From a virus, in the IMG/VR virus record IMGVR_UViG_3300030090_003269, positions 10,622 through 51,489 of that record: 40,868 nucleotides of DNA. The stretch is one strand, 5' to 3'. Below the pieces are notes generated by a model. That model saw only the letters and a list, made by a program, of their open reading frames with translations, did no database searches and was not told where the DNA came from. The position numbers and the translations under genes were made by a program. Positions 1-40,868 of the stretch are shown one piece after another; positions within the stretch are counted from its first letter, which is position 1, and each line of letters begins with the position of its first letter.

Positions 1-1
1 C

Positions 2-265
2 CCAACAAAAGCAAAGACAAAGTTAAAAGATAATACTTACGTTAATGAAGCAACAGTAGAAGCTAAAGCTGACCATGCAAGACAGCAAAGAGCTTATGCT
101 AAAGAAAACCAAAACACGCAAGTAGATGACTTAGGAACTAAAGAGGGTATGAAAATGATAAAAAAAAGTTCAATGAAAATGAAGCCTAATCAAGCTATGG
201 GTGGCGCAAAAAATAAACCATCTGCTAATCCAAAACCATCATCTAACTTTCCAAGGTTTTCATAA
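2..265 (+). CDS. C-terminal part of a basic, Lys-rich phage protein (5' truncated)
   Basis: The window opens inside a reading frame that runs 87 codons to a TAA at 263-265. The product is hydrophilic and rich in Lys, Ala and Gln, with a low-complexity Pro/Asn/Lys tail ending in NFPRFS. No domain can be assigned to this part alone. The TAA overlaps the next ATG (TAATG), so the two genes are translationally coupled. The frame phase at base 1 is exactly the one needed to continue the open gene that runs off the right end at 40564-40868. If the ends join, the protein would be 189 residues, with a GMTxxGVxxYRRxNPGSKL motif in its middle. That joining is an inference; what is seen is an open frame without a start. 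Confidence 0.7.
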   Translation, partial: PTKAKTKLKDNTYVNEATVEAKADHARQQRAYAKENQNTQVDDLGTKEGMKMIKKSSMKMKPNQAMGGAKNKPSANPKPSSNFPRFS

Positions 266-696
266 TGGGGTTTAAATTAGGTACAGAAAAAGGTAATTAT
301 GCTGTTAGCGGTGAAATCAAAAGTAAAATGACTTTTGGTAGAAACCCTAACAGTAAATTATCTATACCTGGCACACCTATAATACCAATGCCTTTAGATG
401 AAGATATTATGGGCGAGGCAAATATGGATGGTACTATTTATGTTAATGAAGATTTAGTTCCAGGAAGCTTTGAATATAATCAAGTTATAAACCATGAGAT
501 GAGGCATGCTACAGACATGAAAATAGGTAAATTAGGTTATACAGATGATTATGTTATGTACAATGGAGAAAAGTTTCCAAGAAAAGATATTAACGGTAAA
601 GACATGATATTAGTATATGGACAGTGGAAAGAAGCAGGTGATCATGATTTTCCTTGGGAAGATGATGCTAATAATGGTTATGAACCGAACGTTTAA
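265..696 (+). CDS. Small HExxH protein, metallopeptidase-like
   Basis: This 143-residue protein carries a zinc-metallopeptidase-type helix motif, HEMRH, at residues 77-81 inside VINHEMRHATD. The two His and the Glu are the residues that bind zinc and activate water in HExxH enzymes. D84 or a later acidic or His residue (for example H127) could be the third ligand, but that cannot be settled by eye. There is no signal peptide or membrane segment. The start overlaps the previous stop by one base. The gene lies just before a holin-like gene and I recognise no lysozyme or amidase in the window, so a role in lysis or in processing virion proteins is possible but unproven. HExxH alone is a short motif, and family assignment is open. 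Confidence 0.7.
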   Translation: MGFKLGTEKGNYAVSGEIKSKMTFGRNPNSKLSIPGTPIIPMPLDEDIMGEANMDGTIYVNEDLVPGSFEYNQVINHEMRHATDMKIGKLGYTDDYVMYNGEKFPRKDINGKDMILVYGQWKEAGDHDFPWEDDANNGYEPNV

Positions 697-705
697 ACAA
701 AAAAT

Positions 706-1092
706 ATGTTAGATAAATTATTTAGCGGTGGAGCCGCAGATTTAGTAAAAAATGTAGGTGGAGTTATAGACAACTTACATACATCAAAAGAAGAAAAATT
801 AGAAGCCGAAAGGCAGATTAAAGATATGATCATGGGTTACGAGGCTGAAATGCAAAAGCAAGTAACTGAAAGATGGAAGGTAGATATGGCATCTGATTCA
901 TGGTTAAGTAAAAATATAAGACCACTAGTTTTAATATTTCTATGTGTATCAACAGTATTATTAATATTTATTGATGCTGGAGTTATATCATTTGAAGTTA
1001 AAGCTTCTTGGGTAGACTTATTACAACTAGTATTAATAACAGTGATTGGTGCCTATTTTGGCGGTAGATCACTAGAAAAAGTAAAAAAATAA
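706..1092 (+). CDS. Holin-like membrane protein (3TM holin / GTA-holin type)
   Basis: The 128-residue protein has an amphipathic, charged N-terminal half (about 25-60). Two strongly hydrophobic segments follow at about 72-93 and 102-119, and a short basic tail ends in VKK. The sequence SWLSKNIRPL before the first segment and AYFGGRSLEK after the second are typical of the phage holin family described as 'Holin of 3TMs' (Pfam PF11351). Holins form inner-membrane lesions that time lysis. I clearly see only two membrane spans; a third would have to lie in the N-terminal part. It sits between the HExxH gene and small structural-type genes, with a 9-base gap and an A-rich leader. Confidence 0.8.
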   Translation: MLDKLFSGGAADLVKNVGGVIDNLHTSKEEKLEAERQIKDMIMGYEAEMQKQVTERWKVDMASDSWLSKNIRPLVLIFLCVSTVLLIFIDAGVISFEVKASWVDLLQLVLITVIGAYFGGRSLEKVKK

Positions 1093-1096
1093 AATT

Positions 1097-1456
1097 ATGG
1101 GAATAAATTCAACAGAAGTAGCTTATGGATTTGGACAGCTTGGTAGTGGTTTCTGTGATACTACAGGGGCTTTTACTCCACCAACTGGAAAAGTTATTGT
1201 AGCAATACAGTTTTTAGCAGACACAACCTTATCAGGTTTAGTGGCAGACACGTCAGCATACACAAAATCAGATGGTTCTGAAGGTGATGCTTTTTTTAGC
1301 CACACGGCTGTAGTAGACGCAAATGGAGGTGGAGCTGACGCTACAGATTCATCTACTATTTTTCCAAAAGGAGTAACAATATTTGGAAGATGGACTAGTG
1401 TTACACTATCTGGCGCAGATGCAGATGGTGGTATAATTTGTTATTTCGGACAATAA
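1097..1456 (+). CDS. Small structural-type protein, conserved in marine phages
   Basis: A 119-residue, Gly/Ala/Thr-rich protein predicted to be nearly all beta-strand, without signal peptide or membrane segment. The N-terminal pattern YGFGQLGS, then TPPTGKVIVAI and FLADTTL, recalls a small protein found beside fibre genes in uncultured marine phages; that is from memory. The C-terminus VTLSGADADGGIICYFGQ alternates hydrophobic and small residues as in a trimeric fibre or decoration domain. Its stop overlaps the next start (TAATG), and it precedes the large repeat-built fibre gene. A role as a small virion or fibre-associated protein is inferred from composition and context only. Confidence 0.65.
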   Translation: MGINSTEVAYGFGQLGSGFCDTTGAFTPPTGKVIVAIQFLADTTLSGLVADTSAYTKSDGSEGDAFFSHTAVVDANGGGADATDSSTIFPKGVTIFGRWTSVTLSGADADGGIICYFGQ

Positions 1457-1725
1457 TGTCGCCAATAGGATTAGGTATGATGATAGGTGGCTCTGTTTAC
1501 GGAGGTGCCAACAATCCTGCTGTAATAATAGAAGATTACTTTTGGGAAGGCGTTAGCAACGGTGGTGTTGCTGGCGAGTTAAGACCTATACCTGCTACTA
1601 CAGACTTTCACGACACTTGGGACTTAGACGGTACTGATTATACTTTAGCCGCTGTTGGATCTGTTAGTGATGAAGGTTATTGGGACTTAGACACTAACTC
1701 TGATGTACAACCCTTAGACGTTTAA
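1456..1725 (+). CDS. Small hypothetical protein between holin and fibre genes
   Basis: I place the start at the ATG at 1456, which overlaps the previous TAA by one base. An upstream in-frame TTG at 1438 would add six residues from inside the neighbour and is less likely. The 89-residue product begins with a Gly/Met-rich hydrophobic stretch (MSPIGLGMMIGGSVYGG). An acidic, aromatic part follows, with two similar 'W(D)LD' elements near residues 53-57 and 74-78. I do not recognise the family. Translational coupling and the A-rich leader shared with the following fibre gene suggest a virion or fibre accessory protein. Confidence 0.55.
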   Translation: MSPIGLGMMIGGSVYGGANNPAVIIEDYFWEGVSNGGVAGELRPIPATTDFHDTWDLDGTDYTLAAVGSVSDEGYWDLDTNSDVQPLDV

Positions 1726-1747
1726 TAAAAAATAAAAAAATAAAAAT

Positions 1748-3883
1748 ATGGCAACACCAAATATAGTACCTAGAGCTGATCAAGAAGGTGGTTTAGGAAC
1801 CGCTGCAAAGTCATGGGGAAAACTATTTATAGAAAACGCATCAGCTGGAGGTACTGCTGCTGCTACAATATCAAATCTTGATGTTGATCAAGTAGCGTTA
1901 GATATTAACGCGAGTAACACTAGTGCAAACGTTTTAGATATTACAGCGCAGTCTTTATCTGGAGGATCTGCAATAATGATTAATGGAACAGACGGTCAGG
2001 TAGATCTTACAATTTCAAGTTCAGCAGATACTGGCGATATTTTTACTATAGCTACTACCACTCACGGCGCTACTACAATTAAAACCGTAGATGACGACGC
2101 GCACGCGGCTGATTTAACCATGTCTATTGATGGTGACCTTTTAATAGATAATGATGGTATTGGTCTTACAAAAATTACATCAGATGGTGTTGAAATAGAA
2201 AACGCCGCTTCTTCTGGCGCTTCTGCGTTATTAATTGATAATGACGATGTAGACGCAATAGCTTTAGATATAGATGCTGACAATACAACAGTTAATGTTG
2301 TGGATATTACTAGCAGTAGTTTAACAACTGGTAACGCTATAAACGTAACAGCTACTAATTCTAATTTTAGAGCAGCTGGATTAAAAATAGATCAAGATCA
2401 CGATAGTACTGCTGCTTTTAACGGTGCTAACGGTATGATTCATTTAGATTACGATAAAGCCACGGCAACGGGTGATGGAAACACACATCTTAGAACTGGT
2501 AGTTATATAAACATGTCTGATGCCGCGACTAATCATGCAAACAGTACTGTAACATTTATTGGTAGCGATGCTGTTTTAGATGCCGCTGCTACTTCTGGTG
2601 CTAATTCAGGTATTGGTTATCAAGCAAATGTACAAGATTTTACAACTAATATTGGTTATAAATCAACAACTGAAGATATAGACGTGATGGGTGGTATAAA
2701 CGCTGATTTTATATCGTATAGTTCTCAAGACTCTGCGGATTACTTTAAAATAAGAACAACTACTAGTGGAGCAACATTACTTGAAACAGTAGATGGTGGT
2801 GGTACAGCTGCTGACTTAACTTTTGCTCCTGATGGAATCATAAAACACGTTGGTACTAGTGGTGAAAGTAGGTTTTATAATACATATTTAAACGTAAGTG
2901 ATTATATGAGTTTAGTTATTGGCGCTAATGGAGATGCTAAATTTACTACTGTAGATGCCGCTGCTGCCGCTGCTCATTTTGAAATTGAAGCTGATGGCAA
3001 TATAACTTTAGACGCCGCTGGTACTATTGAATTAGAAGGAGCTACAAACGTAACTGGTGATCTTGGTGTTTCCGCTGAAGCAACAGTTGCTAGTTTAATA
3101 TGTACAGCTGGCGCTACTTTTGGTGGTGGTTTTGGTAGCACTGGAGCAACAATATCAACAGCTGGTGTAGGTCAATTTAACGGTGCTTTGACAACAGACG
3201 CTGCTTTAACCGCTGATAATATTGTTTGTACTAACGCCGCAACGTTTGGTGGTGGTACAGGTTCTACAGGTGTTACTATATCAACAACCGGTACAGTCAC
3301 AGCGGATGGTTTAATATCATCTACAGCCTCTGGATATACAGGCACAAACTATAGAACACTATGGATTGATGCTGGGGCAATGGTACCACAAGTAACAAAT
3401 GGTGCTGCTGCTGGAACAGAAGAAGCCTCTTCAAACGATGTGATGAGTGATTACTTTGCTTTTGACGCTAGTACTATAGAATATGTGCAGGCTAAAGTAA
3501 TTATACCAGAGCAATGGAACGGAGGAACAGTTAAAGCTAAATTTTACTGGAAACCAACCTCCTCTACAACAACTTCACACACTTGTAGATGGTCAATTGC
3601 AGGAACAGCTCATGCCGATGGAGGAACTATAGATAGTTCTTTTGGTACAGATGTAGCTGTAAATGATGATGTATTAGGTACAGCTGCCGGTAGAGTACAC
3701 ATATCGGACGCTACAGGAGATATTACAATCGCTGGTTCTCCAGTCGCTCACGCTGATGAACTTGTTTACTTTAGAATACACAGAGTAGCAAATCATGCTA
3801 ATGATGATTTAAATGAAGACGCGCATTTATTAGGTGTGGCAATACAATATCAAGAAGCTGCTACCATAGATAGTGGTTGGTAA
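1748..3883 (+). CDS. Repeat-built phage fibre / appendage protein
   Basis: The 711-residue protein opens with MATPNIVPRADQEGGLG...SWGKLFI, a start that I associate with fibre proteins of marine phages. The body is low in charge and Cys and rich in Ala, Thr, Gly and Asp. It is built from degenerate repeats: 'ALDI.A.NT..NV.DIT..SL' at about 50-69 and 171-190, 'TTT.GAT...TVD...AADLT..DG' near 103-128 and again near 335-365, and a 23-residue unit at 452-474 and 494-516. This is what a long beta-structured trimeric fibre looks like. The C-terminal about 170 residues (from about 540, IDAGAMVPQVTNGAA) are non-repetitive and may form the tip or receptor-binding head. The next gene encodes a lectin-like protein, supporting a host-recognition module. 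Confidence 0.75.
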   Translation: MATPNIVPRADQEGGLGTAAKSWGKLFIENASAGGTAAATISNLDVDQVALDINASNTSANVLDITAQSLSGGSAIMINGTDGQVDLTISSSADTGDIFTIATTTHGATTIKTVDDDAHAADLTMSIDGDLLIDNDGIGLTKITSDGVEIENAASSGASALLIDNDDVDAIALDIDADNTTVNVVDITSSSLTTGNAINVTATNSNFRAAGLKIDQDHDSTAAFNGANGMIHLDYDKATATGDGNTHLRTGSYINMSDAATNHANSTVTFIGSDAVLDAAATSGANSGIGYQANVQDFTTNIGYKSTTEDIDVMGGINADFISYSSQDSADYFKIRTTTSGATLLETVDGGGTAADLTFAPDGIIKHVGTSGESRFYNTYLNVSDYMSLVIGANGDAKFTTVDAAAAAAHFEIEADGNITLDAAGTIELEGATNVTGDLGVSAEATVASLICTAGATFGGGFGSTGATISTAGVGQFNGALTTDAALTADNIVCTNAATFGGGTGSTGVTISTTGTVTADGLISSTASGYTGTNYRTLWIDAGAMVPQVTNGAAAGTEEASSNDVMSDYFAFDASTIEYVQAKVIIPEQWNGGTVKAKFYWKPTSSTTTSHTCRWSIAGTAHADGGTIDSSFGTDVAVNDDVLGTAAGRVHISDATGDITIAGSPVAHADELVYFRIHRVANHANDDLNEDAHLLGVAIQYQEAATIDSGW
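3101..3295 (+). repeat. Two copies of a 69-base in-frame repeat in the fibre gene
   Basis: Bases 3101-3169 and 3227-3295 encode two 23-residue units of the form CT..ATFGGG.GSTG.TIST.G, starting exactly 126 bases apart. The only clear divergence is at synonymous and small-residue positions. Each unit begins with a Cys, unusual in an otherwise nearly Cys-free fibre. The arrangement points to duplication within the fibre shaft. Confidence 0.75.
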
Positions 3884-3897
3884 TAAATAAAAATAAT

Positions 3898-4671
3898 ATG
3901 ATAGGAAGATCTAGATACAGAACACACGCAGGCATACCGCATGGTAGTACGTTAAATTTTGGTTCAAACCTGCAAATATATTATAGGTGGAATGAAGGTA
4001 TTACAAGTGAAAGTATTACAACAACACAAGAAGATGATAGTACCTCTACAACTACAAACGTAACTACTTGGGCGGATCAAAGTAGTAATGCCAACAACGC
4101 AACTCAAACTACTGATGAAAACGAACCTTTATTAGCGTCTGATGGAAGTTTAGATTTTTTTGATGATGGTGATGGTGATAATGCTGACTTTATGAATTTT
4201 ACTAGTTTTAGAATTGATACTAATAATGATTTTTTATCTTTTATTGTAACAGAATTAAGAGATGGCGCAACCTCTTGTTATTTGTCTGATTCTGGCGGTG
4301 AAGTATTAGAGTTTCAAACACAAAACAAACATAGATTTAAAACGGGTGCAGGTGGTACAACTGAAATAGTAAACAATACAGATGGTGGTTTTACAACGTC
4401 AAATGATGAAAAACTTTTATACATAGTGCATAGAACAAACGGCAGCACTGCAACAATAATTGGTTACAAAAATGGTAAATCAGCAGACTCTAGCATTACA
4501 AACGCTGGTCAATTTGATTTACAAAACTTAGGAAGTAAAAACGATGCTTCTAACTTTTTTGACGGTAAAATATATGACGTTGGTATTATAGAAGCAACGG
4601 TTAGTGATGAATATAGAAAAAGATTAGAAGATCATTTATTATGTAAACACGGGCTAGAAAGACTAGCCTAA
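3898..4671 (+). CDS. LamG/concanavalin-like lectin protein, probable appendage component
   Basis: I start the gene at ATG 3898, preceded by an A-rich leader. An in-frame TTG at 3877 lies inside the fibre gene and is unlikely. The 257-residue product contains the pattern TTWADQSSNANNATQ followed by a 'G.LDF' strand (GSLDFFDDGDGDNADFM). A series of strands then carries 'LLYIVHRTNGSTATIIGYKNG' and 'FFDGKIYDVGIIEATVSDEYRKRLEDHL'. This order is typical of LamG/concanavalin-like jelly-roll domains used by phages to bind or frame glycans. The final helix, 'YRKRLEDHLLCKHGL', is also usual at the end of such domains. Direct adjacency to the fibre gene suggests a receptor-binding or fibre-associated role. 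Confidence 0.7.
   Translation: MIGRSRYRTHAGIPHGSTLNFGSNLQIYYRWNEGITSESITTTQEDDSTSTTTNVTTWADQSSNANNATQTTDENEPLLASDGSLDFFDDGDGDNADFMNFTSFRIDTNNDFLSFIVTELRDGATSCYLSDSGGEVLEFQTQNKHRFKTGAGGTTEIVNNTDGGFTTSNDEKLLYIVHRTNGSTATIIGYKNGKSADSSITNAGQFDLQNLGSKNDASNFFDGKIYDVGIIEATVSDEYRKRLEDHLLCKHGLERLA
4651..4669 (+). terminator. Inverted repeat at the end of the lectin gene, possible terminator
   Basis: GGCTAG (4652-4657) and CTAGCC (4663-4668) form a perfect 6-bp stem with a 5-base AAAGA loop, extended by a G-U pair (4651/4669). It covers the last codons of the lectin gene and its stop region, and an A/T-rich stretch follows (TAATAATTAATTT). There is no clean U-run, so it could be a weak terminator or an mRNA-stabilising hairpin. 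Confidence 0.4.
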
Positions 4672-4693
4672 TAATTAATTTAAATTAAATATA

Positions 4694-4975
4694 ATGGCAA
4701 AAAAAGAAAAAGTAATAGACTTAAAACCTGAAAAAATAACAGAAGAAGAATTAAAAAAAGTTCAAGAAACTGTTAATGGTATAAACAGAGGACAATTAGA
4801 AATAGGATCAATGCAGGTTAAAATTCACGAAATGATGCACGGTATTGCTGGGCTACGTGATAATTTAACTAAACTGCAGCAAGAGTTTGAAAAACAATAT
4901 GGTACTTTTGATATAAACATAAATGATGGTACAATAAATTACAAAGAAGATGTCGAAGCTGATAAGAAAAATTAG
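4694..4975 (+). CDS. Small coiled-coil phage protein
   Basis: This 93-residue protein starts with a Lys-rich segment. A helical, heptad-like stretch at about 18-68 follows (EELKKVQETVNGINRGQLEIG, then HEMMHGIAGLRDNLTKLQQEFE). It ends in a short strand region YGTFDININDGTINY. It looks like a small soluble coiled-coil protein; relatives of this shape are common in marine phages, but I know of no established function. The HEMMH at 46-50 has HExxH form but lies in a heptad coil, so I do not read it as a peptidase site. Its 3' end overlaps the next gene by 26 bases. Position upstream of the packaging genes suggests assembly help, which is only inference. Confidence 0.6.
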   Translation: MAKKEKVIDLKPEKITEEELKKVQETVNGINRGQLEIGSMQVKIHEMMHGIAGLRDNLTKLQQEFEKQYGTFDININDGTINYKEDVEADKKN

Positions 4976-5171
4976 TATTGGCAAAGACTATAAGGATAAC
5001 GCTATGCACTATGCGGTAGGTCAAGAAGTTTACGGTGGTCATATTATTTGTGATATTGTAGAAGAACAAGATAAATATTCAGTTTACATCAAAAAAAATC
5101 AAGATGTTTTACCTTGGAAAGACTTTAACAAAAACATGGCTGTATCTATAGAATATAATCTACAGTACTAA
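4950..5171 (+). CDS. Small conserved hypothetical protein
   Basis: The ATG at 4950 lies inside the previous gene. I prefer it to the internal ATG at about 5004 because the N-terminal MSKLIRKISIGKDYKDNAMHY runs smoothly into the rest and looks conserved-type. The 73-residue product is a mixed strand protein: 'VGQEVYGGHIICDIV', 'YSVYIKK', 'PWKDFNKNMAVSIEYNLQY'. No catalytic motif, signal peptide or membrane segment is seen. It overlaps both neighbours (26 bases before; its stop shares a base with the next ATG), so it is probably co-translated with the GroES-like gene. Function unknown. Confidence 0.6.
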   Translation: MSKLIRKISIGKDYKDNAMHYAVGQEVYGGHIICDIVEEQDKYSVYIKKNQDVLPWKDFNKNMAVSIEYNLQY

Positions 5172-5761
5172 TGAAAAGTGTTTACAACTTTGTTGTAAGA
5201 CCAAAAGGAGAAAGATATAATAATGCTAAAAAAGTTGGAGACTCAGAGTTAATACTTAACACTGAAGTCTTCAACCATCAGTATGTAAATAGAGAGGCAA
5301 TTGTTATATCAACACCTGTAATTGGCGAAACAAATATTAAAGCTGGTGATACTGTTATAGTACACCATAATGTTTTTAGAAGATGGCACGACGTTAAAGG
5401 TGTTGAAAGAAATAGTAGAAGCTATTTTAACGAAAACACTTATATTATAAATATTGATCAAATATTTTTATATAAAACAAATAACGAATGGTTAGCTCCA
5501 AAAGGTTATTGTTTTGTTAAGCCTTTGAAAAATAAAAACAATTTTAATTTAAGTAACGAAACGCCTTTACAAGGAGTTGTTAAATATTCTGATGGCACAG
5601 TAAAAACTAATGATTTAATAGGTTTTAGGCCAAAAAGTGAATATGAATTTATAGTTGATGGTGAAAGACTATATAGAGTTTTATCAAATTTTATTACAAT
5701 TAAATATGAATATCAAGGAAACGAAGAAACTTATAATCCAAGCTGGGCACAGAGCAGTTGA
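5171..5761 (+). CDS. Two-barrel protein resembling GroES/Cpn10 co-chaperonins
   Basis: The 196-residue protein appears to hold two similar beta-barrel halves. The first (about 5-103) contains AIVISTPVIGETNIKAGDTV, which matches the Cpn10 pattern of a strand, a loop, then 'IKxGDxV', and ends in INIDQIFLY. The second (about 112-182) contains GVVKYSDGTVKTNDLIGF followed by 'DGERLYRVLSNFITIKYEY', like the Cpn10 C-terminal strand 'DGE.Y.I....I.A'. In T4, gp31 replaces GroES for capsid protein folding; a like role would fit a gene upstream of packaging and capsid genes. No ATP-binding site is expected. The resemblance is by eye; an unrelated double-barrel virion protein is the main alternative. Confidence 0.5.
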   Translation: MKSVYNFVVRPKGERYNNAKKVGDSELILNTEVFNHQYVNREAIVISTPVIGETNIKAGDTVIVHHNVFRRWHDVKGVERNSRSYFNENTYIINIDQIFLYKTNNEWLAPKGYCFVKPLKNKNNFNLSNETPLQGVVKYSDGTVKTNDLIGFRPKSEYEFIVDGERLYRVLSNFITIKYEYQGNEETYNPSWAQSS

Positions 5762-5984
5762 AGAGTTGATTAATGTTGCTAAAGAAAAAATTATTACTAA
5801 CACTGAAGATGATGTTTCGGCTGATAGATTAAAAAACGCTGCGGCTACTAAAAAGCTAGCTATATTTGATGCGTTTGAAATACTTAACAGAATTCAAGAA
5901 GAAGAAAATATAATTGAAGGTAAATCACCTGAAGATAAAAAAACAAAAGTTTTTAAAGGATTCGCAGAAGGAAGGTCAAAATGA
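5706..5984 (+). CDS. Probable small terminase subunit
   Basis: The open frame extends back to 5655, but everything before the ATG at 5706 lies inside the previous gene and encodes hydrophobic noise, so I use 5706 (92 residues). The product is helical and charged: AGHRAVEELINVAKEKI, 'DDVSADRLKNAAATKKLAIFDAFEIL' and a Glu/Lys-rich tail. This fits the oligomerising helical core of small terminases more than any enzyme. Its stop overlaps the ATG of the large terminase (ATGATG at 5981), the usual TerS-TerL order. No clear helix-turn-helix is visible, so assignment rests on position and fold class. Confidence 0.5.
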   Translation: MNIKETKKLIIQAGHRAVEELINVAKEKIITNTEDDVSADRLKNAAATKKLAIFDAFEILNRIQEEENIIEGKSPEDKKTKVFKGFAEGRSK

Positions 5985-7603
5985 TGTACGATCAAAGTTT
6001 AGTTAAAACAATAGAACCTATTAAAAAAACGACTATTAGTCGTCTTAACAAATCTAAAAAATGGAAATATGGATACAATAAAGAACATGATATCGTGGTT
6101 ATCTCTAAAACTGGACGTATTGGACAAGTGGTGGAGATTCAAAATTTGCGAATTGGGTTGCCGGCTGAACCGAAAACAGTGTATATGCACCCCAAAAACA
6201 AGTGGCAAAAAATAGAATACCCAAAAGAATTAGGTAGACTAAAAAATATATTTGATTGGAGATCTTATCCAGAAGAACAAAAAGATCAATGGTATGAATA
6301 TATAGATAAAGAATTTAAAAGAAGAGAAGAAGGATTTTGGTTTATGAATAATAATAAACCAACATATATAACAGGTACACATTATATGTACTTGCAGTGG
6401 AGCAAAATAGACGTAGGTGCTCCTGACTTTAGAGAAGCAAATAGATTATTTTACATATTCTGGGAAGCTTGTAAAGCTGACAAAAGGTGTTATGGCATGT
6501 GTTATTTAAAAAACAGACGTTCTGGTTTTTCGTTTATGTCATCAGCAGAAACAGTTAACTTGGCTACAATATCAAGCGATTCGAGATATGGTATACTTTC
6601 TAAAACAGGTGCTGATGCAAAAAAAATGTTTACAGACAAGGTAGTTCCAATTAGTATAAACTACCCATTTTTCTTTAAACCTATACAAGATGGTATGGAT
6701 AGGCCTAAATCAGAGCTTGCATATAGAGTACCAGCTAGTAAGTTTACAAGAAAAAAGATTACTGCTAATGAACAGTTAGAAGATATACAGGGTTTAGATA
6801 CAACTATTGATTGGAAAAATACTGGTGATAATAGTTATGATGGTGAAAAACTTAATTTACTAGTACATGATGAAAGTGGCAAATGGGAAAGACCTGATAA
6901 TATATTAAACAATTGGCGTGTTACAAAAACATGTCTTAGACTTGGTAGTAGAATTATAGGTAAATGTATGATGGGTTCAACCTCCAACGCCCTAGACAAA
7001 GGTGGAGATAATTTTAAAAAATTATACAATGCATCAGATGTCACTAAACGAAATAGAAATGGTCAAACAAAATCTGGTTTATACTCTTTGTTTATCCCAA
7101 TGGAATGGAACTATGAAGGATTTATTGACGAGTTCGGATTTCCAGTATTCACTACTCCTAGTGTCGATGTGCTCGCCCCAGATGGCGAATTAATAGATAT
7201 AGGTGTAATAGATAGTTGGCAAAATGAAGTTGATGGTTTAAAAGATGATCAAGATGCTTTAAATGAGTTTTACAGACAATTTCCAAGAACTGAAGAACAT
7301 GCATTTAGAGATGAAACAAAAAACAGTATATTTAACTTAGTAAAAATATACGAACAAATAGATTATAACGAAGAGATGTCTAGAACTTTAGGGATTACAA
7401 CTGGTAATTTTCAATGGGTAAATGGAATAAAAGATTCACAAGTTATATTTTATCCAGACCCAAAAGGTAGATTTAAAGTTAGTTGGGTGCCATCTCAACA
7501 ATTACAAAATAGAGTGGTACTTAAAAATGGTATAAAATATCCTGGTAATGAACACATGGGAGCATTTGGTTGTGACTCTTATGGAGGACGCTCCTGCGAA
7601 TAG
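5981..7603 (+). CDS. terL: Large terminase, N-terminal ATPase part (frame broken near 7580)
   Basis: The motor that packages DNA through the portal. The 540-residue frame holds the ATPase domain. A Walker A-like element NRRSGFS lies at 178-184, with Phe where Lys is usual. The Walker B motif LLVHDE is at 293-298 (D297, E298), followed by GKW, and a motif III-like GKCMMGSTSN lies about 35 residues later. The nuclease domain begins at about 480, with GAFGCDSY (D532 the likely first metal-binding Asp). After Y534 the frame runs into nonfamily residues GGRSCE and a TAG at 7601. The rest of the nuclease domain is in the +1 frame from 7581 (separate entry). Portal and scaffold follow directly. ATPase assignment is firm; whether the split is real or an error is open. 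Confidence 0.85.
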   Translation: MMYDQSLVKTIEPIKKTTISRLNKSKKWKYGYNKEHDIVVISKTGRIGQVVEIQNLRIGLPAEPKTVYMHPKNKWQKIEYPKELGRLKNIFDWRSYPEEQKDQWYEYIDKEFKRREEGFWFMNNNKPTYITGTHYMYLQWSKIDVGAPDFREANRLFYIFWEACKADKRCYGMCYLKNRRSGFSFMSSAETVNLATISSDSRYGILSKTGADAKKMFTDKVVPISINYPFFFKPIQDGMDRPKSELAYRVPASKFTRKKITANEQLEDIQGLDTTIDWKNTGDNSYDGEKLNLLVHDESGKWERPDNILNNWRVTKTCLRLGSRIIGKCMMGSTSNALDKGGDNFKKLYNASDVTKRNRNGQTKSGLYSLFIPMEWNYEGFIDEFGFPVFTTPSVDVLAPDGELIDIGVIDSWQNEVDGLKDDQDALNEFYRQFPRTEEHAFRDETKNSIFNLVKIYEQIDYNEEMSRTLGITTGNFQWVNGIKDSQVIFYPDPKGRFKVSWVPSQQLQNRVVLKNGIKYPGNEHMGAFGCDSYGGRSCE

Positions 7604-8129
7604 CTTTTTTTTAGAATACTTATCAAGACCACCTACAGCTGAAATATTCTTTGAAGACGTATTAATGGCGTTAGTATTTTATGGTATGCCAATACTTGCA
7701 GAGAACAATAAACCTAGGCTTTTGTACTACTTAAGGCGTAGAGGTTATAGAGGTTTTAGTATGAACAGACCTGATAAAGTTTGGAATAAATTATCTGTAG
7801 CAGAAAAAGAAATTGGTGGTATACCTAACTCAAGTGAAGATATAAAACAAGCGCACGCGGCTGCAATTGAAATGTATATTCAAGATCACGTTGGTATGAA
7901 ACAAGATGGTAGTTTTGGTAGTTTGTATTTTAACGAATTACTAAATGATTGGAGTAGATTTGACATTAATAAAAGAACAAAATACGATGCTACTATAAGT
8001 AGTGGATTAGCTATAATGGCTAACAATAGACATTTATATGCGCCAAACGCAAAGGTTGAAAAACCAAAACTAAATATAAACATCTCTAAGTATAATAATA
8101 AAGGGATTAATTCACAAATAATTAAATAA
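7548..8129 (+). CDS. terL: Large terminase, C-terminal nuclease part (+1 frame)
   Basis: The listed frame opens at ATG 7548, but the residues before 7581 read as another frame of the previous piece. The family-like sequence starts at MEDAPANSFFLEY (ATG 7581). It continues with RPPTAEIFFEDVLMALVFYG, 'LAENNKPRLLYYL' and 'RGYRGFSMNRPDK', then 'GGIPNSSEDIKQAHAAAIEMYI', which are C-terminal nuclease-domain features of this terminase type. The acidic residues FFED (about 36-39) and the later SSED are candidate metal ligands. The first catalytic Asp (GCD) lies on the other fragment. It could be translated alone only if a start inside the upstream gene is used. A single +1 shift at 7580 would fuse the parts, but compared with relatives as I recall them, about 20 residues would still be missing at the join. 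Confidence 0.75.
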   Translation: MNTWEHLVVTLMEDAPANSFFLEYLSRPPTAEIFFEDVLMALVFYGMPILAENNKPRLLYYLRRRGYRGFSMNRPDKVWNKLSVAEKEIGGIPNSSEDIKQAHAAAIEMYIQDHVGMKQDGSFGSLYFNELLNDWSRFDINKRTKYDATISSGLAIMANNRHLYAPNAKVEKPKLNINISKYNNKGINSQIIK

Positions 8130-8134
8130 TAAAT

Positions 8135-10561
8135 ATGGCAGAGTCTGGCATTAAAAATTATTTTCCTAGTCAAACCGTTAGCGACGCTGAAAAGCTTAGT
8201 TATGATTACGGTTTAAAAGTTGGTAAAGCCATAGAAACAGAATGGTTTAATCAAGATAGAGGTAGAGGATATAATAGATTTAAAAGCAATCAAAACAACT
8301 TTCATAATTTAAGGCTTTACGCTAGAGGAGAACAGTCTGTACAAAAGTATAAAGACGAGTTGTCTATAAACGGTGATTTGTCTTATCTTAATTTAGACTG
8401 GAAACCTGTTCCGATTATATCTAAATTTGTAGATATAGTTGTTAACGGTATTGCTGAAAGAACATATGATATAAAAGCTTATTCTCAAGATCCTTTTGGC
8501 GTTAACAAAAGAACTAAGTATATGGAAAATATACTTAAAGATATGAGGTTAAGACAGTTTAACGAGGCTGTAAAAAACAATTTAAATCTTGATGTTAGAA
8601 AAAGCCAAATAGAAGAGCTTCCAGAAACAAATGAAGAACTAGAACTTCATATGCAATTAACATATAAGCAGTCAATTGAAGTAGCAGAAGAACAAGCTAT
8701 AAATACTTTGTTGCAAGGTAACAAATACGAATTAACTAAAAAACGTTTTTATAGAGATTTAACTGTTTTAGGTATAGGTGCTGTAAAAACAACTTTTAAC
8801 ACTTCTGAGGGTGTTATAGTAGAATATGTTGATCCTGCTAACCTAGTATATTCTCATAGCGACTCACCTTATTTTGAAGACATATATTATGTAGGCGAAG
8901 TAAAATCAATACACGTAAATGAGTTAGCAAAACAATTTCCCCATTTAACAGAAAGCGATCTTGAAGATATAATGAAAAATAAAGTTTATAATAAAACTAA
9001 TTATAACTCAAGATATTCAACACATGTTGATGATAACAACACTATTCAAGTATTATACTTTAATTTTAAAACTTATATGAATGAAGTTTATAAAGTAAAA
9101 GAAACTGGAACTGGTGCTGAAAAAATCATACGTAAAAATGATAGTTTTAATCCACCTGAAGGTATGGAAGGTGGTTATGCTAAAATGTTAAGATCTATAG
9201 AAACTCTTTACGAAGGAGCTATGATATTAGGAACTGAAAAACTTTTAAAGTGGGAGATGGCAAAAAACATGATGAGACCTAAAAGTGATTATACTAAAGT
9301 AAAAATGAATTATGCTATAGTTGCTCCTAGAATGTATGATGGTAAAATAGAATCTATTGTTAGTAGAATAACTGGTTTTGCTGATATGATACAGTTAACA
9401 CACTTAAAGTTACAGCAGGTGTTATCTAGAATGGTGCCAGATGGTGTTTATTTAGATGCTGATGGTCTTGCTGAAATAGATTTAGGTAATGGCACTAATT
9501 ACAACCCTCAAGAAGCTTTAAATATGTTCTTTCAAACAGGTAGTGTTATTGGTAGATCATTTACCTCTGATGGAGACATGAACCCTGGCAAAGTACCAAT
9601 ACAAGAAATAACATCAGGAAGTGGAGGTAATAAAATGCAAGCTCTTATTGCAAACTATAATTATTATTTACAAATGATAAGAGATGTAACCGGACTAAAT
9701 GAAGCGAGAGACGGAACAATGCCAGATAAAAACGCTTTAGTGGGTGTTCAGAAATTAGCAGCTGCAAATAGCAACACAGCTACTAGGCATATATTACAAG
9801 CAGGTTTGTATTTAACTAATGAAGTTGCTGAATCTTTATCTCTTAGAATATCTGATATTATAGAGTATTCTCCAACTAAAGACGCTTTTATACAAGCTAT
9901 AGGTGTTCATAACGCGGCTATATTAGAAGAGTTAACAGAATTACATCTTTATGACTTTGGTATATTTATAGAATTACAACCAGACGAAGAAGAAAAAATG
10001 ATGTTAGAAAATAATATACAAATGGCTTTACAGCAACAAGTTATAGAACTTGCTGATGCTATTGATATTAGAGAGATTAAAAATGTAAAGCTAGCAAATC
10101 AACTATTAAAAATACGTAGAAAAAAGAAATTAGATAGAGATCAAGCTATTCAGCAACAGAATATGCAGTTACAAAACCAAATGAATCAACAAGCTACAGC
10201 TGCGGCCGCACAAGCGGATGTTCAAAAAAATCAAGCGTTAACACAAAGTAATGCCCAATTAGAACAAGTAAAAGCTCAGTTGGAATCTCAAAGAATGCAA
10301 CAAGAAGTTTCTGCTAAAAAAGAATTAATGGCTTTAGAGTTTGAATATAACATGCAATTAAAAAACATGGAAATTACAAATCAAAAGCGAAAAGAATCAG
10401 CAAAAGAAGATCGTAAAGATGAAAGAACAAGAATACAAGCTTCGCAACAAAGTGAGCTTATAGATCAAAGAAACAGTAAGACACCACCTAAAAACTTTGA
10501 ATCCGCAGGTAATGATATACTAGGAGGAGGTTTTAATTTAGGTGTATTTGATCCTAAGTAA
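8135..10561 (+). CDS. Portal protein
   Basis: The 808-residue protein follows the terminase by five bases and precedes the scaffold and capsid genes, the classic portal position. The N-terminal half has portal-like features: helices followed by NLDWKPVPIISKFVDIVVNG, a clip/wing-type region with 'VEYVDPANLVYSHSDSPYFEDIYYVG', and a stem-like helical part 'FADMIQLTHLKLQQVLSRMVPDGVYLD'. Then comes 'MIRDVTGLNEARDGTMPDKNALVGVQ', typical of large podovirus portals. From about 640 to 790 it becomes a Gln-rich coiled coil (barrel/crown extension), ending in LGGGFNLGVFDPK. The length is near the upper end for portals and similar to those of crAss-like phages. It forms the dodecameric ring through which DNA enters and leaves. 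Confidence 0.85.
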   Translation: MAESGIKNYFPSQTVSDAEKLSYDYGLKVGKAIETEWFNQDRGRGYNRFKSNQNNFHNLRLYARGEQSVQKYKDELSINGDLSYLNLDWKPVPIISKFVDIVVNGIAERTYDIKAYSQDPFGVNKRTKYMENILKDMRLRQFNEAVKNNLNLDVRKSQIEELPETNEELELHMQLTYKQSIEVAEEQAINTLLQGNKYELTKKRFYRDLTVLGIGAVKTTFNTSEGVIVEYVDPANLVYSHSDSPYFEDIYYVGEVKSIHVNELAKQFPHLTESDLEDIMKNKVYNKTNYNSRYSTHVDDNNTIQVLYFNFKTYMNEVYKVKETGTGAEKIIRKNDSFNPPEGMEGGYAKMLRSIETLYEGAMILGTEKLLKWEMAKNMMRPKSDYTKVKMNYAIVAPRMYDGKIESIVSRITGFADMIQLTHLKLQQVLSRMVPDGVYLDADGLAEIDLGNGTNYNPQEALNMFFQTGSVIGRSFTSDGDMNPGKVPIQEITSGSGGNKMQALIANYNYYLQMIRDVTGLNEARDGTMPDKNALVGVQKLAAANSNTATRHILQAGLYLTNEVAESLSLRISDIIEYSPTKDAFIQAIGVHNAAILEELTELHLYDFGIFIELQPDEEEKMMLENNIQMALQQQVIELADAIDIREIKNVKLANQLLKIRRKKKLDRDQAIQQQNMQLQNQMNQQATAAAAQADVQKNQALTQSNAQLEQVKAQLESQRMQQEVSAKKELMALEFEYNMQLKNMEITNQKRKESAKEDRKDERTRIQASQQSELIDQRNSKTPPKNFESAGNDILGGGFNLGVFDPK

Positions 10562-10588
10562 ATTTATTAATTATTATTATATTATATT

Positions 10589-11794
10589 ATGGAAGAAAAA
10601 AATGAAAACGTAGTTGAAGAAACTACACAAGAACAGGTAGAACAAAAACCTGTAAAAGAAACTACTCAAGTAGATGAATCTAAATTTAAAAGCGCTGGTG
10701 ATGATAGCGTAGTAAAAGTAGATTTAAGTAAACCACCAACACCAAAAGAAAATGAAAATAAAGAAGATAACGCTGACGACAGCGGAGTGGTTACAGAGCC
10801 TGAAAATGCCGAGCCCACACAAGAACAAGAAGAAGTACAGCCGAAAGCTGAAGCACAAGAAGAAACAGTTTTAGAAGAAGTTGTTGAAGAAGAAGAAACA
10901 AAAGAAGAGGTTGAAGAAGAAAAAACTGTGGAGGTTGTAGAAGACATAAAAGAAGATAAAAAAGAAGTGCCAGATAACATAAAAAAGTTAGTAGATTTTA
11001 TGGAAGAAACTGGCGGTGATTTAAATGACTATGTAAGACTTAATCAAGATTATAGTAAATTAGATGATAGAAATTTACTTTATGAATATTACAAGCAAAC
11101 AAAGCCTCATTTAAATAATGAAGAAATTAATTTTATGTTAGATGATTCTTTTTCTTATGATGAAGAAGAAGATACAGAAAGAGACATAAAAAGAAAAAAA
11201 TTAGCGTTAAAAGAGCAAGTTGCCAGCGCTAAAAGCCACTTAGACGGGCAAAAGTCTAAATACTATGAAGAAATTAAAGCTGGATCAAGGTTAACTAATG
11301 ACCAACAAAAAGCTATAGATTTCTTTAATAGATATAACAAAGAAGCAGAAGAAAACAAAAAAGTAGCGGTTAAAAATACTGAAATTTTTGCACAAAAAAC
11401 TAATCAAGTTTTTAACGACAAGTTCAAAGGTTTTGAATATAATGTCGGTGATAAAAAGTATAGGTTTAAAGTAAAAAACGCTGAAGAGGTTAAAAAAACA
11501 CAGAGTGATATAAATAATTTTACTAAAAAGTTTTTAGATAAAAATTCTACATTATCAGATGCTCAAGGTTATCATAAATCTTTATATACAGCTATGAACG
11601 CTGACGCCGTTGCAAAACACTTTTATGAACAAGGTAAAGCTGATGCTATGAAAGATAGCGTTGCTAAATCTAAAAATGTTGATATGAACCCACGACAAAC
11701 TCATGGTGAAATTAAAACAGGCGGTGTTACATTTAAAGTGTTAAACGATAATTCTTCTGATTTTAAGTTTAAAATTAAAAATAAAAACAAATAA
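10589..11794 (+). CDS. Acidic scaffolding-like protein
   Basis: The 401-residue product lies between portal and major capsid protein, where scaffolds are coded. Residues 1 to about 130 are extremely acidic and low in complexity (Glu/Val/Lys runs such as EEVVEEEETKEEVEEEKTVE). A helical part follows at about 150-270, with SYDEEEDTERDIKRKKLALKEQ. The C-terminal third is basic and ends in KFKIKNKNK. An acidic disordered head and a basic tail that could dock on the capsid shell fit a scaffold. There is no protease motif, so any removal of the scaffold would need another enzyme. I assign it by position and composition, not by a family motif. Confidence 0.65.
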   Translation: MEEKNENVVEETTQEQVEQKPVKETTQVDESKFKSAGDDSVVKVDLSKPPTPKENENKEDNADDSGVVTEPENAEPTQEQEEVQPKAEAQEETVLEEVVEEEETKEEVEEEKTVEVVEDIKEDKKEVPDNIKKLVDFMEETGGDLNDYVRLNQDYSKLDDRNLLYEYYKQTKPHLNNEEINFMLDDSFSYDEEEDTERDIKRKKLALKEQVASAKSHLDGQKSKYYEEIKAGSRLTNDQQKAIDFFNRYNKEAEENKKVAVKNTEIFAQKTNQVFNDKFKGFEYNVGDKKYRFKVKNAEEVKKTQSDINNFTKKFLDKNSTLSDAQGYHKSLYTAMNADAVAKHFYEQGKADAMKDSVAKSKNVDMNPRQTHGEIKTGGVTFKVLNDNSSDFKFKIKNKNK

Positions 11795-11814
11795 CAATTT
11801 AAAATTACAAAATT

Positions 11815-13257
11815 ATGGCAATTACTCCAGGTGGTAATTTGAATAAAGTGCCTTCTCCAGTTAAGGCGGCTCTTTCTACAAATTACATAGATTTTATAGA
11901 TGGAAGTACAGGTTGGGAACAACAGTACTTACCGGATTTAATGGCTGCAGAAGCTGAAGTGTTCGGGAAAAGAACAGTTTCAGGTTTCTTAAAGCAAGTC
12001 GGAGCTGAAGAAGCAATGACGTCTGATCAAGTTGTTTGGTCAGAACAAGGTAGATTACATTTAGCGTATACAGGAACTGTAGATGCTTCTACTTCAGTAG
12101 TAACAATTTCAGGACTAGTTGGTTCTAACGCGTCTTACGCATCAGGAACACACGGTCTTAGAATTGGTGATACTGTTTTAGTAGCTTCTAGCACTGTTAC
12201 TGCTCCATGTCGTATTTCGGCTGTGTCTACTGACGCTGTAACATGTTTACCATATACTCAAGGTCATTTAGATGAAACTGGTATTGGTATGGTTGACGGT
12301 GCTGTTACAGTACTTAAAATTGGTTCTGAGTGGAAAAAAGGATCTGATACTCCTTATTCTACTGCTAATGAGCCTTCGTTCAAATCATTTAGTAACAAAC
12401 CAGCTATTATGCGTGAAATGTATCAAATCAACGGATCTGATACTTCTCAAATAGGTTGGGTTGAAACTACTGGTGAAGACGGACAATCAGGATACTACTG
12501 GTATTTAAAAGCAGAAGGTGAAACTAGATTAAGATTTGTTGACAACTTAGAAATGACATGTCTTGAAGGTGTTATGGTTGCAAATGACTCTACTGTAGAA
12601 ACTTCTATAGGTATGGATGCTGGTAAACCAGCTGGTACTCAAGGTTTATTTGATGCTGTTTCTGACAGAGGTAATAAATCTTCAGGTATTAATGGTGTTA
12701 ACGCTGCTACTGATTTAGCTGAGTTTGACGCTATTTTAGCTGAGTTTGACTCTCAAGGGGCTATTGAAGAAAACATGATGTTTGTTAATAGAGCTACTGC
12801 TCTAGCAATTGATGACATGTTAGCTTCTATGAACTCTTATGGAGCTGGTGGTACATCTTACGGTGTATTTGACAACTCTGAAGACATGGCACTTAATTTA
12901 GGATTTACAGGTTTCAGAAGAGGTTCTTATGACTTCTACAAGTCTGACTGGAAATACTTAAATGATGCTGGTACAAGAGGAGCTATTAACTCTAGAGACA
13001 CTGTTGGTGCTATTAGAGGTTTAATTGTTCCTGCTGGTGTTTCTTCTGTGTATGATGAGCAATTAGGTAAAAACCTAAAACGTCCTTTCTTACACGTTAG
13101 ATTTAGAGCTTCACAAACAGATAATAGATACCTAAAAACTTGGGTTACTGGTTCTGTTGGTGCAGAAACATCTGAATTAGATGCAATGCGAGTTAACTAC
13201 TTATCTGAAAGATGTTTAGTTACTCAAGGTGCTAATAACTTTATGTTATTAAACTAA
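11815..13257 (+). CDS. Major capsid protein
   Basis: The 480-residue protein sits after portal and scaffold and is followed by the strongest terminator in the window, as expected for the most abundant virion protein. The N-terminal arm (SPVKAALSTNYIDFIDGSTGWEQQYLPDLMAAEAEVFGKRTVSGFL) is followed by 'EAMTSDQVVWSEQGRLHL', which I associate with capsid proteins of marine Bacteroidetes phages. Residues about 85-160 form a beta-rich insertion (VVTISGLVG...IGDTVLVASS...) that could be a surface domain. The C-terminal part, with 'PFLHVRFRASQTDN' and 'NYLSERCLVTQGANNFMLLN', resembles the closing strands of an HK97-type P and A domain. Codon use is somewhat more biased than in neighbours, fitting high expression. 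The fold is inferred. Confidence 0.8.
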   Translation: MAITPGGNLNKVPSPVKAALSTNYIDFIDGSTGWEQQYLPDLMAAEAEVFGKRTVSGFLKQVGAEEAMTSDQVVWSEQGRLHLAYTGTVDASTSVVTISGLVGSNASYASGTHGLRIGDTVLVASSTVTAPCRISAVSTDAVTCLPYTQGHLDETGIGMVDGAVTVLKIGSEWKKGSDTPYSTANEPSFKSFSNKPAIMREMYQINGSDTSQIGWVETTGEDGQSGYYWYLKAEGETRLRFVDNLEMTCLEGVMVANDSTVETSIGMDAGKPAGTQGLFDAVSDRGNKSSGINGVNAATDLAEFDAILAEFDSQGAIEENMMFVNRATALAIDDMLASMNSYGAGGTSYGVFDNSEDMALNLGFTGFRRGSYDFYKSDWKYLNDAGTRGAINSRDTVGAIRGLIVPAGVSSVYDEQLGKNLKRPFLHVRFRASQTDNRYLKTWVTGSVGAETSELDAMRVNYLSERCLVTQGANNFMLLN

Positions 13258-13268
13258 TCATTTATATT

Positions 13269-13296
13269 AAGGATCGAGGCTTCGGCCTCGACCCTT
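13269..13296 (+). terminator. Strong UUCG-loop terminator after the capsid gene
   Basis: TCGAGGC (13274-13280), loop TTCG, then GCCTCGA (13285-13291) make a perfect 7-bp GC-rich stem closed by a stable UUCG tetraloop. After one A/C mismatch, AAGG (13269-13272) pairs with CCTT (13293-13296). A T-rich run follows (TATTTTATTAATTTTATT). This is a classic intrinsic terminator, placed 11 bases after the capsid stop, and would set capsid mRNA apart from downstream genes. Confidence 0.85.
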
Positions 13297-13324
13297 TATT
13301 TTATTAATTTTATTATATATTATT

Positions 13325-14140
13325 ATGGCAAAGAAAAAAGAAAAAACAACTGAACCTAAATTTACAGTTGTAAACGAAATGAAAGAAGTTGTTATAGAAC
13401 AACCTAAACAAAAAAAACCTGATTGGGAAATAAAAGACAGAATGTATTTTTTAACAGGTAGACACAAACCTTTATCACATATTATCAAAGCAGCTGGAAT
13501 ATATTACTTTGATAAAGAAAAAGGATATGAAAGAGAACTTAAATACTGTTCAAATCAAAGGACTTGTTTTGTAGATGAAATGGTTGGTGATCATAGATTA
13601 GCTCATATTATTTTTAGAAATGGGGTTTTAGATGTACCAAAAGAAAAAACGGTTTTACAAAAACTACTTTCTTTATACCACCCTTTAAGAGACAAATTGT
13701 TTTATGAGTGGAAACCTCAACAAATTGCTGAAAATCAAGTTTATGATATAGAGTTAGAAATAGAAGCGTTAAACGCTGCTAAAAACTTAGATGTTGATAT
13801 AGCCGAAGCTGTTATGCGTGTAGAACACGGCTCTAGAGTGTCAGAGATGAGTTCTAAAGAGCTTAAAAGAGATTTGTTACTATTTGCTAAGAAAAACCCT
13901 TCTTTATTCTTAGATTTAGTTAACGATGACAACGTTCATCTTAGAAACTTTGGTATTAAAGCTACTGAAATGGGTATAATTAAATTATCTCAAGATCAAA
14001 GAACTTTTATGTGGGGATCTAATGATAGAAAGTTAATGAATGTTCCTTTTGATGAGCACCCGTACTCTGCTTTAGCCGCTTGGTTTAAAACTGATGAAGG
14101 TATGGAAGTTTTTTCTAGTATAGAAAAAAGATTAAATTAA
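13325..14140 (+). CDS. Hypothetical head-region protein
   Basis: The 271-residue protein is coded between the capsid terminator and a second GC-rich hairpin. It has a Lys-rich N-terminus (MAKKKEKTTEPKF), a short mixed region with KDRMYFLTGRHKPLSHII and YCSNQRTCF (two Cys), and a helical C-terminal half from about 140 (DIELEIEALNAAKNLDVDIAEA). No signal peptide, membrane segment or catalytic motif is evident. Position between the capsid and the ring/adaptor genes suggests a virion or head-completion protein. I do not recognise the family. It may be expressed at a lower level than the capsid because of the terminator upstream. Confidence 0.65.
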   Translation: MAKKKEKTTEPKFTVVNEMKEVVIEQPKQKKPDWEIKDRMYFLTGRHKPLSHIIKAAGIYYFDKEKGYERELKYCSNQRTCFVDEMVGDHRLAHIIFRNGVLDVPKEKTVLQKLLSLYHPLRDKLFYEWKPQQIAENQVYDIELEIEALNAAKNLDVDIAEAVMRVEHGSRVSEMSSKELKRDLLLFAKKNPSLFLDLVNDDNVHLRNFGIKATEMGIIKLSQDQRTFMWGSNDRKLMNVPFDEHPYSALAAWFKTDEGMEVFSSIEKRLN

Positions 14141-14146
14141 CCAAAC

Positions 14147-14183
14147 TGTAGGGCGGTCGTCCTGCGGGGCGATCGCAACTACA
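14147..14183 (+). terminator. GC-rich two-part hairpin without a U-run
   Basis: GCGGTCGTCC (14153-14162), loop TGCG, and GGGCGATCGC (14167-14176) form a 10-bp stem including two G-U pairs. Across a small internal loop, TGTAG (14147-14151) pairs with CTACA (14179-14183). It is strikingly GC-rich for this genome. No U-run follows, so it is an atypical terminator, a transcript end protector, or an RNA-processing or regulatory structure. The G-U pairs make the structure specific to the + strand RNA. Confidence 0.65.
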
Positions 14184-14194
14184 ATATAAATTAT

Positions 14195-14359
14195 ATGAAA
14201 AATAAAAAATCAAAAGGGTTAGGAGATTCAATAGAAAAAATAACAAAAGCAACTGGTATAAAAAAAGTTGTAGAAACAGTTAGTAAAGCTGTTGGTAAAG
14301 ATTGTGGTTGTGCTAAAAGAAAAGAAACATTAAATAGATTATTTCCTTATAACAATTAA
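14195..14359 (+). CDS. 54-residue basic protein with a CGC motif
   Basis: A short frame opens with ATG 14195 and ends with TAA 14357-14359, five bases before the next gene. The product is basic and helical: KGLGDSIEKITKATGIKKVV, then DCGCAKRKETLNRLFPYNN. The tight 'CGC.KRKE.LN..FPY' ending looks conserved and recalls small proteins of Bacteroidetes phages. The two Cys could bind a metal or form a disulfide. The A/T-rich leader, good spacing and codon use like the neighbours support a real gene. Possible roles are a DNA-binding or virion minor protein; none is shown. Confidence 0.7.
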   Translation: MKNKKSKGLGDSIEKITKATGIKKVVETVSKAVGKDCGCAKRKETLNRLFPYNN

Positions 14360-14363
14360 AATT

Positions 14364-15083
14364 ATGGTAAATATAGATACAGTATATCAAAGAGTTTTAG
14401 TATTAGCCAACAAAGAACAAAGAGGATACATAACACCTCAAGAATTTAGCTTGTTTTCAAACCAAGCTCAAAAAGAAATATTTGAACAATATTTTTATGA
14501 TTTAAACCAGTTTCAAAGAGTGCCGGGTAACGGTACTGTTTTTGCAGATGTTGATGATATGTTAGAAGAAAAATTACAAGTTTTTGAAACTGTAGCCAAC
14601 CCACTTGACATAGCTAATTACGCTAGTGGTCAAACACCAAATCAAAAGCGTTTACCTAGTAATTTTTATAGACTCAAAAGTGTAAAGCTTAATTCAGTAG
14701 ATGCTGAAATTATGAGAACAAAAGATTTTGAAAATATACTAACAGCACCACCTTTGCTTAGACCAACAGCCAGCAGACCAGTAGCAAACTTAAGTGGAAA
14801 TATTTTAAGTGTCGTGGGTGGTCAAAGTGGTTTTGAATTACCAACAAATATAACTTATTTCAGAATACCAGTTAAAGTTTCTTGGGGTTATGTTCTTATA
14901 AACGAAAAACCATTATACGATGCAAACACAAGTAAAACTACACATTTTGAATTACACCCTTCAGAAGAAACTGAATTAGTTTATAAAATATTAAAGTTTG
15001 CGGGTGTTGCTATTCAAAGAGATGATATAATGAGAGCTGGTCAAGGCATGGAACTAGCACAAGTTCAATTAGAAAAAAAATAA
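14364..15083 (+). CDS. Ring/adaptor protein (head-tail connector)
   Basis: The 239-residue protein has an N-terminal helical region with YQRVLVLANKEQRGYITPQEF followed by FSNQAQKEIFEQYF. This signature is shared with connector ring proteins of Bacteroidetes phages, including crAss-like ones ('ANKxQ.GYI.P.EFN..'). A beta-rich middle part follows, then a C-terminal helix with the pattern 'HFELHPSEETELVYKILKFAGV'. Such proteins stack below the portal and connect it to the nozzle. The next gene starts five bases after the stop, and together they precede the nozzle, as expected for a head-completion operon. The assignment is by pattern memory and position. Confidence 0.65.
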   Translation: MVNIDTVYQRVLVLANKEQRGYITPQEFSLFSNQAQKEIFEQYFYDLNQFQRVPGNGTVFADVDDMLEEKLQVFETVANPLDIANYASGQTPNQKRLPSNFYRLKSVKLNSVDAEIMRTKDFENILTAPPLLRPTASRPVANLSGNILSVVGGQSGFELPTNITYFRIPVKVSWGYVLINEKPLYDANTSKTTHFELHPSEETELVYKILKFAGVAIQRDDIMRAGQGMELAQVQLEKK

Positions 15084-15087
15084 ATAA

Positions 15088-16446
15088 ATGGCTTACTTAA
15101 CAAATCAATCAATGCAAGATTATTATGATAGTGAAGATTATGGTAATTATCAATTTGTAAGTTTAAAAGATATAATTAATCAGTTTATGTTTGTTTATAC
15201 TGGTGAAGATAAAATAATATCTAAAGCCAGTAGAACAGACGTAGCTTTTCACGCTCAAAGAGCGTTAGCAGAATTATCTTTTGATACTTTTCGATCTTGT
15301 AAATCAAAAGAAATAGTTTTACCCCCTACACTTCAAATGATACTTCCACAGGATTATATAAATTACACTAAAGTTAGTTTTGTAGATACTAGCGGTATAA
15401 AACATGTAATATATCCTACTCTTAAAACTTCTAATCCAAAAAAATATTTACAAAACGCAGAAGGTGATTTTACATTAAAAGCAACAGGCGATGTTTTAAC
15501 AACTTCAGATACTATAACTTTAACTACGAGGCAAAACAATATTTTAGTAGGTATGAACGTTACTGGCGGTCTACTTCCTTCTGGTATAAACGTTTGGAGC
15601 GTAAAACACGAGTCTAACTCAACTATTATCAGAATAAGAGAAGGGGCTTCAGTTTTTACACCAACAACACAAGTACTTGGTGCTGAGCTTACTTTTACTT
15701 CTAGCGATAAAAATCTTATAAGAGAAAATTCAGATCTACACGTTGTAGATTATACAAGTTTTAGCTTAACAGATAAAACGGTAACTTTTTCAAGTGCAAG
15801 TGATATATCTAATATAGAACCTGGTATGTATGTTTATAGTTCTGTATATCCCGCTTCTACAAAAGTTGTTAATGTTAATTCAAATATATTAACTGTAGAT
15901 CAAGATCCATTGTCTTCAACATCTACTTTTTTTAGTGATGTTAATCAATTAGTTATTGCTAGTAGCTATAGAACAGATGAAGATTATAAAGACTCTACAA
16001 CATGGGAAAACTATAAATCAAATACACCTTTTGAAAGAAGACAAGATGATTATATTGATGATATATATTGGACTTTAGAAGGAAATAGATATGGTATTGA
16101 TCCTAGTCAGGCACAAATAAATGGTTCTTTTTATATTGATTGTGACGCTGGCAAAATACACTTTAGCTCTAATTTAAGTGGTGAAACTATAGTATTAGAT
16201 TATATAAGCGATGGATTAGGTACAGAAGAAGAAATGAAAGTACATAAGTATGCTGAAGAAGCAATGTACAAGTGCATTATGTATTCTTTAGCAGCTGGTA
16301 GATCAAACATACCAGAATATCAAATAAATAGATTTAAAAAAGAAAGATTTGCTTCTGTTAGAACTGCAAAATTAAGATTATCAAATTTAAAATTAGAAGA
16401 ATTAACTCAAGTGCTTAGAGGTAAGTCTAAGTGGATAAAACACTAG
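15088..16446 (+). CDS. Second ring/tail-connector protein with two inserted beta units
   Basis: The 452-residue protein has a helical N-terminal part (KDIINQFMFVYTGEDKIISK, then FHAQRALAELSFDTF) and a C-terminal helical core (EEEMKVHKYAEEAMYKCIMY, 'FKKERFASVRTAKLRLSNLK'). Those elements resemble tail-tube or connector proteins of podoviruses. Between them are two tandem beta units at about 127-203 and 214-290. Each has a 'GM.V....P....V..V' core (VGMNVTGGLLPSGINVWSV and EPGMYVYSSVYPASTKVVNV), a decoration often inserted into phage virion proteins. The gene lies three bases before the nozzle gene. I judge a virion connector role likely; the exact ring number is not resolvable. Confidence 0.65.
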   Translation: MAYLTNQSMQDYYDSEDYGNYQFVSLKDIINQFMFVYTGEDKIISKASRTDVAFHAQRALAELSFDTFRSCKSKEIVLPPTLQMILPQDYINYTKVSFVDTSGIKHVIYPTLKTSNPKKYLQNAEGDFTLKATGDVLTTSDTITLTTRQNNILVGMNVTGGLLPSGINVWSVKHESNSTIIRIREGASVFTPTTQVLGAELTFTSSDKNLIRENSDLHVVDYTSFSLTDKTVTFSSASDISNIEPGMYVYSSVYPASTKVVNVNSNILTVDQDPLSSTSTFFSDVNQLVIASSYRTDEDYKDSTTWENYKSNTPFERRQDDYIDDIYWTLEGNRYGIDPSQAQINGSFYIDCDAGKIHFSSNLSGETIVLDYISDGLGTEEEMKVHKYAEEAMYKCIMYSLAAGRSNIPEYQINRFKKERFASVRTAKLRLSNLKLEELTQVLRGKSKWIKH

Positions 16447-16449
16447 TAA

Positions 16450-19400
16450 ATGCCAAATATTAAAAACAATTTTGCCGCTGGTAAAATGAACAAAGATCTT
16501 GATGAGAGACTTACTCCAAGTGGTGAGTATAGAGACGCTATGAATATACAGGTATCTACTTCTGACGATTCAGATGTTGGTACTGTTCAAAATATATTAG
16601 GTAACAAACTTTTAGATGGACAATCTGGTATACCATCTGGTTCTGTTTGTATAGGTTCTATTTCTGACGAAAAAAATGATTGTTTATATTGGTTAACAAC
16701 AGAAAACTCTTTTAAATCAGCTTTTGAAGATGATAATCCAGATATTATAGTTGAACAAGGACCTAATCAGCAAGGGCAAGGAGATCCTTGGCCTGCAAAT
16801 TATTTTGCACCACCACTTGATGATATAAATGGTACTTCAACTAGTTTTTTTAAGTCTAATTTTTTTACAAAAAAACGTAAAAATACTATATATAAAATAC
16901 AAGAAATAGAAACAGATTTTAACACTTATGACTATGAAATTACACCTGTTTTTATTGACGATGCTGGTTTAATAGTAACCGCTTGGCGGTCCATGGGTAC
17001 TGGTGCTATTGGTCAATCACAAACTGAATTAGCAAACGAATTATTTGCTAGTGGAACAGATAATTTAGGTAACACGTACACATGTACACAAGGTTCACCT
17101 TGTAACGCTTTTGACGTTGACATTTACAATGGTCATACTTCTTATGGTTTTATTAACAACGGTATGGGGTATGGTAGCAATAACGGACCTGTTCCAGGTG
17201 TTAAAACTAGTTTTCAACTAAATATATATGATGCTGCTGGTATAAGAATTGGAGATAAAGTTGAAGGTATTGGTTTTAATCCTTGGTCTGTATATTTAGG
17301 TGGCCCTGCGTATCAAAACTTTTTTCCAGAAGACACTGTTGTAACAGCTAAGCAGGTTATTTCAACATGGACCGATCATTCTGGCAATCAATATGAACAC
17401 GCTGTTATTACACTTAACAAAGGTGTTTATGCGATGTGGTTTAACGCTATAGATGGCGTATTAGAGGAAAATTTACCATTTGTTTTAGGTCAAGGCTTAC
17501 CAACAAGCGTTTTAGTTTCTCATTTTGTTTTTGATGGTAGTGTATTAAAATTTTCTCCTGAAAACCTAGTAACAGGTATTAATATTATTGACGATATGCT
17601 TTTCTTTACAGACAATAATACTGAGCCTAAAAAAATAAATATACCAAGATCTATAGAAGGTACAGACCCAAGTGGTGAAATACATACTAAATTAATTAAT
17701 AGAGATCAAAACATAAGCTTTTCTAGTGATATAGACATTAGAGAAGAACATGTTACTGTTATAAAAAAAGCACCAACAAAAGCCCCTATTATAGATGTTA
17801 GTATTGGTAGAGATGAAAACTTAAACTACTCTGGAATAATATATACTACAGAACCAGGTTCTAGTGTTAACAGTTCTTTTTTAAACGGAAACCAAACACA
17901 ATCAACAGCACAAAATTTTCAAAGTTTTTCTGTAGGTGATACTATTTATTTAAGAATAGAAGAAAGAACAGATTATACAAACGCTTTTAATAATCCAGCC
18001 AATTTTGCTTTTAACAGTGGTTATTCTTTCGAGTGGAACACAGCTCAAAATAGAGAGGTTGTTTTAAAAGAGTGCGATATAAATGACGGTACTTCAGTTC
18101 CAAGTTTACCTATTAAAGATTGGAGAATAAAAGGTATAGTTGTACCTTGGAGTGGAAATAATTTTACAATAACAAGCCCAACTGGTTTTGGATCAATACA
18201 CCAGGTTGCTATAGAAATAACAGCTATAAATGATGCACCTCCAGTAGCTGATGCTATAATTAACGGTGGCGTTTTAAATTATACTATTGATCTTTTTGAT
18301 AAATCAGAAAAAATATTTGAATATAAATATCCTAGATTTGCTTATAGATATCAATATGAAGACGGTGAGTATTCTACTTTTTCACCTTTTTCTGAGGTTG
18401 CTTTTGTTCCTGGTGGTTTTGATTATCACTCTAAAAAAGGATACAATATAGGTATGACAAATATGGCTGCTTCAATTGCTGTAAAAAATTATATACCAGA
18501 AGATTTACCTTTAGATGTTGTAAAAGTTGATATATTATACAAAGACGATGCCTCTCCAAATATATATTTAGTAGAATCAATAAGGCCTAATGATTCTCGT
18601 ACCGTTGAAATAGAAGACGCAAGTGGTAGTATAACAAATATAAACTATTGGGATCTTAATGAATTTATTATTACAGACGAAACTGTTAGCGCTGTCTTAC
18701 CGGCAAATCAATTATTAAGAACTTATGATAACGTGCCTAGAAAAGCCTTAGCTCAAGAAGTTTCTGGCAGTAGAATAATATATGGTAATTATTTACAAAA
18801 TTACAATATAACACAAAGAGACGATAAAAAAAGTCCTTTTGTACCTAACTTTAAACACAGCTTAGTATCTTACCCAATAAATACAACTTTAAAATCTATA
18901 AAATCATTAAGAGAATATCAGTTAGGAGTTACTTTTTTAGATGAATATGGTAGAGAAACACCGGTGTTAACAAATCCAAACGGCTCTTTTAAAGTTTCAA
19001 AACAACAAGCTGTTGCAAATAACAGAATTAAAGTTGGGCTAAGAGACCAAGACTATCCTAGAAACATGAAGTTTTTAAAGTTTTATATAAAAGAAACTTC
19101 GGGTGAGTATTACAACATGGCTATGGATCGTTACTATGATGCTGAAGATGGCAACATGTGGTTGGCTTTTCCTTCTTCTGATAGAAATAAATTAGATATA
19201 GATACTTTTTTAATATTAAAGAAAGGAGTGAGCTCAGATACTCTTGTTACTGAAAAAGCTAGGTACAAAATATTAGCTATAGAAAACGAAGCTCCAGATT
19301 ACATTAAAACAAATAGAGTTGTTGTTTCTGCTGAAACTCACAAGCATATAGTAGAAGATACTGATCCAAGTAGTAGTACTTTTGGTACTTTTATAAACAA

Positions 19401-22400
19401 CACTGATAGACTTTTTGGAGACACACTTGATGAGGTCCCTGTTGAAGGCGGTGTTTCTTTTAAAATGTCTTGGAGTGCTGGCTTTGATAATGGTACTGGT
19501 AGAAATTTAGAAACAATATTAGAAAAAGAAGCAGGTGAGCCCGGAGCAGAACTACATGTTGACTTTGTTAACACTATTAACGGTGAAACTTCTGCTAGAT
19601 ATAAAATAGCCGAGATAACAGCAGATAGAGATTCTGTTACTGGAGAAGCCGAATACTATTTTATAAGAGTTGAGGATACTTTTGGTACTGATGTAAACTT
19701 TATGCTTGACAATCCTTCTCAACCAAATAATGCTACTGAAATAAGAGATCGTATAAAGGCCAGAGTATGGAAATACACGGTTGTTAACAAGCCTCAATTT
19801 GATGGTAGATTTTTTGTAAAAATATTTGTAGACGAAATATTTCAAAAACATATAAAAGCAATATTTGAAGGTGAAATAGAATACGCTGAACTAGCTCAGA
19901 AAAAAGTTTATCATATGCCTAACCATAATATATATATGGAAAGAATGAAGCATATTGTTGGTTGGGCTGGTGGTAAAAGTTCTGAATCTATAACGGGTAG
20001 TGATACACATTATACTGTTGGTGATACATCTGCTCTTGGTAGATATATGGCTTATTTTCAACCTATGAGAATGTATACACAAGCCCATCATGATTCTAGG
20101 GCTGGTGGTGGTCACGCTGACATTGCATATGACGCTTATAGCAATTCGTTTACTGTTGGTGCGCAGGGTTATAATAGACTACTAAGAACAAATTATGCTG
20201 GTATTGCTGCATATCCATATTACACTTATAAATGGTCTGTGCCTGGAAGATGGTATATAGATGAATCTACTTATTACGCTACTAGATACAATGATGATTT
20301 TTATGATGAAGGTTGGATTAATAAGCCAGGCGGTGTTAATAGTAGTGGTATTACAAATTATAATGTTCAATCAAGAGTACACTTATCTTTTGGCGGTATT
20401 ACGGCTGGTACAAGAGAATATTTTGACACAGACACTGTTTGCATTGCTGATATAAATTTGTATTCAAGCGTAGATGGTCATAATGAAAATATTAATGAAT
20501 CTTATTTAGATAGTGGTGGTAGTATACATTTTACAGGAGACGATGTTTATGATCTTCAGTCTTCTACTATTAGAAAAGTAACTACTGAACCAGGTAGTCA
20601 AGGGTTTTTTAATATAACTGGTAGTAATAGTATTTACAGCAACGCTCTTGCGCCTAACGATAGACATGAAGATCAACACAACTTTGCTGGTAAATTAAAT
20701 TCAGGATTTAGATTTAGATGGGAAAATAATCCTTATGGTACTGTGCATGAAATAGTTGGTAGTGTTGACCAATTACAACTATGTAGAAACCCTAAAGCAG
20801 GTACTAACTCAACAATTAACCATGCCCCTAGTTCTCAAGGTTGGGGAAGTACATCTACTCTTGATAGCAATGAAAGAATAAGTCTTTATAGGCCAGCAAA
20901 CTTTTCAAAAAAGTTTAGTTATAATGTAGAGCCTTCTATGAGTGTTTGGGATCCTACTCATAGCTCGAACAATCTTGTTCCAGGCCCAATACCCAACGGT
21001 GTTAAAATGGGTAACAATGATAATCCAATAACTTTTTTAGAAGGTAGAGAAATAAAATTAACAGGTACTCAAAGAATAACACAAAGTCAAGTTGGCGCTA
21101 ACATGAACAACAAGCCTTATATTAGAGTAGATAATATTACTGGTTTTTGTGATAATTCAGAAACACCACAGGTTATTACTCAACAACAATATCTAATAAC
21201 AAACTTTAACGATGCTACTGGTGCTCCTGATCATGATAATTTACTTGTTGAGTCTATAAAAGAAGTGGGTGCAAATGAATATATAATATTCATAACTGGT
21301 TATTATAAAAGATTAGAACAAAGTGATTTTCCTAGTTCTGTTGGTAGTACTGACGAGGTTACTCTTAGACAGGCCTGTATGAATGGTATTTCACCAGAAG
21401 CAGCAGAATCCTTAAACATGGATCCTGCGGTACAAAGTAATTATAAAACAATAGGTTCTGTTGGTTATAACATACAGTTTGTTGATGAAATATTTCCAGA
21501 CGAAATACTACCTGAAAAACCAGCCATTTGGGAAACAGAACCAAAAGAAACAAAAGATCTAGATATATATTATGAAATAAGTAAAAGTATACCTTTGTTT
21601 TTAGATGACACTACTATTAGAACTATTATTGAAAACGGTTCTTTTGTAAGTACAAATGATACCACAGATGCTAGTGGTGTTATTATAAATCATTTAGATC
21701 CAAACACAACGGTAGTTAATGCTTATGATAATGTTATAGAGCTATCACACTCTGCGGTTTTTGATCCTACAGATCCAGCTGTTGGTTTAATACCTGAACA
21801 AGTTTTTCGTGTTGAAAACGCGGATGGAACTAGTTTTGGCGTTGAAGCTGTTGAATATTTAAGTATAAATGTTACTTATCCTAACATTGATCACATTGTA
21901 TTAAATCCTTCTTTATATAATAGTAACCATAGACTTAATTGGCATAATTGTTATTCATTTAACAATGGTGTAGAATCTAATAGAATAAGAGACAACTTTA
22001 ACACTCCTTTTATATCTAATGGTGTAAGAGTTTCTTCTACATTAGAAGAGAAATATGAAGAAGAAAGAAGAAAATATGGTTTAATATACTCGGGGCTTTA
22101 TAATTCTGTTTCTGGTATAAATAATTTAAATCAATTTATTACCGCTGAAAAAATAACAAAAGATGTAAATCCTATATATGGTAGTATTCAAAAACTATTT
22201 TCTAGAGATACTGACTTAGTTACAATGTGTGAAGATAAAGTTTTAAGAATATTAGCAGATAAAGACGCTGTATTTGAGGCAGACGGTAATGCTCAATTAA
22301 CTTCAACAAATAGAGTTTTAGGTCAAACAGTTCCTTTTGTTGGTGAATATGGTATATCTAAAAACCCAGAAAGTTTTGCTTCTGAATCTTATAGAGCTTA

Positions 22401-25400
22401 TTTTAGTGATAAAGTTAGAGGTGCTATTATTAGATTATCTAGAGATGGTATTACTCCTATATCTGATCACGGTATGAAAGATTGGTTTAGAGATAATTTA
22501 AAGCTTACAAGCACGATACATGGTAGTTTTGATGATAAAAAAGATGAATACAATATAACCTTAAGATATCCTGGAACTATAAAAGAAACTGCAAAAAAGA
22601 AAAACGCAACTGTTTCTTTTAGAGAAGATGTTAAAGGTTGGGTTAGTTTTAAATCTTTTATAAAAGAACATGGTGATAGTTGTGCTAATAACTATTACAC
22701 ATTTAAAAATGGTAAAATATACAAACATCACGTTGAAGGTGAAGATTACAATACTTTTTATGGTACGCACACAGATTCTAGTTTTATTACTATTTTTAAT
22801 GATGTTCCAGGAAGTATCAAATCTTTTAAAACTTTAGATTACGAGGGTACTCAATCAAAAGTAGATGTTCAACTAAATGTTAGTGGTGGTGTTATAGATG
22901 ATGGAGAATATTACAACTTAGACGAAAAACCTGGTTGGTATGTTGAAAGTATAGAAACAGATCAAGATGTTGGTAGCTTAAACGAATTTATTAAAAAAGA
23001 AAAAAAGTGGTTTAACTATATTAAAGGAAAAAGCTTGTTGGTTGCAAATTATCAAGCTCTTGGTTATGACGGGGAAAACTTTGCACACCAAGGCTTAGGT
23101 ACTTTAGCTGTAGACGCTTATGATACTGAAGTATATGGTTGTATGGACCCAACAATGTTTAACTATAATCCAAACGCAACTATTAATCAAATAAGTGCTT
23201 TTAACTTTACAAGTGATCCTTGTATTCCATTTGTTTATGGTTGTATGGATAGCTCTGCCGCAAACTATGATCCAAATGCTAATACAGATGATGGTTCTTG
23301 TCAGTATCCTGGCTGTACAGATGGTACATATGTTAATGGTTGTGGTGTAGGTTGTAATGGAGCTATTAACTATGATCCAAACGCTAATGTTGATGACGGA
23401 TCTTGTATTTATTGTGTGCTTGGTTGTACTGACCCAACAGCATTTAATTACGACGCTATGGCTACATGTGACGATGGTTCTTGTATACCTGTAATAATGG
23501 GTTGTACAGATAACTTTAATAACAATGTTGTTAACTATGATCCTGCTGCTAATACGGATGATGGTTCATGTGATTACTATGGCTGTATGGATTCTCTTGC
23601 TGACAACTTTTTACTTTCTGGACAAGATAATGGATGGAATGTTACAAACCCAACTACTGGTGAAAACGTATTATGTTGGGATAATCAAAATGCTAGTAAT
23701 CCAAGTGAAAATATTTATCCTTTTTCAATAACTTTAAATTATCCTTATCCAGGCCCTACGATTGATTATTTAACTAACACTAACCAAAACCCTAATTGTA
23801 CTAACTGTCCTATATCTTATATACCGCCATGTGCAACTATAGATGATGGTAGTTGTACATATCCACCAACATCTGGTTGTTTAGATGCTACCGCTTGTAA
23901 TTATGATCCAAATGCTACTTTAGCGGACTATTGTCACTATTGCGCAGATCCTACAGCGCTGTTTTATGATTGGGCAGATTTAAGTGGTTTTAATGCATCT
24001 AACTGTAACAGCGGTTGTGTAGATTGTCCACCTATAACTGGTGTTACAATAACAAACGTAGATCACACTGGTTGTACAATAACTTGGGATGTTCCTGATG
24101 TACAGTTTTTACAAAATATGTCTGCAAGTGGAAATCAAATAAATGGTACGGGTGTTTGGCGTATAAAAGTTCACTGGGGTAGTCCTAATTTTTCACCTCC
24201 TTATGATCCTAGCTCTGGTCAAGGTGGTAGTACACCAGTTTCTGGATATATAGAATACTCTCCTTATGATCTTACTTTAAACAACGGTGTTTATATAACA
24301 GACAATGGCAATGGCACTCACTCTATAGATGTTTCTTTTGGAGCACCAGGTATAGTCATGGGTAATAATTTTATACCTAACACAACTTATGTTGTTGCTG
24401 TTGATGTTATGTGTCAAAATGATGCTAGAAATCATCCTATCGCTCCTAACAATGCTTCTTTACAATACTCAAATAACTTACAAAGTAATCTTGATGGAGC
24501 GTCGCAAAACTCTTTACCATCATTTACAATACCTACACCGCCACCACCACCTGTTTATGGTTGTACTGACACTAACGCTATAAATTATGATTGTGATTCT
24601 AGTAATGTATTTGGTTATACTTGGCCAAACCCAGGTTCAATTATGACACAACAGCCACCTTGTAACGATGGTGTGACTGTTGATGATGGTAGTTGTATCA
24701 TGCCTGTTTATGGATGTATAGATGATGGTTATTGTACAGATGGTGTTAATCCTACTGGTTATGGAGGTTCTTATCACTGGTGTTCTAACACCTCGCCTCA
24801 CGATAGCTCTAATAGTTATGCAAGTCCTTTTAATGGCATTGCTGCGGACAATTATGATCCAAACGCAAATACTGATGATGGATCGTGTAAGTATATCGGT
24901 TGTACAGATCCAAACGCGTGTAATTACGATCCTTTATATAACGAACCTTGTTTAGATGATAATGGAACTCCAAATGGTACTGTTGGTAATGGTTGTTGTG
25001 GTGGTTGTGGTGATCCTTCAGCCATAAATTATAATGGTGTTACTAATTATGGTTGTACAGGTAACTGCGTAATGTGTCCTTGTTTAGACAATACCACGGG
25101 TGCGGGTGCGATTAATGATAATTTAATTGTAGATCCTGTGTATATGACTGGAAACGGCGCATTACTTGATACAAATGATGGTCAAACTTACATGCCAATA
25201 ACAATAACGTTCCAGTTTCCTAGTGGCTTTGACTTTAGTCTTCTTGATACTGTAGGTCCTAATTATAATATTAAATTAAGATATAGAAACTTGTCAACTA
25301 TGATTTTAAATACAGTACAAATACCTGTACCTACTAGTTATAATTTAACTAATAGTCCGTTTACGGTTACTTTTCCTGCTTACAATAGCAGTACTAATCC

Positions 25401-25539
25401 AGCATTTTCTCCTCAGTTAGATATAGGTACTAGTTATGAGTTAGACTTTTATGTTGGTTGCCCAACAGATTATAATCAATATATGACAGCTTCTGCTTGT
25501 TCTGGAGACACTGTATTTACACTACCTTCAGTTATTTAA
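16450..25539 (+). CDS. Giant nozzle/stabilisation protein with Cys-rich C-terminal repeats
   Basis: The 3029-residue protein starts with NFAAGKMNKDLDERLTPSGE and YRDAMNIQVSTSDDSDVGT. This signature belongs to DNA-stabilisation/nozzle proteins of podoviruses (P22 gp10-like; 'muzzle' in crAss-like phages), which close the tail tube. Position after two connector genes supports this. Residues 1 to about 2220 are beta-rich with Asn/Thr/Tyr-rich blades. Part of it (about 560-720, 'YKYPRFAYRYQYEDGEYSTFSPFSE') reads like a fibronectin- or propeller-like segment. Residues about 2229-2880 are Cys-rich repeats (separate entry), interrupted by a fibronectin-III-like domain at about 2530-2690. The last 140 residues are beta-rich. 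It is far longer than the P22 gp10 family, so the C-terminal third is an added host-contact module. Confidence 0.75.
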   Translation: MPNIKNNFAAGKMNKDLDERLTPSGEYRDAMNIQVSTSDDSDVGTVQNILGNKLLDGQSGIPSGSVCIGSISDEKNDCLYWLTTENSFKSAFEDDNPDIIVEQGPNQQGQGDPWPANYFAPPLDDINGTSTSFFKSNFFTKKRKNTIYKIQEIETDFNTYDYEITPVFIDDAGLIVTAWRSMGTGAIGQSQTELANELFASGTDNLGNTYTCTQGSPCNAFDVDIYNGHTSYGFINNGMGYGSNNGPVPGVKTSFQLNIYDAAGIRIGDKVEGIGFNPWSVYLGGPAYQNFFPEDTVVTAKQVISTWTDHSGNQYEHAVITLNKGVYAMWFNAIDGVLEENLPFVLGQGLPTSVLVSHFVFDGSVLKFSPENLVTGINIIDDMLFFTDNNTEPKKINIPRSIEGTDPSGEIHTKLINRDQNISFSSDIDIREEHVTVIKKAPTKAPIIDVSIGRDENLNYSGIIYTTEPGSSVNSSFLNGNQTQSTAQNFQSFSVGDTIYLRIEERTDYTNAFNNPANFAFNSGYSFEWNTAQNREVVLKECDINDGTSVPSLPIKDWRIKGIVVPWSGNNFTITSPTGFGSIHQVAIEITAINDAPPVADAIINGGVLNYTIDLFDKSEKIFEYKYPRFAYRYQYEDGEYSTFSPFSEVAFVPGGFDYHSKKGYNIGMTNMAASIAVKNYIPEDLPLDVVKVDILYKDDASPNIYLVESIRPNDSRTVEIEDASGSITNINYWDLNEFIITDETVSAVLPANQLLRTYDNVPRKALAQEVSGSRIIYGNYLQNYNITQRDDKKSPFVPNFKHSLVSYPINTTLKSIKSLREYQLGVTFLDEYGRETPVLTNPNGSFKVSKQQAVANNRIKVGLRDQDYPRNMKFLKFYIKETSGEYYNMAMDRYYDAEDGNMWLAFPSSDRNKLDIDTFLILKKGVSSDTLVTEKARYKILAIENEAPDYIKTNRVVVSAETHKHIVEDTDPSSSTFGTFINNTDRLFGDTLDEVPVEGGVSFKMSWSAGFDNGTGRNLETILEKEAGEPGAELHVDFVNTINGETSARYKIAEITADRDSVTGEAEYYFIRVEDTFGTDVNFMLDNPSQPNNATEIRDRIKARVWKYTVVNKPQFDGRFFVKIFVDEIFQKHIKAIFEGEIEYAELAQKKVYHMPNHNIYMERMKHIVGWAGGKSSESITGSDTHYTVGDTSALGRYMAYFQPMRMYTQAHHDSRAGGGHADIAYDAYSNSFTVGAQGYNRLLRTNYAGIAAYPYYTYKWSVPGRWYIDESTYYATRYNDDFYDEGWINKPGGVNSSGITNYNVQSRVHLSFGGITAGTREYFDTDTVCIADINLYSSVDGHNENINESYLDSGGSIHFTGDDVYDLQSSTIRKVTTEPGSQGFFNITGSNSIYSNALAPNDRHEDQHNFAGKLNSGFRFRWENNPYGTVHEIVGSVDQLQLCRNPKAGTNSTINHAPSSQGWGSTSTLDSNERISLYRPANFSKKFSYNVEPSMSVWDPTHSSNNLVPGPIPNGVKMGNNDNPITFLEGREIKLTGTQRITQSQVGANMNNKPYIRVDNITGFCDNSETPQVITQQQYLITNFNDATGAPDHDNLLVESIKEVGANEYIIFITGYYKRLEQSDFPSSVGSTDEVTLRQACMNGISPEAAESLNMDPAVQSNYKTIGSVGYNIQFVDEIFPDEILPEKPAIWETEPKETKDLDIYYEISKSIPLFLDDTTIRTIIENGSFVSTNDTTDASGVIINHLDPNTTVVNAYDNVIELSHSAVFDPTDPAVGLIPEQVFRVENADGTSFGVEAVEYLSINVTYPNIDHIVLNPSLYNSNHRLNWHNCYSFNNGVESNRIRDNFNTPFISNGVRVSSTLEEKYEEERRKYGLIYSGLYNSVSGINNLNQFITAEKITKDVNPIYGSIQKLFSRDTDLVTMCEDKVLRILADKDAVFEADGNAQLTSTNRVLGQTVPFVGEYGISKNPESFASESYRAYFSDKVRGAIIRLSRDGITPISDHGMKDWFRDNLKLTSTIHGSFDDKKDEYNITLRYPGTIKETAKKKNATVSFREDVKGWVSFKSFIKEHGDSCANNYYTFKNGKIYKHHVEGEDYNTFYGTHTDSSFITIFNDVPGSIKSFKTLDYEGTQSKVDVQLNVSGGVIDDGEYYNLDEKPGWYVESIETDQDVGSLNEFIKKEKKWFNYIKGKSLLVANYQALGYDGENFAHQGLGTLAVDAYDTEVYGCMDPTMFNYNPNATINQISAFNFTSDPCIPFVYGCMDSSAANYDPNANTDDGSCQYPGCTDGTYVNGCGVGCNGAINYDPNANVDDGSCIYCVLGCTDPTAFNYDAMATCDDGSCIPVIMGCTDNFNNNVVNYDPAANTDDGSCDYYGCMDSLADNFLLSGQDNGWNVTNPTTGENVLCWDNQNASNPSENIYPFSITLNYPYPGPTIDYLTNTNQNPNCTNCPISYIPPCATIDDGSCTYPPTSGCLDATACNYDPNATLADYCHYCADPTALFYDWADLSGFNASNCNSGCVDCPPITGVTITNVDHTGCTITWDVPDVQFLQNMSASGNQINGTGVWRIKVHWGSPNFSPPYDPSSGQGGSTPVSGYIEYSPYDLTLNNGVYITDNGNGTHSIDVSFGAPGIVMGNNFIPNTTYVVAVDVMCQNDARNHPIAPNNASLQYSNNLQSNLDGASQNSLPSFTIPTPPPPPVYGCTDTNAINYDCDSSNVFGYTWPNPGSIMTQQPPCNDGVTVDDGSCIMPVYGCIDDGYCTDGVNPTGYGGSYHWCSNTSPHDSSNSYASPFNGIAADNYDPNANTDDGSCKYIGCTDPNACNYDPLYNEPCLDDNGTPNGTVGNGCCGGCGDPSAINYNGVTNYGCTGNCVMCPCLDNTTGAGAINDNLIVDPVYMTGNGALLDTNDGQTYMPITITFQFPSGFDFSLLDTVGPNYNIKLRYRNLSTMILNTVQIPVPTSYNLTNSPFTVTFPAYNSSTNPAFSPQLDIGTSYELDFYVGCPTDYNQYMTASACSGDTVFTLPSVI
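23134..25085 (+). repeat. About ten in-frame Cys-rich repeats (GC.D...NYDP.A..DDGSC)
   Basis: The coding repeat begins at Y2229 (23134) with YGCMDPTMFNYNPNAT. Further units start at about 23236 and continue to about 25085. Good copies have GC.DP.A.NYDP.A and then a DDGSC box about ten residues after the NYDP. Several are stretched by long insertions between the two boxes, and a fibronectin-III-like domain lies between units. Paired Cys suggest disulfides, hence exposure outside the cell. The same repeat is common in secreted proteins of marine flavobacteria (known to me from such proteins). Confidence 0.85.
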
Positions 25540-25550
25540 AATAAAAAAAA

Positions 25551-25907
25551 ATGATACATATAGCTTTAACATTTGATTCAATAAACGCCTCTGCACAAGT
25601 TGGTGATTTAGTTTTTTATATTGCATCTACTAATTCTACTGGTGGTTTTAATTATAGCAATGCAGTACCAATTTTTTTAGGTGAAATAATGTCTATAGAA
25701 GGTAACGTTATAGAGGTATTGTATGATAATATAAATAATCCAAACCCTAAACCTTCAGCTGGAGCTTACATTATGTTTGCTAAAGATAAAAAAATAAATA
25801 ATAATGATATGAAAGGCTATTATATGTCTGCTCATTTTAAAAACAACTCAAAAGATAAAATAGAATTGTTTTCTGTTGGATCGCACGTATCAGAAAGTAG
25901 TAAATAA
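25551..25907 (+). CDS. Small virion-type protein after the nozzle gene
   Basis: The 118-residue product is mainly beta-strand: MIHIALTFDSINASAQVGDL, a strand-rich middle, and a C-terminus 'MKGYYMSAHFKNNSKDKIELFSVGSHVSESSK'. The end pattern (YY...F.N.S..K.ELF.V.S.V.ESSK) recalls a small conserved protein that follows nozzle or tail-protein genes in marine phages. There is no signal peptide or catalytic motif. The gene is separated by 11 bases from the nozzle gene and by 11 from the next structural gene, so all three are probably co-transcribed. Virion association is inferred. Confidence 0.65.
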   Translation: MIHIALTFDSINASAQVGDLVFYIASTNSTGGFNYSNAVPIFLGEIMSIEGNVIEVLYDNINNPNPKPSAGAYIMFAKDKKINNNDMKGYYMSAHFKNNSKDKIELFSVGSHVSESSK

Positions 25908-25918
25908 AAAAATAAAAT

Positions 25919-28159
25919 ATGTCATATCACGCATCATCAAGAAGAATTTCAAGTACTAGATCTACAGAGCGACCTACGCGACGAAGAACTCGTGTTTCTA
26001 CGCCTGTAACTCAAGAAGAAGAACAAGAAATTTTAAACGAAGAAAATAATAACACAACTGAAGACACTGGTGTTATGTTAAGAGGTGGTTATAGTTCTGG
26101 CCCTACGCTATTAAGTGACGATATACAAAAGCAACCTAGGGTAGCAGGTTGTGCTCAAGAATTTAATAATGATCCTAATTCTCCAGACTATGGGTGTTAT
26201 CATATGCCTTATTATGCTGGAACTGGTGGTCAATATGACAATCCATTAAACTATAGCCCTAACAACAGTGGCTGTCCAAACGCTTTTGGCGTTCCTTCTT
26301 ATGGAAATATTGACTGTTGTCAATGTGATACGCCTCTGGGAACTGAAAAAAGAGGCGGTGGTACTGGACAAGCGGTATTACCTGATGGTACTGTAAAAGA
26401 AGTTATATATGGTTGTGCTGTTTTAATTAACAATGATCCTAACTCTCAATATTATGGTTGGTATGCTTACAACTATTATCCTGGTAACCCAGGTTGTGAT
26501 GATGGTACAAATTTTCCAAATCCAAATGATACTAGTTGTTGTAACTGGGATATATTGTTAGGAACACCAAGATTAGCCGGTGACGGTGTTAGCGTTGCGC
26601 CAAGGGGTTTTCATTATATGCCAAATGGTAGTTTAATGTCTGATGAAGAGCACTTAGATGAAATAATAGAAGAAAACAAATTGAAAGAATATATTATAAC
26701 AGATTTTTATATTGATACAAATGATATATCAGAAGATGGTGATATAAGAAAGTATGTGTTAAGCGGTAATGATGAAGCTATGTATAGCATAGAAGCTTAT
26801 GATGCTGATGGTAATTATTATAATTTTGAAACACAAACATGGTCAAGCACTGAATATAGAACAAGAGCTGTTAAAATAAAAACAAAAAGTGAGGGTTTTA
26901 TAAATTTTTCTACAGTAGCTAGTAAACTTCATTTGTTTACTATAAACGTTTACGCTGAGCAAAAAGAATGTTCTTTAACTAGGTTTACACCACGTGTAGA
27001 AGTTAGAAATGCAGATAATACTATTAATGAAAATTTATCAACAGGATCTGATACTTACATTTTAACAAAACAAATATATCAAAGTGTTGCTAGAGCTTTA
27101 ACATTATCTTGTATTGCTCCAAGCTTAGGAGATAGTGGAGAAGTTTTTAACGGCATGACACCAAGCCCTAGTTCTTCTACTGGAAGAAGTTCTATAAGTT
27201 ATACAGCTGGTAGTTCTACAATAGGTGCTTATAGAGGTCAAAAAAAATCATTTACAATAACGCTCACAGCGGCAAGTGGTAAATCAATAATTATTGATAG
27301 ACAGCCTACTGCTAATGATTTTTTAGCTACTAGAAATTTAACTTTTGGATCTGCGGCTTTGGCACTGCCAGGTGAGGATACTAGCAGCTCTACATATTTT
27401 AGATGGCCTGTAGATAACGTTGCTGGTTTAGGCCAAGGCATGGTGTTAGATCCTTCGTCAACAACAGGTCCTAATGTAACTGCTAATTCAAAAATAAGTA
27501 ATTACGTTGTTTCTGATAGTTATACAATATTAGAAAAAGAAGGCTGCGAAACAATTGAAGATGAAATTTTTTATAACAAACATAATTTTAGCGCTATTGA
27601 AACAACTGGTAGTGTTACTTCTATTGGTAGAAACGGATTTGTTACGGCACAAGCTGGTAATGTTATATTTGACAAGCAACAGGCAGATGCTTTAAAAGAT
27701 GATAGTAATGTTAAAATTTTAGCTTATGGAAAAGAAGCTATAAAAGATTTAACTTTTGGTTTAGACGTTATAATTAGTAATTTAAAAGCCGAAGTATTAG
27801 ATGCCAATGTAATTAAAACTACGACTACTAGTAGTACTTATTCTAGCGCTAGTACAACTGTAGCTGTTGCGCAACAAGATGGTATTTTTATCAACGGTAG
27901 TATATTAAGTGCTACAGATATTAGAGCTGCGGGTAAAGATGTTATTACTGATGGAATAAGAGTTACTAATAAAGCGGCTGCAACTGGTAGTGGTAATATA
28001 ACTTTAGCTTCTGCAGTAGCTTTAACAAGCGGAGCGGAGTTAACTTTTTCTAATGCTGCTAAAATAATAACTATAACTGGTGATATTGAAATATTGTCAA
28101 TACCAGATAGTAGTGTTACTTTACATCTTGATGTAGAAAAGTTCTTAACATCCGCATAA
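25919..28159 (+). CDS. Large virion protein with two Cys-rich modules
   Basis: The 746-residue protein has an Arg/Ser/Thr-rich head (1-35). Two related Cys-rich modules follow at about 77-142 and 165-216 (separate entry). A beta-rich region spans about 235-600, with QIYQSVARALTLSCIAPSLG and 'SITLTA'-type strands. At the C-terminus a beta insert-like unit has repeated 'GI.I.GS..SATDIRAAGKDV' and 'GSGNITLASAVALTSGAEL'. No enzyme motif is seen. It lies directly downstream of the nozzle genes and upstream of the cupin and the internal proteins. It is probably a tail or baseplate-like virion component with exposed Cys modules. The family is unknown to me. Confidence 0.65.
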   Translation: MSYHASSRRISSTRSTERPTRRRTRVSTPVTQEEEQEILNEENNNTTEDTGVMLRGGYSSGPTLLSDDIQKQPRVAGCAQEFNNDPNSPDYGCYHMPYYAGTGGQYDNPLNYSPNNSGCPNAFGVPSYGNIDCCQCDTPLGTEKRGGGTGQAVLPDGTVKEVIYGCAVLINNDPNSQYYGWYAYNYYPGNPGCDDGTNFPNPNDTSCCNWDILLGTPRLAGDGVSVAPRGFHYMPNGSLMSDEEHLDEIIEENKLKEYIITDFYIDTNDISEDGDIRKYVLSGNDEAMYSIEAYDADGNYYNFETQTWSSTEYRTRAVKIKTKSEGFINFSTVASKLHLFTINVYAEQKECSLTRFTPRVEVRNADNTINENLSTGSDTYILTKQIYQSVARALTLSCIAPSLGDSGEVFNGMTPSPSSSTGRSSISYTAGSSTIGAYRGQKKSFTITLTAASGKSIIIDRQPTANDFLATRNLTFGSAALALPGEDTSSSTYFRWPVDNVAGLGQGMVLDPSSTTGPNVTANSKISNYVVSDSYTILEKEGCETIEDEIFYNKHNFSAIETTGSVTSIGRNGFVTAQAGNVIFDKQQADALKDDSNVKILAYGKEAIKDLTFGLDVIISNLKAEVLDANVIKTTTTSSTYSSASTTVAVAQQDGIFINGSILSATDIRAAGKDVITDGIRVTNKAAATGSGNITLASAVALTSGAELTFSNAAKIITITGDIEILSIPDSSVTLHLDVEKFLTSA
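26147..26566 (+). repeat. Two related Cys-rich modules (GCA...NNDPNS...C...CC...LGT)
   Basis: Module 1 (26147-26344) and module 2 (26411-26566) share the order GCA, NNDPNS, Y-rich tract, Gly-Cys, a CC pair and LGT. Module 1 has an extra Cys (C93) and a third Cys after its CC pair (C133, C134, C136). Module 2 has C166, C193, C207 and C208. Both are short on charged residues and look disulfide-bonded, and both differ from the DDGSC repeat of the nozzle protein. A duplication inside the gene is the simplest explanation. Confidence 0.7.
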
Positions 28160-28212
28160 AGTAAAAAAAAACACAAAACTGTGACTATATTAGATATAAA
28201 TTATATTAAATT

Positions 28213-28707
28213 ATGTCTAAAAATGAATTACAAAAACTGATTGATAGTACGCCAGTTAAGTCGTATAGAGAAAAAATAGATGCAGTTGAAAAATATTTTA
28301 TCAATGTTGCTGATGGTGAAAACATTATTGGTAATGGTAAAGAAATAATATATCCTGAAAAACTATGGAAATATAAACACTCTTTTGCCGATGGTGTTTA
28401 TATTAGAGAAATGCAAATGAAAAAAGGCCAGTTAGGTATATCAGCAATACACAAACACAGTTACGGGTTTTTTTTATTATCAGGAGTTTTAGCCGGAACA
28501 AAAGAAGGTGGTATTGATGAGTTTATAGCGCCCTGTTATATTGTTTCGCCACAAGGTGCTAAAAGAATAGTTTATGCCGTTGAAGATTGTAAGATAGTTA
28601 CGGTACATGCTAATCCAACTAACACGCAAGACTTAGATGAGTTAGCAAAAATAAATGTAGTTTTTACTTGGGAAGAATACGAAGAATATTTAAAAACAAA
28701 AAAATGA
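28213..28707 (+). CDS. Cupin-fold protein
   Basis: The 164-residue protein has a cupin-like barrel at about 55-140. REMQMKKGQLGISAIHKHSYG carries the first motif (G75...H80-K-H82), then a 'SGVLAGTKEGGIDEF' turn follows. APCYIVSPQGAKRIVYAVED supplies the second motif region (P113, G115), and VTVHANPT contributes H132. H80, H82 and H132 are candidate metal ligands, but the usual acidic ligand of motif 1 is absent (residues after H82 are SYGFFLL). There is no signal peptide. Cupins bind sugars or small metabolites, or act as isomerases and dioxygenases; here a virion-associated or glycan-modifying role is possible. The leader upstream (28160-28212) is A-rich with no evident promoter. Confidence 0.75.
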   Translation: MSKNELQKLIDSTPVKSYREKIDAVEKYFINVADGENIIGNGKEIIYPEKLWKYKHSFADGVYIREMQMKKGQLGISAIHKHSYGFFLLSGVLAGTKEGGIDEFIAPCYIVSPQGAKRIVYAVEDCKIVTVHANPTNTQDLDELAKINVVFTWEEYEEYLKTKK

Positions 28708-28732
28708 AAATATTAACTAAATTATATATATT

Positions 28733-29422
28733 ATGAGCTGGGGTGCTATAGTAGTAGGTGTTGTGGGCACCGGGGTAAGTTTAATTCAATCTGAAAGAAA
28801 CAGAGAAAAAGCAGAAGGAAGATTTGAAGCTGCTGAAGAAGCTAGAAAAGAACAACAAAAAGCGCTAGATATAGAAAAAAGAAAATATCTAGAAATGGAA
28901 ATAAAAAACCCTTTTGCAAATCTTGAAAATGTATACGAAGACTTAACCGTAAATCAACAGCAAGCACAGTTTATGGCTCAACAAGGTGCACAACAAAGAG
29001 CTAACATAATGGAAGGTTTAAGAGGTGCTGCTGGTAGTAGTGGTATAGCTGGTTTAGCCCAATCACTTGCCAACCAAGGTGCTTTACAAACTCAAAGAAT
29101 ATCAGGTATCATTGGTCAACAAGAATCAAGAAATCAATTGGCTGCTGCAAAAGGAGCTGCTGCCGTGCAAATAGCAGAAAGACAAGGTGCTCAATATCAA
29201 CAACAAACAGAAATGAATAGACAAGCTACACTGTTAGGTATGCAGGCCGGTCAAACAGCTGGTGCTTTAGCCGCAGAACAACAAGCAATAGCAAATCAAA
29301 TGAACGCTGAATTAGCTCAACAACAAATAGTTGCTGATATGTTTGGTGTTATTGGTGGTGGTTTGGCTGCTAATGCTAGTGAGCTTGGTGGTGATGATAA
29401 TAATATATTTACTAAAGAATAA
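28733..29422 (+). CDS. Ala/Gln-rich internal virion (ejection) protein
   Basis: The 229-residue product starts with a hydrophobic helix (MSWGAIVVGVVGTGVSLIQ), followed by a charged coil (about 20-60). A long Ala/Gln/Gly-rich helical region contains LTVNQQQAQFMAQQGAQQRA and 'GLRGAAGSSGIAGLAQSLANQG'. This composition is like podovirus internal core proteins (T7 gp14-type) that leave the capsid and form a channel through the cell envelope. The gene precedes two larger proteins of the same kind, separated by three and one bases. The initial hydrophobic helix fits membrane insertion. Family identity is inferred from composition and context. Confidence 0.6.
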   Translation: MSWGAIVVGVVGTGVSLIQSERNREKAEGRFEAAEEARKEQQKALDIEKRKYLEMEIKNPFANLENVYEDLTVNQQQAQFMAQQGAQQRANIMEGLRGAAGSSGIAGLAQSLANQGALQTQRISGIIGQQESRNQLAAAKGAAAVQIAERQGAQYQQQTEMNRQATLLGMQAGQTAGALAAEQQAIANQMNAELAQQQIVADMFGVIGGGLAANASELGGDDNNIFTKE

Positions 29423-29425
29423 AAC

Positions 29426-31198
29426 ATGGCATCAGATAAAAATTTAATAAACGCAAGTTTTAACCTTTCTACAGCTCAAGCTAAAGTTGAGTATCCTGAT
29501 CTTACAAATGTTTATAAAGCAAATATAGATGTAAGTAGACAATACATGGGTATAATAACTAATGTTTTAGGTGAGTTAAAAAAAGAAAGAGATAACCAAA
29601 GAATAGGTAAAGAAAAACAGCTTGAAAATCTTAAGAGATCTATAGACGCTGGTTTTAAAAAAATATATTCACAAAAAGAACCTATGCCTATGAAAGTTGT
29701 GCAGGCTGTCAGAGATGAAATAAAAAAGTTGCAAGCAGATTTTGAAGAAGTAAATACGTTTGGAGATGATGACAACGAGTTAAATGCAGAAGCTAGAATG
29801 CGTATTGAAGGTCAATTAAATAGGGTTATAAACGCTGCTGTTAATTTTAGAGAGCAAACAATGAATTTAAAAACTCGCGTTGAAAACGTTAGAGTAGACG
29901 ATGTAGATGGAAAAGTTATAAATCCTATGACTTTAATGCTTGACTTAGATAACATGGATACTAATGATGATGTAGGTGTTAAGTTTATGGATGGTGATTT
30001 AAAGGTTTATGCTCAAAATTATAACACTGACTACATGAGAGTTTTAAATCCAGATCCAACATCTAAGTTAAGATTTTTAACACAAAAACAAAAATCAGGA
30101 GAAGTCGTAGGTATGACTATTGATGAAATGGCAAGTGCCTTACCTCAGTATGACGCTGATAAATTAAAAAATGTTATGGCTAACATAAATGATTACTCTA
30201 CATTAGGCGCTGCTGACGCTAAATTAGAAGCTCCTGTAAATTCTTTTGAAAATCCAGATTTTTATTCTTCTGAAAAAACAAGGTTTATTAACACTCATAT
30301 TAAAGATAAGGGTGATTTTCAAAACTTAGCTAGTAGTATGATAGTTGGTGCTTCTTTTAAAGACGCTTTGTATGATAGAATAGATATAGCAACAGAAGTT
30401 TTAAGTAATATGTTTTTGTCAGATACTGGTGAAAAATCACCTTTAAGCGATGTTTTTGCAACTTTAGATAGAAATAAAGATGGCAGTATAAACATGAAAG
30501 ACGCTAAGGGCTTACAAGGTGAGTCTAAAGAAAAGTTTAAACAAAACTTTAATTTAATGGTTGAAGTTTTAACAAATACTACGCATGAAGCTTTTGATTT
30601 AAAAAGGTCAAGTGATTTATTAGCTGATTATTACATGGGCATAGGTAAAAATAATTACCAAAGAAATTATGATGCTGTTCTTAATGAAAACGTAGACAAA
30701 GGTTTAGAGCCTTGGATTGGAAGTGGTAAATCGTTACGTGCTCAAGGTATTGGTGGTAATGGTTATATAGAATATTACGACGGTCTTAACATGTATAACT
30801 CTGCAAAAGAAGCTATGAATGGTAAAGAAACTTCTTTTACTGTTAATAATTATAAATACTCTTATAATCCTGCAACAGGTACATGGAGTGGTGAAACGCT
30901 TAAAAAGCCAGTTCCTACACATGTATTGTTTGGAAAACAAACAGGATTTAAAATATCACATCCTGATTTTGATATGTTTAGAGTTAAGCCAAAAAAGAAA
31001 GCTTTAAATATAGAAGAAATTAAATTATCAAATAACATTACTGAGCTTACTAAAAGAAAAACCACTATATTGTTCATGTTAGGTGATGAAGATTTCATAA
31101 AAGAAAATTATCCTACAGCAACAAGTGTAGATGAAGCTACTAAAATGGCAATGGATGAGGTTAAAAAAATAAACAAAAAAATAAAAGAGTTACAATAA
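29426..31198 (+). CDS. Probable internal virion protein with an EF-hand loop
   Basis: The 590-residue protein is largely helical and charged, with few hydrophobic segments. It has one complete EF-hand calcium loop at residues 348-359, DRNKDGSINMKD. The ligands are at the 1, 3, 5 and 12 positions (D348, N350, D352, D359), with Gly at 6 and Ile at 8. Helical flanks (FATL before, AKGLQGESKEKFKQNF after) fit an EF-hand. The C-terminal 100 residues include FKISHPDFDMFRVKPKKKA. It lies between the Ala/Gln-rich protein and the giant multidomain protein, both candidate ejection proteins. Calcium binding could stabilise the protein in the virion or sense seawater calcium; this is inference. Confidence 0.55.
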   Translation: MASDKNLINASFNLSTAQAKVEYPDLTNVYKANIDVSRQYMGIITNVLGELKKERDNQRIGKEKQLENLKRSIDAGFKKIYSQKEPMPMKVVQAVRDEIKKLQADFEEVNTFGDDDNELNAEARMRIEGQLNRVINAAVNFREQTMNLKTRVENVRVDDVDGKVINPMTLMLDLDNMDTNDDVGVKFMDGDLKVYAQNYNTDYMRVLNPDPTSKLRFLTQKQKSGEVVGMTIDEMASALPQYDADKLKNVMANINDYSTLGAADAKLEAPVNSFENPDFYSSEKTRFINTHIKDKGDFQNLASSMIVGASFKDALYDRIDIATEVLSNMFLSDTGEKSPLSDVFATLDRNKDGSINMKDAKGLQGESKEKFKQNFNLMVEVLTNTTHEAFDLKRSSDLLADYYMGIGKNNYQRNYDAVLNENVDKGLEPWIGSGKSLRAQGIGGNGYIEYYDGLNMYNSAKEAMNGKETSFTVNNYKYSYNPATGTWSGETLKKPVPTHVLFGKQTGFKISHPDFDMFRVKPKKKALNIEEIKLSNNITELTKRKTTILFMLGDEDFIKENYPTATSVDEATKMAMDEVKKINKKIKELQ

Positions 31199-31199
31199 T

Positions 31200-34100
31200 A
31201 TGTTTGAATTTGACGGAGACGAATACACATTAGAAGAACTGCAAGGGTATGCTAAGCAGCAAAACATGGATTTTGAAACTTACCTAAAAGAGTTAAAATC
31301 TTTAGGTTTAAAAGAAAAAGAAAGTCAAACTATGTATCCTTGGAGCGGAAGTCAGTTTGTATCTGGTACAGATAGGCTTGTGTCTGCTAATGAACCTAAG
31401 TTTATGTCTACAGTAAAAGATGGTCAATTTGTAAATCTTTACGAGGGAAATGAACTTCAAGAGCCTCAAGAAACAACAGTTTTAACAAGTGAACAAGAAG
31501 AATTAAAAACTTTTTTAGAAAAAGAATACACTAGGCCTACTAATGAGCTTGGTTATACAAGACCTGCTTTTTGGCATGAAAACTACAACAATAGTGAAGA
31601 AGGTAAAAAACATGCTAACCGTATTTATTCTATGACAAGTGATGGTTATCATTTTAATCAAGATGAAGATGATGGCGTTAAACATTTAGAAAAGTCTTTA
31701 AAAAAAGCAGGACTTGCAAATGAGTTTGAAGTAAAAACAAGTGGAGGTATTTTTACTCACAGAATAACTGTAACTCATAGGGCTACTGGTTATAGCAGAG
31801 AGTTTAACGCTCAATTAGATGGAGACCAAGGTAAAAAAGAATTTAAAAGATTTCAAGACTGGGCCGCAAATCCAAAAGAAACAACAAGTGAAAGAGATAA
31901 AAGAATATTATCTAGAGAAGTTGGATTTGAAGTTCCAGATTGGTGGATTGAAACTAGTACCATGCTTGCTGATAATGTTTTAGGTTTAATACAAGGAACC
32001 ATGTACACTGTTGAGAGCGAAAAAATAGCAGATGGTATAGCTCAAGGAAAAACTATAGATGAATTAATACAAGAAGGTGAAATTTGGGCTGGTCATCAAG
32101 CTTTTAGTCATGTAAGAGGACGTTTAAATAGATTTGAAGATCCTCATTTTAACGAAGATGGTAGTCAAGCAGATGTTGTTGATTTAATAGATCAGGGTAA
32201 ATATGCAGACGCTGGAAATTTAGCCTCTTCCCAGGCTGTTTCAAATATATATTCTTTTTTAATATCAGCTGTTAATCCACTTGCTGGAGCTGGTACTATA
32301 GCTGTTAGTAGTTATGGTGAAAATTTTAAAGAAAATATAGACAGGCGTTTAGATCCTGCTAATATTACAGAAGAAGATTTATCTAATTTAAGAGAAAATG
32401 CTTTTTATAAAGCTGGCGCTGAATTTGTTGGTGAATATTTAGGGGCTAGATTTTTTAGAGGTGTTGTTGGTTTAGGTAGGAAAGGAACTACAGAAGAAGC
32501 TGTAAAAGAATACAGTCGTGGGTTTATTAATAGAGGTTTAAGAGGTTTTGGTTTAGGTTTTACTGGTGAGTTTGTGGCTGAAGGTATTACAAACAACTTA
32601 CAACAAGCTGCAGATCAAGGTGTTTACGGAGATGAAAAAACATTTAGAGATTATTGGAGAGGTTTTATAAACGATGGTCTTATTGGTGGTCTTTTAGGTG
32701 GTCCAATATCTGGTGGTATGAGAGCTACAAATGCAACATACAAAAATGATATATATAAACTTCTTGCTCCTAAAAAGTGGCAATCTGAAATGCTTGATTT
32801 AAATTTAAGAATTCTTAATGCAAAAGAAGAGATTAATAATGCTACCGGTAGAACAAGAGAATTATATCAAGAAAGATTAGATAGGCTAGAGCAAATGAAA
32901 GCTGCAAAAGAAAAGCAATTAAATGCTACTTTTGACAACAAGACAGATACAGAAATGCTTGAGTATGCTAAAAAAATTGATAGAATAAGTAAGCTTTTTG
33001 ATATATACGTTGATAGAAAACAATCAATATCAACAAGAAACGATGCTAAAAAAGAAATATCAGATTTATACAATGAATTAAATCAAGATCACGTTGGTTT
33101 TATAAATGCAAAAACAGAAATAGAAATAGGTAAAGTGTTAAAAGCTAGAGAGCTTTTAGATTCTAGAAAAGGCATAAGAGGATTTGGAAAAGATCTAGTT
33201 ATAAAATATTTAAATACAGATGAAGAAGTTGAAGCCGCTATAAAAGAAAGTGGAGAATCAGACTTGTCTAAAGCTGATGGTATGTTTATGGGTGTTAATG
33301 CTGATGGCAAAAGCACTATATATATTAACACTAGAGTTGCATCAATGACTGGAGCAACAAATGTTTTAGGTCATGAACTTTTGCATTATATATTTTCAAA
33401 AAACTTTAAAACTGATAACGCATCGATGAAACCTTTAGTTGATGCATTTAAAACATATCTAGTAGAATCTGGTAATAGCGCTTACTTAAAAAGAATAGAA
33501 GATAGAATGAAAAGTAACGGTTATTTTGACCAAGACGGTAATATAAAAGAAAACTATTTAGAAGAGTATTTTCAGTTATTTTCTGACTTAATTGAAAAAA
33601 ATGAAATAAAGTTAAAAGAAGATTCAAAAGGTACAAAACCACTAACAAAAGCGTTTACAGATAAATTTGTTGCTTTAGGTTTAAAGTCTGTAAAATTAGA
33701 AACTGGTAAAGATGTTTTTGATTTTTTAAGATTATATACTAAAAATGTAAATAGAAAAGGTCTGTTAGGATCAATAACAAAAAGAACAATAACAAGGGTA
33801 CAATTAGAAAGTTCTAAAGTAGCAAAAGCAGATGGTAAAAAGAAAAAAGCTTTTTCAATGTCAAAAGATGCTACAGATGCAGTGAACGAAATAGGTAGAA
33901 TGGGTTGGAATAGTGAAACTTGGAAAACACAAGGATCAGATTACGCTATAAAAACACTACAAGAAGAAAGAATGCTAGATGCTTTAATAAGGTCTAAATA
34001 TAAAGCTGATGTTGTTCCAGAAAACTTTGTTGATCTTGTTTACTCTGAGTTAGTTGGCCATATAAAAAACTTTAATCCAGAAAAAAACGATAATTTATTT

Positions 34101-37100
34101 GGTTGGATAAACTCTCAAATAGCAAACAAAGCTGGTAATGTATACAATAGAGAGTTTAAGAAAAAAGAACAAGAAAAAACAGCAAAAGACGTAGACAGTA
34201 GAACAAAAGAAGGTGATGTTAAAGTTCAAGTTGCTGCTGAAAAAGATACTAGAATAGATGCTTTTGAAGAGCAAGATTTATCGCCAGCAGCAAGGGCACA
34301 AAGAAAAACAGATACAAAAGAAGAAAAAACATCTAAGTTTAGAAATAAATTAGGTATAAAAACAGGAAGTGATTTATATAATAAAATTTTAGATGCTGCA
34401 ACAAAATCTTTATTAAGAGCTTATCAAGCTGGTACTTCGGTAAGAAATATACAAAGAAAGCTTAGAGATGAAGCTAATTTATATTTATTTAAAGATATTA
34501 AAAACTTTTTAGGTGCAAAAGAGTATATTAAAAATTTAAAAGAGTTTAGAGTTCCTATTATAGATGCTATGTTTACAGCTGACTTAGTTCAAATGGAAAG
34601 AAACTTACCAAACAACGAAAGAGTTTTTACAAAGTTTGTTAGAAAACTTACAACAATAGAAGATGTTCAGTCTGCAATAGATCAAAATCTTTTACCACCA
34701 AGTGCTATAAATATTATTAAAAAAGGTACAGCTGTAAGTTTATACAAAAAAGTAATGCCAACTCAAGAACAATTTTTAGGTTTTTTTGATATACCTACTA
34801 TAAATCCTAAAACAGGTGCTAGATCTGGTAAAAGAGGTACTAGAAAAGATGCTTTAGCTAAAGCTATAGCTGGTTCTTTATCTTTTGATGCTACAATGCA
34901 GGTTGCACAAAGTACAGAGGTTGTTAATAAAAGAGCTGAAATAGCAGCTTTAAAAGGTGAAACGTTAGCACAAGACAATATAGAACAATTAGCAGCTGAA
35001 ATTGGTAGAGATCCTAGCGTTAAATTTTCTTATACAAACGATGCTCAAACAAATTCGTATATAGATAAAGGTCTGTATAATCTTTTAATTAATGTAAAAG
35101 ATACAAAAGGCATGTCTTATAGAGTTGCTTTAAAAGAATTAATAAATAGTAATATTTATAGTATAGAAAAACTAAAGAATATACCAGAAATAAGAAAGTC
35201 TTTAAATGAACAAATACTATTAAGACAAAAAGAAGGTTTAAAATCAAAACCAACTTCTTACTATTTAGAACAACATGTAATAAACAATTTTGCTTCATTA
35301 TCAAACAACAACGCGTTTATAAATCTTGTTTTAGATCAAGTAGCTGAAGGCGTAAACCCTGATGTTTCTTTAGAAATTGATGGTATGACTTTAGGTGTAG
35401 AAGTTAAAGCTGACACAGGTAGAGGCCCTGCTAGAACTGTTTATTTAGATATAGATGGTATAATAAACGGTGATATAAATATAGCTGGTAATAAAGAAAG
35501 TTTAAACCCAGAAAAAATAGAACAGTTAATAAAGAAAACTATACCAGCATTAAAGAAAATTAAAAAACTTTTGTCAGAAGAATTTAAAATTAAAAAGTTT
35601 AATTTAAGTAGTGCTCGTGGCGAAAGTCAAACTCTTATACCTGAAGCGGCTTGGCAAAGAATAAAAAAACAACGTTTAGATGCTGAAATAGCTTCTTTTG
35701 TTTTTGTTGATTCTGATTTTGTTAACTTTGATTATTTAAACAAAGAAATACCTTCTTTTTATATAAACATGGGTAATGCAGGTTTATTTACTACTACTAC
35801 ATTTGATCCTTTAAAAACTGGTGCAAGTAATTTTGCAGGTGTACCTATACCATTAACTGTTAGAGTTGTTGCTTCAAAACCAAGTGCGCAACCAGGCATG
35901 AGACGTTTGTCTTTAAAAGTAGAAACTCAACTGGATTCAAAAACTTTTCCAAAACAACCTATTAATTTATTCAAACAAAATGATGTAAATAAAATAGGTA
36001 ATAAGTTTTCTAAATCAAGCCAATCCGGTGTAAGCACTTTAAACAAAGCAATTAAGTTTTCAAGATCTTCTAAAAACAAAACAAAAGGTATTACAGTGCT
36101 AGACTTTGATGACACATTAGCTACAACAAAGTCTATGATTAATTTTACAAGACCAGATGGTACTACTGGTAAGTTAAACGCAGAGCAATATGCTAGTACT
36201 TATGAAGATTTATTAGGCAAAGGATATAAATTTGATTTTTCTGAATTTAGTAAAGTTGTTAAAGGTAAGACAGCTCCTTTATTTAACAAGGCAATGAAAC
36301 TACAGGGTAAGTTTGGTCCTAAAAATATGTTTGTACTAACTGCTAGACCAGCAGACTCAGCGCCAGCTATAAGAGACTTTTTAAAATCAAAAGGTTTAAA
36401 TATACCTTTAGAAAATATTACTGGTCTCGCTAATTCTACAGCTGAATCTAAGGCACTATGGATAGCTAATAAAGTTGCAGAAGGCTATAACGACTTTTAT
36501 TTTGCAGACGATGCTTTACAAAACGTGCAAGCTGTTAAAAATATGTTAGACCAATTTGATGTTAAGTCAAAAGTTCAACAAGCTAAAACTAAATTTAGTA
36601 ATTCAATGAATACTGAGTTTAACAAAATACTAGAACAAGTTACTGGTATTGAAGCTATAAAACGTTTTTCTGATGCAAAAGCTAGAAGACGTGGTAAGCG
36701 TAAAGGTATGTTTAGAATTTTCGTACCACCTTCACATGAAGATTTTATAGGCTTATTATATAACTTTATGGGTAAAGGAGAGTTGGGTAATAAACATAGA
36801 GAGTTTTTTGAAAATGCTTTAATAAAACCGTTAAATAGAGCTTACAGGGAGTTAAATAGAGCAAAGCAAGCAATAGCAAATGACTATAAATCATTGTTAA
36901 AAAGTATGCCACAGGTTAAAAACGTATTAACTAAAGAAATATTAGATGGTGATTTTACAACTGAAGATGCTATTAGAGTTTATTTATGGAATAAAGCAGG
37001 GTTTGAAATACCAGGTTTAAGTAAAACAGATCAAAAACAATTAGTTGATTATATAAAAAATGATAGTGACTTATTAACTTTTGCAGAGGCTGTAGGTAAA

Positions 37101-38774
37101 ATATCAAGAATTGAAGAAGGATATACTAATCCTGGTGATATATGGGATACTGGAAATATAAAATATGATTTAGTAGATGCTACTGGTAGAGTTGGTAGAA
37201 TTAAGTTTTTTAAAGATTTTATAGAAAACGCTGATATAATATTTAGTAAAGAAAACATGAATAAAATTAGAGCGGCATTTGGTGATAATTTTGTTGAAGC
37301 ACTAGAAGACATGTTATATAGAGTTAAAAATGGAACTAACAGGCCTGCGGGTAAAAATAAACAAGTTAATGCTTGGTTAGATTGGATTAATGGTTCAGTT
37401 GGTGCAACAATGTTCTTTAACATTAGATCAGCAATATTACAGCAAATATCTTTTGTTAATTTTATTAACTTTGCAGACAATAATATATTTGCCGCTGCTA
37501 AAGCTTTTGCTAATCAAAAACAATTTTGGCAAGATTTTTCTTTTATATTTAATTCTTCTTTTTTAAAACAAAGACGATCTGGTGCATCGTTTGATGTTAA
37601 CGCTAGTGAAATCGCTAGAGAGGTTTCTAGATCAAAAAACCCTGTTAGAGCAGCAATAAAATATATATTAAACTTAGGTTTTTTACCTACACAAATGGGT
37701 GATAGTTTTGCAATTGCTGTTGGTGGTGCTAGTTTTTTAAGAAATAGAATTAATACTTATTTAAACCAAGGTTTAAGTAAAACAGAAGCGGAAACAAAAG
37801 CTTTTAATGATTTTATGGAAGTCGCTGAATCAACACAACAGTCAGCTAGGCCAGACATGTTATCTATGCAGCAAACTTCTGTTTTAGGTAGATTAATACT
37901 AGCTTTTCAAAATGTTACTTCTCAGTATGTTAGATTAATTAAAAAGTCTGGATTAGATTTAATTAATAGAAGAAAATCACCACCATACACAACACAAGCT
38001 CAAAGTGATAAGGCTAATATATCTAAAATAATATATTATGGAGCTGTTCAAAGTATAATATTTTATGGATTACAATCTGCTGTACTTGCAGCGCTAATGG
38101 AAGATGAAGACGAAAAAAGCGAAAAAATACTTAAAACTAAAAAAGATAGAATTTTACAAGGAACTATTGATAGTATACTAAAAGGTTCTGGTGTTGGTGG
38201 GGCAGTTATTTCTACTCTTAAAAATTACGCTATAAAACTAGAAGAAAACGCAAAAAGTAAAGAGTTTTTTAAAACACCAGCTTGGGAAGAGTTATTGCAG
38301 TTATCTCCACCTATTGGTATTAAAATAAGAAAGTTAAGATCTGCTGAAAGAAGCTTACAGTGGAATAAAGATGCTTCAAAATTAATGAGCAAATTTGATT
38401 TAGATAATCCAACATACGAAATATCAACTCAGGTTGTTGAAGCTTTAACAAATGTGCCTTTAGCTAGATTACATAGAAAATTACAAAACATACAAGCTGG
38501 TTTAGATAGCGAAAATAAATGGTGGCAAAGAGTTGCTGTATTATCTGGTTGGAGTAGATGGGATGTAGGTATTGAAAAAGAAACTTTGAAAGAAGCTAAA
38601 GAAGAATCTAAGAGAATAAAGAACGAAAAAAATAAACTAAAAAACAAAGAAAAAAGTAAAAAAGAACAAAAAAGAAAAAATCTTTTAGACATAGGTGATA
38701 ATGCACCTGTAATAGAAAAAGAAACTAAAAAGAAAAAGAAAAAGAAAAAAATACGTATGCTAGATATAGACTAG
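31200..38774 (+). CDS. Giant multidomain polyvalent-type protein (HELLH, PD-(D/E)XK-like, HAD)
   Basis: The 2524-residue protein begins with a short domain (MFEFDGDEYTLEELQGYAKQQ). Residues about 340-520 are Gly-rich and mildly hydrophobic, possibly membrane-active. Visible domains in order: a metallopeptidase-like helix HELLH at 725-729; a helical part with a faint sigma-2-like stretch at about 930-990; and a nuclease-like fold with the PD...ExK pattern (PD 1387-1388, E1401, K1403). Then comes a HAD phosphatase domain with motif I D1635-F-D-D-T1639, T1714 (LTARP), K1751 and D1770-D1771. The C-terminal part has a hydrophobic helix near 2285 and ends in a Lys run. Such phage fusions are called polyvalent proteins and may travel with the DNA. 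No linker processing is proven. Confidence 0.7.
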   Translation: MFEFDGDEYTLEELQGYAKQQNMDFETYLKELKSLGLKEKESQTMYPWSGSQFVSGTDRLVSANEPKFMSTVKDGQFVNLYEGNELQEPQETTVLTSEQEELKTFLEKEYTRPTNELGYTRPAFWHENYNNSEEGKKHANRIYSMTSDGYHFNQDEDDGVKHLEKSLKKAGLANEFEVKTSGGIFTHRITVTHRATGYSREFNAQLDGDQGKKEFKRFQDWAANPKETTSERDKRILSREVGFEVPDWWIETSTMLADNVLGLIQGTMYTVESEKIADGIAQGKTIDELIQEGEIWAGHQAFSHVRGRLNRFEDPHFNEDGSQADVVDLIDQGKYADAGNLASSQAVSNIYSFLISAVNPLAGAGTIAVSSYGENFKENIDRRLDPANITEEDLSNLRENAFYKAGAEFVGEYLGARFFRGVVGLGRKGTTEEAVKEYSRGFINRGLRGFGLGFTGEFVAEGITNNLQQAADQGVYGDEKTFRDYWRGFINDGLIGGLLGGPISGGMRATNATYKNDIYKLLAPKKWQSEMLDLNLRILNAKEEINNATGRTRELYQERLDRLEQMKAAKEKQLNATFDNKTDTEMLEYAKKIDRISKLFDIYVDRKQSISTRNDAKKEISDLYNELNQDHVGFINAKTEIEIGKVLKARELLDSRKGIRGFGKDLVIKYLNTDEEVEAAIKESGESDLSKADGMFMGVNADGKSTIYINTRVASMTGATNVLGHELLHYIFSKNFKTDNASMKPLVDAFKTYLVESGNSAYLKRIEDRMKSNGYFDQDGNIKENYLEEYFQLFSDLIEKNEIKLKEDSKGTKPLTKAFTDKFVALGLKSVKLETGKDVFDFLRLYTKNVNRKGLLGSITKRTITRVQLESSKVAKADGKKKKAFSMSKDATDAVNEIGRMGWNSETWKTQGSDYAIKTLQEERMLDALIRSKYKADVVPENFVDLVYSELVGHIKNFNPEKNDNLFGWINSQIANKAGNVYNREFKKKEQEKTAKDVDSRTKEGDVKVQVAAEKDTRIDAFEEQDLSPAARAQRKTDTKEEKTSKFRNKLGIKTGSDLYNKILDAATKSLLRAYQAGTSVRNIQRKLRDEANLYLFKDIKNFLGAKEYIKNLKEFRVPIIDAMFTADLVQMERNLPNNERVFTKFVRKLTTIEDVQSAIDQNLLPPSAINIIKKGTAVSLYKKVMPTQEQFLGFFDIPTINPKTGARSGKRGTRKDALAKAIAGSLSFDATMQVAQSTEVVNKRAEIAALKGETLAQDNIEQLAAEIGRDPSVKFSYTNDAQTNSYIDKGLYNLLINVKDTKGMSYRVALKELINSNIYSIEKLKNIPEIRKSLNEQILLRQKEGLKSKPTSYYLEQHVINNFASLSNNNAFINLVLDQVAEGVNPDVSLEIDGMTLGVEVKADTGRGPARTVYLDIDGIINGDINIAGNKESLNPEKIEQLIKKTIPALKKIKKLLSEEFKIKKFNLSSARGESQTLIPEAAWQRIKKQRLDAEIASFVFVDSDFVNFDYLNKEIPSFYINMGNAGLFTTTTFDPLKTGASNFAGVPIPLTVRVVASKPSAQPGMRRLSLKVETQLDSKTFPKQPINLFKQNDVNKIGNKFSKSSQSGVSTLNKAIKFSRSSKNKTKGITVLDFDDTLATTKSMINFTRPDGTTGKLNAEQYASTYEDLLGKGYKFDFSEFSKVVKGKTAPLFNKAMKLQGKFGPKNMFVLTARPADSAPAIRDFLKSKGLNIPLENITGLANSTAESKALWIANKVAEGYNDFYFADDALQNVQAVKNMLDQFDVKSKVQQAKTKFSNSMNTEFNKILEQVTGIEAIKRFSDAKARRRGKRKGMFRIFVPPSHEDFIGLLYNFMGKGELGNKHREFFENALIKPLNRAYRELNRAKQAIANDYKSLLKSMPQVKNVLTKEILDGDFTTEDAIRVYLWNKAGFEIPGLSKTDQKQLVDYIKNDSDLLTFAEAVGKISRIEEGYTNPGDIWDTGNIKYDLVDATGRVGRIKFFKDFIENADIIFSKENMNKIRAAFGDNFVEALEDMLYRVKNGTNRPAGKNKQVNAWLDWINGSVGATMFFNIRSAILQQISFVNFINFADNNIFAAAKAFANQKQFWQDFSFIFNSSFLKQRRSGASFDVNASEIAREVSRSKNPVRAAIKYILNLGFLPTQMGDSFAIAVGGASFLRNRINTYLNQGLSKTEAETKAFNDFMEVAESTQQSARPDMLSMQQTSVLGRLILAFQNVTSQYVRLIKKSGLDLINRRKSPPYTTQAQSDKANISKIIYYGAVQSIIFYGLQSAVLAALMEDEDEKSEKILKTKKDRILQGTIDSILKGSGVGGAVISTLKNYAIKLEENAKSKEFFKTPAWEELLQLSPPIGIKIRKLRSAERSLQWNKDASKLMSKFDLDNPTYEISTQVVEALTNVPLARLHRKLQNIQAGLDSENKWWQRVAVLSGWSRWDVGIEKETLKEAKEESKRIKNEKNKLKNKEKSKKEQKRKNLLDIGDNAPVIEKETKKKKKKKKIRMLDID

Positions 38775-38807
38775 TAAAGAATTAAAAAAATAAGTGATTA
38801 TATAACA

Positions 38808-39908
38808 ATGGTGAAAAGACTAATAATAATATTAATAACAATACTTTTAGTGGCTTGTTCTGTTCCAAAAACTTGTTGTGGGCAAAGTCTTAATAATGAA
38901 GAACTTAAGAATCTTTTAAAATTTTCTACATTTTATGCTGCTGTAAACGGCGGTACATCATTGTCTGATGTTGATGTTTTTTCTGTAGATAACGGTTTAT
39001 CTACACAAACAATATCAACTCCTTATGATTATAATTTTACCATAGGTTTACGTAAGATAGCTCGGTTTGGATATGAAAATAAAGCGCAGACTTTTTATGA
39101 TGGCACGGAATCTAATTACAGTGATGCGGCTACTGTTGGTAAGGTTAAAGGAGTTGAATATTTGTTTGAAGTAGATTATAAAAGACAAGAAGGTAAAAAC
39201 TATATGGATCAACATCATTTTATTAGGTTTAGCTCTGATGAAGGTTGTCCAGATGAGTTGTGTGTAAACTTTTTTGCATTAAAATTAGAGTATCTTGAGG
39301 ATGGTTTTGCTGACGTAAAATATTTTGAAATGTCAGAAAGATATAGACATAGAGATGGTAGGCATTTGTCTTGGAACGTAGGTCTAGTACATCGACTTGC
39401 AGAGCCATACGGTTATAACGCTTTAGATGAGTGGATGTTAAGTAATGGTAACATACATTACACCTATTTAGCTTTACAAGAAGGTTATAATGTAGACGTG
39501 GCTAACTCAATATATAAAGATCCAAGTGGTAATACTGTTGCAACAAGCGCTGAGGTGTGGGAGGCTGTTGTTATACCACAAGTTTTATCAGATTATACAG
39601 AAAGAAAAAGAAATGAATTAAAAAAATTAATACAGCACTCGCTTGTTGTAGGTTTTGATTATTACAAATATAACAAAAATACTTGGTTGCATGCTTGGGC
39701 TAGTTTAATGCCATATCACTATGATGATGGTAGTGAGTTTAGTTATCACAATTATGTTGATGGCCAATGGTATGACTATTCGGGCGGTTTAATATATGGA
39801 ATAAAAGTAAACAAACAGTTAGGTTATTTTGTGGAAGGTAAATATAATAAATATTGGAACCGTGAATGGTACGATTTTAAACTAGGATTAAATTACACAA
39901 TTTTTTAA
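38808..39908 (+). CDS. Phage-encoded lipoprotein or outer-membrane protein
   Basis: The 366-residue protein starts with a signal peptide (MVKRLIIILITILL) and a lipobox L14-V15-A16-C17, so it should be exported and possibly lipidated. The mature part is rich in aromatic, amphipathic strands (FYAAVNGGTSLSD, YNFTIGLRKIARFGYENKA, FVEGKYNKYWNREWYDF). It ends in LNYTIF, a C-terminal aromatic residue typical of outer-membrane barrels. It recalls proteins conserved in marine Bacteroidetes phages. Possible roles include superinfection exclusion, an outer-membrane partner in lysis, or envelope modification. Neighbours are a one-TM coil and an exported thioredoxin-fold protein. Whether it is lipid-anchored, a barrel, or both cannot be decided by eye. 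Confidence 0.7.
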   Translation: MVKRLIIILITILLVACSVPKTCCGQSLNNEELKNLLKFSTFYAAVNGGTSLSDVDVFSVDNGLSTQTISTPYDYNFTIGLRKIARFGYENKAQTFYDGTESNYSDAATVGKVKGVEYLFEVDYKRQEGKNYMDQHHFIRFSSDEGCPDELCVNFFALKLEYLEDGFADVKYFEMSERYRHRDGRHLSWNVGLVHRLAEPYGYNALDEWMLSNGNIHYTYLALQEGYNVDVANSIYKDPSGNTVATSAEVWEAVVIPQVLSDYTERKRNELKKLIQHSLVVGFDYYKYNKNTWLHAWASLMPYHYDDGSEFSYHNYVDGQWYDYSGGLIYGIKVNKQLGYFVEGKYNKYWNREWYDFKLGLNYTIF

Positions 39909-39909
39909 A

Positions 39910-40200
39910 ATGACAAAAGAATTAAATGAAGACACGTCTTTTAAATTAAGTATAAAGACAATAATAGCTTTAGGTTTTGGTATTGCTACTATAGTTGGTA
40001 TGTGGTTTGCTTTACAAGCGGATATAGCAGAGGCAAAAGAATTACCTGTTATACCACCACCACCAGATCCAGAGGTTACACGTATGGAGTTTGACATGAA
40101 AGACCAAATGATACGTAACACTATTATGGAAACCAAAAAAGATGTTGAAGAAATAAAAGAATCTTTGGAAAAAATAGAAGATAAATTATATAATAGATAA
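39910..40200 (+). CDS. One-TM coiled-coil protein (spanin-like in layout)
   Basis: The 96-residue protein has a cytoplasmic N-terminus and one membrane helix at about 16-35 (KTIIALGFGIATIVGMWFAL). A Pro-rich hinge (PVIPPPPDPE) follows, and a charged coiled coil at about 57-95 (DVEEIKESLEKIEDKLYNR). This layout (TM, Pro-rich linker, periplasmic coil) resembles inner-membrane spanin subunits and other envelope-bridging proteins. The upstream gene is a lipoprotein candidate, so an i-spanin/o-spanin pair is conceivable but not shown. The stop shares one base with the next ATG (AATGG), so expression is coupled. Confidence 0.6.
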   Translation: MTKELNEDTSFKLSIKTIIALGFGIATIVGMWFALQADIAEAKELPVIPPPPDPEVTRMEFDMKDQMIRNTIMETKKDVEEIKESLEKIEDKLYNR

Positions 40201-40562
40201 TGGAAAAATCTGATATAGCTTGGCCACAATATGTTATTTATATATTAGTAATGTTATTTGTGTTTTTTGCTAGTACAAGTAACGCTCAAATAACAGCAAC
40301 ACATTTTAACGCTGGTTGGAACGAAGCAAACAGTTGTAAATGGTTTATGGGTTTAAAAGACTGTAAAACACTTTCAACTGTTGATATTGCTAAAAACCCT
40401 GACGACGCAAAAAAATATAAAATAGCATCTGTACCTACGATTATAATATTTAAAGACGGTGAGGAAGTTGCTAGGTTTCAAGCTGATCTTAGTTTTACAC
40501 TAGCAGCAACAAAAAAAGAAGTACAAGAAAAAATAGATGAAGTAATAATGAGTGATTTTTAA
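40200..40562 (+). CDS. Exported thioredoxin-fold protein lacking CxxC
   Basis: The 120-residue protein has a hydrophobic N-terminal segment (about 10-24) and a likely signal cleavage near SNA|Q (27-30). A thioredoxin-like domain follows: strand ITATHFNAGW, helix NEANSCKW, strand with VDIAKNPDDAKKYKI, the cis-proline region ASVPTIIIF (P79, T80), DGEEVARFQ and a closing helix. The usual CxxC is absent; C46 and C55 are eight residues apart (CKWFMGLKDC). It is thus unlikely to be a classical thiol oxidoreductase, though a C46-C55 pair could form a structural or redox disulfide. A periplasmic chaperone or adaptor role is possible. Confidence 0.75.
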   Translation: MEKSDIAWPQYVIYILVMLFVFFASTSNAQITATHFNAGWNEANSCKWFMGLKDCKTLSTVDIAKNPDDAKKYKIASVPTIIIFKDGEEVARFQADLSFTLAATKKEVQEKIDEVIMSDF

Positions 40563-40563
40563 T

Positions 40564-40868
40564 ATGTTAGGAAGCGAAAAACAAAACAATATGTTTAAAA
40601 CATCAAAACGTGGTTACGTTCAAAAAAACCATCCATATCCTATTACTAGCTGTGGTAGACGTAGACCTTTTTTGATGCGTGATAATGATATTGAAAATAG
40701 TAGCTCACCATTAGAAAAAAGAAAACGTAAAAAAAGTAACGAACCTAGAAAAACAACTAAAGGTAAAGGTCGTAACTTTAGAACAGTCAAGGAGGGTGCT
40801 GGGATGACTTCTAAGGGAGTTAAAGAATATAGACGTAAAAACCCTGGAAGTAAGCTTAAAACAGCTGT
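40564..40868 (+). CDS. Basic protein with GMTxxGVxxYRRxNPGSKL motif (3' truncated)
   Basis: ATG 40564, one base after the preceding stop, opens a frame with no stop to the window end (101 codons plus two bases). The N-terminal part is basic (SCGRRRPFLMR, KRKRKKSNEPRKTTKGKGR). The conserved-looking stretch GAGMTSKGVKEYRRKNPGSK follows. This motif belongs to a small basic protein family common in marine phages (I know it as the type annotated DUF6321); its function is unknown. After LKTAV the family usually continues with Lys-rich sequence. The open phase here (two bases left) is exactly the phase of the truncated frame at 1-265, which begins PTKAKTKLK. The joined protein would be plausible but is unproven. 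Confidence 0.75.
   Translation, partial: MLGSEKQNNMFKTSKRGYVQKNHPYPITSCGRRRPFLMRDNDIENSSSPLEKRKRKKSNEPRKTTKGKGRNFRTVKEGAGMTSKGVKEYRRKNPGSKLKTA

Follow-up and report, generated by a model that had tools for sequence, protein, structure and literature searches.

A giant cysteine-free phage protein with peptidase-, nuclease- and HAD phosphatase-like sites in a candidate ejection gene triad

The locus and its cysteine-free triad

The window analysed here is a 40,868-nucleotide stretch of DNA, positions 10622-51489 of a 58,834-base virus record, with a G+C content of 32.6%. It contains an uninterrupted ATG-to-stop open reading frame (ORF) for a protein of 2524 aa, P0001, which lies directly 3′ of two other ORFs:

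28733-29422, plus strand: small ejection-protein candidate, 229 aa, no Cys, Ala/Gln-rich
29426-31198, plus strand: middle ejection-protein candidate, 590 aa, no Cys
31200-38774, plus strand: giant protein P0001, 2524 aa, 0 Cys

Portal, terminase, virion and tail families lie upstream of this triad, placing P0001 among the late virion genes and leaving the triad at the 3′ end of the structural module. The portal is closest to those of phages of Flavobacterium, Cellulophaga, Maribacter and Tenacibaculum; because most contigs lie in metagenome bins, the host was read from this gene, and the virus is probably an uncultured podovirus infecting Bacteroidetes. On the 3′ side of P0001 (38808-40562) are genes for three proteins: one lipoprotein-like (366 aa), one of 96 aa containing a single hydrophobic segment, and one thioredoxin-like (120 aa; Pfam Thioredoxin, 1.3e-6).

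Both genes that precede P0001 look like ejection proteins, as the first-pass annotation of this DNA had suggested, and the 229-aa candidate carries a hydrophobic N-terminal segment, MSWGAIVVGVVGTGVSLIQ. The small–middle–giant gene order is common to T7 gp14-16, N4 gp52-50, BcepIL02 gp68-70 and gp20-18 of the cultured Flavobacterium phage elemo. The triad (28733-38774; 229, 590 and 2524 aa) totals 3343 aa, none of them cysteine; at the rate of the other ORFs of the window, about 26 would be expected in P0001 alone. Among the relatives described below, the 171,706 aa of giant sequence include 74 cysteines, most of which belong to a zinc-finger-like motif at the terminus, whereas other ORFs have 646 in 69,614 aa. 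Cysteine is also absent from N4 gp50-52 (L073:4524-17524, 4294 aa), T7 gp15 and gp16 (L072:6326-12552, 2065 aa; gp14 has one), BcepIL02 gp68-70 (L139:19221-35612, 5431 aa) and elemo gp18-20 (L070:18861-31936, 4346 aa), and the cargo proteins of crassvirus crAss001 are Cys-poor, not Cys-free. N4-like phages were noted earlier to have a cysteine-free virion polymerase, a feature connected with its route across tail and periplasm (PMC3715699), and the crassvirus structure paper reports that cargo partially unfolds while it is ejected (PMC10172136); a paper on Baltic Flavobacterium phages makes no mention of mass spectrometry or elemo.

From gene order and the absence of cysteine, we infer that 28733-38774 is a podovirus-type ejection set with P0001 as its giant third member. 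Delivery of P0001 into the cell is well supported indirectly, by this context and composition. Cysteine-free ejection sets in unrelated podoviruses may be a general signature, in which case the triad would provide a simple sequence test for ejection proteins. The same operon includes the opposite composition: a 3029-aa ORF (16450-25539) with 61 Cys (2.0%), whose product matches the C-terminal domain of the crassvirus muzzle (E 3e-6).

Predicted catalytic sites and conserved modules of P0001

P0001 divides into the following parts, all on the plus strand:

33192-33839, about aa 665-880: gluzincin-like metallopeptidase domain, assigned from invariant residues and a low-confidence model
33372-33386: HELLH
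33564-33566: E789
33876-35033, aa 893-1278: middle module, mostly helical; its N-terminal part, about aa 906-1000, weakly resembles sigma region 2
35208-35522, aa 1337-1441: probable PD-(D/E)XK-like nuclease domain with four invariant residues
35361-35363: D1388
35400-35408: E1401-x-K1403
35697-35996, aa 1500-1599: module 3′ of the nuclease, present in 11 members
36081-36593, aa 1628-1798: HAD phosphatase domain, assigned from motifs and from profile and fold matches
36597-38609, aa 1800-2470: all-helical C-terminal module, a conserved core
38610-38771, aa 2471-2524: Lys-rich tail

Gluzincin, PD-(D/E)XK-like and HAD sites thus stand in one chain, and each is conserved in relatives. The first-pass annotation had reported HELLH, a PD...ExK pattern and four HAD motifs within this single 2524-residue frame, and all are where it had placed them: HELLH at 725-729; PDVSLEIDGMTLGVEVK at 1387-1403 (D1388, E1401, K1403); and, for HAD, LDFDDTL at 1634-1640 (D1635, D1637), T1714, K1751 and D1770-D1771. 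These sites exceed chance: given the length of P0001 and its 0.7% His, we estimate from composition that about 0.01 HExxH motifs would be expected. Absent from that annotation were E789, the conserved C-terminal module and the cysteine-free triad.

Direct Pfam and PHROGs scans of the P0001 sequence gave no meaningful family, and tblastn against annotated phage records returned no homologue of the whole protein and none of the HAD alone. With P0001 as the query against viral contigs we found 65 loci, whose giants span about 2200-3500 aa where complete; the family is large and was previously unassigned. Residues ~1610-2470, comprising the HAD and the C-terminal module, are 43-65% identical between the relatives and the window, and upstream of the HAD the relatives match P0001 only in pieces, mostly with little similarity. 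Purpose-built HMMs detected the peptidase in 62 of 66 giants and the C-terminal module in all but one (65); the HAD was detected in every one of the 66, a count that covers members recovered with a query that itself includes the HAD. The same HMMs detected the middle module in 22-34 of the 66, the nuclease-like domain in about 15 and the post-nuclease module in 11. Because so few relatives have the nuclease, the peptidase–nuclease–HAD trio is one combination among several. The earlier suggestion that the order of the three enzymes is special is weakened accordingly: the peptidase is nearly universal, the nuclease is not, and distant relatives lack a detectable HAD motif. Those relatives came from a scan of genome contigs that added 20 loci, including four distant giants (L085, L086, L088 and L090; 37-41% identity) that retain the peptidase and the C-terminal module; their match begins within or behind the HAD, and no HAD DFDDT motif was found in them. 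The middle module as a single-sequence query gave 14 further loci, several on contigs already in the set.

Two contigs of the collection carry other genes of note. One has a GroEL-like gene (521 aa) next to a GroES-like gene (85 aa), 5′ of the structural module and recognized from translations only (L066:6563-8369). The other encodes a Cys-rich protein of 629 aa with repeated GCTDxxxxNYxxxANxDDGSC units (L067:1447-3336), of which one similar unit occurs in L066:4641-6185.

In an alignment of 63 peptidase regions with a mean column identity of 18%, the sole invariant columns are H725, E726, H729 and E789, a pattern that suggests a gluzincin with E789 as the third zinc ligand. The best PDB match of the peptidase profile is MJ1213 (E 0.075), which we take to be selecase, a minimal metallopeptidase. 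A low-confidence model of residues 595-1626 (mean pLDDT 61) places strand–helix–strand–strand, the HExxH helix and the E789 helix in that order, with the helices behind a three-stranded sheet. This order resembles the zincin domains of polyvalent proteins (PMC5512222). Foldseek with the model gave no significant PDB match for the peptidase fold and no zincin among the matches listed. Peptidase chemistry is well supported for P0001.

E1357, D1388, E1401 and K1403 are the only invariant columns among 14 aligned domains with a mean identity of 34%, and this invariance fits the pattern of PD-(D/E)XK enzymes. In the same low-confidence model (mean pLDDT 61), D1388 and E1401-K1403 lie on neighbouring strands of a beta hairpin. 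The best PDB match is a weak one to the Holliday junction resolvase 7bgs (E 0.59, with the motif aligned); a VRR_NUC domain, 4qbo, appears in the fold search at E 2.4, and Foldseek with the model found no significant PDB match for the nuclease fold. Residues 1337-1441 are therefore best described as a probable PD-(D/E)XK-like nuclease, and nuclease chemistry as fairly supported. Structure prediction, which the first-pass annotation had named as the check on these two assignments, did not contradict them, with HELLH and E789 on helices and ExK on a hairpin, but yielded no significant fold match.

The HAD is far better conserved than the remainder of P0001: across 18 members it is 67-81% identical to that of the window, with a mean column identity of 81%. 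D1637, T1714, K1751, D1770 and D1771 are present in 53 of 53 sequences and D1635 in 52. DUF2608 matches all 18 HADs (best 8.1e-6), general HAD families match some of them weakly, and a fold search returned class C acid phosphatases, including e(P4), at probabilities up to 0.97 and E ~0.5; a PDB profile search with the HAD gave nothing useful. HAD phosphatase chemistry is well supported. In 14 of 53 sequences the HAD region is matched by phrog_415, a phage family named 'polynucleotide kinase' (best 8e-6), and in one relative, L064, the HAD is interrupted by a P-loop kinase-like domain of the zeta/AAA_33 type. Both observations point to nucleic-acid end processing of the kinase-phosphatase type, so that, by analogy, the likeliest substrates of the HAD are nucleic-acid ends or nucleotides. 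L064 and L051 both have a P-loop domain of the zeta toxin or polynucleotide kinase type between the HAD motifs, as in a fused kinase-phosphatase.

Behind the HAD, a model of residues 1609-2524 (mean pLDDT 70) is entirely helical. Compared with the PDB, the C-terminal module model has no significant match, and a PDB profile search gave nothing useful. Against predicted viral proteins the model has many matches (E 1e-14 to 1e-4, 10-17% identity), and the annotations of several name PolyVal ADP-ribosyltransferase, LPD or MuF. Pfam scans of P0001 and its relatives gave no LPD, MuF or ART-PolyVal domain match, and a search for LPD38 (PF18857) across the genome gave none. Using an LPD38 alignment that we built from seven phages, a direct profile comparison scored the module not above shuffled controls, and the same test ties the C-terminus of Maribacter phage Panino to LPD38 at 97%; because the comparison was negative, we rejected LPD38 as an identity for the module. 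In position and helical build the module resembles the C2 part of N4 gp50 (PMC12633501). About 13 relatives instead have a C-terminus with a Cys/His zinc-finger-like motif, built from one unit or two, each with three Cys and one His, which holds nearly all the cysteine of these giants; DUF5763 matched in 8 of them:

Relatives with zinc-finger-like C-termini: L004, L025, L031, L035, L039, L040, L041, L044, L046, L053, L056, L060, L064

Border motifs and competing readings

Short motifs beginning with FS mark the module borders of P0001, all on the plus strand:

33852-33860, aa 885: FSM, between peptidase and middle module
35025-35033, aa 1276: FSY, between middle module and nuclease region
36006-36014, aa 1603: FSK
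36057-36065, aa 1620: FSR, directly before the HAD domain
36594-36602, aa 1799: FSN, between HAD and C-terminal module; FSK in most relatives

Across the family, no tripeptide in the variable N-terminal parts is more over-represented than FSK (88 occurrences, 28 expected). Of 224 FS[K/R] occurrences, 115 lie no more than 25 aa from a module border, compared with 2-13% for permuted motifs and with border zones that make up 7.4% of the length; for the overlapping form [K/R]FS the figure is 109 of 144. Homologous HAD borders contribute part of this signal, and with them left out 20 of 89 FS[K/R] motifs lie near borders, against 2-10% for controls. Self-processing of polyvalent proteins driven by a zincin was proposed by Iyer et al. 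(PMC5512222). The FS[K/R] motifs may be the sites of such processing, which would make them concrete candidate cleavage sites for a long-suspected activity; they could also be linker-type repeats remaining from module exchange.

The reading that we consider probable is that P0001 is the giant third protein of a short-tailed phage ejection set, built like a polyvalent protein. P0001 would be packed in the capsid alongside the two smaller triad proteins, with the conserved helical C-terminal module serving packaging or ejectosome functions, as does the C-terminal part of N4 gp50. Being Cys-free and at least partly unfolded, it would precede the genome through tail and periplasm and refold inside the cell. 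Either at that point or earlier, while still in the head, P0001 would be cleaved at FS[K/R]-type linkers by its gluzincin-like domain, releasing the middle module, the PD-(D/E)XK-like nuclease and the HAD phosphatase. Iyer et al. (PMC5512222) report that N4 packages gp50 without processing it, so cleavage at the head stage is not a rule. We infer the delivery, the cleavage and all substrates; several features support the first-pass proposal of a delivered polyvalent multi-enzyme protein, namely where the gene lies, the lack of cysteine in the triad, the conservation of catalytic residues and the modular build of the N-terminus, with delivery itself read from context.

Part of this evidence could be read differently, with the peptidase as a virion maturation or tail-passage enzyme for other structural proteins, the giant mainly as a channel, and the nuclease and HAD as minor passengers. 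The triad context is indeed that of channel-forming proteins, and the peptidase and C-terminal module are the parts common also to distant relatives. The HAD, however, is the best conserved part in the main group (67-81% identity), with catalytic residues preserved in virtually every member, a pattern not expected of passengers, and the FS[K/R] motifs cluster at borders inside the giant itself. We regard this alternative as unlikely.

The middle module raises another possibility. Between about residues 906 and 1000 it contains DxV, then FNPE, then FxWIxxQIxN, a sigma-region-2-like pattern, and P0001 might be a virion-delivered transcription factor in which this module redirects host RNA polymerase and the other enzymes are accessory. 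Foldseek with the model lists many sigma factors (sigma32, sigma28, WhiG, RpoS and SigE), with target TM up to 0.75 over 73 columns; a sigma region 2 profile aligns in register (DxV, FxP, FxxWIxxxIxN) with a score of 20.2, compared with 16.9 for the best of 30 shuffles; and the top four matches of a sigma region-2 HMM over the 66 giants all lie within the middle module. However, every Foldseek match has E >= 1, hhalign probabilities are 3-12%, a deeper profile brought no rise in score (19.3), PDB profile searches with the middle module gave nothing useful, and no region-4-like part was seen in P0001. Three approaches thus agree and none is significant, leaving a weak lead, and we consider the transcription-factor alternative quite unlikely. 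Comparably slim is the chance of a fuller version, in which a self-processing modular ejection protein, with FS[K/R] linkers as processing sites, delivers a sigma-region-2-like domain, a nuclease and a nucleic-acid end-healing phosphatase; if true, transcription takeover and defence against nucleic-acid damage would start with the virion itself.

Finally, large parts of P0001 are helical, as in an ordinary large structural or tape-measure-like protein whose motifs are inactive remnants, but only catalytic residues are invariant at mean identities of 18% (peptidase) and 34% (nuclease), a mark of selection for catalysis that makes this reading highly improbable.

Comparison with known systems

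Taken alone, the phosphatase has familiar counterparts. DUF2608 and class C acid phosphatase HADs and phrog_415 have in common with P0001 all four HAD motifs, with weak-to-moderate profile matches; the HAD of P0001 differs from all of these in sitting inside a 2524-residue ejection protein.

At the level of the locus, the giants of elemo (gp18, 3694 aa), isolate ctfjg026 (MW202828) and Maribacter phage Panino occupy the place of P0001 after a homologous portal module. They have zero or one Cys, and those of elemo and MW202828 have a peptidase-like domain; no HAD DFDDT motif, nuclease-like domain or P0001 C-terminal module was detected in the three, and the Panino giant has an LPD38-like C-terminus instead.

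N4 gp50, with gp51 and gp52 (PMC12633501, PMC3715699), is likewise the giant, Cys-free last member of a triad and combines a zincin-type HExxH domain with a large helical C-terminal part. Unlike P0001, it is an RNA polymerase with the zincin after it, and its described architecture includes no HAD or PD-(D/E)XK domain; the phage collection search gave no sequence match between P0001 and N4.

Polyvalent proteins (Iyer et al. 2017, PMC5512222) resemble P0001 in carrying several effector-type domains per chain near virion genes and, as in the DarB-like BcepIL02 gp70, in having a zincin hub domain and a Cys-free triad. P0001 differs from them in lacking an LPD domain recognized by sequence. The words phosphatase and sigma are absent from Iyer et al. 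(PMC5512222) and restriction endonuclease occurs in its references only, so the domain combination of P0001 may be undescribed there. The best reading of the P0001 family is a new family or branch of phage polyvalent proteins, which would enlarge the set of proteins that phages seem to deliver ahead of expressing their own genes, and whose constant core and exchangeable catalytic modules would show which enzymes merit carriage into the cell.
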